A program made the position numbers and the translations under genes. This document shows positions 1 to 64,000 of a stretch of 64,000 nucleotides of DNA, in pieces. The stretch is taken from the NCBI GenBank assembly GCA_023251755.1, contig JAHEYF010000016.1, forward strand, positions 1 to 64,000, read 5' to 3'. Positions within the stretch are counted from its first letter, which is position 1. Each line of letters starts with the position of its first letter. The notes beneath the pieces were generated by a model, which saw only the letters and a program-made list of their open reading frames with translations, did no database searches and was not told the DNA's origin. The DNA is from Bacteroidota bacterium. GTDB taxonomy: Bacteria > Bacteroidota > Bacteroidia > B-17B0 > Aurantibacillaceae.

Positions 1-1085
1 GTACCGGTCCTTTTTTTAATCCGGCTTTCTGATTCCCGCAACAGGTGTTCATCTTCCGGGTGTAAAATTTTGTATCCAAAAAAAGGATCGTCATAAAAAT
101 CCTGGGGGCTGTAACCCAATATTTTTGTAACCGAAGGGCTTACATAGGTGTATACCGGTTCGGGTTCAAAGCTGTAATGAAAAACTATATCGTTGGCATT
201 TTCGGCCAGCAAACGGAATTTTGCCTCGCTTTCTTTTATTTTTAATTCATTTTCTTTTTCCTTCGTAATATCCCGCGATACACCAAGGCTACCGATGTAT
301 TCGTTTTTGGTATTGTACTGCGGAAATATTCTTTCCTCAATCCAGACGTATTTGTTTGTTTTAAAATTTTTAACCCTATATATAAAAGTACAGGTTCTTT
401 TGGTTGTCCTTATTTTATGGACTGTTTCATAAATATTTTTTAAATCATCGGGGTGGCATTGTTTAATAACAATGTTTGGGTTTTTAATATATGCTTTGGT
501 GCTTATGCCCAGTACTTTTTCGATTTGTGCCGAAATATAAAGCACTTGTTTGTTGATTGAATCATAGTAATAAACTATTTCATCAATGTTGTGCAGTATA
601 AGGTCGAGGTTGTTTTTTGATTTTTCGAGTTGGTGTATCAGTTGCCTGTGTTGGGTAATTTCCCTGAAAATGGCCTGCTGTACTTTTTTCCCCTGGTGCA
701 GTACTGCTTTACATTGCAGCTCAATAAAAAACGGCGCCCCTTTGTTGTTTTTTATTTTTAATTCAAGTCCCTTTACTTCTTTTCCGCTAATAAGTTGTTT
801 AAGTATTTTATGGTGTTCGGGCAACACAAAATCATAAATGCTTTTAGTACCTGTTTCTTTGTTTTGTTGTTTATTGTATTTAAGTACCTGTGCAGCTTTT
901 TTATTGAAGTAAATAATTTTTTTATCATCAAATAAAATATAAGGCAGTGGCAAATTGTCGTATACCTTTAAATCAATTTCCGACCGGAGCTTTTCGGTTC
1001 GTACTGAGGTGGGTTTTTCAAGCTGCTTTTTGAGCTTTGTAATTTCCTTTATCAGTTCAGTTTTTGATTTGAGGGCCAGGGTCAT
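1..1085 (-). CDS. PAS-domain sensor protein, partial (C-terminus beyond window)
   Basis: This reading frame starts at an ATG at 1085 and stays open to the window edge, giving about 361 N-terminal residues. It opens with a short basic coiled-coil (about residues 1-35). Three consecutive PAS folds follow: about 35-130, 140-255 and from 270 to the edge. The second and third show the typical PAS/PAC ends: 'GSLGVSRDITKEKENELK', then 'SEAKFRLLAENANDIVFHYS'. There is no membrane segment, so the sensor is probably cytoplasmic. In this phylum such PAS strings usually lead into a histidine kinase or a diguanylate cyclase-type output, but the output domain is outside the window. It begins 7 bases after the stop of the MORN-repeat gene and is almost certainly in the same nadA operon. 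No Shine-Dalgarno sequence is visible. Confidence 0.85.
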   Translation of the reverse strand, partial: MTLALKSKTELIKEITKLKKQLEKPTSVRTEKLRSEIDLKVYDNLPLPYILFDDKKIIYFNKKAAQVLKYNKQQNKETGTKSIYDFVLPEHHKILKQLISGKEVKGLELKIKNNKGAPFFIELQCKAVLHQGKKVQQAIFREITQHRQLIHQLEKSKNNLDLILHNIDEIVYYYDSINKQVLYISAQIEKVLGISTKAYIKNPNIVIKQCHPDDLKNIYETVHKIRTTKRTCTFIYRVKNFKTNKYVWIEERIFPQYNTKNEYIGSLGVSRDITKEKENELKIKESEAKFRLLAENANDIVFHYSFEPEPVYTYVSPSVTKILGYSPQDFYDDPFFGYKILHPEDEHLLRESESRIKKRTG

Positions 1086-1092
1086 TTATTTC

Positions 1093-2817
1093 TTAATTGC
1101 CTTTAGAATCGGGATTGATTTCTTTTTTATCCGTATCCGGTTTGTCTGTTTTCTTTTTCACGGAATCGTAAACCCTTAAGGATTCTTCAAATGTAGGCGT
1201 TACTTTTATTCCGTTCCAGCTGATTTCAGTATCGCCTTCATAAGTTATGGTAAGGCTTAATAAACCAGTTTCATCAAAAAACCGCCAGTCGCCCTGTTTC
1301 ATCCCGCCCACATATTTACCTGTTGCCATTAATTTTCCATTGGCATAATACCAATTGTGTTTTCCTTCGGGATCGCCGTTCACAAAGTTCCCTTCAAAAC
1401 GCAATTGATTTTCTTTGATGTAATAGGATTTCCAAATACTATCCGGCATATCAAGCCGGTAATTACCAAACTCTTTGTAGTTCATTAATTCATAATACCA
1501 GGGCCCTTCTTTGTTTCCTTCTTCATACAGGCCTTTGGTAACAATTTTTCCATCTTCGGTAAATTCCTGCATTTCTCCATCGAGTTTACCGTTGATATAA
1601 TTTTCTTCTTTCAACAAAGCACCGCTGTCGTAATACCATTTCCAGTTGCCTTGTGCACGACCTTTTTTATCGTATTTTCCTTTTTGCTCTATTTTTTTAT
1701 TTGGGTAATAAAACGTCCATTCGCCCACACGTTTATCGTCTACATACAATCCTTTGGCTTTAAACTCGCCTGTTAAATGGTATTCTGTCCATTCTTTCTG
1801 TTTTCTTCTGATTGAATCAACAGGACCTTTTTCAACTAAATACCCGTCTAAGTAAACAATAGCCGAATCGGGTGTACTTACCCTGAAACAACGGAACATC
1901 TTTTTTTGAATGGTATCTTCATAAACCAGAATCGAATCACAAATTTGTTTGGAAAGTTTGTAATGAAAATGTGTACCTACCGGCATCCCGTTCACATAAC
2001 CTCCTTCGTACCTCACATTTCCGTCTTCGTAATAAGCCTTGAACACATCTAATTTAGCCAGTTCCGGGGGGTTGTCTACTTTTTTACCACCGTTAAATTT
2101 TTCTATGTTGCTTAAATCTCCTTTTTTATCGTACTCTTTTATATAACCATCAACAATACCATCTTTATACCTGGTTTCTTTTTTTAGTTTACCATCGCTG
2201 TAAAACTCTTTCCACAATCCCTGTTTATTTCCTTTATCATCGGTACGGTTAATTTTTTCAGCTTTTTCAATAAAGCCCATTTTATAATGTACAATCGAAA
2301 TAATGGTTGAATCTTCGGTAAACTCATAAGATACACCATCGGCCCTTCCGTTTTTATAAGGTATAAGTTGTTTTACCTTGCCCGATTTATAATAGATATA
2401 AGAGTTTCCCTGTTTAATATCGTTTTCATAATTTTCGTTACTCACTACTTTTTCAGTACTATCGTATACACTTAAATAGCCATTCTTTTTTCCCAGGCGA
2501 TAAGTGTACGATTTGGTTAGTTTACCTTTATCGTTGTAAAATTTCCAGGTACTGTCGAGCTGAAAATTTTTTCTATTCCCTTCATTTTTAATAATACCCG
2601 TCGTGTAATAGTTTTTCCAATACCCATCTGGTTTACCATCACGCATAGTTCCTTCCGACGATTTTACATGGTTGTCGTAATAAAAAACATTGTACCCATT
2701 TTGGTTAACGGTGTTATTGGGAACCTGTGCTTTTAGTGTAGTTGAAAATAATATAACAGCACCATTGATCAGTACTAAAAGTTTTCTTAAAATATATAAA
2801 TCTTGTCTGTTAATCAT
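1093..2817 (-). CDS. Secreted MORN-repeat (YwqK-like) protein
   Basis: The 574-residue product has a possible signal sequence (hydrophobic stretch about residues 12-30, ending 'TTLKAQ'). It then consists almost wholly of MORN-variant repeats of about 23 residues, with cores such as '[11 protein letters not shown]', '[14 protein letters not shown]' and '[11 protein letters not shown]'. Databases often label such proteins 'toxin-antitoxin YwqK family antitoxin', but nothing here supports a toxin-antitoxin role. These beta-hairpin repeats are structural, and the function is unknown. The ATG overlaps the nadA stop codon by 4 bases (ATGA), indicating translational coupling. The C-terminal tail is charged and lysine-rich. 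Exported location is inferred from the N-terminus only. Confidence 0.85.
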
Positions 2818-3791
2818 AAACCAAATTTTGCCGATAATTCCAGCATTTTTAATATAGGTTTTTTTGATCGTTCAATTAAATCCGCACTCATAATAAGTTC
2901 CGGTTGTTCATATTTGAGTGCAATATATATTTTTTCCAGCGTATTTAACTTCATGTGCGGACAATCATTACAGGCGCAGGCATTGTTAGGGGGTGCTGGT
3001 ATAAATGTTTTATCCGGATTGGCTTTTAACATCTGGTGTAAAATTCCTGTTTCTGTAGCTACAATAAACTCTTTTACAGTTGATTTTTTAGTGTAGTTCA
3101 ACAGGGCTGTGGTACTACCAATAAAATCAGCCTTTTCAAGCAGGGCCGCTTCACATTCGGGATGAGCAATAAGTTGTGCATTGGGGTTTTGTGATTGTAA
3201 GCGGGTGATTTTTTCCAATGAAAATATTTCATGCACCATACAGCTTCCATCCCAAAGCACCATGTTCCGGCCTGTTTTTTTATTGATATAAGCCCCTAAA
3301 TTTTTATCAGGTGCAAATATAATTTTTTGTTCTACCGGAAGGCTTTCCACAATCTGAACTGCATTACTGGAGGTGCAAATTATATCGGACAAGGCTTTTA
3401 TTTCGGCTGTACAATTGATATAGGTTATTACAATATGATCGGGGTGGTTTTTCTTAAATTCAGCAAACTTATCAGGTGGACAGGAATCTGCTAATGAGCA
3501 ACCTGCATTTAAATCGGGGATGAGTACTTTTTTGCCGGGATTTAATATTTTTGCTGTTTCGGCCATAAAATGCACGCCGGCAAACAGGATGATATCGGCA
3601 TTGGTTTTTTCGGCTTGCTGGGCCAGCCCCAAACTATCGCCGATGTAGTCGGCAATGTCCTGAATATCGGCATCCTGGTAGTAGTGGGCAAGGAGTAGTA
3701 CATTTTTCTGTTTTTTTAAATTATTTATTTCCTCAAAGATATCGATTGAGGGATCAACTTTAACATCCAGAAAACCTTTTTCAAACATCAT
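2814..3791 (-). CDS. nadA: Quinolinate synthase NadA
   Basis: NadA condenses iminoaspartate with dihydroxyacetone phosphate to give quinolinate, in de novo NAD synthesis. The 325-residue length fits the family. Visible hallmarks are '[20 protein letters not shown]' near residue 34 and three conserved cysteine sites expected to bind the [4Fe-4S] cluster ('YINCTAE', '[10 protein letters not shown]' and the C-terminal '[11 protein letters not shown]'). The substrate-loop motif '[16 protein letters not shown]' is also present. Two adjacent ATGs (3791 and 3788) are possible starts. It is the first gene of an operon with the MORN and PAS genes. Neither nadB nor nadC is nearby. Confidence 0.97.
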
Positions 3792-4289
3792 AAATATATA
3801 ATTATATTATTTTTAAATTTTTAAAAGAAATATGTATTTATATTATAAGGTGTTAATATGGTTAATAAAAATCTTTACAATTTATTGCTTTTGGTACTTA
3901 TAAAAAGTAAGTAACAGGTATTAAGAAATAGTTAACATATTAAGTAATTGATTAGCAATAGATCGTGCTTTAATTAACAAGCTGTTAGTAATATAAATTT
4001 TTAATAAAATTACTGTTTATTTGGATATGAAACTGCTGAAAGACTTGTTAAATTGTTCTATTATTTTCGGGCTTACTTATTAGTTTTTATGATAAACCTG
4101 TATATAGGGATATAGAAATTAATAATCCTATTAAAATCTGTTTTTACTTATGAACCTATTATTAATTTACCAACAAAAAAAGGTTAAGAAATCAGGAGGG
4201 GGATGCTTTGTAAATCAGGCACTTAATTTTTAAACAAAATTGTACTGTTCAATACTTATTTAAAGTATTTTTGGCCTGTAATATAAAAG
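3792..4289. other. AT-rich divergent intergenic region
   Basis: This stretch separates divergent nadA and rpiB and must hold both promoters. It is very AT-rich with many TTAAT/ATTAA steps. I see no convincing ORF; an 18-codon frame at 4027-4083 has no supporting signal. I see no long repeat and no riboswitch-like structure. The only motif I can name is the promoter-like box next to rpiB, listed separately. Confidence 0.5.
4240..4273 (+). promoter_or_regulatory. Putative rpiB promoter
   Basis: TTG at 4240-4242 is followed after 23 bases by TATTTTTG (4266-4273), which matches the Bacteroidota -7 box TAnnTTTG. The rpiB ATG lies 16 bases further on. Pattern match only. Confidence 0.4.
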
Positions 4290-4730
4290 ATGATGATTTA
4301 TTCAAAAATATCTGTAGGGGCTGACCACGCTGGATTTGAGCTGAAGGAACAAATGATTGCTTACTTAAAAAGTAAAAACATTGAAGTACTTGATAAAGGT
4401 TGTTTTAGTTGTGAACGTGCTGATTATGCGGACTATGCGCACCTTGTTGCAGAAAGTGTAACAAACAAAGAAACCGAGCTGGGGATTTTAATATGCGGCA
4501 GCGGCAATGGAATTAATATGAGTGCCAATAAACACAGGGGAATAAGAAGCGCTTTGTGCTGGAACGCTGAAATTGCGGCTTTGGCCAAACAACACAACAA
4601 CGCAAATATACTGACTATGCCAGCCAGGTTTATAAGTGTGGAAGAAGCAAAAAAATGTGTAGATGCTTTTTTAACCGAGGCCTTTGAAGGCGGCAGGCAT
4701 GCGGACAGGGTGAGGAAGATAGATTGTTGA
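4290..4730 (+). CDS. rpiB: Ribose-5-phosphate isomerase B
   Basis: RpiB interconverts ribose 5-phosphate and ribulose 5-phosphate in the pentose phosphate pathway. The 146-residue protein has the family start 'SVGADHAGFELKEQM', the catalytic-cysteine loop 'GILICGSGNGINMSANKHRG' (Cys near residue 70) and the end 'EGGRHADRVRKI'. All are typical of the RpiB/LacAB fold. Two tandem ATGs (4290, 4293) could both serve. It is convergent with gmk, and the 70 bases between them hold a hairpin-forming word repeat. The short length and the intact cysteine loop favour RpiB over a LacA subunit. Confidence 0.95.
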   Translation: MMIYSKISVGADHAGFELKEQMIAYLKSKNIEVLDKGCFSCERADYADYAHLVAESVTNKETELGILICGSGNGINMSANKHRGIRSALCWNAEIAALAKQHNNANILTMPARFISVEEAKKCVDAFLTEAFEGGRHADRVRKIDC

Positions 4731-4744
4731 TACAGTTCAATTGT

Positions 4745-4801
4745 TTATTAGTTCATTCGTTCTGTAACGATTAAACAAGTAAACAAACGAACTAATAACT
4801 A
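4745..4801. repeat. Word-type inverted repeat between rpiB and gmk
   Basis: The sequence is made of TTTATTAGTT/ATTCGTT words followed by their complements (AAACGAACTAATAA), so it can fold into a stem-loop. The gmk stop codon (TAG, 4799-4801 on the minus strand) is part of the outer word. Bases 4748-4779 recur exactly, inverted, at 5417-5448 on the other side of gmk. It probably forms the 3' end of both convergent transcripts, though there is no proper T-tract. Confidence 0.75.
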
Positions 4802-5371
4802 TTTTTTAAGAAAATCCTTAACAATCTTTTCGGCCTCTGAAAGGGCAACAGGTAATTCTTCGTTGAGGATAAAACGATCGAAGAGGCTGGCGGTTTTTAG
4901 TTCTTTTTCGGCTTTGGTTATGCGGCGGGCAATACTTTCCACGCTTTCGGTGTTACGCATTATTAGTCGTTCTTCTAATATTTTAATACTGGGCGGCATT
5001 ACAAATATGGCTAAGGCGCGGTCTTTAAACTGCTCTTTCAGGTTAAGGCCTCCTTCCACATCAATATCAAAAATAACACTCTTGCCTTTGTCCCATATGC
5101 GTTCCACTTCTTTTTTAAGTGTGCCGTAAAAGGTATTGGCGTATACTTCTTCCCATTCTAAGAACTCCGAATTTTCTATTTTGTATTTAAAATCTTCTAA
5201 GGAAAGGTAATAATAATCTTTGCCGTTTTCTTCAACTCCCCGTTTAGGGCGGCTGGTGGCCGAAATGGAAAACTCTAATTTTTCGGGCAACACCTTTAAT
5301 AAATGACGAACGATGGTTGTTTTACCCGATCCGGAAGGGGCTGAAAATATGATAAGTTTGCCTTTACTCAT
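4799..5371 (-). CDS. gmk: Guanylate kinase
   Basis: Gmk phosphorylates GMP to GDP with ATP. The product shows the P-loop 'IIFSAPSGSGKTTIVRHLL' at its start, the GMP-binding segment 'SATSRPKRGVEENGKDYYYL' and 'FDIDVEGGLNLKEQF'. Its length of about 190 residues is usual for the family. An ATG at 5383 would add four residues (MPPP). I prefer 5371 because a promoter-like TATATTTG (5381-5388, minus) overlaps the upstream ATG and sits correctly for 5371. The gene is bracketed by a 32-bp exact inverted repeat (4748-4779 and 5417-5448). Confidence 0.95.
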   Translation of the reverse strand: MSKGKLIIFSAPSGSGKTTIVRHLLKVLPEKLEFSISATSRPKRGVEENGKDYYYLSLEDFKYKIENSEFLEWEEVYANTFYGTLKKEVERIWDKGKSVIFDIDVEGGLNLKEQFKDRALAIFVMPPSIKILEERLIMRNTESVESIARRITKAEKELKTASLFDRFILNEELPVALSEAEKIVKDFLKK

Positions 5372-5380
5372 TGGTGGCGG

Positions 5381-5388
5381 CAAATATA
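5381..5388 (-). promoter_or_regulatory. Putative gmk -7 promoter box
   Basis: Read on the minus strand this is TATATTTG, a match to TAnnTTTG, 9 bases before the ATG at 5371. No clear -33 TTG is present at the usual distance. It decides the start choice for gmk. Confidence 0.4.
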
Positions 5389-5397
5389 CTAAATAGT

Positions 5398-5463
5398 TTA
5401 TTTGTTCACTCGTTTGCTTGTTTAATCGTTACAGAACGAATGAACTAAAAACGAATAAACTAT
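5398..5463. repeat. Word-type inverted repeat between gmk and dedA
   Basis: It uses the same words as the 4745-4801 element, in opposite orientation, including 32 identical bases (5417-5448). The dedA stop codon (TAG, 5460-5462 on the minus strand) lies in its outer word. Internal complementarity (GTTTATTTGTTCACTCGTT with AACGAATGAACTAAAAACG) gives a hairpin. It could end dedA transcription just upstream of the gmk promoter. Confidence 0.75.
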
Positions 5464-6086
5464 TTCTTTCGTTCTTTAATATACGTATTCACCACCGGTA
5501 TAGTCGTAATAACAATCAGTCCGATAACAATATACCCGAGCTCATCTTTAACCCAGGGAAAATGACTGCCGAGGTAATAACCAGTGCTGCTGATGGAAAC
5601 AATCCAGGCCACGGCACCCACAATGTTATAGAGCATAAACTGTTTGAAGTCGATTTTAATTACACCGGCTAAAATAGGGGCAAAGGTGCGGATGATGGGC
5701 AGGAATCGTCCGAGAACAAGGGTCTTTCCCCCGTGGCGTTCGTAAAAACTTTTGGTAGCTGTCAGGTGGCGTTTTTTAAACAAAAGGCTGTCGTCGCGCT
5801 GGAATAGTTTTTCGCCTACTTTTTTTCCAAAGAGGTAACCAACAACATTGCCTGTTATGGCGGCCAGGCACAGACAGAGCATTAAAATAAAAATGTTGAC
5901 CCCCATCAATTGGGGCGAAGTGGCGCAAAGCAAACCGGCTATAAAAACAAGGCTGTCGCCGGGAAGAAAAAAACCAACAAACAAACCGGTTTCGGCAAAT
6001 ATGACGAATAACAACAAAGGAAGCCCAAGTTGTACAATGGATTCGGGGTTCGTCAGCTCTTTTAAAAATTCCCAGGCCTGGTGCAA
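5460..6086 (-). CDS. DedA family membrane protein
   Basis: DedA/SNARE-associated proteins are inner-membrane proteins implicated in lipid flipping (undecaprenyl phosphate or phospholipid) and in envelope homeostasis. The 208-residue product has several hydrophobic segments. It also has both family signatures, 'FFLPGDSLVFIAGLL' and 'LGRFLPIIRTFAPILAGVI', with the conserved arginines. No ATG exists between the upstream in-frame stop and the first motif, so the start is probably TTG at 6086 (MHQAWEF). The substrate cannot be told from sequence. Confidence 0.9.
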   Translation of the reverse strand: MHQAWEFLKELTNPESIVQLGLPLLLFVIFAETGLFVGFFLPGDSLVFIAGLLCATSPQLMGVNIFILMLCLCLAAITGNVVGYLFGKKVGEKLFQRDDSLLFKKRHLTATKSFYERHGGKTLVLGRFLPIIRTFAPILAGVIKIDFKQFMLYNIVGAVAWIVSISSTGYYLGSHFPWVKDELGYIVIGLIVITTIPVVNTYIKERKK

Positions 6087-6105
6087 ACAAAAAGTGTTAG
6101 GTAAA

Positions 6106-6113
6106 CAAAGATA
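6106..6113 (-). promoter_or_regulatory. Putative dedA -7 promoter box
   Basis: Minus-strand TATCTTTG matches TAnnTTTG and lies 19 bases before the TTG start at 6086, supporting that unusual start codon. A well-placed -33 TTG is not evident. Confidence 0.35.
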
Positions 6114-6188
6114 GCAGTATTAGCCCAAAGCCATCATTTTTTTGCTACATAGAATGCGAAGGATCACGAAGTTTTAATTCCAGCCCGG

Positions 6189-6602
6189 TTACTTTCTTTG
6201 CAAATAAGCCTGAATTTTTTGCAATACCGGATTTATATCTTCAAACAATTCTTCATTTTTAAAGCGCAATACAGTTATGCCGGTCGATTCGAGGTAGTCC
6301 TGTTTAAGTTTATCTTTTATTTTTACATCCTTCCGTTCGTGTATAGCTCCGTCCAGTTCAATTACGAGTAGTGCTTCGTGGCAATAAAAATCGGCAATGT
6401 AATGTGCAATCGGATGTTGCCGCCTGAATTTGAATCCCTTTACCTTTCGGTTGCGCAGCAATTGCCAGAGTACTTTTTCTGCCGGTGTTAATGGTTTTCG
6501 CAGGGCTTTGGAGTTTATAAAAATGCCGGAAGGGGCATTGTGAAAAAAGGGCGCGATGGGATTCATGGGGTGTTTATGTAAAATGAGACAAATCGTTTCC
6601 AT
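6189..6602 (-). CDS. DUF559 endonuclease-like protein
   Basis: The 137-residue protein belongs to the DUF559 group (PF04480), related to Vsr-type nuclease folds. Visible features are 'LTPAEKVLWQLLRNRKVKGF', 'KFRRQHPIAHYIADFYC', the acidic 'LLVIELDGAIH' and 'TGITVLRFKNEE'. The E, D and Q/H positions are consistent with a PD-(D/E)xK-like active site. Its cellular role is not established. Met13 (6566) is an alternative start. Members of this family often sit next to GC-rich palindromes, as here: a perfect one at 6673-6694 lies just upstream, with further copies at 6965-7190. That setting suggests a mobile or repeat-associated gene. Confidence 0.88.
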   Translation of the reverse strand: METICLILHKHPMNPIAPFFHNAPSGIFINSKALRKPLTPAEKVLWQLLRNRKVKGFKFRRQHPIAHYIADFYCHEALLVIELDGAIHERKDVKIKDKLKQDYLESTGITVLRFKNEELFEDINPVLQKIQAYLQRK

Positions 6603-6672
6603 TGATTCAATGATAACCTATACCCTGATAGAGGGTGGTATTATTTTCCAAAATCCCTGTTTGGAAGATTCT

Positions 6673-6694
6673 CCCCTCTCCTTAAGGAGAGGGG
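6673..6694. repeat. GC-rich palindrome upstream of the DUF559 gene
   Basis: A perfect 22-bp palindrome (core CTCTCCTTAAGGAGAG) is followed by CCGGGGGTGAGGGTGC. The same core recurs at 6965-6984 and, degenerate, near 7070-7088 and 7170-7190. The tail GGGGCCGGGGGTGAGGGTGCG recurs after the last copy. It is far more GC-rich than its surroundings. Confidence 0.9.
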
Positions 6695-6950
6695 CCGGGG
6701 GTGAGGGTGCGCTGGCCCTCACACCTCCCTTCTTTAATCCCGCATGACCGTATTTCCAAATAAAAATTTTAGTAAAATAACCAGTACAAAATAAATTAGT
6801 CTGTTTTTAAATTGCAAATTATTTTTTGAAAAATCCCTTAAAAATGCCATGTATAATGCAGTTTTATTGAAAACTTAACATTGCTTGTAAAAATATGTCT
6901 GTGTAATAATATAAAATGACAAGAGGAGGACAGTCGTTAAACGGCCAGCA

Positions 6951-7220
6951 CACCCTCACCCCAGCCCTCTCCTTAAGGAGAGGGAGGTGGTTTACTCCAC
7001 CATTTTATAAAACTTGTAGATCGTCGACGTTCTCGTTTTATAAAATCACCCAACAGAGGACACCCCAGCCCTCTTATTAAGGAGAGGGAGGCGGTTCACC
7101 TCGCTATTTTGTACAACATATAGATCGTTAATGTTCTCGTTTTATAAAATCACCCAACAGAGGACACCCCCCTCTCCCACTGGAGAGGGGCCGGGGGTGA
7201 GGGTGCGTCCGCCCCCCGGC
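6951..7220. repeat. Tandem 104-bp repeat array with GC-rich palindromes
   Basis: Two full units and a partial third can be aligned; the block starting TCACCCAACAGAGGACAC at 7046 recurs at 7150, a period of 104 bases. Each unit holds a CCCTCTCCTTAAGGAGAGGG-like palindrome, a small GGTGG...CCACC hairpin and a TTTTATAAAA-flanked segment. In unit one the segment is a 12-bp inverted repeat, 7002-7013 with 7035-7046. The third unit ends in the palindrome-plus-tail form seen at 6673. No ORF is credible across 6603-7345. The rest of that gap is AT-rich without recognisable signals. Confidence 0.85.
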
Positions 7221-7345
7221 AAATCCCCCCTCAAAATCAGGGCTTTTTCCCCTCACTGCAATCCCTTGTCGGGATAGAAAAAAAGATTAATTTTAATCTT
7301 TGGTTTTTATCGCATTATCTTTATAAAACAATAATTCATCTATAA

Positions 7346-10300
7346 ATGAAAAAAAATTTACCACTCCTCGTATTGCTTTTTATAACGCAGATGCTTTCCT
7401 CGCAAACACTGCTGCAAAAATGGGCAAGCCAGACCAACAACGCGGCCATTACCAATTCCGACGATGTTCCAAAGTTTACCATTGTGGACAATGCCGGGAA
7501 AGTAGCCATACTGGGCGAATCGAACGGCAAGGTGATATTGGTGGCTTATGACCAGAATGGAAATGATTTATGGACCAATAAATACAACGCCGCTTATACC
7601 GACTATGCACTGGGCCTTGAGCGCGACAACGCAGGAAATTATTACGCCGGTTATTTTTGGGGGGGCACCATCCGTAAAATAAATTCTTCCGGTATTTCAC
7701 AATGGACGCAGCCTTCATCGGCTTATCACGGACGTTGTTTTACAATTGATAAAACAACAGGTATAACTTATGCCGTAGGTACTGATTACGCCACAAGCAC
7801 TGTTTATATAGATAAAATAGGCATCAGCGGCAACATCACCTGGACCAAAACATATACCGGGTATTACGGACTTGGGGCCTACCCTAAAAAAATCAGCTTC
7901 GACGGAAGCGGAAAATTAATTCTGGCTTTAAATGTACGCGACTCCAGTGGAAACCTGCACCCTTCCTTAGCCAAGTTCGATAACAGCGGAAACCCCGTGT
8001 GGCAGTATGCATACAAAACTCTTACAGGCGAACTAAACGATTTGTTAGTTGATACAGTAACAAATGCTTCTTATGTTACAGGTTTTTTTAACAATGGTTC
8101 AAACCAGGCAGACATGTATATGCTGAAAGTGGGTTCTGCCGGAAGTTATAACTGGGCCGATGTTTTTCACGATGCTGGGATCAACGGTGACGACAAAGGC
8201 TGTTCGATTACCCGCGATAATACAGGTAATTTATACACAGCCGTATTAAGCTCATCCGGCGCTAATTTTAAATACAACATCCGGAAATACTCCATTTCAG
8301 GAAGTGTTCTGGCCTCAAATGGTATTGCTACCGCGTATTACAATGCAAATGTTCCCGATCCTAAAATAAACTTTAACAAAACAAACAATAAAGTCTATCT
8401 ATCCGGTACTTATGCCTCATCGGGTATCAACAACGGCATGGCCTTGTATAGCTCAAACTCCGGTCTCAGCTCGGTGAATCAAATCTATTTGTACAATTAT
8501 GTGGGTACCGGCAACGATTATGGCGTAGACATAGACTTTGACCCTTCAGGGAATCCCGTGTTTACAGGCAATATTTATTCTGCACTCAATGGCAACGATT
8601 ATCATTATGCCAAGACAGACACCCTGGGTGCTTTTATATACAGCAACACCTGCAATGGTGTAATCAACGGGGCCGATGAGGCAGCGGATATTATTACAGA
8701 CAACAGCAATTACCCTGTAGTAGCCGGCAGCACCAAAAGCACCCTTACCAATTACGACGGTGCGCTTGTTAAATACGACGCCGTAGGAAACGAACAGTTT
8801 TTAATGGCCTATAACGGGCCGGACAGTTTGGACGATAAGTTCATTGCAATAGACACCACTTCTTCCGGACACTATTATGCCGCGGGCTATGTCGGGCGTA
8901 AAAATGCCGCCAACTGGATGCCCCAGCAAAACGATATGTGGCTTGTAAAAACAGACCCCAACGGAACCCTGCTGTGGCAGCTCGTTTTAGCCGGTACAGC
9001 CGCTTATGGTAAAGATGAAGTAAAAGATATTCTTACCGACAATTTCAACAACATCTTCGTTACCGGTATTCAAACCAATTCCGGAACAGGGCAGGACGCC
9101 GTGTTGATGAAGGTAAACCCTTCAGGGAATATTTTATGGACAAAAAAATTCTCCGGTTCAGGCAACAACAAAGACGCTTTTTACAGCTTGGTTAAAACAG
9201 GCAACGGTCCTTTTTACGCTGCCGGGTATACCACCAACGCTAATGGGAACAAAGACGTGCTGGTGTGCCGTTACGACGCTGCCGGTAACTTAGCCTGGTC
9301 GGCAAGCTGGAACAGCCCCCAAAACGGAAACGATTCGGCTTTAGCTGTGGCCATCGACGGATCGGACAATGCTTACGTAAGCTGCCTTTCCGACTCGGCA
9401 AAAGTGGTTACCATAAAATTTAACGCCAACGGTTCACTTGCCTGGGCCACAGCCGAATACGGCATGGCCAACGTCGGAAGCAGTATACGTGTGAACAATT
9501 TAAACGGCCAGGTATACATCAGCTGCAGAAGGGACTCGTCGATATGGGATTATGTAAATGTAATTTGCTACAACAATGCGGGTGTAAAAAAATGGACGAA
9601 GGAATACGATTACACCTGTTGCGAAGAACCCATGAAATTGCGTAAAACAAGCAGGGGAACTATTATTGCTTTGTTCGATTTGTATTACAGAATAGGTGTA
9701 ATTGAATTAGACACACTTGGAAATGAATTAAACAAGGTGCTTTACAGCACTTCGCTGGGCAATAGCGACGGGGGAGCACGCGCCATGACAATTGACAAAA
9801 ACGACGATGTATATGCAACCGGTTATTTTAAAGAAGAAACCGGCAGTGATATATACACCCTTAAATTGTGTTATGCACCGGCACCGGTAACAATACTTGG
9901 AAATACCAATGTTTGCAGCCACGCAAGCGCTGTTCCTTACGGGGTTTTACCTAATTCAAGCATATCAAATTACAGCTGGACTTCTACCAATGGTTTAACA
10001 ATTAACCCCGCCGATGTTGTCAGTGCGATCCTTGTAGATGTTAACAACGCTTCTTCGGGTTACCTTATTTTACAACAAACCAACTCCTGCGGTATTGGCC
10101 AGCCCGATTCATTGCACATCAATGTACTTCCCCTTCCGGCTGTAAGCGGGGGATCAAACAAAACGGCCTGCCCCAATTCAAGCATTACCTTAAGCGGTGC
10201 TGGTGCACAAAACTATTCCTGGAGTGGGGGGATAACAAACAACACACCTTTTACAATCACTTCGAGCATGGCATACATTGTAACAGGTACCGATGCAAAC

Positions 10301-11170
10301 GGATGTTCCAACAAAGACACAGTACTTGTTATTATAAAACAAGCCCCTTTTGTTGAACTGTGCGCCGTTACTGTCGACACCCTGTCTACGCACAACATAT
10401 TGGCCTGGGACAAATCAAACTTAACCAGCGAGGTAGACTACTTTAATATATACCGCGAAGACATTACAAACAACTACACCTTAATCGGTGCCGTGTCTTT
10501 TGATTCCCTAAGTGAGTACCACGATCACGGGGCAGACCCGAACATCACCACCAAACGCTATAAAATTTCGGCGGTAGACACCTGCGGAAACGAAGGCCCC
10601 AAAAGCCCTTTCCACAATACCATCTTTATCAGCAACAACAGCGGTTCATTTAGCTGGAACACCTACAGCATTCAAAACCTTCCGAACCCTGTGCAGTTTT
10701 ATGCGCTTTACCGCGACGACAATAGCACCGGCAACTGGCACCAGCTAAACACCACCGCAGGTACCCAAAATATATTAAACGATCCTTCTTTTACCAGCTT
10801 CCCCAACGGCAGATGGAGGATAGAAACCATCTGGAACATTGCGTGTCACCCTACAAGGGGAGCTATTAACACCTCCCGTTCAAACATTAAAACAGCTTCT
10901 TTTACAATTGGAGAATTGGAAGCCAACAACCAGGTTTCAATTCTTGCACAGCCCAATCCTTTTTCAAATTCAATTGTATTTAATGTAACAGGAACGAATG
11001 AAAAAAACTATACCCTCGAGGTGTATGATGCCCTCGGAAAATTAGTGCTTGCAACCAACAGCAGTCAAACAAGAACAGAATTAAATGCAGAAGGCTTGAG
11101 CAGCGGCATCTATTATTACAAGGTGTACAACAATAACCTGAATAAAACAGGGAAAATAATAAAACAATAA
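7346..11170 (+). CDS. T9SS type A secreted beta-propeller protein
   Basis: This 1274-residue protein has a clear signal peptide (MKKNLPLLVLLFITQMLSSQ). About 800 residues of repeated blades follow, with motifs such as 'DNAGNYYAGYFWGG', 'DNTGNLYTAV' and 'DKNDDVYATGYF', resembling SBBP-type beta-propeller repeats. After these come an Ig/PKD-like region (about 850-980, 'SWTSTNGLTINP', 'SWSGGITNNTPFTI') and a fibronectin-like segment. The C-terminus is a T9SS type A sorting domain ('QPNPFSNSIVFNV', 'LEVYDALGKLV', 'GIYYYKVY'). It should be exported to the cell surface or medium; binding partner unknown. Its last 250 residues closely resemble those of the next gene, 8 bases downstream. Confidence 0.92.
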   Translation: MKKNLPLLVLLFITQMLSSQTLLQKWASQTNNAAITNSDDVPKFTIVDNAGKVAILGESNGKVILVAYDQNGNDLWTNKYNAAYTDYALGLERDNAGNYYAGYFWGGTIRKINSSGISQWTQPSSAYHGRCFTIDKTTGITYAVGTDYATSTVYIDKIGISGNITWTKTYTGYYGLGAYPKKISFDGSGKLILALNVRDSSGNLHPSLAKFDNSGNPVWQYAYKTLTGELNDLLVDTVTNASYVTGFFNNGSNQADMYMLKVGSAGSYNWADVFHDAGINGDDKGCSITRDNTGNLYTAVLSSSGANFKYNIRKYSISGSVLASNGIATAYYNANVPDPKINFNKTNNKVYLSGTYASSGINNGMALYSSNSGLSSVNQIYLYNYVGTGNDYGVDIDFDPSGNPVFTGNIYSALNGNDYHYAKTDTLGAFIYSNTCNGVINGADEAADIITDNSNYPVVAGSTKSTLTNYDGALVKYDAVGNEQFLMAYNGPDSLDDKFIAIDTTSSGHYYAAGYVGRKNAANWMPQQNDMWLVKTDPNGTLLWQLVLAGTAAYGKDEVKDILTDNFNNIFVTGIQTNSGTGQDAVLMKVNPSGNILWTKKFSGSGNNKDAFYSLVKTGNGPFYAAGYTTNANGNKDVLVCRYDAAGNLAWSASWNSPQNGNDSALAVAIDGSDNAYVSCLSDSAKVVTIKFNANGSLAWATAEYGMANVGSSIRVNNLNGQVYISCRRDSSIWDYVNVICYNNAGVKKWTKEYDYTCCEEPMKLRKTSRGTIIALFDLYYRIGVIELDTLGNELNKVLYSTSLGNSDGGARAMTIDKNDDVYATGYFKEETGSDIYTLKLCYAPAPVTILGNTNVCSHASAVPYGVLPNSSISNYSWTSTNGLTINPADVVSAILVDVNNASSGYLILQQTNSCGIGQPDSLHINVLPLPAVSGGSNKTACPNSSITLSGAGAQNYSWSGGITNNTPFTITSSMAYIVTGTDANGCSNKDTVLVIIKQAPFVELCAVTVDTLSTHNILAWDKSNLTSEVDYFNIYREDITNNYTLIGAVSFDSLSEYHDHGADPNITTKRYKISAVDTCGNEGPKSPFHNTIFISNNSGSFSWNTYSIQNLPNPVQFYALYRDDNSTGNWHQLNTTAGTQNILNDPSFTSFPNGRWRIETIWNIACHPTRGAINTSRSNIKTASFTIGELEANNQVSILAQPNPFSNSIVFNVTGTNEKNYTLEVYDALGKLVLATNSSQTRTELNAEGLSSGIYYYKVYNNNLNKTGKIIKQ

Positions 11171-11211
11171 ATTAAAGAATGAAGTACGTGAACTGTTTAA
11201 AAACAAGCGTG

Positions 11212-14200
11212 ATGAAAAAGACACTAATAGTGCTTATTGTTGTGTTAAGCAATTTAAACCCTTTAAAAAGTCAAACGGTAGACACCAACTTTCCGGAGGC
11301 CAACAACCAGGTGTATGCCGTTTTGCACGACAGTCTGCACAATTATGTATTCGCCGGGGGTGAGTTTACCTTGTTTGGAGGATCGCCCAGACAAAAATTT
11401 GCTGTTATGAACGCTACAACAGGTGCCTTGCAAACCTGGGCCCCTGTGTTTGACGGTGCTATTAATGACTTTATTATTGTAGGTAATTTTCTTTATGTAG
11501 TAGGAAATTTTACCCATGTAGACGGGTTTAATCACGATCATATTGCCAAATTCAATATCCTTTCAAAAACCTTGTTGAGCTGGAACCCTGCGTTTCCGGC
11601 CACCGGGGCAAAAGGCCTTGAATATTACAACGGAAAAATTTATGTCTACTTTGGAGGAAACGCTACCAATAATATTTACCGTATTGATACTTCTGCTGCT
11701 GCAAGCATCAGTTCCTGGCATCCCAATGTAAGCGGTTATGTCAACCACCTGAAAGTAAAAAACAATTTTCTTTACGTGGGCGGCTCTTTTACTCAGATTG
11801 ACGGACAGGCCAGAACAAACATTGCGGCCTTTGACCTCGGTACTTCAACCCCAACACTTGACAGCTGGGCTCCGGATGCAGACAGCCGTGTAAATTGTAT
11901 TGAGTGGTACAATGGAAACGTATACGTAAGTGGCAATTTTTCTTACATCGCCGGGTCGGCTATTAATTATCTGGCCGAAATAACCGATGCAGCAAGCGGC
12001 GGCGCTACCCTTGGTGGCTGGAACCCGAATCCCTCTTACGAAATCCAACGAATAAGGATTAAAGGAGATCAATTGTATTACTTTACCTATCCAAGCCCTC
12101 TGCGCGAAGTACACCTGCCTACGCATACCACCACCACCTGGTCGGTTAATTTCTCCTCCAACTTTGCCTGGGATACGTATGGGTTCGATATCAGTTACAA
12201 CAAAGCCTACATTGGTGGTGGCTGGAGCAATTCCATTCTTGGAGTAAGTAAAAAATACTTTGGCGTTGTGTGCGTGAATCCTTATTCACCAATACTTGGC
12301 ACTACCTACTTAGCCACTTATCCCTACAGTATATGCCGAGGTGCACAAAACATGCCCTTTACAGTAAACAATGATGCGGGAGCCACCAGTTACACCTGGG
12401 CCATTACACCCACAGAAGTTATTCATAATTATGGCGACAGTGCTACCATTAATTTTAGTGCTAACACCGCCAATCCTTCCTATATCCTTTCAATTACCGG
12501 AAGCAATGGTTGCGTTTCAACCAACACGGCTACTGCTACAGTTACCCCTTACGATTTTTCTTCGTCCATTGCTACACAATACAACCCTGCTACCTGTGGC
12601 TCAAAAGACACCCTTATAGCTTATTACAACAACTATGGAGGAACAGGAACCTTGGCCTATACCTGGAGCCCTTCCACTTTATTAAACACCACAAGCGGCG
12701 ATACAGTGATTGCCACCATACACACAGGTATAAAATATCATTTAACGACCACTTCCGGCGAAGGTTGTGTGGCGAAAGATTCGGTTACTATTGTGGCCAA
12801 CCCTGTTGTTGTATCAGCTCCATTTGATCACTCATTAGAATGCGGGCAAAAGGACACCCTGCTGACCACGCACAATTATACAGGCAACGGAACCATTACT
12901 TATTCCTGGGCTCCTTCCACAGGCTTATCCGCAACAAATACACTCAGCCCCCTTGCAACACCGGTAACAAGCACCAATTATACCCTTACCATGACCACCT
13001 CCGAAGGATGTGTAACGCACGACACAGTTGCTATTACTGTTGGTTCTTTTAGCATAACTGCCCCGCTCACGTATAATTATGTATGTGGAGAAAGCGCCAC
13101 CCTTTCTGCCGCCAACGATTACCAGGGCAACGGAACATTAAGTTATACCTGGGCCCCTTCTACCGCATTAAGTTCGGCAAGTGTTTCCAGCCCATTGGCA
13201 CAGCCCGTTAGCACAACCAATTACACCCTTACCGTTGCCGATCCGGCAGGTTGTTCTTCCACTGCACAGGTTGTAGTTAACGTAGACCCTTTGTTGGTTA
13301 GCACGGCAGACTCCGTTCACCTGAATTGTGGTTTCCCGGTACAGCTCAACGCCTCTTCCAATTCTTCCAATGCCAATTTGCATTACAACTGGAGCCCGGC
13401 CAGTGGATTAAGCAATGCGGCCATCTTTAATCCAACAGTAAATGTGCAGCAACATACCACTTATACCGTAACTGTATCTATCCCTTCCAGCGCCTGTACC
13501 AGTGCCACTGATGTATCCCACGCGGTACTTACGGCCCCCGTGGTTCAGCAAATCTGCTTAGTTACAGTTGATTCAGCTCAGGCTAATCACAATATAATTG
13601 TATGGGAAAAACAAGCCAGTACCACCATCGACAGTTTTTATATTTACCGCGAAATCACCACCAACAATTACCAAAAAATAGGATCGCGTGCCTACGACAG
13701 TTTATCTGAATTTCACGACCATGCTGCCAACCCCAATACCACAGGTTACCGGTATAAAATAACCCAGACAGACAGTTGTGGATTTGAAAGCACAGTTGGT
13801 TTGTGGCACAACACCATTCACCTGCAATACCTCGGCAACGGCAACCTGCAATGGAGCGCTTACAACATTGAAGGGCAAACAACGCCTGTAACCAGTTACA
13901 ATGTATACCGCGACGATAACATGGCCGGCAATTTTAATCAGATTGGCACTACCACCGGCAACCAAACTTCTTATTCTGATGTTAATTATTCTAATTTCCC
14001 CAATGCCCGTTACCGTGTGGATGTCGCCTGGAGTATAGGCTGCAGTCCAACCAGGGGCGCCATTAACACCTCCCGTTCCAACATTAAAACCGCTTCCATT
14101 GGTATGCAGGAACTTGTTCAGGATGTTCGTATACATGTATCGCCAAACCCCTTCAACGAAACCATCCGCTTTGATTTTGAAGGACAGGGAACAAAAAATT

Positions 14201-14364
14201 ATAGCCTTGAGATAATGGATGCCCTGGGAAGGCAGGTCGTTCAGCCAGGCAAAGTAACCGACAACAAAGCGGTAGTTAATACTGAACATTTAAGTGCAGG
14301 TATTTATTTTTACAGGCTATCAGGTTCTGCTAAACTATGCACAGGTAAAATCGTGAAAGAATAA
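11212..14364 (+). CDS. T9SS type A secreted protein, paralogue of the upstream gene
   Basis: The product is about 1050 residues. I chose the ATG at 11212 (MKKTLIVLIVVLSNLNPLKSQ, a good signal peptide) over 11179, which would put eleven polar residues before it. Residues 20-370 carry propeller-like repeats ('YVVGNFTHVDGFNHDHIAKF', 'YVGGSFTQIDGQARTNIAAF', 'YVSGNFSYIAGS') of the kind found in quinoprotein-like or delta-60 repeat proteins. Four PKD-like repeats follow, each about 85 residues, with 'LSYTWAPSTALSS'-type cores. The C-terminal cassette ('TRGAINTSRSNIKTAS') and the type A sorting domain ('SPNPFNETIRFDF', 'GIYFYRLSG') are shared with the upstream gene. The two are likely co-transcribed and arose by duplication with exchange of the N-terminal modules. 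Confidence 0.9.
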   Translation: MKKTLIVLIVVLSNLNPLKSQTVDTNFPEANNQVYAVLHDSLHNYVFAGGEFTLFGGSPRQKFAVMNATTGALQTWAPVFDGAINDFIIVGNFLYVVGNFTHVDGFNHDHIAKFNILSKTLLSWNPAFPATGAKGLEYYNGKIYVYFGGNATNNIYRIDTSAAASISSWHPNVSGYVNHLKVKNNFLYVGGSFTQIDGQARTNIAAFDLGTSTPTLDSWAPDADSRVNCIEWYNGNVYVSGNFSYIAGSAINYLAEITDAASGGATLGGWNPNPSYEIQRIRIKGDQLYYFTYPSPLREVHLPTHTTTTWSVNFSSNFAWDTYGFDISYNKAYIGGGWSNSILGVSKKYFGVVCVNPYSPILGTTYLATYPYSICRGAQNMPFTVNNDAGATSYTWAITPTEVIHNYGDSATINFSANTANPSYILSITGSNGCVSTNTATATVTPYDFSSSIATQYNPATCGSKDTLIAYYNNYGGTGTLAYTWSPSTLLNTTSGDTVIATIHTGIKYHLTTTSGEGCVAKDSVTIVANPVVVSAPFDHSLECGQKDTLLTTHNYTGNGTITYSWAPSTGLSATNTLSPLATPVTSTNYTLTMTTSEGCVTHDTVAITVGSFSITAPLTYNYVCGESATLSAANDYQGNGTLSYTWAPSTALSSASVSSPLAQPVSTTNYTLTVADPAGCSSTAQVVVNVDPLLVSTADSVHLNCGFPVQLNASSNSSNANLHYNWSPASGLSNAAIFNPTVNVQQHTTYTVTVSIPSSACTSATDVSHAVLTAPVVQQICLVTVDSAQANHNIIVWEKQASTTIDSFYIYREITTNNYQKIGSRAYDSLSEFHDHAANPNTTGYRYKITQTDSCGFESTVGLWHNTIHLQYLGNGNLQWSAYNIEGQTTPVTSYNVYRDDNMAGNFNQIGTTTGNQTSYSDVNYSNFPNARYRVDVAWSIGCSPTRGAINTSRSNIKTASIGMQELVQDVRIHVSPNPFNETIRFDFEGQGTKNYSLEIMDALGRQVVQPGKVTDNKAVVNTEHLSAGIYFYRLSGSAKLCTGKIVKE

Positions 14365-14422
14365 AATTACTTGTTTAGCACCACTTGTGTTAAACGCAGG
14401 CAATGTATTCTCCAAAAATTGC

Positions 14423-14457
14423 AAAGGGGAGCCTAATAGTTCCCCTTTTATTATTTT
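14423..14457 (+). terminator. Rho-independent terminator after the T9SS gene pair
   Basis: Stem AAAGGGGA (14423-14430) pairs with TCCCCTTT (14441-14448) around a 10-base loop, followed by TTATTATTTT. Orientation and position fit the end of the 7346-14364 operon. Confidence 0.85.
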
Positions 14458-14605
14458 CCTGTTTTTTGTAAATGAGCTATTTTTGTTTTATAATGAATGT
14501 GATGAGGGAAATACTTCTGTTGATTGTTGGGACGATCTTTTTTTACCCTTCTTTTATTTCCTCCGTCTTAGTACTAATTCCAATTTTTCTGATCCCTGTT
14601 GATGT

Positions 14606-15508
14606 ATGCTGCTACAAAAAATTGAATTAGCGAAAAGCTCTATAAAGCTTTATATGCTTCGCACAGATTTGATGGACCCCTTAACCGGAGGAAACAAATT
14701 TTTTAAACTGAAATACAATATCGAAGAAGCAAAACGCTTAGAGCACGACACCATACTTACTTTTGGTGGTTGTTATTCCAATCACATTGCTGCTACCGCT
14801 GCTGCCGGAAAAGCCTTAAAAATAAAAACCATAGGCATTATAAGGGGCGATGAAGAAAAAGAAATGAACGATACCTTAAAAACCGCCATGCAAAACGGGA
14901 TGCAACTGCATTTTGTATCGCGCGAAAATTACAGGGTAAAAGAGAAGACAGACTTTATTAACAGCCTCAAGGATTTATTCGGCAATTTTTACCTGGTCCC
15001 CGAAGGAGGCTCCAATTATTTAGCCGTACAGGGTTGTAAAGAAATACGGGATTTTATTAACATCCCCTTCGATTACATCTGTTGCCCGGTTGGCACAGCA
15101 GGTACACTTGCCGGAATTTGCGCTTCCTTAAAGCCCGGTGAAAAAGCTATTGGTTTCAGCAGCCTGAAAAAAGGGGAGTTTTTGAAAAAAAGAACCGAGC
15201 AGTTGATGAATGAGTATTATACTAAAATACACGGCTCATCAATTAATACAAAAGAAAAATTTTTTATGGCCTGCGATTATCATTTTGGTGGTTATGCAAA
15301 AATAAGCCCGGAATTAATTGAGTTCAAAAAAGAATTTGAGCTGGTGAACAATATTGAATTGGATTACCTCTACACTTCAAAAATGATGTACGGCATTATG
15401 GACCTTGTAAAAAAGAAGTTTTTCAAACCCTATTCTACAGTTATTGCCATTCATACAGGCGGCTTACAGGGCAATGCCGGCTTTGAGCCTCAGCTGTCCG
15501 CGAATTGA
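14606..15508 (+). CDS. D-cysteine desulfhydrase / ACC deaminase-like PLP enzyme
   Basis: The 300-residue fold-type II PLP enzyme shows the lysine region 'LTGGNKFFKLKYNIEEAK' and the substrate/PLP loop 'LTFGGCYSNHIAATAAAGK'. The phosphate-binding 'CCPVGTAGTLAGICASLKPG' and the late 'IAIHTGGLQGNAG' are also present. These are hallmarks of the 1-aminocyclopropane-1-carboxylate deaminase/D-cysteine desulfhydrase family. Members cleave D-cysteine to pyruvate, H2S and ammonia, or deaminate ACC; sequence alone does not settle which. The D-cysteine activity is more common for bacterial homologues of this size. It stands alone after a terminator, and its stop codon abuts the 15518-15646 palindrome. 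Confidence 0.88.
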   Translation: MLLQKIELAKSSIKLYMLRTDLMDPLTGGNKFFKLKYNIEEAKRLEHDTILTFGGCYSNHIAATAAAGKALKIKTIGIIRGDEEKEMNDTLKTAMQNGMQLHFVSRENYRVKEKTDFINSLKDLFGNFYLVPEGGSNYLAVQGCKEIRDFINIPFDYICCPVGTAGTLAGICASLKPGEKAIGFSSLKKGEFLKKRTEQLMNEYYTKIHGSSINTKEKFFMACDYHFGGYAKISPELIEFKKEFELVNNIELDYLYTSKMMYGIMDLVKKKFFKPYSTVIAIHTGGLQGNAGFEPQLSAN

Positions 15509-15668
15509 ATTACGAATCTACGAATACGAATTTGTACGAATATACTAATGTTATAGTAACGAGTTAGAAATGGGAAATGTAGTTTGTAGGTATATACGGT
15601 AACACCACACGCAGATTAGTATATTCGTACAAATTCGTATTCGTAGCCAAAAGAACTAAGAACTATTA
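15506..15668. repeat. Long palindromic word repeat between convergent genes
   Basis: A 32-bp exact inverted repeat (15518-15549 with 15615-15646) encloses a 65-base loop. The arms are built from the word TACGAAT and end in GTACGAATATACTAAT. The same stem, with one extra T on each arm, occurs at 36878-36958. On the left the PLP-enzyme stop (TGA) sits in GAATTGAATTACGAAT. On the right the response-regulator stop (TAA, minus strand) sits in an AGTTAATAGTTCTTAGTTC word array. Confidence 0.9.
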
Positions 15669-16367
15669 ACTATTCACTAACAGCTTAAACCCTTTCCCGT
15701 GAATATTAATAATCTCCACCTTTGCATCGTCTTTTAAATACTTACGGAGCTTTGCAATGTAAACATCCATACTTCTGCCGTTAAAATAATTATCGTCGTG
15801 CCAGATTGATTTTAAAGCGAAGTTCCGGTCGAGGATATCATTTTTGTGAATGCACAACAAACGTAAGAGCGCGGCTTCTTTTGTAGTTAGTTTTTGTGTT
15901 GCACCATTGTAATCGAGCAATTGTTTATCCGAATTAAATTTATACACGCCCACTCCAAACTCAGCCTGTTCCGTATTGCCCGACAGTTGTTTGCTCGACC
16001 TTCTTAATACTGCCTGTATGCGCACCAACAATTCTTCCATACTAAAAGGCTTGGTAATATAATCGTCGGCCCCCGCGTTGAATCCTTCCAGCGTATCTTC
16101 TTTCATCGATTTAGCCGTCAGAAAAATAATCGGCACCACTTTGTTGTTCACCCTTATTTCTTTGGCCAGTGTAAGTCCGTCTTTTACGGGCATCATCACG
16201 TCTAACAGGCACAGGTCAAAATCCTGTTTACAAAACAAATCAAAACCCTCTTTGCCATTGGTGGCCAATTTGGTGTTGTACCCTTTGGCACTTAAATACT
16301 CCTGAAGCAGAGACCCTAAGTTCGCATCATCCTCTACCAACAGTATGTTTGTTTTTTCGTTGTTCAT
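15666..16367 (-). CDS. OmpR-family response regulator (RprY-like)
   Basis: The 233-residue protein has a receiver domain (1-120) with the acidic pocket 'LLVEDDANLG', the phospho-acceptor Asp near residue 55 ('FDLCLLDVMMPVKDG') and the switch Lys in 'DDYITKPFSMEELL'. A winged-helix DNA-binding domain follows ('LTTKEAALLRLLCIHKN', 'SMDVYIAKLRKYLKDD', 'IINIHGKGFKL'). It should be phosphorylated by the kinase encoded 17 bases upstream in the same operon. The pair resembles the RprX/RprY systems of Bacteroidota. Its regulon is unknown. Its TAA stop lies in a word-repeat array. Confidence 0.95.
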   Translation of the reverse strand: MNNEKTNILLVEDDANLGSLLQEYLSAKGYNTKLATNGKEGFDLFCKQDFDLCLLDVMMPVKDGLTLAKEIRVNNKVVPIIFLTAKSMKEDTLEGFNAGADDYITKPFSMEELLVRIQAVLRRSSKQLSGNTEQAEFGVGVYKFNSDKQLLDYNGATQKLTTKEAALLRLLCIHKNDILDRNFALKSIWHDDNYFNGRSMDVYIAKLRKYLKDDAKVEIINIHGKGFKLLVNS

Positions 16368-16384
16368 AGTCTTATAGTTTAATT

Positions 16385-17977
16385 TTATTGTTCCGTTTTA
16401 AAGGGCAGGAACACTTTAAATGTGCTGCCTTTGTTTAAATCACTTTCTACATTTATTTCTCCACCGTGTTTGAGTACAATGGCCTGTACATAACTAAGGC
16501 CCAGGCCAAAACCTTTAATGTTGTGAACATTGCCGGTGGGTACCCGGTAAAATTTTTCAAAAATCTTCTTCTGGTTGTCTTTGCTAATGCCAAGACCTTT
16601 GTCGCTTACAACAAAAAACAGTCCGTTTTTTTCATTGTAAGTTTGAAGTGTAATTTCAGGAATTTCTTTGGAGTATTTTATGGCATTGTCGATTAAGTTG
16701 AACACAATGTTTGTAATGTGGATTTTATCGGCATGAATAACACTTTGCTCAGCGTCTAAGTGCGCATGAATAACACCCCCGTTTTTCTCCACCTGCAATT
16801 GTATATTCTGTATGGCCTGGAGAAGAATATCGTGTACATCGATATCCGATTTTTTGAGTTTAAATTCCCCTTTGTCTAAAATAGAAGTCTGTAGAATACT
16901 TTCTACTAACACACTCAGGCGTTTGTTTTCATCTTTGATCATCTTCACAAAACGCTCTGTTTTTTCGGGGGTTTTAATCACAGTCTGATCGTTCAGCATT
17001 TCACTGGCTAATGAAATCGTAGAGATCGGTGTTTTAAACTCATGCGTCATGTTGCTGATAAAATCATTCTTAATAACCGAAAGCTTTTTTTGTTTTTGAA
17101 TAGTAGAGATCGTATAATAAAATGAAACGATCAGTATCAGAATAATCAGTGCCGACACAGAAAGCATGGTCCACAGGGTGCGGAGCAAATAATGTTTTTC
17201 ATTGGGAAAAAACACCGATAAATAAACCGGTTTAATAAACGTGTTGTTGGGGGCCAGGTTGATTTTAAAATAACAATTAGCGGTATCACATTCCATCACT
17301 GCTTTTGTAAAATCCTTCACATTGCTTTTTTCGTCGGAATTAATTTTATATAAAAACTTTGTATTGATGCCCTTGCTCAGCAATTCTAATTTAAGTATGG
17401 AATCCAGTATGCTTGTATCTATGCGCGGTTTGTAATCGTTGTAAATATTAATGCTGACCAATTCTTCAAATAAATCGTTCACCATCTCGGTACGCTGCTG
17501 TAACAATTCCATTTTTAATTTTTCAACATCGTTGCTCACCGGAGCAATGGGCGAAAACATATAATCCTTGTTCCCCAACGAATCCCCTGCATAATCCTTC
17601 TGGCTTACCGTGGTGGTCACCACACCGTTCGAATCTGTCGTCAATTCCTCGTAAACCCGTATGTTCACCTTGTCCTGTTCAAATACATTGTTGATTTTTT
17701 TCCGGGCCGAATCGGTGTTGAGGTTGTACTTTATATTGTTGGGGTAAGTGCGGATCCCCTGCTTTTTAAACCGGATGTTCTTTTTGATTTTAGCTGCAGT
17801 AGCGGTCTTTTCTAATTTATACACCGCGTTGTTCAGGGCATCGTTTACATTGCGGTTGAACTCTTCTTCTTTTAACGAAACAGCGTTGCGCACCCAAAAC
17901 ACCTGCACGGCAATCATGGCCAGCAGCGAAACGCTTACCAATACAGATACCACACTTACATTCTGCCGGAACATCAT
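16385..17977 (-). CDS. Membrane sensor histidine kinase (RprX-like)
   Basis: The 530-residue kinase has an N-terminal membrane segment (about residues 10-29) and a periplasmic region of about 230 residues without recognisable fold. A second membrane segment is near residues 272-292. The HisKA domain carries 'FISNMTHEFKTPISTISL' (His near residue 312), and the HATPase domain has the N box 'IVFNLIDNAIKYS', 'VVSDKGLGISKD' and 'GFGLGLSYVQAIVLKHGG'. It is the first gene of the pair with the response regulator. Two adjacent ATGs (17977, 17974) are possible. Its signal cannot be inferred. Confidence 0.95.
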   Translation of the reverse strand: MMFRQNVSVVSVLVSVSLLAMIAVQVFWVRNAVSLKEEEFNRNVNDALNNAVYKLEKTATAAKIKKNIRFKKQGIRTYPNNIKYNLNTDSARKKINNVFEQDKVNIRVYEELTTDSNGVVTTTVSQKDYAGDSLGNKDYMFSPIAPVSNDVEKLKMELLQQRTEMVNDLFEELVSINIYNDYKPRIDTSILDSILKLELLSKGINTKFLYKINSDEKSNVKDFTKAVMECDTANCYFKINLAPNNTFIKPVYLSVFFPNEKHYLLRTLWTMLSVSALIILILIVSFYYTISTIQKQKKLSVIKNDFISNMTHEFKTPISTISLASEMLNDQTVIKTPEKTERFVKMIKDENKRLSVLVESILQTSILDKGEFKLKKSDIDVHDILLQAIQNIQLQVEKNGGVIHAHLDAEQSVIHADKIHITNIVFNLIDNAIKYSKEIPEITLQTYNEKNGLFFVVSDKGLGISKDNQKKIFEKFYRVPTGNVHNIKGFGLGLSYVQAIVLKHGGEINVESDLNKGSTFKVFLPFKTEQ

Positions 17978-17992
17978 TCCTACAAAGGTAGT

Positions 17993-18000
17993 ATATGTAA
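17993..18000 (-). promoter_or_regulatory. Putative -7 box of the histidine-kinase operon
   Basis: Minus-strand TACCTTTG (TAnnTTTG) ends 15 bases before the ATG at 17977. No good -33 element seen. Confidence 0.35.
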
Positions 18001-18073
18001 GCAGCCTTCCCCCCGTTTAACTTTTTTTAACAGCATCTCATCGATTAGATTTTTCCACCAGGGCATTCCGCAT

Positions 18074-18158
18074 TATCTTTGGCTCAGGTTTTAGTTAGTG
18101 TTTCATAATAAAAAGTTTTAGTGCTTTTTAAGTCCCGCCTCTCGGCGGGATTTTTTTT
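18074..18158 (+). ncRNA. Candidate short plus-strand transcript with promoter box and terminator
   Basis: TATCTTTG (18074-18081) matches the phylum's -7 box. About 50 bases further on is a textbook intrinsic terminator: stem TCCCGCC (18133-18139) with GGCGGGA (18144-18150) around TCTC, then eight Ts. No plus-strand ORF lies between or just upstream, so an RNA of roughly 70 nt is possible. No clear -33 TTG supports the promoter. The hairpin alternatively serves the minus-strand gene ending at 18157, although in that direction the T-run is replaced by CTTAAAAAG. Tentative. Confidence 0.3.
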
Positions 18159-19629
18159 ATTCCACACCCCTCAGTTTGGCCTTTACCCAGTTCGCTAAAT
18201 CGAAATTTTTAAAAAGCAGATGAGGCTTACCTTGCTGTATTTGCTGCCCCTGTAGCTTTTTAATGCGGGTGAAAATTAGCACTGCTCCGGGCTTCATTTC
18301 GTGCAGAAGTTGCCGGCTCAGTTTTTCTATAATGGCCAGCAGCTCCAGCAGGGCTTTGTTTTGTTTATAGGCTAATTTTGCATTTCTCAGGGAATAACTC
18401 AGCAGGTCGAAGTCTCCTAATTCAACAGAAGTTAATAGTTCAAATATTCGGTAAACATCATATAATTCAGTAAAGTCCTGTTTTAGTTTAAGTGTGGCGT
18501 ATTTCAGGATGATTTTTTTATTCTCGTTAAAATTATTGGTATGCAGGTTGGCCCAAAGTTTAAAAGAAAAGAAGTGGGCTTTAACCGTATCACTGAATTT
18601 TATTTTTAACAGCTTTTCACTGGCCTGAAAACTTTCAATTGTTTTTTGGATCTCAGCATAGCCGGAACTTAACGAAAACATTTTTAAGGTAAGCAGGTAA
18701 TATATTTCATACTTGATTCTTTTTTGTGCATTTGTTTTTGTTGTTTCTTTTTCGAGCCTTATCAGGAATTCTTTTGCGGTTTTGTTGTTACCGGCTTCTA
18801 ATGCAATTTCAATGGATACATGATAAGCATACAACAGGGCGTCGATCGTAAAATCATCCGGGTGTTTGTATACAAGGTCAAATATTTTTTTTGCCACCTC
18901 CTGTTTTTTCAGAAGGTCAGTTGTTTGTGTTCTTAACAAGGTTAAAAAATTAAGCTCTGCGCTCATCGAAATGAATGCCTTGCCCTCATTGTAAACACGC
19001 GGATAGTCCTGCGAAAACTGATTAAAAAACGCTGTGCCCTTTTTACCTGCGGGCATTTTTGCTGTGCCCAGCAGGTTGTTGGCCCAAAGGAACATGCGGG
19101 TATCGTGCAATTCATTTAAGCCAAGAATTAAATCCTTTACCTGTTTGTGCTCTTCGAGTACTGAAAAAAAAGACTGAATATCTCCCCGCTCCATGTGTAC
19201 AAACAATTCGATGGAATATAAATTTGGAACAAGCAGCTGAACAGGCGCATGGTACATCTTGTGCCGCAGTTCCCTTGCAATTCTGGCTGCTTCTGGTTTG
19301 AGATCCTTTGAAATCAAAAAATTAATTTTCTGGTACAAGTGATAAGGCTCAAAAATGTTGGGCTTATTTTTATGATAAAAAACCATTGTTTCACAAATTG
19401 AATGAAACAAGTCTTGTTTTATTTTCGCAAAACTTTTTTCATCCATTGTTTTTTGTGCTTTTTCTTTTACCCCGCCCTCTCCCAGTTCCTCATATTTAAC
19501 ATACAAATCAAAAACTTTTGATTTTAAAGAAGGCTTATTTTCTTTAGCAATAAAATTTTTAAAATACTTTCTTTCAGATGTATCCAGTGTTCGGATCAAT
19601 TCTACTAATCGTAATTCTGTTTTAGACAT
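18157..19629 (-). CDS. Helical protein of unknown function
   Basis: I do not recognise this 490-residue protein. It begins 'MSKTELRLVELIRTLDTSER', has no signal peptide or membrane segment, and is almost wholly alpha-helical with many Lys, Glu and Leu. The repeating pairs of helices suggest a TPR-like or solenoid fold, but no clean TPR consensus is visible. No catalytic motif is evident. It stands alone on the minus strand, with a GC-rich hairpin 7 bases past its stop. Large cytoplasmic helical proteins of this kind recur in Bacteroidota without assigned roles. Confidence 0.8.
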   Translation of the reverse strand: MSKTELRLVELIRTLDTSERKYFKNFIAKENKPSLKSKVFDLYVKYEELGEGGVKEKAQKTMDEKSFAKIKQDLFHSICETMVFYHKNKPNIFEPYHLYQKINFLISKDLKPEAARIARELRHKMYHAPVQLLVPNLYSIELFVHMERGDIQSFFSVLEEHKQVKDLILGLNELHDTRMFLWANNLLGTAKMPAGKKGTAFFNQFSQDYPRVYNEGKAFISMSAELNFLTLLRTQTTDLLKKQEVAKKIFDLVYKHPDDFTIDALLYAYHVSIEIALEAGNNKTAKEFLIRLEKETTKTNAQKRIKYEIYYLLTLKMFSLSSGYAEIQKTIESFQASEKLLKIKFSDTVKAHFFSFKLWANLHTNNFNENKKIILKYATLKLKQDFTELYDVYRIFELLTSVELGDFDLLSYSLRNAKLAYKQNKALLELLAIIEKLSRQLLHEMKPGAVLIFTRIKKLQGQQIQQGKPHLLFKNFDLANWVKAKLRGVE

Positions 19630-19971
19630 TGGCGGGGTTCATGCTATCAAAATTAATAAAATAAGGCTTGGTCTTACCGTCATTTTAAGTCCTGACCTTT
19701 CATTTTTTATTTGAATTATTACTCTGACTATCAGCTATCTAATTTAATTTTTGCGGCTTATCCAACTGCCTTATTCACTCAAAACCTGTATGGACATTGC
19801 CTTAAAATGGTTGTTCATTTGTATTAATTAAAGAGAAGGAGAGAAAATGATTTGTAAGAAGATTTTGTTGCGCCTTTATTTATCCGGATAAGAAGCCTGT
19901 TCACCCATTAAAAATAGAAGCATGGAAAAAATTGTGTTTTTGGTAATTTTTTAACCTTTAAAACGGAGAAA
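19630..19971. other. Divergent intergenic region with two tiny ORFs
   Basis: AT-rich region between the helical-protein gene and the T9SS gene at 19972. It contains a 14-codon ORF (19847-19891) preceded by AAGGAGAG, an unusually good Shine-Dalgarno sequence for this phylum, and a 10-codon ORF at 19922-19954 just before the main gene. Either could be a leader peptide or chance. No repeat or terminator seen. Confidence 0.3.
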
Positions 19972-22647
19972 ATGAAAAGATTTTTAATGCTGGTAATGAG
20001 CGTGTGCATTGCCGGCACAACTACTTTGTTGGCCCAATGTACAGGGACCTGTGGGAGTAATTTGTTGCCGAATCCGGGGTTTGAATTGTATACCTCTCTT
20101 TGTACAACTGCTGATATCCAGCTGTATGCTAACCAAAGCCCCGTGCAGAACTGGTTTGGAACAGAGAATTACAACCCGAACCAAATGGCAGGTTCCACCC
20201 CCGATTATTTCAGCCCCTGTGCGGGCTCAACAAACAGTGCCAATAATGTTTGTATGACGGGGAACGCAAGGCTTGGAATGTTTACCAAAACTTCCTTTGC
20301 CAATGGCAGGGAATATGTTCAGGCCCAATTAACCAATACATTAACTGCGGGTAAAACTTATTGTTTCAGTATGGTGGTAAAGTCGAAGGTAGGTGCCGCA
20401 GGTAATTTATTATCCTCTTGCGATGGGATAGGGGCATGGTTTCATAATCAGGGCCTGATCAATATAGCGACAATGAATGGAGGCAACCAGTTTATCGGGC
20501 CGGGTTCAACAATAAATGCTGCTCCTCAGATAGAAAATGCTTCCGGAAATTTAATTGGCGCGGCTTGTGTTACTGTTACAGGTACATTTTGTGCACAGGG
20601 AGGTGAGCAATGGATTGTACTGGGTAATTTCAGGAACGATGCCAACACACAAATAAGCGGGTCAAATCCTTCCAATTATATGTACATTGATGATGTTTCG
20701 CTTTTTGAAATTTGCAGGGATGTTCAACTGTCTGCTTCAGCAGACACAATTACCTGCGGACAAAGTACTGTACTCAGCACAAGTGTTACAGGCTTTTCAG
20801 CCACCACCACTTATACCTGGACTCTTCCTTCCGGCAATACCCTCAATGGGTCTGGGCCGCATACAGTAACACCACTCGTATCTGCCACATACCAGGTGGT
20901 GGTTTCCGAACCAGGTAATTGTGGGATAATCGTCTCTGACACCGCTTCTGTTTTTATCCTCGTAAACGGCCCCTGCAATGTATACACCTCTGTTGCAGAC
21001 ACCGTCCTTTGCTCGGGGGCCTGTTATAATATAAAAGCAACAGTGGCAACAGGCGGCATCGGCCCTTATACCTATAGCTGGACACCAAATATTGGTACAG
21101 GCAACGGACCCTTCGCCGTGTGCCCCACAACAACAATACTATACAAAGTAACCGTAAGCGATGCCCAGGGCCAAACCTATACCGATTCTGCAATTGTTAC
21201 AGTCAACAGCACACCACTTGTAAACGCGGGTATAGATGATAGTATTTGCGCAGGGGCTGCGGCAACATTAAACGGAACTTCATCAGCAGGAACATTGCAA
21301 TGGATAAACGGACCGGCAACCGCTCAGTACCAGGTTAGCCCTGCTGTTACTACAACATATATATTGCAAGCCGGTAACAATGGTTGTACAGGTAAAGATA
21401 CAGTTACGGTAAATGTATTTAACCCCCCTCAGTTAAGCATGAATCATACCGATGTGACCTGTTATGGTAAACAGGATGGTACCGCCACAAGTACTGTTAC
21501 AGCAGGCACTTCGCCCTATACCTGGCAATGGGGCCCTGGTTCGGCAAACACTCAAAACCTGAACAACCTTGGTGCAGGAACTTATACATTGTTGGTAACA
21601 GATAAAATTGGTTGCAAGGCCATGCAGCAGGTAAGCATTATTGAACCCATGGCACTGCACACAATACTTACCGGCAAAGATACTTTATGCAACGGGCAAC
21701 AGACAAGTCTGTATGCATCTGTTAGCGGTGGAACAGTCCCGTTAACCTATCAATGGTCTGCGCCGGGTACAGGAAATAGTTTAGTTGTGAACCCGGCATC
21801 TACCCAAACTTATCAGGTAGTAGTGACTGATAATAAGGGTTGCCGGGATACTTCCAAAGTAGAGGTATTGGTTTACCCTGTGCCGGTGGCAGACTTTACT
21901 GGAACCTTTAAAGGCTGCGCCAGGGTTCAGGCCGGCTTTACAAATACGTCTACCGGGGCCAATCAGTATTGGTGGGACTTTGGAGACAACAGCCAGGCCG
22001 CTGTTCAACATGCAACCCACATATACACCGCAATAGGTTGTATGAATGTCAGCCTGATTGCAACAAATAGTTATGGCTGTAGCGATACTACAAGCAAAGC
22101 CTGTGCGGTGAATGTATATCCCAACCCTCATGCCGGTATCGTAGCACAAAACAGTACTGCCGAAGAGCTGTCTCCTGAAATTTATTTTTCTAATACCGCT
22201 ACCGGGGAAACAAGCTGCACTGTAGCCTTTGGAGACGGAGTGTATTCTTCGGCTTGCCTGGCTTATTTCTCCCACATCTATCCGTCTTCGGGAAGTTACA
22301 CGGTGATGCAGATTGTTAGTACCAGTTATGGTTGTGCTGATACGGCCTGTATCAAAGTGGAAGTTGTTCCCGAAGCAGCACTGTGGGTCCCGGGTGCATT
22401 TACGCCTGGCACAGACCATCTCAACGATGTGTTTATAGCATTGGGTGTAAACATAAAAGAATTTGAAATGTATGTGTTTGACCGCTGGGGGCAGCAGTTG
22501 TTTTATTCGGATGATGTAAACAAAGGCTGGGACGGGAACTTAAAAGGCAAGGCTGTACAGGAAGATACGTATGTGTGGATTCTTAATTATTCGGACATCA
22601 ACAATAAACATAAAAGCTTAAAGGGCACCGTGGCTTTGATCAGGTAA
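19972..22647 (+). CDS. T9SS type B (gliding motility-associated C-terminal domain) surface protein
   Basis: The 891-residue protein has a signal peptide ('MLVMSVCIAGTTTLLAQ'). An N-terminal lectin/jelly-roll-like domain of about 240 residues includes 'NLLPNPGFELYTSLCTTADI' and ends 'YMYIDDVSLFEIC'. Several Ig/PKD-like and SprB-type repeats follow ('SPYTWQWGPGSANTQNLNN', 'GAGTYTLLVTDKIGC'), then PKD domains with 'YWWDFGDNSQAAVQHATHIY'. The end is a type B sorting domain ('LWVPGAFTPGTDHLNDVF', 'YVFDRWGQQLFYSDD', 'GWDGNLKGK'). It should be a cell-surface adhesin-like protein exported by T9SS. A GGAG sequence lies before the ATG. It is probably a single-gene transcript. Confidence 0.92.
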   Translation: MKRFLMLVMSVCIAGTTTLLAQCTGTCGSNLLPNPGFELYTSLCTTADIQLYANQSPVQNWFGTENYNPNQMAGSTPDYFSPCAGSTNSANNVCMTGNARLGMFTKTSFANGREYVQAQLTNTLTAGKTYCFSMVVKSKVGAAGNLLSSCDGIGAWFHNQGLINIATMNGGNQFIGPGSTINAAPQIENASGNLIGAACVTVTGTFCAQGGEQWIVLGNFRNDANTQISGSNPSNYMYIDDVSLFEICRDVQLSASADTITCGQSTVLSTSVTGFSATTTYTWTLPSGNTLNGSGPHTVTPLVSATYQVVVSEPGNCGIIVSDTASVFILVNGPCNVYTSVADTVLCSGACYNIKATVATGGIGPYTYSWTPNIGTGNGPFAVCPTTTILYKVTVSDAQGQTYTDSAIVTVNSTPLVNAGIDDSICAGAAATLNGTSSAGTLQWINGPATAQYQVSPAVTTTYILQAGNNGCTGKDTVTVNVFNPPQLSMNHTDVTCYGKQDGTATSTVTAGTSPYTWQWGPGSANTQNLNNLGAGTYTLLVTDKIGCKAMQQVSIIEPMALHTILTGKDTLCNGQQTSLYASVSGGTVPLTYQWSAPGTGNSLVVNPASTQTYQVVVTDNKGCRDTSKVEVLVYPVPVADFTGTFKGCARVQAGFTNTSTGANQYWWDFGDNSQAAVQHATHIYTAIGCMNVSLIATNSYGCSDTTSKACAVNVYPNPHAGIVAQNSTAEELSPEIYFSNTATGETSCTVAFGDGVYSSACLAYFSHIYPSSGSYTVMQIVSTSYGCADTACIKVEVVPEAALWVPGAFTPGTDHLNDVFIALGVNIKEFEMYVFDRWGQQLFYSDDVNKGWDGNLKGKAVQEDTYVWILNYSDINNKHKSLKGTVALIR

Positions 22648-22654
22648 AAGCAGA

Positions 22655-22679
22655 AAGCCGCCTCAAATTGAAGCGGCTT
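22655..22679. terminator. Hairpin between convergent T9SS and tonB-like genes
   Basis: AAGCCGC (22655-22661) pairs with GCGGCTT (22673-22679), extended by TCAA/TTGA. The minus-strand side continues TTTCTGCTTTT, fitting termination of the TonB gene; it may serve both genes. Confidence 0.6.
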
Positions 22680-22710
22680 CAGTCAGCACACAGTACAACA
22701 ACAAACAAAA

Positions 22711-23487
22711 TCAATTCAGTTTAAAACGTATCGGTAAATTAAACATTACCTTCACTTCCTTGCCGGCGTTTTTTCCCGGCTTCCATTTCGGCATTTTGCT
22801 CACCACCCTTATGGCCTCTTCGTCACAGCCACCGCCAATACCTTTTAACACCCTTATTTTGTCTACGCTCCCGTTTTCAGTTACAACAAAATTAATGTAC
22901 ACAGTTCCTTCAACACCCAGCATCCGTGCCTTTTCAGGGTAAACAATGTTAAGGCTCAAAAAACGATTCAGCCCTGCAAGCTCCGGCATTTCTTCCGCTA
23001 TTACAACAGGCGCTGTTTCAACTATAGCCGGTTCCCTTACCGTTATTACCGCAACTGCTGAATCCCCGGTTCCTGTTCCAGGGCCTGTTGGTGTATTGGT
23101 AGGATTACCGGCAGTTTCAACCGTGGTGTGCTCATCGGGTTCTTCTGCATGATCGTTAATAACTGTTGCCAACGCATTTGCCCTTGGTCCCGATGACGAT
23201 GGTTTTTGTGGTTCTTTAGGCTGCTCAAGTGGTTTGCTGTTCATTTCTACAACATAATCGATTTGTCCGGCACCATTGCTCATTATTTTTTCAATGGCTT
23301 TGCCGGTAAATTTATTGTACAACACTGTGCCCAATATTACTGTTGCCACAATAGAGAAGGTAATCAACAACGATTTGGTAACGGTATCGCCATAAGCCTT
23401 GCGTATCACGTATGCGCCGTACTGTTTGTTTCGGTTCTCAAAAATTATTTCATGAAGAGAATCCGATTTGTTTTCCTGAGTTTTCAT
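22711..23487 (-). CDS. TonB family energy-transducing protein
   Basis: The product is about 258 residues. I chose the ATG at 23487 (MKTQENKSDSLHEIIFENR), which removes eleven odd residues present from the 23520 start. The cytoplasmic N-terminus includes 'FENRNKQYGAYVIRKAYGD', typical of Bacteroidota TonB proteins. It is followed by a membrane span (about 40-60), a Pro/Gly/Thr-rich periplasmic linker (about 80-160) and a C-terminal TonB domain ('YPEKARMLGVEGTVYINFVV', 'GCDEEAIRVVSKMPKWKPGK'). It would couple the proton-motive force to an outer-membrane receptor. No exbB/exbD is adjacent. Confidence 0.93.
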   Translation of the reverse strand: MKTQENKSDSLHEIIFENRNKQYGAYVIRKAYGDTVTKSLLITFSIVATVILGTVLYNKFTGKAIEKIMSNGAGQIDYVVEMNSKPLEQPKEPQKPSSSGPRANALATVINDHAEEPDEHTTVETAGNPTNTPTGPGTGTGDSAVAVITVREPAIVETAPVVIAEEMPELAGLNRFLSLNIVYPEKARMLGVEGTVYINFVVTENGSVDKIRVLKGIGGGCDEEAIRVVSKMPKWKPGKNAGKEVKVMFNLPIRFKLN

Positions 23488-23680
23488 TTTTAGTTTTTTA
23501 AAAGGTGTAAAAAATACCAAAGCGCTTTAGGCCGCTAAACTCATTGTTGCGCAAATATGAATTTAACCTGCTTTTCAAAATTATGGCGAGAGGCTGCCGA
23601 AACCTATAGGCAGATTAGAAATGGCAGTGATTTCTTTTTAATTGGTAGCCGGCGCTATATAATTGGTTGGGCGCTTAAAC

Positions 23681-23710
23681 AAAAAAGACGCCCAATGAGC
23701 GTCTTTTTTT
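23681..23710 (-). terminator. Bidirectional intrinsic terminator
   Basis: AAAAAAGACGC (23681-23691) pairs with GCGTCTTTTTTT (23699-23710) around CCAATGA. On the minus strand it ends the operon whose last gene stops at 23730. Confidence 0.85.
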
Positions 23711-23729
23711 AAGTACAACATGTTTTGTG

Positions 23730-24152
23730 TTACTGTTTCGTTAATGTAGCCGAACAGGAGTCTTTTTGTGGGTTTCCATCGTCAATTACATACTTCATTT
23801 TAATCGTTGAGGAATTTTCGAGGTGGCCCGATCCGCTTAATATTACTTTGCCGTTAATGTTTTGCGGCACCACCATGTTTATATAATCGCCCGATATGTG
23901 TGCTTTTACTTTGGTATTAAAGCCCATTGAATACAGGTTTTCAATCAGTGCATAATCGCCGGTGCTGTCCACAATGTGTACGTTAAAAGCCGATGCGCCG
24001 GTTTGGTTGCTGGTTTCGTTGCACAACCAGCTGGCTATAAACCTCGATTTAGGGTCAACCGGCGCGGGCTGCTCTTCTTCTTTGTCCGGCTTACAGCAAC
24101 AGAACCCGGCGCTAATAACAACAACAAGGCTTACAAATCTAAAATACTTCAT
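23730..24152 (-). CDS. Small predicted lipoprotein of unknown function
   Basis: The 140-residue product begins with a signal of the lipoprotein type (MKYFRFVSLVVVISAGFCCC). It is followed by an acidic 'KPDKEEEQPAPVDPK' segment, as in surface-exported lipoproteins of this phylum. The triple cysteine makes the exact lipobox ambiguous. The rest looks like a beta-sandwich of the lipocalin-like kind: 'RFIASWLCNETSNQTG' at the start and 'STIKMKYVIDDGN' at the end. The gene starts 7 bases after the giant SprB-repeat gene and is likely co-transcribed, so it may help its export or anchoring. That is inference. Confidence 0.8.
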   Translation of the reverse strand: MKYFRFVSLVVVISAGFCCCKPDKEEEQPAPVDPKSRFIASWLCNETSNQTGASAFNVHIVDSTGDYALIENLYSMGFNTKVKAHISGDYINMVVPQNINGKVILSGSGHLENSSTIKMKYVIDDGNPQKDSCSATLTKQ

Positions 24153-24159
24153 ACTGTTT

Positions 24160-27100
24160 TTATCTCATAACGGTAACATGCCCCGTTAAATTGTATTTGT
24201 TCCCGTTTTTATCGAGGGCAATAATTTTATAAATATAGGATTGCTGTTGCGCATCCGATTTTCCTTTCACTTTTCCATCCCAGCCATTGTCTATTTTATC
24301 TGTTTCAAACAACAGTTCCCCCCAGCGGTCGTATATAAACATGTGAAAAGAATTGATGTCTACCCCAACCGATACAGGCATAAAGACTTCGTTTTTACCG
24401 TCGCCGTTTGGTGTAAAGGCATTCGGTATGTACATGGAATATTCTGTACCCACGTGTATTATTTGTGTGGCTGTATCTATACAGGCCTGCGAGCTAACCG
24501 CGGTAAGTGTAACCGTGTAAGTTCCTTCAATTTCATAGGCATGCATAGCCGTGTCCTGAAGGGAAGCATTCGCAGGCGAATTGGGGTCTCCAAAATCCCA
24601 GGAATAAGCAATGGCCCCAAGGCTGGTGTTGGTCATAGTTACTTCGGGGTATAAAATTGTTGTTGAAGCCGGATCAGTTGTAAAGGAAGCCTGTGGCAGC
24701 GGGTAGACGACAACGTAATCTATGTTCGTTGCCGTATCGGTACAACCATTGGGCGAGGTAACAATCAGCTGTACATCAAAAGTGTCGATGGCCAATGAAT
24801 TGTTTACATAAATATGGGAGGGATTTTTTAAAGACGAAGTATCCCCGTCTCCAAAGGTCCATGCAAAAGAAGAACCATTGAATGCACTGCCCCCTTCGGA
24901 ACCGGCAAAGGTAACCGCTAAACTCGAACATCCTTTTGTATCAAGGGCAAGCATAGAAGCAACCGGTTTCGGATAGATGGAAATGTTAATGCTGGTGTCT
25001 TCGGAAGTAGAGCAGCCATCGCTTACTGTTACAGAATACGAAACGGTGATACCGGCCTGCACAAAAACATGAATGGTGTCCTGTATACCAGAGCCGGTAT
25101 GGCCATTGCTCCAGAAGAACTGATAAGGCGCGCCGTCACCACCAACTGCGGCAGCGGTTAAGGTGATGTCCTGTGCATCGCAACCAAATGTGGGGTTGGT
25201 TACCACAGGGAATATTTTTGGTAACACAGTTACATTAAACTGTCCGCTCATAGCCGGGCAATTGTGCGCATCTGTCACACTCGCCGTATAGCTTAGCGTG
25301 GCCACAGTTGGTAAGGGGTTTGTAAAGGTAAGGTTGTGATTGCCTCCTCCGGTCAGGCCGGTTCCTGCACCACTCCAGGTGTAAGTGTAAGGAGGGGTAC
25401 CACCCCCGGCTGCTGCATAAACACCCAGTATTTGCCCGTTGCAGGCCGTCATGTTCTGGCTTGTAATTACACTGAGTATTTGTGGTTCAATTACATTCAC
25501 CGAAGAGGCTATAATACAATTGTTGGCGTCTTTCACAACTATGTTGTAGGTTCCGGCCACCAATCCGCTGATGTTAATAGCAGAGCCTATACTTGTTCCT
25601 CCTCCGTTGGTCCAGGTGTATGTATACGGACCGGTACCGCTTTTGGGGTAAACTGTAGCTGAACCATTGTTAAATCCGTGGCAGCTTACATTTATGGCAA
25701 TGGTACTGTCAATTGTAGGCCCGGGTAAATCGAGCAGGTTAACAGTAACAGACTTCGAGCAGCCGTGCGCGTCTGTTATTACACAGGAGTAAGGAGCCGG
25801 CGCTGATAAGTTGGACGCAATAGGCGCCGTTTGAGCATTGGGATCGTTCCAGTGATACGTATAAGAAGGTGTTCCTCCGGTTACGGCTAATGTAATGCTT
25901 CCGTTTGCATTTGAACAGGTGCTGGGTGTAGTATTGGGCGTTACTTTCATAGAATCGGGTTGCTGAATGTTGTAGGCACTTGCAGCCACACAGCCGTTGT
26001 TGTCGGTTACCAACAAATTATACAGCTGTGGGTATAAATTGGTAACCACCGGCCCTGTACCCGCATTGGGCGACCAGGAGAAGGTATAAGGAGGCGTACC
26101 GCCTGTAGGGCTTGTATTGATTTGCCCGTTTTGATAACCGTAACAAGCTACATTGCTTACCGAATTGGTTACAATTACCAGCGGCAATGGTTGTGTAATA
26201 GTGGCAGGTTTTGAGGTAGTACAGCCTTTGCTATCGGTAACGGTACAAGTGTAAGTTCCTGCACACAGACTAACCGCAGTGGCTGTAGTCTGGTTGCCGG
26301 CGCCGGCCCAGATATAAGTGTAGGGCGAAGTTCCGCCGCCCACCAGCATGGTGGCATTACCATTGCAACTCGAACCGTTGGCGGGGTTGCAGGTAACGTT
26401 GTGTATATTGTTGATGGCCGATACCAATTGTGGTGGCTCAGTAATGTTGACTGTTGCCGATGAAACACAACCGGCCCCGTCAACAACTTTAATGGTGTTG
26501 TTGCCCGGACGAAGACCGGTACCATTCTGAACAGGGTTTGCGTTGAGGTTCGGCAACAACCAGGTGGTAGAGGAATAAGGCGTTATACCACCGGCTACAG
26601 TTGCGGTAGCCGTCCCGTTATTCAATCCATAACAGGTAATGTTTGTTGAGGCTGTAATGGTAACAGTAGGTGCGCTGATGTCGTTAACATTAGCGGCGGC
26701 CTGAATGGTACAACCCTTTGCATCGGTAACATCAACAGTGTAAATATTGCCGTTTATATTGTTGTTACAGGCATTTGTAGCTCCGTTGCTCCACAAATAA
26801 GTAAAGGGCGAAGTACCGCCGCTTACCTGTACGCAGGCCGACCCGTTGCTTTGCAAACAATTAGAGGCTGTTACAGTAGTAGAAGCCTGCAATACATTGG
26901 GCTGATTAATTACTACGGATGCTGTTCTCACACAACCTTTGCTATCGGTTAAGGTAACCGAATGTGTGCCTGCACATAAACCTGTTGGGTTAAATACAGT
27001 TGAAAGTGAAGATTGCCACAAAAATGAATAAGGCTGGGTTCCTCCTGAAAAATTCGCTGTGGCTGTACCGTCGCACACATTGTAACAGGAGGCATCCGTT

Positions 27101-30100
27101 GAACTTGCTGTTAAGGCAAGAGCCGTTGGTTCCGTTATATTTATTGGTACCAGCGAGGTACATCCTTTTGCATCGGTAACGGTTACTGTATAATTGGCCG
27201 CACATAAATTACTTTGAATCGCCGTGGTGCTTGTGCCGCTGCTCCAGCCATAAGTATAAGGTGGTGTTCCCCCTCCGGCCGAAACCTGGGCCGATCCGTT
27301 GCAATTGCCCGAACAGTCTATATTCACCTGGTTAGAGATGGACGAAGTCAGTAAAGTGGGCTGGGTGAGGGTGGTGCTGGCGCTTGCTGTACAACCCTTG
27401 TAATCGGTTATGGCTACAGTGTAAGAGCCGGCGCACAAACCCGTTGCACCCTGCGAGGTTTGGTGATTGGGATCGGTCCACACATAATGATAAGGGGTAG
27501 TACCGTTGTTTACACTTACTACGGCTGTACCGTTGCACACGTTGTAACAATTCAGGTCTGTTTTTGCTATGGTAGCCGTAATTACCGGAGGATTGGTCAG
27601 TGTAAGTCCTACTATCTGCGTACACCCGTTCCCGTCTGTTACCAGCACATTGTAAGGCCCCGCATTTAATCCGCTAATGGTAGCCGTTGTCTGTGCCGGC
27701 AGTGTACTCCATGAATAAGTGTAACCGGGTGTGCCACCAAAAGCCGAAACAGAAGCCGTTCCCGTACTTTGTCCATAACAAACCGGGTCGCTGAACGTAG
27801 TGTTTACAAACATGGGGGCCGGTTGGTTAATTGTGACTCCTAAACTGGCGATACACCCGTGTATATCGGTAACATTAATCGAATAAATTCCCTGCGATAA
27901 GTTGGTGGCCGATGGTGTAGTCTGGTTAGGGACGGTGTTCCACAAATAAGTATAAGGGGGTGCTCCACCGCTTGCTGTGACAGTTATAGTACCATCATTG
28001 CCTCCGTTGCATTTTACATCTGATTTACTCACCAGTGCAACTGCAGGCCCCGTCTGATCGACTAATTGTACAGGATAGCTTTTTGTACACTGGTTCGCGT
28101 CTTTAATGGTAATGGTATAAGTGCCTGCTGTTAAACCTGTGTATGAGCCGGAAGCCTGAAATGCCGCCCCGTTTATAGAGAACAGGTACCCTGCACCTGC
28201 ACCACCTCCGCCAACAACTGAAATAGAACCATCGGCCTGGCCACAATTGGGTTCGCTTACAGTAGATGTAATGGTTAAAACCGGAGGGGCAACCAATGTT
28301 CTGTTGGCAGTAGTATTGCAACCATTGGCATCGCTTACAGTTACGGTATAACTGCCAATCGGTAAACTATTGATAGTAGAAGTTGTAAAAGCGCCCGGGT
28401 TCCATATATATGTCAATGCCCCGGTACCACCCGATGCATTGGCGGTAATTGATCCGTCGCTTCCCCCGTTGCAACTTACGTTGTTCGACGTAAGATTCAC
28501 CGCAAGGGCTAGGGGTTCGGCTATGGTTGCGTTGGTGGTAGATACACAGCCGTAAACATCGGTAACTGTAACGTTATAAGTGCCTGTAGACAGGTTGCTG
28601 ACAGTAGCGGTATTGCCTGCGTTGGGTGTCCATGCATACGTGAAAGGAGCGTTGGCATTGCCTCCCATCGAAACCGTTAAAGAACCATTGGTAAGCCCGT
28701 TGCAGGTTATGTTGGTCACATTCGACATAGTGGCCACACCACCACTAATAATACCGATGGCTGCCGTAGCTGTTTGTGTACAGGAATTGTTATCAGTTAC
28801 TGTTACTGTATATGTTCCAGAAGGCAATCCTGTTGTTATGGCTGCGGTACCGCCTCCGCCCGACCATGAATAGGTATAACCGGGTGTTCCTCCACTGGCT
28901 GATACCGTTGCGGTACCATTGGAAGCTGTACAGTTGGCGTTTACAATGGGGTTTACCGTTAAGGAAATGGCTGTTGCCTGGGTTATTGTTACAGGCTGAT
29001 CTACGGTACAACCGCCGTTGTCGCGTATAGAGACGGTATAACTCACTGCTGTTAAACCGGAAAAAGTACCGGAAGCCTGGGCGGCAGAACCATTAATAGA
29101 ATAATCATAAGCCGGTGAGCCTCCTGCTGCGGCAACAGTAACCGCGCCTGTGCTTCCGCCAAAACAGGCAACATTGGTTTGGGATGAAATGGAAGAGCTA
29201 AGAATTGGCGGCTGGCCAATGCTAACGTTGATGGTCGACTGGCAATTCAATGCATCAAGTATAGTAACAGAATAAGTACCTATGCTCAGTCCCGAAAACA
29301 CGCCGGTTCCGTTCAATACCCCTCCCGGGTTCATGCTGAAGGTATAGGGAGAGGTTCCTCCTGTCATAGCTATAGTAAAATTCCCGTCGTTTCCGCCAAA
29401 ACATTTTACATCGGCCTGAAAGGCTATAGAAGGAACTCCCAGCCCGGTATTTATCAGAGTAGTTGTTTCGCTGTATGTACAGCCGTTGTTGTCGGTTACT
29501 GTAATGGTATAAGTCGTTCCGCTTACATTGTTAAATGTTCCACTTGCCTGGTTGGCCCCGGCATTTAACGCATATTGATACGGGGCGGTTCCACCGGCAC
29601 CTGTTGCATTTATAGTTCCGTTACTTAATCCACAGGTAGCGTCAATATTGGCAAAAGTTAAATCCGTGGGGCTCGAAACAGTTGTTATAGAAGCCGTTTT
29701 ACTATAAGTACAATTGTTCGCGTCTTTTACAAAAACAGTGTAAGTGCCTGCTGCAAGGCCTGTACCCGAAGCTGAGGCCCCATAAGTGCTTCCGTTATTA
29801 AAGGAATACGTATAATTGGCTGTTCCACCCACTACTGCCGACACGGTAATAGTCCCTGAGCTGGGGGCACAGGCTGTTTGGGTTGTTGTTGTTGTAAAAT
29901 TAGTAGGGCCGGGTGTATCAGCAATTGTGGCGGTGGTGGAGTATTGACAACCGTTTGCATCATTTACCAACACGGTGTGATTGGCCGCTGTTAATGTATA
30001 TGTTGTTGTGGCCGATAATACACCGCCGTTAACGGAATAGGTATAGGCGGATGTACCCCCTGTTACCGCTCCGATTGTTAAAGTACCATTGGCATTGCCA

Positions 30101-33100
30101 CAGGTTGAGTTAACCGAAGTTACTACAACAGCTGTAGGGCCGGCGGTGTTTGCGATGGTGCTGGTTGTAGTGTATTCACAGCCGTTTGCGTCTTTTACAA
30201 TTACCGTGTGTGTTGAAGCTGTTAAAAAAGCGTAAGCTGTTGTAGCAGTAAAGGCGCTTCCGTCAAAAGAATAAGTGTAGGCCGATGTGCCCCCTGTTAC
30301 CGCGCCAATTGTTAGTGTACCGTTGTTGTTGCCACAGGTGCTGTTGCCGGGAGTTAATACCACAGCGGTAGGGCCTGCAACAACACCTACAGTCACGGTG
30401 GTTGCATACTGGCAACCGTTCACATCTTTAACGATCACATTAAAGGTCCCCTGTGCCACCGAGGTATAATTTGTCGTAGCGCTAAATGCACTTCCGTCAA
30501 ATGAATACGTATAAGGTGCTGTGCCCGCTGTTACCGCCCCAATAGTTACTGTACCTGTATTGCCGACACAATTGGTGTTTGTACTGCTTACAACCAAAGC
30601 AGTCGGGCCACCTGAGTTGCTCACGGCCAACGTTGTGCTGTACTGACAACTGTTTGCATCCTGTACAATTACCGCGTAAGTTCCGGCGGCAAGGCCAGCG
30701 TAATTTGTTGTAGCGCTAAATGCACTTCCGTTAAATGAATAGGTGAAAGCCGCTGTACCCCCTGTTACTGCGCCTAAGGTGGCTGTTCCGTTACTGCCTC
30801 CGCAAACGGAATTCGTTGTGCTGGTTGCAATAGCGGTGGGGCCTGCAACATTTGTTATTGTATTTGTCTGTGTAAGCAGACAACCATTGGCGTCTTTTAC
30901 AATCACGGTGTGTGTGCCCGCTGCAAGGCCATTGTAAACAGTGGTTGCGGTGTATGCGCTGGCATTAAACGAATAGGTGTAAGCCGCTGTGCCACCCGTT
31001 ACGGCGCCAATTGTTACTGTTCCATTGCTGTTGCCACAGGTGGTGTTGGTTCCGGTTAAGGCTACTGCCGTAGGGCCGGGGGTATTGGTAACTGTAATGG
31101 TTGTAGTATACAGACAATTGTTTGCGTCTTTTACGATTACATTGTAAGTGGCGGCGGCAAGGTTACTATAAGCGGTTGTAGCCGCATAAGCCCCGCCGTT
31201 AAAGGAATAAGTATAGGCCGCCGTGCCGCCCGTTACGGCGCCAATTGTTACTGTTCCGTTGCTATTGCCACAGGTTGAATTGGTGCTTGTAACTGCTAAT
31301 GCAGTTGGACCGGGGGTGTTCGACACAGTTACGTTCTGCGTGTACTGGCAACCGTTTGCGTCTTTTACAATCACTGTGTGTGTGGTGGCAGTTAAACCGG
31401 TATAACTGGTTGTAGCCGTAAATGCACTGGCGTCAAAAGAATAGGTATAGGCTGCGGTGCCACCGGTTACCGCACCAATTGTTACTGTTCCGTTGCTGTT
31501 GCCGCAGGTTGAATTGCCCGCCGTAAGTACCACTGCTGTTGGTGATCCGGTATTACTAATGGTAGCCGTTCCGGTTGAAGTACAGGCATTGCTGTTTTGC
31601 ACAGTAATGGTATACGTTGCCGCTGCATAATTGTTAAATGAAACAGCAGCCTGGTAAGCCCCGCCATTTAATGAATACTGGTAAGCCGCGCCTGTAGGGG
31701 CTGTAACAGTTAACGAACCATTGGCATTGCCACAGGTTGAGTTGGCCGTAGTAATGGTGGGTGCTGCTGGATCAGCATAAATAGTAATGTTTTGAGTGCT
31801 TGTGGATGTACATGCGCCCTGTGTTATAACAAAGGAAACCGTATAAGATCCGGCGGCAGTAAAGCTTACGGGGCCATAGTTTTCTAATGCACTGGAAGCC
31901 GGGGCACCTGCCGAGGGGTTAAAGGACCAGGCAAAGGTATTTCCTGCGCCTGTTGTTCCGGTATTGGTAAAGGTATAGCTGTTGCCCGTTAAACATTGGT
32001 TGCTTACAGCTGTAAAGCTGGATGTTACTGAACCGGTTATACCGATGGTGGCTGTTCCGGTAGCCGTACAGCCTTTCGAATCGGTAACAGTAACAGTATA
32101 AGTACCGGTAGATAAATTGGCAGGGCCTGAACCGGCACCAGAAGGAGCCCAGGAATAGGCATAAGCTACTGTTCCACCACTTACAACTGTTGCAATGGAA
32201 CCGTTGTTGCCTGCACAACTTGCATTGGTGGGAGTGGCAGTTACCGCTAACACAAGCGGTTCTGTAACTGTAACGGTTGTTTGTCCCATACAACCGCCCG
32301 CATCTTTGGCTGTTAAGGTATAGGTTCCGGCTGTTAAACCCGCAAAAATCCCTGAAGCCTGAAACGTAGTTCCATCAATTGAATAGGTATAGGGAGCGCC
32401 CGAACCTCCGGCCCCCACTGCGGTAACAGAGCCGCTGTTGCCTCCGTTACAGGCTACGTTGACTACACTGGTAGTAACGGTGGGCCCCGAAATGGTAAAG
32501 TTAATGCAGCCGGCCGCGGCAACGTTGCCGCACAAATCGGTAACCGAACCGGCCGTTGTAACCAAGCAAAACTGAAAAGAACCCGCTGTGGATATGGCCG
32601 GGCTTATAGTTGCTGTATATGTGTTTTCGCCCGATACACCTGCAGTACAGCCTGCCCCGCTAACAGCGGTTACGGTGTATGTTCCACCGGGACCTGTTAC
32701 TGTAAAGTCGGCAGCGCTGATGGTACTGCACAATATGTTTTCCGAAAAATTAAAATCTATGCTTGTTGCACCGCAGGCAGGTGCAGTGGTAATGGTTTGA
32801 AAAACAGGAGGTACATTGTCGTAAATGGAAGCCATACCGGCCGTTCCCGGAGGCGGGAAATACAAGGTGTACCCATTGGCCGAAGAGGAATAATTACTCA
32901 CATTCATTACATAGGATTCGCCGGCACTAACGGTAATACAGGTACGGTTTTGCGAATACGATTCAAAGCCACTGCCACTGGGAAACAAGCCTGTGTTGCC
33001 TGTAGTAGATGCACTGGTTACCCAGGCCGGAGGCGCTCCGCCCGCCCAGCTTGTTGAACCTGAATAGTTACAGGCCACTTCAAGAGCAGCGTTGCTGGAT

Positions 33101-33831
33101 ATGTCACTGCAATTGGCATTGGTAAGGTTGTATACAGCCCAGTCGTAATCGTTGGTATTGGTTACAGGATCAATACAAAAACAAAGGCTTCCTGAAGTCT
33201 GCACCGTAAACTGGTACCACACGTCGTTTTTTTCGCCGGAATGTAAACAACTTACTCCTGCATTAATTTCGCCGGTAATGTTTCCTGTACCGGAATACGA
33301 AGTCGGGTTGGAATAAACATAGGTACAAACCGGAATAGCTCCCAGGCAGTCCTGGGTATTGGGTACCGCATTGGGTGAAGGAAGTGTACCTGTTAACTTC
33401 ATATTGGAATTACAATCCGGTGAAGGCCAGTTGTCGATGATGATGTAATAACGCTCTCCCGCAACAACATCTGCTAAAACCGAATTATCGGTTCCATCAT
33501 CATTCAGATTGGATATTAAAATGTTGGCTTTTAAAGAGGGGTCGCCTTTGGTGATATACAAGCCAGTGTAATTACCACCTGTTAGTTTTAGTATTGTTTT
33601 ACCGGTTTCGGTGGCTATAAAACTATACACCAGGTCTTCACCTCCGCCATAAGCCTGTTCACCTCCATAGTCGCTATAATCATTGCCGGCCCCGCAGGTG
33701 CTGATGTTTTGCACATCAAAAGGCAGGTTAACTGTTATAGCATCGTCTAACCTTTTTCCATCCTGGGCAAACAGAGCATTTGAAAGATGAAGTAAAACAA
33801 TTAAAATTGTAGAAAATAGTTTTTTTATCAT
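24160..33831 (-). CDS. Giant SprB-repeat T9SS type B surface protein
   Basis: The protein is about 3223 residues. The start at 33831 (MIKKLFSTILIVLLHLSNALFAQ) gives a proper signal peptide; the upstream in-frame ATG would overlap the neighbouring gene. Residues about 25-300 contain two PPC/lectin-like beta-sandwich domains, and 320-440 an Ig-like domain ('DFNFSENILCSTISAADFTV'). From about 450 to 2800 come roughly thirty SprB-type repeats. Seven consecutive ones (29880-31515) are nearly identical 77-78-residue units. Two or more PKD domains follow ('SFAWTFGDGDTSSLKNP') and then a type B sorting domain ('YIPNAFTPNGDGKNEVF', 'FIYDRWGELLFETDK'). By family it is a cell-surface adhesin like SprB of gliding Flavobacteria; gliding itself is not shown. 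It lies in an operon with an HMA-like gene upstream and a lipoprotein downstream. Confidence 0.93.
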   Translation of the reverse strand: MIKKLFSTILIVLLHLSNALFAQDGKRLDDAITVNLPFDVQNISTCGAGNDYSDYGGEQAYGGGEDLVYSFIATETGKTILKLTGGNYTGLYITKGDPSLKANILISNLNDDGTDNSVLADVVAGERYYIIIDNWPSPDCNSNMKLTGTLPSPNAVPNTQDCLGAIPVCTYVYSNPTSYSGTGNITGEINAGVSCLHSGEKNDVWYQFTVQTSGSLCFCIDPVTNTNDYDWAVYNLTNANCSDISSNAALEVACNYSGSTSWAGGAPPAWVTSASTTGNTGLFPSGSGFESYSQNRTCITVSAGESYVMNVSNYSSSANGYTLYFPPPGTAGMASIYDNVPPVFQTITTAPACGATSIDFNFSENILCSTISAADFTVTGPGGTYTVTAVSGAGCTAGVSGENTYTATISPAISTAGSFQFCLVTTAGSVTDLCGNVAAAGCINFTISGPTVTTSVVNVACNGGNSGSVTAVGAGGSGAPYTYSIDGTTFQASGIFAGLTAGTYTLTAKDAGGCMGQTTVTVTEPLVLAVTATPTNASCAGNNGSIATVVSGGTVAYAYSWAPSGAGSGPANLSTGTYTVTVTDSKGCTATGTATIGITGSVTSSFTAVSNQCLTGNSYTFTNTGTTGAGNTFAWSFNPSAGAPASSALENYGPVSFTAAGSYTVSFVITQGACTSTSTQNITIYADPAAPTITTANSTCGNANGSLTVTAPTGAAYQYSLNGGAYQAAVSFNNYAAATYTITVQNSNACTSTGTATISNTGSPTAVVLTAGNSTCGNSNGTVTIGAVTGGTAAYTYSFDASAFTATTSYTGLTATTHTVIVKDANGCQYTQNVTVSNTPGPTALAVTSTNSTCGNSNGTVTIGAVTGGTAAYTYSFNGGAYAATTAYSNLAAATYNVIVKDANNCLYTTTITVTNTPGPTAVALTGTNTTCGNSNGTVTIGAVTGGTAAYTYSFNASAYTATTVYNGLAAGTHTVIVKDANGCLLTQTNTITNVAGPTAIATSTTNSVCGGSNGTATLGAVTGGTAAFTYSFNGSAFSATTNYAGLAAGTYAVIVQDANSCQYSTTLAVSNSGGPTALVVSSTNTNCVGNTGTVTIGAVTAGTAPYTYSFDGSAFSATTNYTSVAQGTFNVIVKDVNGCQYATTVTVGVVAGPTAVVLTPGNSTCGNNNGTLTIGAVTGGTSAYTYSFDGSAFTATTAYAFLTASTHTVIVKDANGCEYTTTSTIANTAGPTAVVVTSVNSTCGNANGTLTIGAVTGGTSAYTYSVNGGVLSATTTYTLTAANHTVLVNDANGCQYSTTATIADTPGPTNFTTTTTQTACAPSSGTITVSAVVGGTANYTYSFNNGSTYGASASGTGLAAGTYTVFVKDANNCTYSKTASITTVSSPTDLTFANIDATCGLSNGTINATGAGGTAPYQYALNAGANQASGTFNNVSGTTYTITVTDNNGCTYSETTTLINTGLGVPSIAFQADVKCFGGNDGNFTIAMTGGTSPYTFSMNPGGVLNGTGVFSGLSIGTYSVTILDALNCQSTINVSIGQPPILSSSISSQTNVACFGGSTGAVTVAAAGGSPAYDYSINGSAAQASGTFSGLTAVSYTVSIRDNGGCTVDQPVTITQATAISLTVNPIVNANCTASNGTATVSASGGTPGYTYSWSGGGGTAAITTGLPSGTYTVTVTDNNSCTQTATAAIGIISGGVATMSNVTNITCNGLTNGSLTVSMGGNANAPFTYAWTPNAGNTATVSNLSTGTYNVTVTDVYGCVSTTNATIAEPLALAVNLTSNNVSCNGGSDGSITANASGGTGALTYIWNPGAFTTSTINSLPIGSYTVTVSDANGCNTTANRTLVAPPVLTITSTVSEPNCGQADGSISVVGGGGAGAGYLFSINGAAFQASGSYTGLTAGTYTITIKDANQCTKSYPVQLVDQTGPAVALVSKSDVKCNGGNDGTITVTASGGAPPYTYLWNTVPNQTTPSATNLSQGIYSINVTDIHGCIASLGVTINQPAPMFVNTTFSDPVCYGQSTGTASVSAFGGTPGYTYSWSTLPAQTTATISGLNAGPYNVLVTDGNGCTQIVGLTLTNPPVITATIAKTDLNCYNVCNGTAVVSVNNGTTPYHYVWTDPNHQTSQGATGLCAGSYTVAITDYKGCTASASTTLTQPTLLTSSISNQVNIDCSGNCNGSAQVSAGGGTPPYTYGWSSGTSTTAIQSNLCAANYTVTVTDAKGCTSLVPINITEPTALALTASSTDASCYNVCDGTATANFSGGTQPYSFLWQSSLSTVFNPTGLCAGTHSVTLTDSKGCVRTASVVINQPNVLQASTTVTASNCLQSNGSACVQVSGGTSPFTYLWSNGATNACNNNINGNIYTVDVTDAKGCTIQAAANVNDISAPTVTITASTNITCYGLNNGTATATVAGGITPYSSTTWLLPNLNANPVQNGTGLRPGNNTIKVVDGAGCVSSATVNITEPPQLVSAINNIHNVTCNPANGSSCNGNATMLVGGGTSPYTYIWAGAGNQTTATAVSLCAGTYTCTVTDSKGCTTSKPATITQPLPLVIVTNSVSNVACYGYQNGQINTSPTGGTPPYTFSWSPNAGTGPVVTNLYPQLYNLLVTDNNGCVAASAYNIQQPDSMKVTPNTTPSTCSNANGSITLAVTGGTPSYTYHWNDPNAQTAPIASNLSAPAPYSCVITDAHGCSKSVTVNLLDLPGPTIDSTIAINVSCHGFNNGSATVYPKSGTGPYTYTWTNGGGTSIGSAINISGLVAGTYNIVVKDANNCIIASSVNVIEPQILSVITSQNMTACNGQILGVYAAAGGGTPPYTYTWSGAGTGLTGGGNHNLTFTNPLPTVATLSYTASVTDAHNCPAMSGQFNVTVLPKIFPVVTNPTFGCDAQDITLTAAAVGGDGAPYQFFWSNGHTGSGIQDTIHVFVQAGITVSYSVTVSDGCSTSEDTSINISIYPKPVASMLALDTKGCSSLAVTFAGSEGGSAFNGSSFAWTFGDGDTSSLKNPSHIYVNNSLAIDTFDVQLIVTSPNGCTDTATNIDYVVVYPLPQASFTTDPASTTILYPEVTMTNTSLGAIAYSWDFGDPNSPANASLQDTAMHAYEIEGTYTVTLTAVSSQACIDTATQIIHVGTEYSMYIPNAFTPNGDGKNEVFMPVSVGVDINSFHMFIYDRWGELLFETDKIDNGWDGKVKGKSDAQQQSYIYKIIALDKNGNKYNLTGHVTVMR
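29880..31515 (-). repeat. Tandem 234-bp coding repeats in the SprB-repeat gene
   Basis: Seven adjacent units of 234 bases (one is 231) encode 'NSTCGNSNGTVTIGAVTGGT' followed by 'AYTYSF' and, later, 'HTVIVKDANGC'. For example GCCACAGG recurs exactly 234 bases apart at 31033 and 31267. High DNA similarity marks recent duplication or conversion and makes the copy number prone to change or misassembly. Confidence 0.85.
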
Positions 33832-33862
33832 ATCCGGATTGAATAAAGTATTGGTTAAACTT

Positions 33863-34180
33863 TTATCTGATTGCTTCAATAGGTTTAAAACCTGCAACAA
33901 TTATTGCCTTAAACACATGTTTCTCTTCAATCTCCGGATTCGCTTTTACAGTTAACAGGTGTTTTTGCATATCAAAATCTGATGCCAGTACTCCTTTTTT
34001 CATTAATAGTTCTTCGTTTAATTTTTTGGCCTGTCCTGCTGTTTCTACACCGTCCACCACGTATTGTATAGTGTGGGCCGGGGCATTGTTTTTAGCAGCC
34101 TGTGCTACTATTTGAGATGGAAGCAGAGCCCCCGTCAAAACAACTAAACGAATGATGGCTTTTTTCATTTTTTTTTGCAT
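33863..34180 (-). CDS. Secreted HMA-like small protein lacking the metal-binding CxxC
   Basis: The 105-residue product has a signal peptide ('MKKAIIRLVVLTGALLPSQI', then 'VAQA'; Met5 at 34168 is an alternative start). A region of about 75 residues follows with a beta-alpha-beta pattern: 'HTIQYVVDGVETAGQAKKLN', 'VLASDFDMQKHLLTVKANP', 'HVFKAIIVAGFKPIEAIR'. This resembles the ferredoxin-like fold of heavy-metal-associated domains, but no cysteine is present, so canonical metal transfer is unlikely. It lies 31 bases upstream of the giant SprB-repeat gene and is probably co-transcribed. Assignment to the HMA fold is my inference from pattern. Confidence 0.7.
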   Translation of the reverse strand: MQKKMKKAIIRLVVLTGALLPSQIVAQAAKNNAPAHTIQYVVDGVETAGQAKKLNEELLMKKGVLASDFDMQKHLLTVKANPEIEEKHVFKAIIVAGFKPIEAIR

Positions 34181-34458
34181 AAATACTATCAGAATAATTT
34201 AATTTTAATGGTCCCCGTCCGCTACAGGGGCACAGACTGTTTGTGTATTCGTCTACTAAATTAATTAATATCGCTTGTTTTCCAAACAATTCATCGAACA
34301 ATAAATCATACTGACCATATATGTCAATATACTAAAAAACAAAGCATTAAGTTGCGATCGATCGATCAACAGATTGAAAAAATGGACAATCAGGAAGGTA
34401 AAGTTATTTACAGTCTTGTGTTTAGAAGTTCTTAGCTCCGCAGTTCAATAGTTTATAC
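34181..34458. other. Non-coding region upstream of the giant-protein operon
   Basis: Presumed to hold the promoter for the 34180-23730 operon. I see AT-rich sequence, a GATCGATCGATC palindrome near 34358-34370, and word-like AGTTCTTAG/CAGTTCAATAG sequence leading into the hutU 3' repeat. No credible ORF. Confidence 0.4.
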
Positions 34459-34520
34459 GTTCATTCGTTTATAAGTTAGCTCTAACTGTTAAACGAATGA
34501 ACAAGGGAACGAATAAACTA
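34451..34520. repeat. Word-type inverted repeat at the hutU stop codon
   Basis: GTTCATTCGTTTA (34459-34471) pairs exactly with TAAACGAATGAAC (34490-34502); an outer AGTTTAT/ATAAACT pair extends the stem. The hutU stop (TAG, 34518-34520 on the minus strand) lies in the outermost word. Words are shared with the gmk/dedA elements and with an orphan arm at 36547-36585 upstream of hutU. Confidence 0.8.
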
Positions 34521-36545
34521 AACGAGAGTGTCCAGCAGGTTATCATCAACCAAATTGGGCAGGGTAACTTTTAATGTGGGGTTGCGTTGCATTTCGCGTT
34601 TAATGGCAAACAGGGCTTCTTTGTTACGCGCCCAGCTACGGCGGGCAATACCATTGTTCACATCCCAGAACAACATTGATTTTAAGCGACGGTCTGAATC
34701 GGCGCTTCCATCCAGCACCATTCCAAATCCTCCGTTGATCACCTCTCCCCAACCAACACCACCGCCGTTGTGCAGACTTATCCAGGTAGCGCCCCTGAAT
34801 GCATCGCCCACAAAATTCTGAACCGCCATATCGGCTGTAAAGCGAGAGCCATCGTATATATTGGAGGTTTCGCGGTATGGCGAATCAGTTCCCGAAACGT
34901 CGTGGTGATCGCGGCCCAACACAACGGGAGCGCTTATTTTACCCTGTTGTATGGCTTTGTTAATGGCTTCGGCAATACGAATGCGGCCTTCCGAGTCGGC
35001 ATACAATATCCTGGCCTGCGAACCAACCACGAGGTTGTTTTTCATGGCATCTTTAATCCACAGGATGTTATCGCTTAATTGTTGTTTTATTTCTTCGGGC
35101 GCTTCTTTGTACATGGCTTCCATCACTTCCAGGGCAATTTTGTCTGTTGTTTCCAAATCTTTGGGATTGGCCGATGTACACACCCAGCGGAAAGGCCCGA
35201 AACCGTAATCGAAACACATAGGCCCTAAAATATCCTGCACATAGCTGGGGTATTTAAAAGTGCCGTCTGCTTTTACAATGTCGGCTCCTGCGCGGCTTGC
35301 TTCCAATAAAAAAGCATTGCCGTAATCAAAAAAGTACATGCCCTTAGCGGCTAAAGTATTCACGGCTGCAGCGTGTCGCAGTAATGTTTTGCGTATTTCT
35401 GTTTTAAACTGTTCCGGATGATCAGCCATCATGCGATTGCTGTCTTCGTAGCTGATACCAACGGGGTAATAGCCACCTGCCCAGGGATTGTGCAGCGAAG
35501 TCTGGTCGGTACCAATGTCTACCGGCATATTTTCAGCAATCAGTTTTTCCCACAAGTCTACCACATTGCCCTGGTAAGCTATAGACACGGCTTCTTTAGC
35601 TGCCTGTGCTTTGCGTACACGGGCAATCAATTCTTTCAGGTTATCGTAGACTTCGTCTACCCATCCTTGCGAATGGCGGGTGTGTGTAGCCTTGGGATTG
35701 ATTTCGGCCACTATGGCCACGAGGCCTGCTATTTTAGCGGCTTTGGGCTGAGCCCCGCTCATACCACCAAGTCCGCAGGATACAAATAATTTTCCTTTGC
35801 GCCCTTCTTCCGTTTCGGATATTTTACGTGCGGCATTCATTACCGTAATGGTAGTGCCGTGTACAATGCCTTGCGGGCCAATGTACATAAAGGAGCCGGC
35901 GGTCATTTGCCCGTATTGGGTAACACCCAGGGCATTGAATTTTTCCCAGTCGTCGGGCTGGCTGTAGTTGGGAATCATCATCCCGTTGGTAACCACTACT
36001 CTTGGCGCATCCTTGTGCGAGGGGAACAATCCCATGGGATGGCCCGAATACAAGGCCAGTGTTTGTTCGTCCGTCATCGTAGCCAGGTACTGCATGGTAA
36101 GCAGGTACTGGGCCCAGTTTTGAAACACAGCGCCGTTGCCTCCATAAGTAATCAATTCGTGCGGATGTTGCGCCACAGCATAATCTAAGTTGTTGCTCAG
36201 CATGTGCATAATAGCAGCTGCCTGCAGGCTTTTGTGCGGGTACTCGTGTATAGGACGGGCATAAATTTTATAGTCGGGGCGAAAGCGGTACATGTATATA
36301 CGCCCGTAAATTTTTAGTTCTTCTGCAAATTCCTTTGCTAAAACAGCGTGTTGTTTTGCCGGAAAATACCGCAGGGCATTGCGAATGGCTAATTTTTTTT
36401 CTGCGGCGTTTAAAATGGCCTTGCGTTTTGGGGCATGGTTTTGCGAAGCATCAAATTCCTTTGGTAAAGGCAGTTCAGCCGGAATGCCTGTTAATATTAG
36501 TTCCTGAAAGGTTTTAATGTCCATTTTGGCGTCTACTGCTAACAT
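34518..36545 (-). CDS. hutU: Urocanate hydratase
   Basis: HutU hydrates urocanate to imidazolone propionate in histidine degradation, using tightly bound NAD. The 675-residue length suits the longer bacterial form. Recognisable stretches are 'ELITYGGNGAVFQNWAQYLL', 'LALYSGHPMGLFPSHKDAPR', 'TAGSFMYIGPQGIVHGTT', the glycine-rich 'FVSCGLGGMSGAQPKAA', and 'DHHDVSGTDSPYRETSN'. Met8 (36524, MDIKTFQELILTGIPAELP) is nearer the family's usual start and may be the real one. No hutH, hutI or hutG lies nearby, so the pathway genes are scattered. The flanks carry word repeats. Confidence 0.96.
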   Translation of the reverse strand: MLAVDAKMDIKTFQELILTGIPAELPLPKEFDASQNHAPKRKAILNAAEKKLAIRNALRYFPAKQHAVLAKEFAEELKIYGRIYMYRFRPDYKIYARPIHEYPHKSLQAAAIMHMLSNNLDYAVAQHPHELITYGGNGAVFQNWAQYLLTMQYLATMTDEQTLALYSGHPMGLFPSHKDAPRVVVTNGMMIPNYSQPDDWEKFNALGVTQYGQMTAGSFMYIGPQGIVHGTTITVMNAARKISETEEGRKGKLFVSCGLGGMSGAQPKAAKIAGLVAIVAEINPKATHTRHSQGWVDEVYDNLKELIARVRKAQAAKEAVSIAYQGNVVDLWEKLIAENMPVDIGTDQTSLHNPWAGGYYPVGISYEDSNRMMADHPEQFKTEIRKTLLRHAAAVNTLAAKGMYFFDYGNAFLLEASRAGADIVKADGTFKYPSYVQDILGPMCFDYGFGPFRWVCTSANPKDLETTDKIALEVMEAMYKEAPEEIKQQLSDNILWIKDAMKNNLVVGSQARILYADSEGRIRIAEAINKAIQQGKISAPVVLGRDHHDVSGTDSPYRETSNIYDGSRFTADMAVQNFVGDAFRGATWISLHNGGGVGWGEVINGGFGMVLDGSADSDRRLKSMLFWDVNNGIARRSWARNKEALFAIKREMQRNPTLKVTLPNLVDDNLLDTLV

Positions 36546-36546
36546 A

Positions 36547-36585
36547 GTATAAGTTTATTCGTTTACTTGTTTATTCGTTCCCTGT
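36547..36585. repeat. Orphan word-repeat arm upstream of hutU
   Basis: Contains GTTTATTCGTTTACTTGTTT then ATTCGTTCCCTG, the same words as the hutU 3' element (inverted relative to it, so the two flank the gene). No complementary arm is adjacent. Confidence 0.6.
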
Positions 36586-36626
36586 CAATATCAATAAATA
36601 TCCATTTATATCTACCAGGAAACCCA

Positions 36627-36812
36627 TCACTGCTTTCCATCCTTCTTATCAAAATTCCCGGTCTTTTTATTGTATCCATAAGGGCAATGCCTGCAACCGC
36701 TTTTACAACAATAACCACGTTTGAGGTGGTATTTTTCGGTAAACACGATATACCCTTCGGGGCTGTAATAAAAATCTTCGGGGTCTAAATTATTTATTTT
36801 TGAATTAAACAC
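36627..36812 (-). CDS. DUF5522 cysteine-rich small protein
   Basis: The 61-residue protein has the DUF5522 pattern: 'DFYYSPEGYIVFTEKYHLKR' followed by the cysteine cluster 'GYCCKSGCRHCPYGY'. The four clustered cysteines suggest a metal site, but the function is unknown. There is no internal ATG before the conserved region. The start must be GTG at 36812, which lies only five bases after a TATATTTG box, suggesting a leaderless or nearly leaderless mRNA. It is upstream of hutU on the same strand (81 bases), so co-transcription is possible. Confidence 0.85.
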   Translation of the reverse strand: MFNSKINNLDPEDFYYSPEGYIVFTEKYHLKRGYCCKSGCRHCPYGYNKKTGNFDKKDGKQ

Positions 36813-36817
36813 GAAAA

Positions 36818-36825
36818 CAAATATA
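36818..36825 (-). promoter_or_regulatory. Putative -7 box of the DUF5522 gene
   Basis: Minus-strand TATATTTG ends five bases before the GTG start, so transcription would begin at or next to the start codon. No -33 TTG visible. Confidence 0.35.
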
Positions 36826-36877
36826 CGGGATTTAGATGTGAGACATTAGAATTTAGCTCTTGAAATAGGCTACTAAC

Positions 36878-36958
36878 TACGAATTTTGTACGAATATACT
36901 AATCTGTGTGTGTTGTTACTGTACACAGCTGCATTAGTATATTCGTACAAAATTCGTA
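36878..36958. repeat. Palindromic word repeat, second copy of the 15518-15646 stem
   Basis: A 26-bp exact inverted repeat (36878-36903 with 36933-36958) surrounds a 29-base loop. The stem matches that at 15518-15646 except for one additional T in the AATTT run, present on both arms. Here it lies between divergent genes (DUF5522 and the lytic transglycosylase), so it cannot simply be a terminator. Confidence 0.9.
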
Positions 36959-37064
36959 TTCGCAGATCTGTAATCCGTAATTCCCACGAATAAAATTGCC
37001 GGACTGGGCTTTTTTTATAAATTTATCCCGCTGGGAGAAAGCGGCGGAAGATTAAAACAATACA

Positions 37065-38480
37065 ATGAAATTGAAATTCAAAACATTTTTTTACCTCATT
37101 GCTTTACTGCCCCTGCTTCTGAAGGCGCAGGACCACGACCATGTGTTCGATCCACTGGACAGCTTAACCAAACTTTACTATTTCCAAAACATAACATTTG
37201 AACCCAACAACTCTGATTTTAAACCCGGCGAAATCCCACAGTACGCCGAACAGGATTTTCAAAACCGAATGAAGGAGCTGAACAATCACAGCCCTTTTAA
37301 ATTTGTATACAATGCGCAGGTACGTAAATACGTGGACAGTTACATCAAAAACCCGAAGTGCGCCGCTACTATCCTAAGCAACAGCCGCTTCTTTTTTCCG
37401 ATGATAGAGAAGCACCTGGTGCACAATGAAATACCCCTTGAACTAAAATACCTCAGCGTGGTTGAATCGGGCATGAACCCTACTGCAAAAAGCCACTGTG
37501 GTGCGGCTGGCCTCTGGCAGTTTATGTACGGAACGGGCACCAGCTACCACCTGTTGATTAACAGTTATATTGATGAGCGTTACGATCCGGAAAAAGAAAC
37601 CATCGCCGCCTGCCGCTACCTGAAAGATTTATTTGCCATTTACAAAGACTGGGCTTTGGTAATAGCCGCTTACAACTGCGGCCCCGGAACAATCAACAAA
37701 GCCATTAAATTATCGGGGGGCAAACGCGATTTTTGGGCCATAAGCGCCTATTTACCGCGAGAATCGCAGGGTTATGTGCCTGCTTTTATTGCGGCAACCT
37801 ATGCTTTAAGTTATTACAAGGAACACAATTTGTATTATGCCAAACCCGAATTTATTCCCGCTTACATGGATCATATTGTAGTAAACAAAAAAACAACTAT
37901 TAAGGCCCTGGCTAAAAAAACCGGGATGTCGTATGAAGCGTTGAAATACCTGAACCCCAAGTTTTATACGGAGGTTGTTCCTGGTAATAACGATTACCTG
38001 CATGTGCCGCACGATGTGGCCCTGGCGATGATAGGGGCCGAAACAAACAACAAAGAGCTTGTGGCCAGTACCAAAGAAGTGAAAACGAAGGCGAAAGGAA
38101 GGAAGACCAAAACAAAAGACCATGCAAAACCACTTATCAGTACGGCTATTGCGCAGGACCTGAATCAAAACTATGTGGAGCTTACCGACAAGGCTGTAAC
38201 CATTTACGCCGAAGCACTGGGCGAACAAGTACTCAGCGACAGCTCGGATGTTACTTTTCACACCACTAAAGATGTACAGATAAACGGCCTGGCCATTCCC
38301 ATCAACAGCCTGCTGAAAGGCAAAGCTTATTTTTTAGCCAATAGTGTGTACTTAAAAATAGACCAGGTTATTTTTGGAAGCGAAATATTGTTCCTGCACC
38401 TCGAATCGGTAATACTCGAACAGCCTGTGGGCGGCAGGTTTACCATTGACGACGATTACCTCGAGATTTTTAAGATGTGA
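37065..38480 (+). CDS. MltD-like lytic transglycosylase with LysM domain
   Basis: The enzyme should cleave peptidoglycan glycan strands in the periplasm. The 471-residue protein has a signal peptide ('FFYLIALLPLLLKAQ') and a soluble lytic transglycosylase domain at about 115-240. That domain shows the catalytic Glu in 'LKYLSVVESGMNPTAKSHC', then 'AGLWQFMYGTG' and 'AYNCGPGTINKAI'. A LysM domain follows at about 270-325 ('TTIKALAKKTGMSYEALKYL', 'DYLHVPHDVAL'). A basic linker (KTKAKGRKTKTKDH) leads to a C-terminal beta-rich domain of about 105 residues, which is not usual for MltD. Its 'VQINGLAIPINSLLKGKAYF' looks like the C-terminal domain of conjugative TraM-type proteins. Confidence 0.92.
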   Translation: MKLKFKTFFYLIALLPLLLKAQDHDHVFDPLDSLTKLYYFQNITFEPNNSDFKPGEIPQYAEQDFQNRMKELNNHSPFKFVYNAQVRKYVDSYIKNPKCAATILSNSRFFFPMIEKHLVHNEIPLELKYLSVVESGMNPTAKSHCGAAGLWQFMYGTGTSYHLLINSYIDERYDPEKETIAACRYLKDLFAIYKDWALVIAAYNCGPGTINKAIKLSGGKRDFWAISAYLPRESQGYVPAFIAATYALSYYKEHNLYYAKPEFIPAYMDHIVVNKKTTIKALAKKTGMSYEALKYLNPKFYTEVVPGNNDYLHVPHDVALAMIGAETNNKELVASTKEVKTKAKGRKTKTKDHAKPLISTAIAQDLNQNYVELTDKAVTIYAEALGEQVLSDSSDVTFHTTKDVQINGLAIPINSLLKGKAYFLANSVYLKIDQVIFGSEILFLHLESVILEQPVGGRFTIDDDYLEIFKM

Positions 38481-38509
38481 GTTTGTTGACAGACAAATTT
38501 ATTGTGTTG

Positions 38510-40411
38510 TTAGCACAACCTAAGCCCAATCACCAAAATATCATCCACCTGCTCCAGTCCCGCTTTCCAGTTTTCTATATAGTCATCCAAATAATGTTGT
38601 TGTTCCTGCATGCTTTTGGTTTGAATGCTGAGCAGGATGTCCTTCAACTTTTTAGCCATTAACTTTTTTCCGTCCCTGCCGCCAAACTGGTCGGCATAAC
38701 CATCTGTACAAATATAAAAAGTATCGCCGGGCTCCAGCTTTAATTCGTGCTGTTCAAATTGCTGGTTGTCCTCTGTTAAGCCGCCAATGGCTGTTTTGGT
38801 GGCTTTTAGTTCCTCTGCCTCTGTACCTCCTTTACGTATCAACCAAAGGGGTCTGTTGGCTCCGGCGTAGTTGATGGTTCTGTTTTCTATGTCAATTGCA
38901 CAGAAAGCAATGTCCATTCCGTCCCTGGTCGACTCTTCGTTAAACGATTGCCGAAGCGATGTTTTAACACCTTTGTTCAACAGGCTTAAAATTTCGGAAG
39001 GTTCGTTGCTTTGCAATACAGCGTCTTCTAATTTTTCCGAACCAATCATACTCATCAGTGCCCCCGGTACCCCGTGCCCGGTGCAATCGGCAGCGGCAAT
39101 AAATACACGCCGATTGTTTTTATGAAAAAAATAGAAGTCGCCGCTAACAATGTCTTTTGGTTTAAACAAAACAAAGCTGTGTGGAAGGGTCGCAGTTATT
39201 TCCTCACGCTTAGGCAACTTGGCCTGCTGAATACGCTTTGCATAATTAATACTGTCGGTAATGTCTTTATTTTTTCGGGCAATCTCATCGTAGGCATTTT
39301 TCAGTTCCACATTTTTCAGGCGGTTTATTTCGGCTTCCTTTTGTGCGTTCTCCACTTTGCTTACAAATTGCATGCTTTTGGCTTTCATGGCCGCATCAAT
39401 GTTTACCATTTCTTCTTTCACTTCATGAAAACGCTGGTAATGAAAAAGTGCTTGTTCAAAATTGTTTTTTAACTTATAAATTTCCGAAAGCGAAAAATGA
39501 ATGGGCGCCAGGGCCATCCTCAAATTAATTTTCTCGGCTATCGTCAATGCCTCTTTCAGCTTACGTTCAGCTTCCTCTGTATTATTTTGTTTTAAATAAA
39601 TTTTGCCGAGGTCGAGCATAAAACGCGAAATCCCCATCTTATCACCCAGCTCCGTTGCCAGCTGAATGCCTTTTAAGGAAACCTCTTCAGCTTCTTCATT
39701 TTTTCCGGTTTCGATGCACAGCGTCATGTATGCATTTAATGCTGCGGCGTAGCCCCTCCAATCTTTTATCTGCTCGCGTATGGCCATGCTTTCCATCAGG
39801 TAAGCGCGGCATTTGTCATAGTCTTTTAAGCTGAGGTAAGCCTGTCCCAGGCCCATGATTGCCGCTGCCTCGCCTGCCCGGTTGTTCGCCTGGCGGTTTA
39901 GTTCCAGGCTTTTTGTTAAATAGTCTATCCCGCTTGCATCGTCGTTTAAAGAATGGTACAAAAAACCCATTTGAAAATAGCAGCGTCCCAGTTCAACACT
40001 GTTGTTTGTTTTTTGATAATAGGAAAGGGCTTTGGTGATGCAGTCTAAACCATTATTAAAATCGCTGAAACGATAATAAACCAGGCAAAGGTTGTAATAC
40101 ACCCGGGCCGTTCCTTTTTCATTTTTAAACTCTTCGAAAATCTGAAGGGCCTTCACTAATTTTTCGAGGGCCAGTTCATAATCGGTAATTTGTACATAAC
40201 AAAAGGCTTCGTTGCTAAGGGCGGTGGCATTGCCTAAGGGGTAGTTTATTTCAGAAGAAAGTTGCTGTGCGTCTTTACAAAGTGAAATAGAGCGCTGTGT
40301 ATCTGAATTGCGGATTTCGAAGGCCAGCTCATTCATGGCGTCCACCTTTTGAGCTGTATTGGCCAGCGCAGCAATGTTTATTTCGGGTTCAGTTACTTTT
40401 TCTGTCTTCAT
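38510..40411 (-). CDS. TPR-coupled SpoIIE/PP2C-type phosphatase
   Basis: The 633-residue cytoplasmic protein starts with about 330 residues of TPR repeats ('GNATALSNEAFCYVQITDYE', 'GRCYFQMGFLYHSLNDDASG', 'AAIMGLGQAYLSLKDYDKCR'). A coiled-coil follows ('INYAKRIQQAKLP' at its end), then a SpoIIE/PPM phosphatase domain from about residue 400. That domain has the metal-binding motifs 'KDIVSGDFYFF', 'IAAADCTGHGVPGALMSMIG' and 'FYICTDGYADQFGG'. Such proteins probably act in partner-switching or serine/threonine dephosphorylation; the substrate is unknown. No anti-sigma factor gene is adjacent. It converges with the transglycosylase gene, with only 29 bases between them. Confidence 0.92.
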   Translation of the reverse strand: MKTEKVTEPEINIAALANTAQKVDAMNELAFEIRNSDTQRSISLCKDAQQLSSEINYPLGNATALSNEAFCYVQITDYELALEKLVKALQIFEEFKNEKGTARVYYNLCLVYYRFSDFNNGLDCITKALSYYQKTNNSVELGRCYFQMGFLYHSLNDDASGIDYLTKSLELNRQANNRAGEAAAIMGLGQAYLSLKDYDKCRAYLMESMAIREQIKDWRGYAAALNAYMTLCIETGKNEEAEEVSLKGIQLATELGDKMGISRFMLDLGKIYLKQNNTEEAERKLKEALTIAEKINLRMALAPIHFSLSEIYKLKNNFEQALFHYQRFHEVKEEMVNIDAAMKAKSMQFVSKVENAQKEAEINRLKNVELKNAYDEIARKNKDITDSINYAKRIQQAKLPKREEITATLPHSFVLFKPKDIVSGDFYFFHKNNRRVFIAAADCTGHGVPGALMSMIGSEKLEDAVLQSNEPSEILSLLNKGVKTSLRQSFNEESTRDGMDIAFCAIDIENRTINYAGANRPLWLIRKGGTEAEELKATKTAIGGLTEDNQQFEQHELKLEPGDTFYICTDGYADQFGGRDGKKLMAKKLKDILLSIQTKSMQEQQHYLDDYIENWKAGLEQVDDILVIGLRLC

Positions 40412-40508
40412 TTTACAGGATGCAAAATAAGGATAAAAATTTAGTTGAAGAAGCTGAATAAAATTTAGGCGGAACAGCGGTGGTGGTTGAGAAAACGGAA
40501 TAGGGCTA

Positions 40509-40552
40509 AGTTAAAAGTGAGAAGTCAAAAGTTAAAAGCCCAGAGCCAAAAG
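40509..40552. repeat. Word-repeat array (AGTTAAAAG/AGTCAAAAG type), single arm
   Basis: Repeated AAGTTAAAAGT, AAGTCAAAAG and GTTAAAAGCC words. Bases 40531-40552 match 63843-63864 in 21 of 22 positions. No complementary arm is obvious nearby; the rest of 40412-40706 holds only the gcvP terminator. Confidence 0.65.
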
Positions 40553-40644
40553 ACCGATCACGGTTACGATTACATCCTCTGCGTTTTAATCAGCGCTTCT
40601 TTGCGGGAAATAATTCAAAAGCCATCAGGATTATGCCATTTAAA

Positions 40645-40680
40645 TTAAAAGAGGCTCCCACTCAGGAACCTCTTTTAAAA
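40645..40680 (-). terminator. Intrinsic terminator after gcvP
   Basis: ATTAAAAGAGG pairs with CCTCTTTTAAAA across about 14 bases. On the minus strand the stem ends in a T-rich CTCTTTTAATTTAA run, 27 bases past the gcvP stop. Confidence 0.75.
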
Positions 40681-40706
40681 TATTGAATTAAAATTGTAAG
40701 GGTTTA

Positions 40707-43580
40707 TTAAGCCACCACGCTTTCTTCCATATAGGCTTCTATCGGTGCGCAGGAGCATACTAAATTCCTGTCGCCAAAGGCATTGTCGATACGGCTTACG
40801 CTGGGCCAGAATTTATTGGACTGTACCCATTTTAAAGGGAAAGCTGCTTTCTGACGACTATAGGCATATTTCCAATTATCACCGGCAATAACTTTTACGG
40901 TGTGCGGTGCGTTTTTAATTACATTGTCTGCCTTGTCAAATTTCCCGTCTGCTATTTCTTGAATTTCTTTACGGATGGTCATCATGGCTTCGCAAAAACG
41001 GTCGAGTTCTTCTTTTCCTTCACTTTCAGTGGGTTCCACCATTAAGGTGTTGGGTACAGGGAAGGCAACGGTTGGGGCATGAAAACCAAAGTCCATGAGG
41101 CGTTTGGCAATGTCTGCCACCTCTACATTGGCACTTGTTTTAAATTCGTTGCAATCTAAAATCATTTCGTGGGCGCAACGTCCGTTTTTACCGGTGTACA
41201 ATATTTTATAGCTGTCTTTTAAAATCTCTTTCATGTAGTTGGCATTTAAAATGGCTGTTTTGGTAGCAGCGGTCACTCCTTCTGCACCCAGCATTTTAAC
41301 ATAACCATACGAAATAAGCAATATCAGCGCGCTACCGTAAGGGGCTGCCGAAACACCGGTGATACCTTTGTCTCCACCTGTTTTAACAACAGTGTGCGAA
41401 GGTAAAAAAGGCACCAAATGTTGGGCTACACCAATAGGTCCCATTCCGGGTCCACCGCCACCGTGCGGGATGGCAAATGTTTTGTGGAGGTTTAAGTGGC
41501 ACACGTCGGCGCCAATGTTACCGGGACTTGTTAAGCCCACCTGTGCATTCATGTTGGCTCCGTCCATGTAGACTTGCCCGCCGTTGTCGTGTATTATTTT
41601 GGTAATATCGGTAATGGCTTCTTCGTACACACCGTGTGTAGAAGGATAAGTAACCATGAGGCAGGATAAATTGTCTTTGTGTAATTCTGCTTTTGCTTTT
41701 AAGTCAGCCACATCAATGTTTCCTTTTTCGTCGCATTTCACCAGTACAATCTGCATACCCGCCATAGCTGCTGATGCAGGGTTGGTGCCGTGTGCTGATG
41801 TAGGAATAAGTGCTACGTGACGGTGCCCATTGCCTTGTGCAATATGGTAAGCACGTATCACCATCAGGCCTGCGTATTCGCCCTGTGCGCCCGAATTGGG
41901 TTGAAAACTCATGGCTGCAAAGCCAGTGATCTCACACAAATCTTTGTTCAGCTGCTCTATTATTTCCAGGTAACCCTGGGCTTGCTCGGCAGGTACAAAA
42001 GGATGGATGTGTGCATATTCAGGCCAGGTTAAAGGCAACAGTTCGGAGGCAGCATTCAGTTTCATAGTACAGGAGCCCAGAGAAATCATACTGTGCACGA
42101 GAGAAAGATCTTTGTTTTCCAAACGTTTGATGTAACGCATCATTTCGCTTTCGCTGTGGTAACTATTAAATACAGCATGCGTAAGGTAAGCCGATGTACG
42201 TTGTGCAGCAGATGCAGCAATTATTCCTGCGCTGAAGCCACTTAGTGCCTGCGCTTGTTTTCCTTTGGCTTCGGCAAATACGGCAATGATGTCCTGTACA
42301 TCTTCTGTTTCAACTGTCTGGTCTAAAGCTATTCCAATGTGTTTAGCATCGATGTAACGGAAATTGATTTCTTTCGCTTCGGCAGCTTTTTTCACAGCAG
42401 CTGCATCGCCTTCAACAACAATGGTATCGAAAAACAATTTTGTTTTTACGGCGTAGCCTAATTTTTTTAATTCGTCGGCCACAGTTGCAGTTGCGCCGTG
42501 TACGCTTTGGGCAATCGCTTGAATACCTTCGGCACCGTGGTAAACGGCATACATACTGGCCATAATAGCCAGAAGAGCCTGAGCGGTACAAATATTTGAA
42601 GTGGCTTTGTCGCGTTTAATGTGTTGCTCGCGGGTTTGCAAAGCCATGCGCAAAGCGGTGTTTCCTTCGGCATCTACCGACACGCCAATGATGCGTCCCG
42701 GGATCAGTCGTTTGTATTCTTCTTTGCAGGTGAAAAAAGCGGCGTGAGGGCCACCGTATCCCAATGGAACACCAAAGCGTTGTGAATTGCCCACTACACA
42801 ATCAGCTCCCCATTCTCCGGGAGGTGTTAACAAGGCAAGGGCTAATAAATCGGATGCTACACACACCTGCACTTCTTTGCTGTGGGCAACGCTTACAAAA
42901 TTTTTATAGTCGTTTACTTCACCGTTAATATCGGGGTATTGAATCAGGGCTCCGAAAAATGAATCGTCGAAGCTGATTGTTTTTTCATCTCCAATCACCA
43001 GTTCAATGTCCATGGGTACAGCCCGGGTCCGTACCACATCGATGGTTTGAGGGAAGCAGTTGGCTGAAACAAAAAATTTATTCGCATTGTTTTTTTGTTT
43101 GTCGCGGCTGCGGTTGCTGAAAAACATAAACATGGCTTCGGCAGCGGCAGTGGCTTCATCCAGCAAGGAGGCATTGGCAATGGGCATGGCGGTTAAGTCC
43201 ATGACCACGGTTTGAAAATTAAGAATAGCTTCCAGACGGCCCTGTGCTATTTCGGCCTGGTAAGGTGTGTAGGCGGTATACCAGCCCGGGTTTTCGAGCA
43301 CATTGCGTTGTACTACTGCAGGGATGATGGTGTTGTAATAACCTAAACCTATGTATGAGCGGAAGACTTTGTTTTTCTTTCCACTTTGTTTTAAATGTTT
43401 GTGGTATTGGTATTCTGTTAAGGCCGGGGCAATATGGAGGGGCTTTTTTAACCGAATGGCAGCAGGTACTGTCTGATTAATTAACTCATCAACGGATGTT
43501 ACTCCAATTTTTTTCAGCATTTGCGACACTTCGCCGGCACGCGGTCCATTGTGACGATTTACAAATTTGTCAGTGGTCAT
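40707..43580 (-). CDS. gcvP: Glycine dehydrogenase (decarboxylating), P protein
   Basis: GcvP is the PLP-dependent decarboxylase of the glycine cleavage system. It transfers the aminomethyl group to the lipoyl H protein. At 957 residues it is the full-length fused form (N- and C-terminal halves), as in many Gram-negatives. Features seen are '[20 protein letters not shown]' at the start, '[20 protein letters not shown]', '[14 protein letters not shown]' and the PLP lysine in '[19 protein letters not shown]' near residue 700. No gcvT or gcvH is adjacent. An intrinsic terminator follows, and a good promoter box precedes it. Confidence 0.97.
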
Positions 43581-43617
43581 TGTTTTTCTATAATTATGAA
43601 GGTTTTAAAACGGAGCA

Positions 43618-43652
43618 CAAATTTAGATAAAATATCAACTCTGTCGGTTCAA
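43618..43652 (-). promoter_or_regulatory. Putative gcvP promoter
   Basis: Minus-strand TAAATTTG (43618-43625) matches TAnnTTTG, with an upstream TTTTG about 24 bases before it. The box lies about 38 bases before the gcvP ATG. Pattern match only. Confidence 0.35.
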
Positions 43653-43690
43653 AAGTTACCAAATAATTAGCGAATAATATGAACCGGTTG

Positions 43691-43698
43691 TATATTTG
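43691..43698 (+). promoter_or_regulatory. Putative promoter box for the 43714 gene
   Basis: TATATTTG matches TAnnTTTG, 15 bases before the ATG at 43714. It also argues against the in-frame TTG at 43696, which falls inside the box. Confidence 0.35.
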
Positions 43699-43713
43699 AT
43701 TAAAAATAGGCTT

Positions 43714-44340
43714 ATGCGTTATTCTTTATTTTTGTTGGTTTTATTGTTGGGCTTCGCTATTCGCTTAAACGCACAGAAAACGGCAAAAGACTCTCTTTTT
43801 TTAATGAACGGGAAAGTGCTGCTGGAAACTGTAATTGATACCACGGTTGGCACGGTTACTTATACAGATTCAAAAGACACTTCGAAAAGAATAAATATAG
43901 ATAACTTCGATTTGTATGGGATCAGGTATGCTAAAACGGGGACTATGTTTTATTACTACAAGCAGGACTCTGTAATGGGCAATATTTTTACCCGCAAGGA
44001 AATGTTGTTTTTTATGAATGGGGAACGCGATGCAAAAAAAGGCTTTAAAGCCCGGGGATGTTTTTGGGGAGCCATGATAGCCGGCACCGCAGGCGGTTTA
44101 ACAAAAAGTATTTTAGGCCCTGTTGTTCCCTTTGCCTTTGTGGGCTTAAGCGGATTGCCCAAAGTGCGCATACGGCACAACACGGTTTCCAATCCTTATT
44201 ACTTAGACAGCGATCCCTATATTCTGGGTTATGAACGGCAGGCCCGCAGCAAGCGCCGGATTGAAGGAATAAAGGGGGGTATCATTGGTCTGGTGATTGG
44301 TTATACCGCTAATTTTTTACTGCAACCTTATTTTAAATAA
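43714..44340 (+). CDS. Exported protein of unknown function, upstream of purT
   Basis: I do not recognise a family. From the ATG at 43714 the protein has 208 residues, with a signal peptide ([21 protein letters not shown]). A beta-rich stretch follows ('[20 protein letters not shown]', '[19 protein letters not shown]'). Two glycine-rich hydrophobic segments near the C-terminus ('[19 protein letters not shown]' and '[20 protein letters not shown]') could be membrane hairpins. The ending in Phe-Lys and its overall layout suggest an envelope-associated protein. It ends 11 bases before purT and is probably co-transcribed; a functional link to purine synthesis is not apparent. Confidence 0.75.
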
Positions 44341-44351
44341 ATCATCACATT

Positions 44352-45515
44352 ATGCATAAAAAAATACTACTGCTTGGCTCTGGAGAGTTGGGCAAGGAAT
44401 TGGTTATTGCTTTACAACGTTTAGGTCAACACGTTGTTGCTGTAGATAGTTACCCAGGAGCGCCGGCCATGCAGGTGGCGCATGAGTTTGAGGTGATCAA
44501 TATGCTGGACGGCGACGCTTTGGATAAAATTGTTGCCAAACACCAACCCGATTTAATTGTTCCGGAAATTGAAGCCATACGCACCGAACGTTTTTACGAG
44601 TATGAAAAGCAGGGCATAACAGTGGTACCCAGTGCAAAAGCCGCCAACTTTACCATGAACCGCAAAGCTATACGCGATATGGCGTCGAAAGACCTGGGGG
44701 TGAGAACAGCGAAGTACCTGTATGCCACAACACTTGAAGGCTTTACGAAAGCTATAGAAGAAATAGGAATCCCCTGTGTTGTAAAACCACTGATGAGCAG
44801 CAGTGGTAAAGGACAAAGTGTGGTTAAATCAAAAGACAGTATTGAAAAAGCCTGGAATTATGCGATGGAAGGCAGCCGCGGCGATTACAAAGAAGTAATT
44901 GTTGAAGAGTTCATCAAATTTAATTCGGAAATAACCTTGTTAACAGTTACACAAAAAAACGGAAACACCTTGTTTTGCCCGCCAATTGGGCATAGGCAGG
45001 AAAGAGGCGATTACCAGGAAAGCTGGCAACCTTGCCTGATCAGCGAAACGGATTTAAACGATGCCCGCCAGATGGCTGCAAAGGTTACCAGGGCTTTAAG
45101 TGGAGCCGGCTTGTGGGGAGTAGAATTTTTCTTAACTGATAAGGGAGTTTATTTCTCAGAATTATCGCCCCGCCCCCACGATACCGGCATGGTAACATTG
45201 GCCGGCACTCAAAACCTCAGTGAGTTTGAATTGCACGCCCGCACTATTTTAGGCTTACCAATTCCCGAAATAACTTTAGAACGTTGCGGGGCTTCGGCGG
45301 TTGTACTGGCCATGAACGAAAGCACCCAGCCGTCTTATGAAGGAATAGAAAACGTATTGAGTGTTCCGGGTTCGGATGTACGCATCTTTAATAAACCGAG
45401 TACCCGCAAATACCGCCGCATGGCCGTTACCCTGGCTTATGATGCAGTGGGGGCTGATGTGAACAAGGTGAAGGAAAAGGCGATTGAACTCGCAACCCGC
45501 ATCATCGTTCATTAG
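44352..45515 (+). CDS. purT: Formate-dependent GAR transformylase PurT
   Basis: PurT makes formyl-GAR from GAR, formate and ATP in purine synthesis. The 387-residue ATP-grasp protein shows '[19 protein letters not shown]', '[18 protein letters not shown]', the ATP-binding '[19 protein letters not shown]' and the metal-site '[19 protein letters not shown]'. '[20 protein letters not shown]' then follows. It duplicates the step of PurN, encoded 950 bases downstream. The last codons and the stop (TAG) are the first units of an AGTT(C/T)ATT octamer array, so the natural C-terminus may have been shaped by that repeat. Confidence 0.97.
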
Positions 45516-45657
45516 TTCATTAGTTTATTAGTTCATTAGTTTATTAGTTTATTAGTTCATTAGTTCATTAGTTCATTAGTTCATTAGTTCATTAGTTCAT
45601 TAGTTAACCTGAACCACCGAACATACGAACGAATGAACCAGTGAACAAATAAACTAT
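45505..45657. repeat. Octamer array and complementary arm after purT
   Basis: About twelve tandem AGTTCATT or AGTTTATT octamers run from inside the last purT codons to about 45604. A degenerate complementary arm follows (GAACGAATGAACCAGTGAAC, then AAATAAACTA) up to 45657. Together they can form a long imperfect stem. Copy number is likely to vary by slippage. Confidence 0.9.
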
Positions 45658-45705
45658 ACAAACGTTTTATTCTCTATACTTGTAGTCTCAAATTAGTTTA
45701 TAAAA

Positions 45706-46278
45706 ATGAAGCGTTTACTTTTAGTTGTCCCGGTTTCTTTGTTGTTGCTTTGTTTTGTCCGCCCGCACGAAAAAAATCCTTTCTTTCCGGACCATTTACA
45801 AAATACCTATATCGCCAAGCTGAAGCCTGTTGATTCTTTGTGTTATTACCAGTGTTATTGCCTTAAAGTAAGTAAACAAAAATACGAAGGCGAAAACGGT
45901 ACTATCATCGATGTGAATGCAAGCCCGCAACCCATTACGGTGACCGAAAAATTTGTGTTGTATAAAAACAATGATCAATACCGCATGCGGCACTTTGTTT
46001 CATCGGCTACTTATTACCCCAATAAAAAATTCGCTTACCTTAAAATGGTTGAAAAAGCCTATTGGAATTTTGTTTTAAAAAACGATACGGTTCTTCCTAA
46101 GCTGGATGTATTGTTGCTTGCAGCTTACGAAACAAAACTACAGGCACTTACGGCGTATGATTTTACAGTGGTCGATAACAATTCTCCGCAATGCATCCTT
46201 AACGGTAAAAAGGTATCGGAACAATTCAGGGTAAGCGGCGACCACCTCTTGAATAAAAACCTGTCGGTGTTTAAGTAA
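45706..46278 (+). CDS. Exported protein of unknown function
   Basis: No family recognised. The 190-residue product has a signal-type N-terminus ('LLLVVPVSLLLLCFVRP'). It then shows mixed alpha/beta sequence with two close cysteines ('DSLCYYQCYCLKVS') and a conserved-looking 'VEKAYWNFVLKNDTVLP'. The early cysteine ('LLLLCFVRP') makes a lipoprotein possible, but the following residues do not fit a lipobox well. It stands between repeat-rich gaps and has no obvious operon partner. Confidence 0.7.
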   Translation: MKRLLLVVPVSLLLLCFVRPHEKNPFFPDHLQNTYIAKLKPVDSLCYYQCYCLKVSKQKYEGENGTIIDVNASPQPITVTEKFVLYKNNDQYRMRHFVSSATYYPNKKFAYLKMVEKAYWNFVLKNDTVLPKLDVLLLAAYETKLQALTAYDFTVVDNNSPQCILNGKKVSEQFRVSGDHLLNKNLSVFK

Positions 46279-46322
46279 TCAATTTAAGATTAGCCTTTTA
46301 ATTTTATTTAGTATAATGTTTA

Positions 46323-46413
46323 TTATTGTCCAAAACAATAATGGCTACAGAGTAGCCGGACATTCTTAGCACAACAACAATTCAAACAACCACGGCTACA
46401 GAGTAGCCGGACA
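46323..46413. repeat. GGCTAC hairpin doublet upstream of purN
   Basis: The 20-mer GGCTACAGAGTAGCCGGACA occurs exactly at 46343-46362 and 46394-46413. Each holds a 6-bp stem (GGCTAC/GTAGCC) with a 3-base loop. A separate TTATTGT/ACAATAA hairpin lies at 46323-46341. The spacing of 51 bases and same-strand orientation look like a REP-type doublet. Confidence 0.85.
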
Positions 46414-46457
46414 GATCATCAATAGTGCTTTATGTATCATGGTACAAGTAAAATAAT

Positions 46458-46465
46458 TACCTTTG
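46458..46465 (+). promoter_or_regulatory. Putative purN -7 box, near-leaderless
   Basis: TACCTTTG matches TAnnTTTG and ends four bases before the purN ATG, so transcription would start at or beside it. No -33 TTG at the usual distance. Confidence 0.35.
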
Positions 46466-46469
46466 CCGC

Positions 46470-47048
46470 ATGATTAACATTGCTATTTTTGCGTCGGGCG
46501 AAGGGACAAACGCAGAAAACCTTTTCAACTATTTTTCGAACAGCAGCAGCGTAAAAATAAAGTTGGTCGTTAGTAATAACGAAAATGCAGGCATTGTTAA
46601 ACGCGCCGAAGCCTTCAAAAAAAACATACAGATTATTTCGAAAACCGCTTTATACAATTACACCGAACAGATTGTTGATTTCCTGAAAACCGAAAAAGTA
46701 GACCTGATCGTGCTGGCCGGTTTTCTGTTAAAAATACCAGAAGCTTTGGTCAAAGCATTTCCCAGTCAAATTATTAACCTGCATCCCGCTCTGTTGCCAA
46801 AGCATGGTGGCAAAGGCATGTACGGTTTAAATGTACACAAAGCCGTTATTGAAGCAGGGGAAAAAGAATCGGGGATAACTGTGCATTATGTAAACGAGGA
46901 ATACGATAAAGGGGAACATATTTTACAGGCCAAATGTATAGTAGAAGAAAATGAAACAGCTGAAAGTCTGGCTAAAAAAATCCATGAGCTGGAATACGAG
47001 CACTTTCCAAAAGCCATTGAAAAAGCTATAGCTTCAATAATTCTTTAA
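46470..47048 (+). CDS. purN: Phosphoribosylglycinamide formyltransferase PurN
   Basis: PurN formylates GAR using 10-formyl-tetrahydrofolate. The 192-residue length is typical. Seen are the phosphate loop 'IAIFASGEGTNAENLFNYF', 'LIVLAGFLLKIPEALVKAF', the catalytic Asn and His in 'QIINLHPALLPKHGGKGMYG' and the catalytic Asp in 'YVNEEYDKGEHILQAKC'. The ATG lies just after a promoter box. The 3' end overlaps the convergent DUF4249 gene by 15 bases. Both PurT and PurN being present makes the organism independent of either one-carbon donor for this step. Confidence 0.97.
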   Translation: MINIAIFASGEGTNAENLFNYFSNSSSVKIKLVVSNNENAGIVKRAEAFKKNIQIISKTALYNYTEQIVDFLKTEKVDLIVLAGFLLKIPEALVKAFPSQIINLHPALLPKHGGKGMYGLNVHKAVIEAGEKESGITVHYVNEEYDKGEHILQAKCIVEENETAESLAKKIHELEYEHFPKAIEKAIASIIL

Positions 47049-47909
47049 ATCAAAAAATTGTATGGCGGGGTAGTGTGCGTTAAAAAATCCGTAGCCGTTA
47101 TTTATATTAGTTGGATAATTAATGGGTTCGCCGGTAAGCTGATTAAAAAAGGAACCCGCTCTTTTATACGCACTTAAAAAATCATAATAACTTTTACTGA
47201 TATTGGAAACCATTACGGCTATTGAATCGTGGGCAGTTACGGTTTCGAGTTTTTTATCCAGGGAGTATTTGCCATTGTTAAAAGAGGCATCGTCTAATAA
47301 ATCAAAATAGGTTTGAAAAGAATTGTTTCCGTTCGAAAAAATCTGGTTGATGTCTGTTCCACTGCTGTTGGCGTTGTTTAATTTTTTCACGTAATTGATT
47401 ACATAATAATTTACCAGGCTCACATTATCACTCAGTTCAAGGTGCATGTTTACTATTGTATCGCCGGGATTTTTTACAATCACAGGGTACACAGTATCGA
47501 ATTTTACCTGGGGCAACAAGGTGGTGGATGCACTTACCTCAAGGCCCTCAACAACATCTTTAACGTATAAGTTGTAAGCACCATAATTGTAAAGCAGGGT
47601 GTTCATGCTTCCGTAAAGCCCGGGGGAGATCATACTCAGGGTATCGGTTTGTCCTAAATAACTTACAGTCACAAAAGCATTGGCCACAAACAGGGAATCT
47701 AAAAAGCCCTGTGACAGGGAGTCATTATCGTGTTTATTCTCCAGGGCACTGAAACTACGGGTAACCGATACCAGTATAATTTTGTTGGGAATAATCTGCG
47801 ATGATATAACCAATTTAGGCCGGGCCGGCGGCACATCAATATCGATGGGTTTGGGCTGGCAGGCGCTAAGCACCAGCATGAAGAGGAAGATTAAGTTGAA
47901 GTACTTCAT
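47034..47909 (-). CDS. DUF4249 lipoprotein
   Basis: The 291-residue product begins with a clean lipoprotein signal ('LIFLFMLVLSACQPKPIDID'; Cys17). It has the DUF4249 layout, a beta-sandwich-rich domain with 'LVISSQIIPNKIILVSVTRS', 'AFVTVSYLGQTDTLSMISPG' and a C-terminal 'GYGFFNAHYPAIQFF'. Such proteins are repeatedly encoded directly after TonB-dependent receptors in Bacteroidota, as here. They are thought to be their outer-membrane partners; the ligand is unknown. The gap to the receptor stop is 216 bases and is filled by repeats. Confidence 0.88.
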   Translation of the reverse strand: MKYFNLIFLFMLVLSACQPKPIDIDVPPARPKLVISSQIIPNKIILVSVTRSFSALENKHDNDSLSQGFLDSLFVANAFVTVSYLGQTDTLSMISPGLYGSMNTLLYNYGAYNLYVKDVVEGLEVSASTTLLPQVKFDTVYPVIVKNPGDTIVNMHLELSDNVSLVNYYVINYVKKLNNANSSGTDINQIFSNGNNSFQTYFDLLDDASFNNGKYSLDKKLETVTAHDSIAVMVSNISKSYYDFLSAYKRAGSFFNQLTGEPINYPTNINNGYGFFNAHYPAIQFFDLKNY

Positions 47910-47937
47910 GTTATAAAATTCTAATTTCTAAATAATA

Positions 47938-48128
47938 AATTCTAATTAGTACCAGGTATCAAGTGTTTAGTTCTTACTACCAGCTACCTAGTATTTGCTA
48001 AACATTTCTCAAATCTCAATACTAATATCTCACATCTAAAATATATTCTAATCGCTTCAGGTACTCGTTACCAACTACCTGATACCTATCTACTTGCTAC
48101 CCCTCTCAATACTAATATCTCAAACTCA
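47938..48128. repeat. Duplicated word-repeat block after the TonB receptor gene
   Basis: CTCAATACTAATATCTCA occurs at 48015-48032 and 48105-48122, a 90-base period. Each copy is preceded by TACC/CTACC words (AGGTATC, TACCAACTACCTGATACC). The receptor stop (TGA, 48126-48128 on the minus strand) falls in an ATTTGAGTTTGAGATATTAG word run. Nothing coding is present. Confidence 0.75.
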
Positions 48129-50426
48129 AATCTTAAAGTTATAGGCAAAAAACGGAATTGTTCCGAAAATGCCAACAGCCTGGTATTTATAGCCTCCATT
48201 GCCATCGCCCACAATTTCGATGCGTTGTGGTTGTGCACGGTTGTAAAAATTATAAAAACCAAAATGCCATTCGCCGGTGTATTTCAAAAAGCGCCTGTTG
48301 GGCCTTGTTTTAAAAATAAAACTAATGTCTAAGCGATGCGCGGGCGGCATTTCATAACTGTTTTTGTCTGCAAAAACGGGCAATATATTTACACCTGTTG
48401 TGGATGAGTTGGGGACGATGTAATTGCCCGTAATGGGTGTAAAACGTTGCCCGGTGGAATACACCCAGACAGCAGACACAGAAAATCGTTTGGTAAACTC
48501 AAAGCTCCCTACTAAAGACAGATCGTGCCTTCTGTCGTATTTGGCGTAAAAAGTCCGGCCCTGGTTCAGGGCTTTAAAATTCCGTTTCGACCAGGAGATC
48601 GTATAACCTACCCAGCCTGTAAAACGTCCTTTTGTTTTGGTTAAAAAAGTTTCCACCCCATAAGCCCAGCCTTTTCCGGTAACTAATTCATCTTCATAAT
48701 TGTCGTTTAATATGAGTACGGCCCCTTCGCGGTAATCAATCATGTTGCGCATCCATTTGTAATAGCCTTCAACCGTCAGCATCGATTTCATTTTCGGAAG
48801 GCTGAGGTTGTAGGCTGCTGCCAATTGATCGGATGAAAGTGGTTTTACTTTTTTGGTGGCCGGGTACCACAAATCGGTGGGCAGGGCTACGGATGAACTG
48901 GAAACAAGGTGCAAATACTGTTTCATGCGGGCATAGCCAATTTTAAAGGATTGATTTTCGGCAAAGGCCCAGGTGGCCGAAATCCGGGGTTCGAGGCCTG
49001 CATACAGTGTTCCCTGGGTAATCAAATAAGAGTTTCTTAAGCCGTAATTTATTTTGATCAAAGAGTCTGCCTTCCAGTCGTTGCTGGCATAGACACCAAA
49101 TTCCTGTGTATTGATTCTGGCTCCCTGGCGCGAACGCACTAAATCAGAAATGACGCCGGCTGTATTGACTACATTGGGCCTGAAGGTGTGGTTAATAAAA
49201 AAAGCCCCGTACTTAATGGTGTTCTCTGTGTTGTGGTAATAGTTGTAGTCTGTTTTGACCCCCAGGTCGGCAATACTCGATTTGGCCAGAAAGGAATTCC
49301 CTGGGATTGCAGCTTCCACATCATACCGAAAGCGGGTGTGAATAATTGATATGTTTGAAAACAATTTTGAATTGTAAAGGTGGTTCCAGCGTGCAGTGGA
49401 AGTAAAGTTGCCAAGTTTAAAACCACCTTTAAAAAAAGTACTGTCGGTTGCCGAGGAGGTGGCCAGTACATCGTCGCCGTAATAAGCACTCAGGTACAGG
49501 CGGTCTTTATCTGTTAAAATATAATTGAGTTTAAAATTTCCGTCGTAAAAATAATAAGGTAAAAGGTTTTTACCCTTGTTAACAGCCTTAACAACCTTGT
49601 CGATGTAAGAACGACGGCCGGATAGCAGAAAAGACATTTTATCTTTTATAAGAGGCCCCTGCACGGTAATGTGTGAGGATAAAAGTCCGATACCCCCATC
49701 CACATGAAACTTCTGCATATCCCCGTCCTTCATACGGATGTCCATTACCGAAGACAGGCGCCCGCCGTATTGCGCAGGGAAACCGCCTTTGTAAAGTGTT
49801 ACATCTTTTAAAGCGTCGTTGTTAAAAACAGAAAAGAAACCAAAGAGGTGAGATACGTTGTATACCGTTGCCTCATCCAGCAGAATAAGGTTGTCGTCAC
49901 CATTACCACCCCTTACCAGCATGGTGTTCTGCCCTTCGTCCCCGCGTTTTACACCGGGCATTAATTGCATTACTTTAATAATGTCTGTTTCGCCGCCAAT
50001 GGTGGGTATGTTTTTAATCTGCTCAATGGGAATATTGATGGCGCTCATTTGTGTAGACTGCAACTGCTCTTTCGCCGCATCTTTATCGGATGAAATAACT
50101 ACTTCTGTTAAGGTATTGTTTTCGGGAGACAACTTAAAGTTAAAGGCCGTATTTTTGTCGAGTTTGATTTTTTGGGTAGTAGACTTATAACCAATAAAGG
50201 CGCAGGTAATTTCGTAATCCCCTTTTTCGAGGGTAAGCGAATAAAAACCGTATACGTTGGTGCTGATGCCTTTGTTGGTACCCTTAATAAATACCAAAGC
50301 CCCAATGGCCGATTCGTCGTTAGCGGAATCGATGACGGTTCCGCTGATGGTGAATTGATTTTGCCCGCTTAACAGGTTGCTCAATACGCAAAGACAAACA
50401 AGCAGGTATAATTTTTTTAATGACAT
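48126..50426 (-). CDS. TonB-dependent outer-membrane receptor
   Basis: The product is about 766 residues from the ATG at 50426 (MSLKKLYLLVCLCVLSNLLSG, signal peptide); the 50459 start adds a poor extension. Residues 20-105 form a carboxypeptidase-regulatory-like domain ('TISGTVIDSANDESAIGALV'). A plug domain lies at about 125-230 ('IPTIGGETDIIKVMQLMPGV', 'MLVRGGNGDDNLILLDEATV'), then a beta-barrel ending in Ile after aromatic-rich strands ('FGTIPFFAYNFKI'). There is no SusD partner, so this is not a classic SusCD pair. The DUF4249 gene lies downstream. Substrate unknown. Confidence 0.93.
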   Translation of the reverse strand: MSLKKLYLLVCLCVLSNLLSGQNQFTISGTVIDSANDESAIGALVFIKGTNKGISTNVYGFYSLTLEKGDYEITCAFIGYKSTTQKIKLDKNTAFNFKLSPENNTLTEVVISSDKDAAKEQLQSTQMSAINIPIEQIKNIPTIGGETDIIKVMQLMPGVKRGDEGQNTMLVRGGNGDDNLILLDEATVYNVSHLFGFFSVFNNDALKDVTLYKGGFPAQYGGRLSSVMDIRMKDGDMQKFHVDGGIGLLSSHITVQGPLIKDKMSFLLSGRRSYIDKVVKAVNKGKNLLPYYFYDGNFKLNYILTDKDRLYLSAYYGDDVLATSSATDSTFFKGGFKLGNFTSTARWNHLYNSKLFSNISIIHTRFRYDVEAAIPGNSFLAKSSIADLGVKTDYNYYHNTENTIKYGAFFINHTFRPNVVNTAGVISDLVRSRQGARINTQEFGVYASNDWKADSLIKINYGLRNSYLITQGTLYAGLEPRISATWAFAENQSFKIGYARMKQYLHLVSSSSVALPTDLWYPATKKVKPLSSDQLAAAYNLSLPKMKSMLTVEGYYKWMRNMIDYREGAVLILNDNYEDELVTGKGWAYGVETFLTKTKGRFTGWVGYTISWSKRNFKALNQGRTFYAKYDRRHDLSLVGSFEFTKRFSVSAVWVYSTGQRFTPITGNYIVPNSSTTGVNILPVFADKNSYEMPPAHRLDISFIFKTRPNRRFLKYTGEWHFGFYNFYNRAQPQRIEIVGDGNGGYKYQAVGIFGTIPFFAYNFKI

Positions 50427-50520
50427 AACAGAAACAAAAGTATTAAAAAAGAGCTGCAATTTCGTTGCATCAACGTTTCTATCTCCAAAATCGTATATTT
50501 GATTACCCTATTTAGCATAT

Positions 50521-50624
50521 AAATGGTTAAAACCATTTGTAGCACAAACGCATTACTGCATAGCCCGTGGTTTAAACCACGGGCTATGCAACACAAGCTA
50601 AACACGAAACCGTTTTAACGGTTT
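50521..50624 (+). repeat. Left A-B-C palindrome cassette
   Basis: A: AAATGGTTAAAACCATTT. B: a perfect 32-bp palindrome with TAGCCCGTGG/CCACGGGCTA arms. C: AAACCGTTTTAACGGTTT. Spacers of about 20 bases separate them. Confidence 0.9.
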
Positions 50625-50638
50625 AAAAATACAAGCTC

Positions 50639-51094
50639 ATGCCACATTCCTATAATAAAATATGGCTGCACGTGGTTTTTGCAACCAAAGAAAGATTCCC
50701 CTTAATTAAACCTGTTATTGAAAAACAACTGTATGAACATATACGAGAGCAGTTAGTTGAAAGTGGTTGCCCTGTCCGCATCATCAATGGTATGCCCGAT
50801 CATGTTCATTTATTGTTTTTACAAAACCCGAAAATGTCCGTAACAGATATAATAAAACAAGTGAAAGGAAATACTTCGCATTGGGTAAATTCCCAACATA
50901 TAATTGCCGAAAAATTTGCCTGGCAACAGGGTTATTCGGCTTTCTCTGTAAGCGAATCACAATTGGAACGGGTTTTTCATTACATCCAGAATCAAAAAGA
51001 ACATCATTCAAAAAAAACATTCGCACAGGAGTATGCTGATTTTATTGCCGCTCATGGTTTAACGGCTGTTGTTGAAAATAAGGCACGATATTGA
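50639..51094 (+). CDS. REP-associated (IS200-like, Y1) tyrosine transposase
   Basis: The 151-residue HUH transposase shows the metal-binding HxH in 'GMPDHVHLLFLQNP' and the catalytic Tyr in 'LERVFHYIQNQKEHHSKK', the typical RAYT signature. 'IWLHVVFATKERFPLI' opens the fold. The family cuts and joins single-stranded DNA at hairpin ends; RAYTs are thought to spread REP palindromes. The gene appears intact. Its ATG lies 14 bases after palindrome C, and its stop lies two bases before palindrome A of the right cassette. Confidence 0.95.
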   Translation: MPHSYNKIWLHVVFATKERFPLIKPVIEKQLYEHIREQLVESGCPVRIINGMPDHVHLLFLQNPKMSVTDIIKQVKGNTSHWVNSQHIIAEKFAWQQGYSAFSVSESQLERVFHYIQNQKEHHSKKTFAQEYADFIAAHGLTAVVENKARY

Positions 51095-51095
51095 A

Positions 51096-51202
51096 AAATG
51101 GTTGAAACCATTTCCACCATCAACATTCCCCATCATAGCCCCGGCTTTAAAACCGGGGCTATGTAGGCTGCACAATACAATCACGGAACCGTTTTAACGG
51201 TT
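51096..51202 (+). repeat. Right A-B-C palindrome cassette
   Basis: A: AAATGGTTGAAACCATTT. B: 30-bp palindrome with CATAGCCCCGG/CCGGGGCTATG arms. C: AACCGTTTTAACGGTT. B differs from the left copy in the arms, but its pairing is kept. C ends four bases before the uvrC stop and may serve as its 3' hairpin. Confidence 0.9.
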
Positions 51203-51206
51203 TTAT

Positions 51207-53009
51207 TTATTCATGATGAAAATACCCATACACCAGTTTAGCTTTTGCTTTACCAATAACAACAGCTAACTCTTCCTCGGTTTTTTCTTTGATGAGGTTC
51301 ACGGATTTTAATTCATTCAATAATTTTTGTGCCGTTATATCGCTGATGCCTTTTATTTCAGACAATTCGCTTTTAAATGTTTCGCGGCTGCGTTTATTGC
51401 GGTGGTGCGTGATTCCAAACCGGTGTGCTTCATCCCGGATGTGTTGTATAATTCTTAAAGTCTCCGAGCGCTTATCAATATACAGGGGCAGGGAATCGCC
51501 AGGGTAATAAATTTCTTCCAAACGTTTGGCTATACCTATTACAGCTACCTTTCCCATTAAGCCGAGTTTGTTCAGGCTGGTAATGGCCGCGTGCAATTGA
51601 CCCTTGCCCCCGTCAATTACAATCAGGTTGGGCAGGGGTAATTTTTCTTCCAGCACACGGGTGTAGCGTCTTAGTATTATTTCTTCCATGGTAGCAAAGT
51701 CATCCGGTCCTTCCACGGTTTTTACATTAAAATGCCTGTATTCTTTTTTTGCCGGTTTGCCGTCAATAAATACCGGCATGGCGCTAACGGCAAAGGCTCC
51801 CTGTATGTTTGAATTATCAAAGGCTTCAATGCGGCGGGGTTCTTCTTTCAGGCGCAGGTCTTTCATCATCTGCTCCATAATTCGTTTGGTGTGCCGTTCA
51901 GGGTCCACTAAGGAAATCTGTCTTTCCCGTTCCTTCTTATAGTTTTCGGCGTTGCGCAGCGACAGGTCAAGTAAATGTTTTTTATCGCCTATTTTCGGAA
52001 CAATTAGTTTGGCGTCTTTAAATTCGAAATCAATCTCAAAGGGTACCAGGATCTCGGTAGAGGCGGATTGAAAACGGTTGCGCAATTCGTTGATAGCGAA
52101 CACCAGCATTTCTTCATCGCTCTCTTCAATTTTTTTCTTCAATTCAACAGTGTGCCCTTGTACAATGGCCCCGTTCATTACTTTGAAAAAGTTGACGTAA
52201 GCAATGTCTTCGTTCGATACAATGGTAAAAACATCTACATTATTAATCGTTGAATTTACGACTGTACTTTTGCTCTGGTATTTTTCAAGGGTTTCAATTT
52301 TTTCCTTGATCAGCTGTGCTTTCTCAAACTCAAGGACTTCTACCCACGCACTCATTTTTTCTTTCAGCTCTTTTATAATCGAAACAAAATTTCCTTTCAG
52401 CAATGTTTTTATCTGCCTGATGTTTTCGTTGTATTCTTCTTCAAGCTGATTACCGGTGCAGGGCGCTTTGCACTTTCCGATATGAAAATCGAGGCAGGCC
52501 CTGAATTTTTGTTTATCAATATTCTGCTGGCTGAGTTCAAAGGAGCAGGTCCGCAAGGGGTACAATTGTTGAATAAGGTCAATCAAGGTATGCATCAGCT
52601 TAACCGAACCATAGGGGCCAAAATATTCCGAACCGTCTTTAATCATCCTTCGTGTAGGGAATACCCTCGGAAAACGTTCGCGTTTAATGCAAATCCAGGG
52701 ATAGGTTTTATCGTCCTTCAGCATTACATTGTAGCGGGGCTGGTACTTTTTAATCAGGTTGTTTTCCAGTAGTAAGGCATCCAGCTCAGTATCGACTACA
52801 ATGGTTTTAATGTCGGCTATTTTGCGGACCAATACACGGGTTTTGCTGTTGTCGTGTACTTTCGCGAAATAAGAAAGCACCCTTTTTTTAAGGTTTTTAG
52901 CCTTGCCTACGTATAAAATCTTACCCTCTGCATCGTAATACTGGTATACTCCCGGATTGTCGGGCAGGGTTTGAAGCAGTGATGATATATGGATAGATAA
53001 ATCGGCCAT
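51207..53009 (-). CDS. uvrC: Excinuclease ABC subunit C
   Basis: UvrC makes both incisions in nucleotide excision repair with UvrA and UvrB. The 600-residue length is standard. Domains in order are a GIY-YIG nuclease ('NPGVYQYYDAEGKILYVGKA', residues about 17-95), a UVR segment around 200-240 ('LEFEKAQLIKEKIETLEKYQ'), and the RNase H-like endonuclease with 'IEAFDNSNIQGAFAVSAM' and 'LIVIDGGKGQLHAAITSLN'. C-terminal helix-hairpin-helix motifs follow ('LSEIKGISDITAQKLLNELK'). It diverges from the DUF177-rpmF cluster. The RAYT element sits directly at its 3' end. Confidence 0.97.
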   Translation of the reverse strand: MADLSIHISSLLQTLPDNPGVYQYYDAEGKILYVGKAKNLKKRVLSYFAKVHDNSKTRVLVRKIADIKTIVVDTELDALLLENNLIKKYQPRYNVMLKDDKTYPWICIKRERFPRVFPTRRMIKDGSEYFGPYGSVKLMHTLIDLIQQLYPLRTCSFELSQQNIDKQKFRACLDFHIGKCKAPCTGNQLEEEYNENIRQIKTLLKGNFVSIIKELKEKMSAWVEVLEFEKAQLIKEKIETLEKYQSKSTVVNSTINNVDVFTIVSNEDIAYVNFFKVMNGAIVQGHTVELKKKIEESDEEMLVFAINELRNRFQSASTEILVPFEIDFEFKDAKLIVPKIGDKKHLLDLSLRNAENYKKERERQISLVDPERHTKRIMEQMMKDLRLKEEPRRIEAFDNSNIQGAFAVSAMPVFIDGKPAKKEYRHFNVKTVEGPDDFATMEEIILRRYTRVLEEKLPLPNLIVIDGGKGQLHAAITSLNKLGLMGKVAVIGIAKRLEEIYYPGDSLPLYIDKRSETLRIIQHIRDEAHRFGITHHRNKRSRETFKSELSEIKGISDITAQKLLNELKSVNLIKEKTEEELAVVIGKAKAKLVYGYFHHE

Positions 53010-53078
53010 TTTGAATGGTATAAAGTTAGGATTATTGCCCCATTGTTAGGGTATAGGAGGTAATATGAAATAAAATTT

Positions 53079-53106
53079 TTGTATTTCTCAAAAATCCTTA
53101 TCTTTG
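53079..53106 (+). promoter_or_regulatory. Putative promoter of the DUF177-rpmF-plsX-fabH-acc cluster
   Basis: TTG (53079-53081), 17 bases, then TATCTTTG (53099-53106): a full match to the Bacteroidota TTG...TAnnTTTG consensus, 17 bases before the ATG at 53124. Confidence 0.65.
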
Positions 53107-53123
53107 CCTCCCTTTTTAACAAG

Positions 53124-53651
53124 ATGGGAAACAAGCAGTTCGTAATTCAGTTTGGAGGATTAAGTGTAGGAACACATGATTACGAATTTGAAGTAACGAA
53201 TACGTTCTTTGAAAGCTTCGAATATTCAGAAGTGCACAAAGCCAATATTAAAGTTAAGCTGGAAGTGGTTAAACAAAACAACCTGTTGACCCTTAACTTT
53301 GAAATAGGCGGAACCATTGGTGTTGACTGTGACCGTTGCCTGGCCGAATTCGACATTCCCGTTAGCTCTAAGCAATCGCTTGTAGTTAAACACGGAGATG
53401 TGGAAGAAACCAACGATGATATAGTAGTACTTTCCCATGGTGCCACCGAAGTGAATATTTCGCAGCCCTTATATGAATTTATCAACCTGGCGATTCCGGT
53501 CCGCAAGGTTCCTTGTGAGATCAGTAAGAAATACAAATGCGATACAGAAACACTGAATCGTTTAAACAATATTTCGATAGATGAAAACCCGGAAGAAGAG
53601 AACAACCCTTTATGGGACAAATTAAAAAACATAAACTTTAACAACAATTAA
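53124..53651 (+). CDS. DUF177 (YceD-like) protein
   Basis: The product is about 175 residues from the ATG at 53124 ([20 protein letters not shown]); the frame extends to 53079, but that start lies within the promoter. The DUF177 signature '[18 protein letters not shown]' with its paired cysteines and the C-terminal '[15 protein letters not shown]' are present. YceD/DUF177 genes almost always precede rpmF. The plant and E. coli homologues are linked to 23S rRNA processing or accumulation. Eleven bases separate it from rpmF. Confidence 0.92.
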
Positions 53652-53662
53652 AACATAGAGTC

Positions 53663-53851
53663 ATGCCACATCCGAAACGACGACATTCCAAAAGCCGCAG
53701 TGCTAAAAGAAGAACTCACTATAAAGCCACTCCTTCAACCATAACAGTTGACCAGGCTACCGGAGAAACTCACCTGATGCACCGTGCACACTGGCACGAA
53801 GGAAAACTTTACTACAAAGGTAAAGTTGTAATGGAAAAAGTTGCGAAATAA
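53663..53851 (+). CDS. rpmF: 50S ribosomal protein L32
   Basis: The 62-residue basic protein has the L32 start '[20 protein letters not shown]' and the '[20 protein letters not shown]' end. The zinc-binding cysteines of some L32 proteins are absent (Cys-minus form). It sits in the classic DUF177-rpmF-plsX-fabH order. An intrinsic terminator follows at once, so plsX may depend on read-through or its own promoter. Confidence 0.97.
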
Positions 53852-53873
53852 TCATTTTCGAAAAAACGAAGGA

Positions 53874-53897
53874 AAACAGGTGAAAACCTGTTTTTTT
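53874..53897 (+). terminator. Intrinsic terminator between rpmF and plsX
   Basis: AAACAGGT (53874-53881), GAAA tetraloop, ACCTGTTT then a T-run to 53897. It would separate ribosomal-protein expression from the lipid genes, possibly as a partial terminator. Confidence 0.85.
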
Positions 53898-54025
53898 GCT
53901 TTAAAAATGTCAGTTTTTGTGAAAAATTGATGAAAAAAGGTGAAAAACTTTATTTTTTTTGATAGGATATTTAGGTTTTTTTTGGTTTCTTAGCCGCCTC
54001 ATTTTAGCAAAATTTTCAGCTGTTT

Positions 54026-54964
54026 ATGAAAATTGGATTTGACATTATGGGGGGCGATCACGCCCCGATCAACGAACTGGATGGTGCTATTCTTGCTGCA
54101 CAAGAACTGCCCTCACACGTTAAAATAGTGCTTATTGGCGATAGCGAAGCAGCCAAAAAACACATTACCGGCAAAAATATTGATCCCGGTATTTTTGAAT
54201 TTGTGCATACCACCGAAGTGATTGAGATGGGAGAACACCCCACCAAAGCTTTTTCACAAAAACCCGATTCCAGTATTTCTGTTGGGTTTAAATTGCTCAA
54301 AGAAAATAAAATGCAGGCTTTCGCCAGTGCCGGTAATACCGGGGCTATGCTGGTGGGTTCTATGTTTTCTGTAAAATCGGTACCGGGCGTTATTCGTCCC
54401 TGCATTACCTCGGTATTGCCCAAGCAAAGCGGTGGTTATGGTTTAATCTTAGATGTGGGAACCAACGCCGACTGCAAGCCCGATGTATTGTACCAGTTCG
54501 GAATATTGGGTTCGCTGTATGCTCAGCATGTTTACAAGGTAGACAAACCCAAAGTGGGTTTATTAAATATAGGTGAAGAACCCGAAAAAGGCAACTTAGT
54601 TGCTCAGGCTGCATACGGCTTAATGAAGGACAGCAAGGACTTTAATTTTATAGGTAATGTTGAGGGGCGGGATTTATTTAATGACAAAGTAGACGTAATT
54701 GTGTGCGAAGGATTTGTTGGGAATGTGGTGTTGAAAGCTGCCGAAGCCTTTTACAGGCTGATAAAAAAACGCGACCGTTCAGATGAGTACTTCGACCGTT
54801 TCAATTACGAAAACTACGGGGGTACACCAATTTTAGGGATCAACTCCAATGTAATGATTGCACATGGTATTTCGAGCCCGCTGGCCTTTAAAAATATGTT
54901 GTTGCACACCAAAGAAATTGTGGATGCTAACCTTCCCGAAAAAATAAAAAACGTATTTAATTAA
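54026..54964 (+). CDS. plsX: Phosphate acyltransferase PlsX
   Basis: PlsX converts acyl-ACP to acyl-phosphate for the first acylation of glycerol 3-phosphate. The 312-residue protein shows 'MKIGFDIMGGDHAPINELDG', 'STGNTGAML'-type sequence ('FASAGNTGAMLVGSMFSVKS'), 'LGLLNIGEEPEKGN'-like sequence and 'VDVIVCEGFVGNVVLKAAEA'. It ends three bases before fabH, so the two are translationally close. It is a peripheral membrane enzyme. Confidence 0.97.
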   Translation: MKIGFDIMGGDHAPINELDGAILAAQELPSHVKIVLIGDSEAAKKHITGKNIDPGIFEFVHTTEVIEMGEHPTKAFSQKPDSSISVGFKLLKENKMQAFASAGNTGAMLVGSMFSVKSVPGVIRPCITSVLPKQSGGYGLILDVGTNADCKPDVLYQFGILGSLYAQHVYKVDKPKVGLLNIGEEPEKGNLVAQAAYGLMKDSKDFNFIGNVEGRDLFNDKVDVIVCEGFVGNVVLKAAEAFYRLIKKRDRSDEYFDRFNYENYGGTPILGINSNVMIAHGISSPLAFKNMLLHTKEIVDANLPEKIKNVFN

Positions 54965-54967
54965 CGC

Positions 54968-55960
54968 ATGATAAGAGCAGCCATAACAGCAGTTGCCGGG
55001 AGTTTACCTGACTATATACTGACCAATGCCGAGTTGGAAAAATTGGTGGACACCACCGATGAATGGATTACTACACGTACCGGTATCAGGGAACGGCATA
55101 TTCTGAAAGACCCCACCAAAGCTTCTTCCGACATAGCCGTTGCTGCTGTACTCGAACTTTGTAAAAAAAGAGGGATCACACCTGAAGAGATAGACTTGTT
55201 AATATGCGGAACTGTAACACCGGACATGGTGTTCCCTTCCACCTCCAACATTATTTGTGCTAAAATAGGGGCAAAAAACGCCTGGGGCTTTGATTTGGGC
55301 GCCGCCTGTTCGGGTTTTATTTACGGCCTTGCCACCGGTTCACAATTTATCATGACCGGGAAATATAAAAAAGTAGTGGTGGTAGGTGTCGATACCATGT
55401 CGAGGATATTGGACTACAGCGACCGTACCACCTGTGTTATTTTTGGTGACGGGGGCGGAGCTGTATTGCTTGAACCCACAACGGAAGAAGCAGGCGTGAT
55501 GGACTTTGTTTTGAAAAGCGATGGAAACGGAGTAAAACACCTGAACATGACCGGGGGAGGTTCCCTGAACCCAGCCAGCCACGAAACAGTGGATAAAAAA
55601 ATGCATTATGTTTACCAGGAAGGGCAGGCTGTATTTAAACACGCCGTTTATGCCATGGCGGATGTAACCGCCCAGATCATGGAAAACAATAAGTTGACAG
55701 CAAACGACGTTAACTGGCTGGTACCGCACCAGGCCAATAAACGCATTATTGAAGCCACCGCTACTCGGATGGGAATTGGTGACGATAAAGTAATGATGAA
55801 CATAGAACGTTACGGAAACACCACAGCCGGCACTATTCCTTTGCTGTTGTGGGACTACGAAAAACAACTAAAAAAAGGCGACAACCTTATTATTTCCGCT
55901 TTTGGCGGGGGCTTTACCTGGGGATCGCTTTGGGTAAAATGGGCTTATAATGCCAATTAA
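54968..55960 (+). CDS. fabH: Beta-ketoacyl-ACP synthase III FabH
   Basis: FabH condenses an acyl-CoA primer with malonyl-ACP to start fatty-acid synthesis. The 330-residue protein has the catalytic Cys114 in 'GFDLGAACSGFIYGLATG', the His in 'VNWLVPHQANKRIIEA' and the Asn in 'MNIERYGNTTAGTIPLLLWD'. The glycine-rich 'FGGGFTWGSLWVKW' forms the end. It follows plsX by three bases. Two FabH paralogues are common in this phylum; only this one is in the window. Confidence 0.97.
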   Translation: MIRAAITAVAGSLPDYILTNAELEKLVDTTDEWITTRTGIRERHILKDPTKASSDIAVAAVLELCKKRGITPEEIDLLICGTVTPDMVFPSTSNIICAKIGAKNAWGFDLGAACSGFIYGLATGSQFIMTGKYKKVVVVGVDTMSRILDYSDRTTCVIFGDGGGAVLLEPTTEEAGVMDFVLKSDGNGVKHLNMTGGGSLNPASHETVDKKMHYVYQEGQAVFKHAVYAMADVTAQIMENNKLTANDVNWLVPHQANKRIIEATATRMGIGDDKVMMNIERYGNTTAGTIPLLLWDYEKQLKKGDNLIISAFGGGFTWGSLWVKWAYNAN

Positions 55961-56023
55961 GCAAGCTGTAATTTTTAGAGATCAACAAACAAACAATTCA
56001 ACTATAACAAAAACAAACAAAGC

Positions 56024-56527
56024 ATGAAACTTACCGAAATCCAGGACCTGATTAAATTTGTTGCCAAATCTGGTGTAAGCGAAGTGGAATTGGAGACAAA
56101 AGAAATTAAAATAGTCATAAAAACTCCTGCCAGCAAAAAACCAGAGCCAGCTGTTGTGGTACAGGCACCTGTTGCAGCGCCGCAAATTACGACTGCTCCT
56201 GCACAAGTAGTCGCGCCTCAAACGGCGGTTGTTCAGCAAACTCCTGTTAGCCATACACCCGAAGCACCAGCTAATGACGACAGTAAATACATTACCATTA
56301 AATCCCCGATGATCGGTACCTTCTACCGTTCTTCGGGCCCTGACAAACCAGTTTTTGTTAACATTGGCGACGAGGTGATACCTGGTAAAACAGTGTGTAT
56401 TATTGAAGCCATGAAACTGTTCAACGAAATTGAAAGCGATATCAAAGGTAAAATCGTGAAGGTATTGGTAAACGATGCCTCACCTGTTGAATACGATCAG
56501 CCTTTGTTTCTTGTTGACCCATCCTGA
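56024..56527 (+). CDS. accB: Biotin carboxyl carrier protein of acetyl-CoA carboxylase
   Basis: The 167-residue BCCP has an N-terminal 'MKLTEIQDLIKFVAKSGVSE' and a Pro/Ala/Val linker (about 45-85). The C-terminal biotinyl domain carries the modified Lys in 'IIEAMKLFNEIESD' and 'PMIGTFYRSSGPDKP'. AccB carries CO2-biotin between AccC and the carboxyltransferase. Its stop (TGA) lies in the first word of an inverted repeat that fills the gap before accC, which could tune the accB:accC ratio. Confidence 0.96.
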   Translation: MKLTEIQDLIKFVAKSGVSEVELETKEIKIVIKTPASKKPEPAVVVQAPVAAPQITTAPAQVVAPQTAVVQQTPVSHTPEAPANDDSKYITIKSPMIGTFYRSSGPDKPVFVNIGDEVIPGKTVCIIEAMKLFNEIESDIKGKIVKVLVNDASPVEYDQPLFLVDPS

Positions 56528-56640
56528 TTTGAAGATGTATTAATTTGATGATTTGAAAATGAACACAGACTTAAACGATCAGTTCATTTTCGTTTCATCC
56601 CATCATCAAATCAGCTAATTATCAAATCAGCTAATCATTA
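56524..56640. repeat. Word-type inverted repeat between accB and accC
   Basis: CTGATTTGA (56524-56532, containing the accB TGA) pairs with TCAAATCAG at 56606-56614 or 56622-56630. ATTTGATGAT (56543-56552) pairs with ATCATCAAAT (56602-56611), and GAAAATGAAC (56555-56564) with GTTCATTTTC (56582-56591). Nested pairing gives a strong intra-operon stem. No T-tract follows, so attenuation by processing or partial pausing is more likely than termination. Confidence 0.85.
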
Positions 56641-56644
56641 AAAA

Positions 56645-57985
56645 ATGTTTAAAAAAGTATTAATAGCCAATCGTGGAGAAATTGCCCTGCGTGTGCTTCG
56701 CACCTGCAAAGAAATGGGTATTAAAACCGTTGCAGTCTATTCAACTGCCGATAAAGAATCGCTGCACGTTAAGTTTGCCGACGAAGCCGTATGTATAGGC
56801 CCGCCGGCAAGTAAGTTGTCGTACCTTAACATGGCCAACATTATTGCCGCAGCCGAAATTACCAATGCCGACGCCATACATCCGGGTTATGGATTTTTGT
56901 CTGAGAACGCAAAATTTTCGCAAGTCTGCAAAGACCATGGAATAAAATTTATTGGCGCTTCGCCCGAAATGATTAATTCCATGGGCGATAAATCATCGGC
57001 CAAAGACACCATGAAAAAAGCCGGTGTACCCTGCGTTCCAGGCTCCGAAGGTTTATTGGAAAGCATGGACCAGGCAAAAAAAGAAGCCGCTGAAATTGGT
57101 TACCCTGTTATTATAAAAGCGACTGCCGGTGGTGGTGGTAAAGGGATGCGCATTATATGGAAAGAAGAAGAATTAGAAAGTAATTTTGATTCTGCCGTGC
57201 AGGAAGCGGAAGCCGCCTTTGGTAACGGTGCCATGTACATGGAGAAATACATTGAAGAACCCCGCCACATTGAAATACAAATTGTAGGCGATCAATACGG
57301 TAAAGCCTGTCATCTGAGCGAGCGCGATTGCTCGGTGCAACGCCGCCACCAAAAATTAGTGGAAGAAACCCCTTCACCTTTTATGACCCCCGAATTGCGT
57401 GACGCGATGGGCGAGGCAGCCATTAAAGCCGCTTTATCCGTTAATTACGAAGGGGTAGGCACGGTTGAGTTTTTGGTAGACAAACACCGTAATTTTTATT
57501 TTATGGAAATGAATACACGTATCCAGGTGGAGCATCCGATTACCGAAGAGGTAATTGATTACGACCTGATCCGTGAACAAATATTAGTTGCAGCAGGCGT
57601 TCCTATTTCGGGTAAAAATTATTACCCGCAACTGCACGCCATCGAGTGCCGCATTAACGCCGAAGACCCTTTTAATAATTTCCGACCTTCGCCGGGTAAA
57701 ATTACAACCCTGCACACTCCGGGTGGGCATGGTGTAAGGGTAGACAGCCACGTATACAGTGGTTATACCATACCACCCAACTACGATAGTATGATTGGCA
57801 AATTAATTACTGTTGCACAAACCCGCGAAGAAGCCATTGCTAAAATGCAACGCGCCCTTAGTGAATATGTGATTGAAGGGGTTAAAACCACCATTCCTTT
57901 TCACCTGCGCCTGATGCAACACGAAGATTTCAGAAAAGGAAATTATACTACTAAATTTTTAGAGAGTTTTGATTTGACGGAGTAA
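56645..57985 (+). CDS. accC: Biotin carboxylase of acetyl-CoA carboxylase
   Basis: AccC carboxylates the biotin of AccB using bicarbonate and ATP. The 446-residue protein has '[20 protein letters not shown]', '[16 protein letters not shown]', the ATP-grasp glycine loop '[20 protein letters not shown]', and '[19 protein letters not shown]'. The metal and catalytic region '[20 protein letters not shown]' is also present. The length and the lack of further domains show a stand-alone subunit. It follows accB with 117 bases of hairpin-rich spacer. accA and accD are elsewhere. Confidence 0.97.
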
Positions 57986-57999
57986 TGCTTATACAATAT

Positions 58000-58473
58000 T
58001 TATTGTGGAATTTTAAGCGTCATCATTACAAATGCCGCTAAAGGGGCCAGTATTCCGATAAGCCTCCAACGACTCCACTCTAAGTATATTTTATGAAATA
58101 TTGCCCAGTTAAAATCACCTGAGGGTGTTGTGCTAATAGTGAGTTTGTATATTTTAGTTTGCAGGGCTGCTGTTTTGAATGAAAAAACAAGCCCCGAAAT
58201 TGAAAACAAAACAAGGGACCAAAAAATCCAGCCCGTTCCCAGAATTGGGATGCGCCCATAAATAGCGGCTAAAAATCCACCTGTAGTTATAACAATAACA
58301 CCGGGGATAGTAAAATACCTCTCGGCTTTTATTATCCCTTTTATGGTATGGTTCATTATTTTCAAGTCTTTTGTCTTCACCGCAAAGGCCATCCAAAAAA
58401 GCCCTGTAATAATATTTCCCATAAACAGCACTACAGCAACAAGGTGTATTAATTTAAGATAACTGTAGCTCAT
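58000..58473 (-). CDS. DUF2269-like integral membrane protein
   Basis: The product is about 157 residues from the ATG at 58473 (MSYSYLKLIHLVAVVLFMGN); the 58503 start adds ten unlikely residues. There are four hydrophobic segments (about 5-25, 45-70, 75-100, 135-155). A histidine in the first helix ('LIHLVAVVLFMGNIITGLFW') and a conserved-looking 'FTIPGVIVITTGGFLAAIYG' match the DUF2269 group. Its function is unknown. It follows the nitroreductase-like gene by 44 bases on the same strand and may be co-transcribed. Confidence 0.82.
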   Translation of the reverse strand: MSYSYLKLIHLVAVVLFMGNIITGLFWMAFAVKTKDLKIMNHTIKGIIKAERYFTIPGVIVITTGGFLAAIYGRIPILGTGWIFWSLVLFSISGLVFSFKTAALQTKIYKLTISTTPSGDFNWAIFHKIYLEWSRWRLIGILAPLAAFVMMTLKIPQ

Positions 58474-58517
58474 AGCAATTATTTTGTGATTATTTAAATA
58501 CAACAGTACAGCTTATT

Positions 58518-59690
58518 TTATTTCACAAGGTAGGTATCAAGTTTACGCCTGTACGAGAAATAAGACGGGGAGCTTCTGCCAACCCTGACAATCATTTGTA
58601 TTTTTTCACCACCTTTTATCCCAAGTAAATTGTTCAGCTCTTCTCTGGCTGTTTTCATTTCATCGTATTCCTGTATGGCCTGGTTGTAGGGATGGGCGTA
58701 AAAATTTTGTTTAGTCAATGCAAGACTAAACCTTACATAATCTCTGCCGGTCTTCACCCAGTCTTCGAATGTATTGCTGTTGCTCACCCAAACGACTATA
58801 GCTTTTGAACTCAGCAGGCATTTTTCAAAATGTTTAACCGAAAGCTGGATTGATTTAGGGCTGTGCCATTTTTCTTTGTTGCCATTGTCCAGCGAATTTT
58901 CCGCAAGGTGTTTCATTATTCCATGATAACCCATTTGTGGAATACTTAGGCCGTCGCCGGTTTCGGCGCGCTGCTGTTCCGAAAAGCGAAATAATTTTCT
59001 TGTTTCTTCGTTCGTATTAAATGTATTGGATTCAATTTCAAAAGCTGTTTTGAATAGATTAAAGTAAGGCTGGAAATTGTTGTTGATGAAAATTAAGTTG
59101 GAATGAGCCTTTCCGGAAAGTTGTTGCAGGCTTTCAAATTCAGAATTTGAAATGAGAGGGCCATTATATTCCTGCCTGTTGGTTTGTCGGAAATTGATAT
59201 AAGGCGAAAGCCCGTCTGCCTTTGCACTTGCTTTACTTAGTTCAATTTTTGCTACCGGCTTCATACCAAAATCTTTAGCAGACTCATACCCTTCCGGGAA
59301 ATAAGTAACCATTGAATTGTAAGCCAGTGTGCCGGCTCCTATAACCAGTGTTTCTATAAAACAACCGGCCCCTATATGGATCTGCCGGGCAGGAGGGTCG
59401 GTGGCAGGAAGTAAAATATGTTCATTAACATACAAATACATGGAAGTGTCGCTGAGTATTTTAAATTTCCACGACTGTGTGTTGTGCGGGCTTGGCGCAT
59501 TAATACCAATGGCAATTGCCTTTAATACAGGCTGTTCAAAATCGTTTGGATCAGGCCTCTTTTTAGAGCTTGTGTTTTCGTTTGAATTGTATGCCGGAGC
59601 CAATAATTCGTTCGATTTTCCAAACATTCCTGTAAATGCTGCAGCGGTTAATATAGTTCCGCTTCTGATGATAAAATCCCGGCGTTGCAT
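58518..59690 (-). CDS. Tat-exported nitroreductase-like (Acg family) protein
   Basis: The 390-residue protein starts with a twin-arginine signal (MQRRDFIIRSGTILTAAAFT). A nitroreductase-type fold follows, with the FMN-binding motif 'NAPSPHNTQSWKFKILSD' and a second half containing 'NGNKEKWHSPKSIQLSV' and 'PYNQAIQEYDEMKTAREELN'. It matches Acg-like FMN proteins, which are duplicated nitroreductase folds of uncertain activity; some may store flavin rather than catalyse. Tat export suggests it is folded with cofactor before export. Substrate unknown. Confidence 0.85.
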   Translation of the reverse strand: MQRRDFIIRSGTILTAAAFTGMFGKSNELLAPAYNSNENTSSKKRPDPNDFEQPVLKAIAIGINAPSPHNTQSWKFKILSDTSMYLYVNEHILLPATDPPARQIHIGAGCFIETLVIGAGTLAYNSMVTYFPEGYESAKDFGMKPVAKIELSKASAKADGLSPYINFRQTNRQEYNGPLISNSEFESLQQLSGKAHSNLIFINNNFQPYFNLFKTAFEIESNTFNTNEETRKLFRFSEQQRAETGDGLSIPQMGYHGIMKHLAENSLDNGNKEKWHSPKSIQLSVKHFEKCLLSSKAIVVWVSNSNTFEDWVKTGRDYVRFSLALTKQNFYAHPYNQAIQEYDEMKTAREELNNLLGIKGGEKIQMIVRVGRSSPSYFSYRRKLDTYLVK

Positions 59691-59806
59691 GCTAATGTTT
59701 TTAAAAGATTCCGGGACGAAGTACTAAAAAAATTAAATAGAACTGTTTAACCTGGGTTAAAAAACACTTTATTTTTTTATAGAGACTTAAAAATGCTCTG
59801 ATGGAA

Positions 59807-59842
59807 TAAAAAAAGCCGCCCCTTAATATTTAGAGGCGGCCT
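59807..59842 (-). terminator. Intrinsic terminator of the cytochrome lipoprotein gene
   Basis: On the minus strand, GGCCGCC pairs with GGCGGC around an AT-rich loop and is followed by seven Ts (59808-59814). It lies 22 bases past the stop at 59864. Confidence 0.85.
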
Positions 59843-59863
59843 TGTAGTTTTATAGTAATCGCT

Positions 59864-61360
59864 TTATTTCTTTTTCCTCATATTCTTTACATTTAAGCCC
59901 TCAACAAAGTCTTTAACACCTTGTAGCTTGGCATCTTTTAAAGTAGTTCGTCCGCCGGTACCCATGTAATTTCGGAAAATGTGACTAACATATAAAGGAG
60001 AAGTCTGGTTTTTATACTTTTTACCATTAAAGCTTAAACTAAAGGGAGCGCCTGTGTGACAACTAAAACAATTGGTAAGATCACCCACACCAATATTATG
60101 TATATTGTTAACGCTATCATTGGCTCCTGTTTGCACATAAGTTTCCATTGTGAGGTTAAAGGCATTTAAGGAACCCCTTACCACGCCACCGGTTTGTGCA
60201 TCACCAATATTACTTCCCTGCGATACGATAAGCTGCGCCTGTTGTTCGTCATTGAGTCCGTCCATGTTGACCCATATCGATCCGTTGTAAAAATAATTTC
60301 TCCATACATCCGACTTGTCAAGATTGGCTGCCACACAGGTATTCAGCCCATCAATGTTGTCGTAATTCAGGGGTTCGCTCTGACAGGTGCCCGTCATAAA
60401 GCTATCGAGGGCAGTGCGTGGCACGCCGTATTTATACAAAGTAAACACCTTGTAGGGTATTGTTGGAGCAACGGTGCCCCAGGTAATGCCACCCAAAGTA
60501 GTGGTACTGCCTTTGGCAAAAAGCAATTTCTCATCATCAGAAGTAACCGGGCTGTCTTGTGTGGACGTGGTAGTTTTCCAATCGTAATAAGGGGCCATGC
60601 CGTGGTGCTCGAAAGTAGCCCATATAAATTCAGGGTGGTTAATTACCCTGCCCACTACGTGCATACCCAATAAGGCCACCGTTGTTGGCTGGTAACCCGA
60701 ACCCGATTTAATAGCCGCTTCGGCTGTATAATAATTAGCCCGTTGTGCTTCGGGTATAGCATTTACATTTACCCAGGATACTTTTAATTCGAGTGAGCCA
60801 ATAGGGAACATATCTAAATTGGTTAGTTTGGCGGTGTCTTTTCCTATCGCTTTTTTAAAGGCCACCGAAGCATCCATTAAGGTATTGTTCACATAAATAG
60901 AATAATACACAAGGTTGGTTTTTTTATCACCGGCAAAAGCAGGGTTGGTATTTAAGGAACCGCCGCTACCGGCCTGGGCCGTATCTTCCAGCACAAGCGG
61001 TATTTTATTGTAAGGCGTAACGGAAGCCAGTTGCGCATCCACCTGAATTAAGGAATCCTGAAAAAAGGCATGACCGCCAACAACAGGCCTTGTAAGCCAT
61101 AAAAATTTTTGCCAGGACCATTGATGGAACATACAATTGGTGGTACTGCTGGTGTCAAAGGGGCTGCCGATGCCTTCCATGGGGGGCGGGGTAGTGGCAT
61201 GAGGAAACCAGATCGAGTCGCAGCCACAGGATGCAGCAGGCGTTGATGCATAAGTGCCTGTTGAAGTTGTTTCCTTCTTATCATTAGAACAGGAAGAAAC
61301 AATGCACATTGCTGATACAGCAAGTAGCAGGGATAATGTTGGTTTAAGTGCTTTTAGCAT
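59864..61360 (-). CDS. Single-haem cytochrome c family lipoprotein
   Basis: The 498-residue product has a lipoprotein signal ('LSLLLAVSAMCIVSSCSNDK', lipid Cys near 24). An early motif 'MFHQWSWQKFLWLTRP' and 'IWATFEHHGMAPYYDW' are conserved-looking histidine- and tryptophan-rich segments. A single c-type haem site, 'LTNCFSCHTGAPFSL' (CFSCH, near residue 434), lies close to the C-terminus. Similar 500-residue monohaem proteins occur in soil bacteria without defined function. It would be periplasm-facing or surface-attached. An intrinsic terminator follows. Partner oxidase or reductase is not in the window. Confidence 0.82.
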   Translation of the reverse strand: MLKALKPTLSLLLAVSAMCIVSSCSNDKKETTSTGTYASTPAASCGCDSIWFPHATTPPPMEGIGSPFDTSSTTNCMFHQWSWQKFLWLTRPVVGGHAFFQDSLIQVDAQLASVTPYNKIPLVLEDTAQAGSGGSLNTNPAFAGDKKTNLVYYSIYVNNTLMDASVAFKKAIGKDTAKLTNLDMFPIGSLELKVSWVNVNAIPEAQRANYYTAEAAIKSGSGYQPTTVALLGMHVVGRVINHPEFIWATFEHHGMAPYYDWKTTTSTQDSPVTSDDEKLLFAKGSTTTLGGITWGTVAPTIPYKVFTLYKYGVPRTALDSFMTGTCQSEPLNYDNIDGLNTCVAANLDKSDVWRNYFYNGSIWVNMDGLNDEQQAQLIVSQGSNIGDAQTGGVVRGSLNAFNLTMETYVQTGANDSVNNIHNIGVGDLTNCFSCHTGAPFSLSFNGKKYKNQTSPLYVSHIFRNYMGTGGRTTLKDAKLQGVKDFVEGLNVKNMRKKK

Positions 61361-61873
61361 AACTTAATAAATAGATTTAGTGGTTTTTGTTGCGTTAAAT
61401 AAAAACTGTTGCGAATGTATAGAATAAATGCATAAAACAAATTAACTAAACTAATTATTTTGAAAAAATTACATAACAGACAATTAATGACAGTGGCAAA
61501 TACAGGCACTGTAAGCTGTATTTAAAATAGCAATAATTAGAACAGACATATTTTGTCGGTTAAAATTGAGAAAGCCCTAAGCGACACAATTTGAATTTTG
61601 TACAAGACACCCTGTACATTATATGTTGTACGATGTATCAAGTCTTTGTGTATTGTAAGTCTGTATACAGTATACTATTCAGGACACCATTTATCCAGAC
61701 TGGATACAATATACAAGGTACAGCATACAGGCATTCTGATGAAATCATACCTCTGCCACCCACATACAGTAAAACGAATTTTTTAAACCTTTTAGCAGAT
61801 TAATTGTGTAAACAGTTTAATTTATAATTTGAATGCTTAAATTTGAGTTCGTTTTTAAATCACTCATCTTATT
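61361..61873. other. Divergent intergenic region
   Basis: Holds the promoters of the cytochrome and aminotransferase genes, neither of which I can pinpoint. It is AT-rich; the recognisable element is the word-type inverted repeat at 61611-61731, listed separately. Small frames over that repeat are not credible genes. Confidence 0.45.
61611..61731. repeat. Word-type inverted repeat (TGTACnnTGTAT vocabulary)
   Basis: CCTGTACATTATATGTTGTA and following GATGTATC (from 61611) is imperfectly complementary to 61702-61731 (GGATACAATATACAAGGTAC, then AGCATACAGG). Between them are further TGTATTGTAAGTCTGTATAC words, including the palindrome CTGTATACAG (61661-61670). It has the same architecture as the other intergenic elements but a different vocabulary, and lies in a divergent gap. 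Confidence 0.7.
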
Positions 61874-63052
61874 ATGCCGCAGTTTAACGGATTGATAAAT
61901 TCAAAGCTCCCTTCAGTTGGAACAACTATATTTTCGGTAATGAGCAAAATGGCGGCAGAACACAATGCCATCAATCTTTCCCAGGGTTTTCCCGATTTTT
62001 CCTGCTCAGACGAACTTGTTCGCCTGGTACACGAAAACATGAAAGCCGGCAACAACCAGTATGCCCCCATGCCGGGTATACTACCGCTGAGGGAACAAAT
62101 TGCAGCCATGGTGGGCGATTTGTACGGAACCCATTACCACCCCGATACAGAAATTACCATTACCGCAGGCGCCACACAGGCCATCTACACGGCTATTTCG
62201 GCCCTGGTGCGCGAGGGTGATGAAGTCGTTATTTTTGAACCCGCCTACGATTGTTATTCCCCGGCCATTGAAATGTCGGGTGGTAAACCCATATACATAC
62301 AACTTAAATTCCCGGATTATTCTATCGACTGGTCGGCTGTAAAAAAAGTGCTGAACCACCGTACCCGTATGATTATTATCAATACACCGCACAACCCGAG
62401 CGGATCTGTATTATCGGCCAATGATATGAAAGAGCTGGAAAAGCTCACCAATAAAACAGATATTATTATCCTCAGCGATGAAGTGTACGAACACATGTCT
62501 TTTGACGGGCAGCTGCATCAAAGCGTGGCCCGTTACAAGAACCTGGCCGAGCGCAGTTTCTTAGTTTCCTCTTTCGGAAAAACAGTGCACACCACCGGAT
62601 GGAAAATGGCCTATATTGCAGCACCCGCCAACCTGATGGCCGAGTTCAGAAAAGTTCATCAATACCTGGTGTTCTCCTGCAACACGCCCATGCAGTATGC
62701 CTTAGCCGAATTTTTAAAAAACAAAGACAATTATTTAGAACTCAAACATTTTTACCAGGCCAAGCGCGATAAGTTTGTACGCTTAATACACAACAGCAGG
62801 TTTACTTACCAGCCCTGTTCGGGAACCTATTTTCAATTGTTGAAATACGATACTATATGCAGCGAAAAAGATACAGACTTTGCCATTCGTTTAACAAAGG
62901 AATATGGAATAGCTTCCATACCTTTGTCGGTGTTTTATCACAAACCAATTGATAACAAAGTACTGCGCTTTTGTTTTGCCAAAAAAGACGAAACCCTTGA
63001 ACGGGCCGCAGAAGTAATTTGTAAAATAAGTCCTGAATATGCAAAACCTTAA
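61874..63052 (+). CDS. Methionine/glutamine aminotransferase (YbdL-like)
   Basis: The 392-residue fold-type I PLP enzyme shows 'NLSQGFPDFSCSDELVRLV', 'ITAGATQAIYTAISALVR', 'IINTPHNPSGSVLSANDM' and the PLP lysine in 'SSFGKTVHTTGWKMAY'. The family (YbdL, KAT/GTK-like) transaminates 2-oxo-4-methylthiobutyrate to methionine, with glutamine or aromatic amino acids as donors. The pairing with an overlapping omega-amidase gene strongly suggests use of glutamine as donor in methionine salvage. No other salvage genes are nearby. Confidence 0.9.
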   Translation: MPQFNGLINSKLPSVGTTIFSVMSKMAAEHNAINLSQGFPDFSCSDELVRLVHENMKAGNNQYAPMPGILPLREQIAAMVGDLYGTHYHPDTEITITAGATQAIYTAISALVREGDEVVIFEPAYDCYSPAIEMSGGKPIYIQLKFPDYSIDWSAVKKVLNHRTRMIIINTPHNPSGSVLSANDMKELEKLTNKTDIIILSDEVYEHMSFDGQLHQSVARYKNLAERSFLVSSFGKTVHTTGWKMAYIAAPANLMAEFRKVHQYLVFSCNTPMQYALAEFLKNKDNYLELKHFYQAKRDKFVRLIHNSRFTYQPCSGTYFQLLKYDTICSEKDTDFAIRLTKEYGIASIPLSVFYHKPIDNKVLRFCFAKKDETLERAAEVICKISPEYAKP

Positions 63053-63833
63053 AATAAGTATCGTTCAAAGCTTCCTGCATTGGGAAGATCCTGCTGCCAA
63101 CCTGAATATGTTCAGCGAAAAACTAAACGGTATAAAGGAAGCTACTGATTTAATTGTATTGCCCGAAATGTTTACCACCGGTTTTGCAGTTGACCGTGAG
63201 CGTGTGGCCGAAGAGCATGGTGGACAAGGTCTGCAGTGGATGCAGCAAAAAGCAAAGGAAAAAAACTGTGTGATAACAGGAAGCATTGCTGTAAAGGAAA
63301 ACGGTAAGTTGCTGAACCGTTTATATTGGGTTGAACCATCGGGCACTTACCAAAGCTACGATAAACGTCATTTATTCCGCATGGCCGGCGAAAACAAACA
63401 TTTTACAGCCGGCGAAAAAAATAGTACCTGTGAGCTGAAAGGTTGGAAAATACGTCCCCTGATTTGTTACGACCTGCGTTTCCCGGTATGGGCGCGCAAT
63501 ACCTGGAATGAAAACCTGCAGGCCGAATACGATGTTTTGTTATATGTAGCCAACTGGCCCGAAGCAAGGAGTTTCCCCTGGAAAAGCCTGCTGGTGGCCC
63601 GCGCCATCGAAAACCAGGCCTATACCATAGGTGTAAACCGCGTGGGTGCCGATGGCAACAACATTGCCCATTCGGGCGATAGTGCTGTGCTTAACCCCCG
63701 CGGTGAGCAGATCAGTAAAATCAAAGCGAACGAAGAAGGTATTGAAACCCTTGAATTAGACTACAACTACCTCGCTGAATTCAGGAAACAATTCCCGGTG
63801 GGTATGGATGCGGACACGTTTGAACTAAGTTAA
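63039..63833 (+). CDS. Omega-amidase (YafV/Nit2-like nitrilase family)
   Basis: The 264-residue protein has the nitrilase triad: Glu in 'LIVLPEMFTTGFAVD', Lys in 'YQSYDKRHLFRMAGE' and Cys in 'IRPLICYDLRFPVWARN'. YafV/Nit2 enzymes hydrolyse alpha-ketoglutaramate to 2-oxoglutarate and ammonia, pulling glutamine transamination forward. The start overlaps the aminotransferase 3' end by 14 bases, so the two are translationally coupled. The stop (TAA) lies in an AAGTTAAAA word that repeats five bases later. Confidence 0.92.
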   Translation: MQNLKISIVQSFLHWEDPAANLNMFSEKLNGIKEATDLIVLPEMFTTGFAVDRERVAEEHGGQGLQWMQQKAKEKNCVITGSIAVKENGKLLNRLYWVEPSGTYQSYDKRHLFRMAGENKHFTAGEKNSTCELKGWKIRPLICYDLRFPVWARNTWNENLQAEYDVLLYVANWPEARSFPWKSLLVARAIENQAYTIGVNRVGADGNNIAHSGDSAVLNPRGEQISKIKANEEGIETLELDYNYLAEFRKQFPVGMDADTFELS

Positions 63834-63966
63834 AAATAGCAAGTTAAAAGCCAAGAGCCAAAAGGTCGAAATCGCGATCAATTATGAACTTGTTACTTTA
63901 ATGCTCTTTGTCAAATTTTTTCTTGACCAAAATCTCTTTTTGGCTTATTACTTTTGGCTTTTGACT
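63827..63966. repeat. Word-type inverted repeat at the omega-amidase stop
   Basis: AAGTTAAAA (63827-63835, containing the TAA stop) recurs at 63841 and continues as GTTAAAAGCCAAGAGCCAAA. The complementary arm is at about 63935-63966 (CTTTTTGGCTTATTACTTTT, then GGCTTTTGACTT). The left arm matches 40531-40552 in 21 of 22 bases. Confidence 0.8.
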
Positions 63967-63989
63967 TAATAAAATTATCTCTATCTTTG
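63961..63989 (+). promoter_or_regulatory. Putative promoter for a gene beyond the window
   Basis: TTG (63961-63963), 18 bases, then TATCTTTG (63982-63989), a full consensus match close to the right edge. Its TTG falls in the right arm of the preceding repeat. Confidence 0.55.
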
Positions 63990-64000
63990 TACCAGTTCTT

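Follow-up and report, generated by a model that had tools for sequence, protein, structure and literature searches.

We identified what is probably a REPtron-like locus in the genome of a Bacteroidota bacterium (Aurantibacillaceae), in which a class-1 (IS200-like, subclass 1.2) Y1 transposase is accompanied by a cassette of three palindromes, A-B-C, that is its own predicted DNA substrate. The locus lies in a 64,000-nt stretch of contig JAHEYF010000016.1, referred to here as the window. The whole unit is 683 bases long, with the 3' end of uvrC on one side of it and, on the other, a TonB-dependent receptor gene that faces it with its 5' side. It contains the following features.

50521..50538, + strand: palindrome A, loop AA, AAATGGTTAAAACCATTT (also written AAATGGTTRAAACCATTT)
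50557..50590, + strand: palindrome B, a perfect 34-nt palindrome with ATAG...CTAT feet, TGCATAGCCCGTGGTTTAAACCACGGGCTATGCA
50607..50624, + strand: palindrome C, loop TT, polarity inverted relative to A, AAACCGTTTTAACGGTTT
50639..51094, + strand: Y1/HUH transposase gene, an intact 151-codon ORF, subclass 1.2 by signature
51096..51113, + strand: palindrome A', loop GA, AAATGGTTGAAACCATTT
51134..51163, + strand: palindrome B', one pair broken, CATAGCCCCGGCTTTAAAACCGGGGCTATG
51187..51202 (repeat to 51203), + strand: palindrome C', AACCGTTTTAACGGTT

The 5' cassette (50521-50624) and the 3' cassette (51096-51203) both ran in the order A-B-C and in the same orientation. The original prediction that the palindromes stand in the same order on both sides of an intact transposase gene was thus confirmed from the sequence coordinates. 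The tnp start codon followed palindrome C after 14 nt; uvrC, on the minus strand, ended at 51207-51209, and C' ended 4 nt from its stop. B was a 30-34 nt palindrome with ATAG and CTAT at its borders. Changes in B had been claimed to keep pairing; two pairs were indeed compensated between B and B', but one pair (11-18) was broken. The proposed insertion between uvrC and the TonB receptor gene held as a description of position only, since the relatives searched included no same-genus genome in which an empty site might be seen. In the window a GTAG follows A; we rejected it as a REP foot, since GTAG was not conserved beside A, B or C, a lack that also counts against the REPtron-like reading.

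The transposase matched Pfam PF01797 (Y1_Tnp) at 6e-29. It passed the NCBIfam IS200 model NF033573 (80.6 bits, cut-off 55), whereas it failed the RAYT equivalog NF047646 (32.4 bits, cut-off 80). Its predicted structure (mean pLDDT 80) best matched the TnpA of ISDra2/IS608 (E about 1e-8), and the match to TnpA-REP 4er8 was weaker (E 1e-4). The HUH residues H55 and H57, within DHVH at 54-57, and Tyr115 were invariant among 21 aligned sequences; the protein therefore combines a Y1_Tnp domain with HUH and a catalytic Tyr, as expected of an IS200/IS605 TnpA-like enzyme. The tyrosine motif, YIQNQKEHH, conforms to Y---Q--HH, the hallmark of TnpA-Y1 subclass 1.2; this signature was present in 19 of the 21 members of the enzyme clade described below and in all 32 other relatives. 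Quentin et al. (2018, PMC6006769) describe the subclass as low-copy, found mostly in Cyanobacteria and Bacteroidetes, and in general lacking secondary structures at its ends. The flanking hairpins carried no conserved GT[AG]G foot as in RAYT systems, the foot of B being ATAG/CTAT. Thus, the RAYT label given earlier is the right neighbourhood for the enzyme and the wrong class.

To relate the cassette to the enzyme, relatives at 52-74% identity were gathered by a search on the protein that was blind to the palindromes. Fixed patterns for A/B/C-type hairpins, applied within 350-400 nt of the gene, gave matches at 20 of 21 transposases with at least 50% identity and at none of the 32 below that level. 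The sole negative (L052) had a long, diverged B-like palindrome. In a tree of 51 proteins, this clade formed one side of a branch (support 77/83). Its members came from Flammeovirgaceae, Saprospiraceae, Sphingobacteriaceae, Flavobacteriaceae and Crocinitomicaceae; because the cassette-bearing clade spans these families, the pairing of cassette and enzyme has persisted while the proteins diverged by 25-47%. Complete A-B-C units, with 61-87 nt from A to C, occurred at no fewer than nine other loci, L040, L045, L046 and L054 being among the loci with A-B-C. Cassettes were present on both sides of the gene in the window and in L046, B-C stood on both sides in L044, and L051 had B-C upstream and A-B downstream. 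Many relatives retained just B, A-B or B-C, which counts against our preferred explanation. The nearest relative (L040 in G123, 74% identity) had an in-frame stop in its transposase and a complete 5' cassette. Taken together, the contrast of 20/21 with 0/32 loci bore out the view that a composite palindrome unit is paired with its own enzyme and kept across Bacteroidota. It also departs from "no typical flanking secondary structures", a trait that belongs to the 2018 description of subclass 1.2 and not to its catalytic definition.

We then analysed the folding of the cassettes as single-stranded DNA. The 5' cassette folded into exactly three hairpins (z = about -7.7 to -7.8) and did so on either strand, the minimum for the minus strand including a further weak hairpin. 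Like it, the 3' cassette folded better than 200 of 200 shuffles (z about -5.1 to -5.2); in its minimum-energy fold B' and C' were formed, and A' was replaced by an alternative pairing. Of 13 cassettes, 12 had AA or GA as the A loop, a polarity partly preset by the A...C search pattern, several cassettes having come via the protein alone. The C loop was TT or TC, likewise in 12 of 13, and was never preset by any search pattern. The stems of A and C differed by compensated pairs, so that C amounts to A inverted, two of its stem pairs being changed. The cassette, like a REPIN, therefore contains the same type of hairpin twice, once in each orientation (loop RA in A, loop TY in C), and this opposite loop polarity makes it a near-symmetric inverted, REPIN-like unit centred on the double-foot B. 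Among 17 distinct B sequences, two-sided changes occurred at 6 of 12 pairs; 96% of cells paired, compared with 24-39% in slid controls, and the 23 double-sided changed cells were equalled in none of 500 shuffles. Perfect symmetry of B could also be produced by hairpin-templated mutation (quasi-palindrome correction), and covariation alone is thus no proof of selection.

Cassettes also occurred apart from the transposase. Searched across 395 Bacteroidia genomes, the A...C pattern gave seven matches in five genomes and its reversed control none; the B...C pattern gave 14 matches in eight genomes, again with no control matches. Solo cassettes with no transposase nearby were present at L059, L061 and L086, and at L060, L063 and L078 the first codons of the transposase gene remained after C. 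Two genomes (G118 and G298) had cassettes and no clade member, the best identity being 38-40%. A tandem array at L046:2819-3856 read ABC-tnp-ABC-tnp(deleted)-AB; its second gene copy was internally deleted, with the N-terminal part and the last codons kept. These results indicated that other A-B-C units, including solo units outside the gene, do exist in relatives, so that the outcome named as refuting the original prediction, a lack of further A-B-C units in the genome or relatives, did not arise. A dispersed BIME family was not seen in the own genome: A and C occurred at the window locus only, one extra B-like hairpin lay elsewhere, and the pattern search found no second A-B-C locus there. 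The many dispersed host copies of cognate REPs that characterize RAYT systems were accordingly missing from this genome, which encoded one clade member. The extra hairpin, ATAGCCCCGGTTAAATTTCCGGGGCTAT (L092, C26:85078-85105), stood without A or C next to a murF-like gene. Viral contigs contained no A-C cassette, and phage and plasmid records yielded distant transposase relatives only (<60% identity).

The locus most likely works like a REPtron built from an IS200-class enzyme and a three-hairpin unit. Each cassette, once single-stranded, could fold into three hairpins, of which A and C are the same kind of hairpin with opposed polarity and different pairs in the stem, and B is a symmetric double-foot palindrome whose feet are ATAG/CTAT and not the usual GTAG/CTAC. 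With A and C in opposite polarity around a symmetric B, the unit is strand-symmetric like a REPIN, and on either strand the enzyme would encounter B and then a hairpin with a T-pyrimidine loop. It would most likely bind the hairpins, nick nearby single-stranded DNA via Tyr115 and rejoin the ends. A transposase gene between two same-orientation cassettes would then be moved or lost, and solo cassettes and deletion derivatives would be the products left behind. For the window enzyme, it is binding, cleavage, strand choice and mobility that we infer; since its own genome has no second cassette locus, no mobility is visible there, which weighs against our reading.

The locus shares with the REPtrons of RAYT (TnpA-REP) a single-copy Y1 gene amid palindromes, pairs of hairpins in inverted orientation, solo copies in relatives and tandem units. 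It differs from them in having a class-1 instead of a class-2 enzyme, ATAG instead of GTAG feet, and three palindromes in a fixed order that are not in high copy in the own genome. With TnpA-Y1 subclass 1.2 (PMC6006769) it has in common Y---Q--HH, DH[IV]H, WQ, a length of about 148-151 aa, low copy and occurrence in Bacteroidota; that subclass was described as having generally no terminal structures and no REP, whereas hairpin cassettes were the rule here. Subclass 2.4 double-foot REPs are likewise symmetric palindromes footed on both sides, but belong to another enzyme class, and here the foot is ATAG/CTAT and B is flanked by the A and C hairpins. Quentin et al. (PMC6006769) suggested that a double-foot REP could result when an inverted REP dimer loses its centre by deletion. 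TIRtrons/TIRYT (PMC3733652) also have Y1 genes between non-GTAG repeats that are found away from the gene; their repeats are long terminal inverted repeats, in contrast to the same-order direct cassettes here.

An ordinary IS200-type insertion sequence would explain the cassettes as its left and right ends; 50521-51203 would move whole, and solo cassettes would be excision scars or decayed copies. The protein and its fold are nearest to IS200/IS605 TnpA, the catalytic domain fold is shared with IS608/ISDra2, hairpin-bound single-strand chemistry would be expected here as well, and same-orientation cassettes on both sides are as expected of LE/RE hairpins. We nevertheless consider this explanation unlikely. 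The unit is single copy in its genome and showed no multi-copy IS behaviour, in several relatives (L040 and L054) the sole cassette lies 5' of the gene, and the two window cassettes differ in their inter-hairpin spacers while A and C are near-identical. In addition, the ends of IS200-type elements have small subterminal hairpins at LE and RE (PMC6006769), as do those of IS608/ISDra2, not ordered arrays of three palindromes per side. It is quite improbable, too, that the palindromes are regulatory and not substrates, acting as terminators or insulators that shield the gene and its neighbours from read-through. C' (51185-51204), adjoining the 3' end of uvrC, did have a weak terminator-like score on the + strand, and C is close to the start codon; however, a terminator scan showed no terminator-like site at A or B, termination has no need of the loop polarity and the stem identity conserved for A versus C, and solo cassettes are found both at a distance from the gene and in genomes that lack the clade.

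The cassette could also be a repeat spread by the host or carried by a MITE, in which case another transposase would move it and its link with the gene would be historical hitchhiking. Genome G089 had several cassette copies inside a unit of ~250-276 bp with ~34-bp terminal inverted repeats. For one of these (L136), the orthologous site was empty in G045, and the same short intergenic region was present in G268 and G292; this sole clean empty site belongs to the larger inverted-repeat element of G089, not to a window-type unit. Because the same terminal repeats also enclosed other contents without A-B-C (L141, L142 and L200), the cassette is cargo in this element, and its movement need not be caused by the cassette's enzyme. 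The unit without A-B-C and the many dispersed B palindromes in G302 fit the hitchhiking account, but the terminal inverted repeat was confined to one genus in our data and the cassette tracks the enzyme clade across the phylum, which leaves this account with hardly any probability. The repeat at L136, L137, L141 and L142 (G089) and L200 (G242) read GACCTTSAAGGTTTTxxAAAACAGGGGTGTCCGAAA, and the interior of these short elements held A-B-C or other REP-like hairpins. Another G089 locus, L061, was rejected as an empty-site case, since sister genomes hold about 1.5 kb between the flanking genes. The dispersed B-type palindromes (L150-L169 in G302 and G279) read AGCCCACGGTTnnAACCGTGGGCT, and several adjoined fragments that resemble a tyrosine recombinase C terminus.

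Hairpins also occurred near other transposases with the Y---Q--HH signature. Around the 32 genes outside the clade, hairpin density was 4.6 per kb within about 300 nt, about tenfold above the 0.47 per kb of distant flanks, and shuffled sequence gave 0.48. At least one hairpin was present at 26 of these 32 loci, and hairpin types varied from clade to clade. This suggests that hairpin substrates may be general in subclass 1.2 and were missed by a GTAG-based search. Five of the 32 were further subclass-1.2 transposases of the own genome (L002-L006, on C69, C140, C112, C49 and C14; 36-41% identity), four of which had hairpins such as AACCCCGAAGGGGTT or CGACTCCGGAGGAGTCG nearby; TAGAAA-type tags were also seen at four of the five.

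If the REPtron-like reading is extended, subclass 1.2 might be a third type of system for single-strand transposition, intermediate between IS200 and RAYT, a proposal that we put forward as possible but doubtful. The end, the target and the non-autonomous unit would then be one strand-symmetric three-hairpin cassette, and cutting two cassettes would swap the gene in or out and leave a solo cassette. The 2018 classification placed subclass 1.2 near the IS200 transposases, without ends or REPs; A, B and C now provide candidate substrates for it. These candidate hairpins come with a known polarity and are directly testable, and strand-symmetric double-foot palindromes between inverted hairpins lend themselves naturally to testing how REPIN-like units originate.
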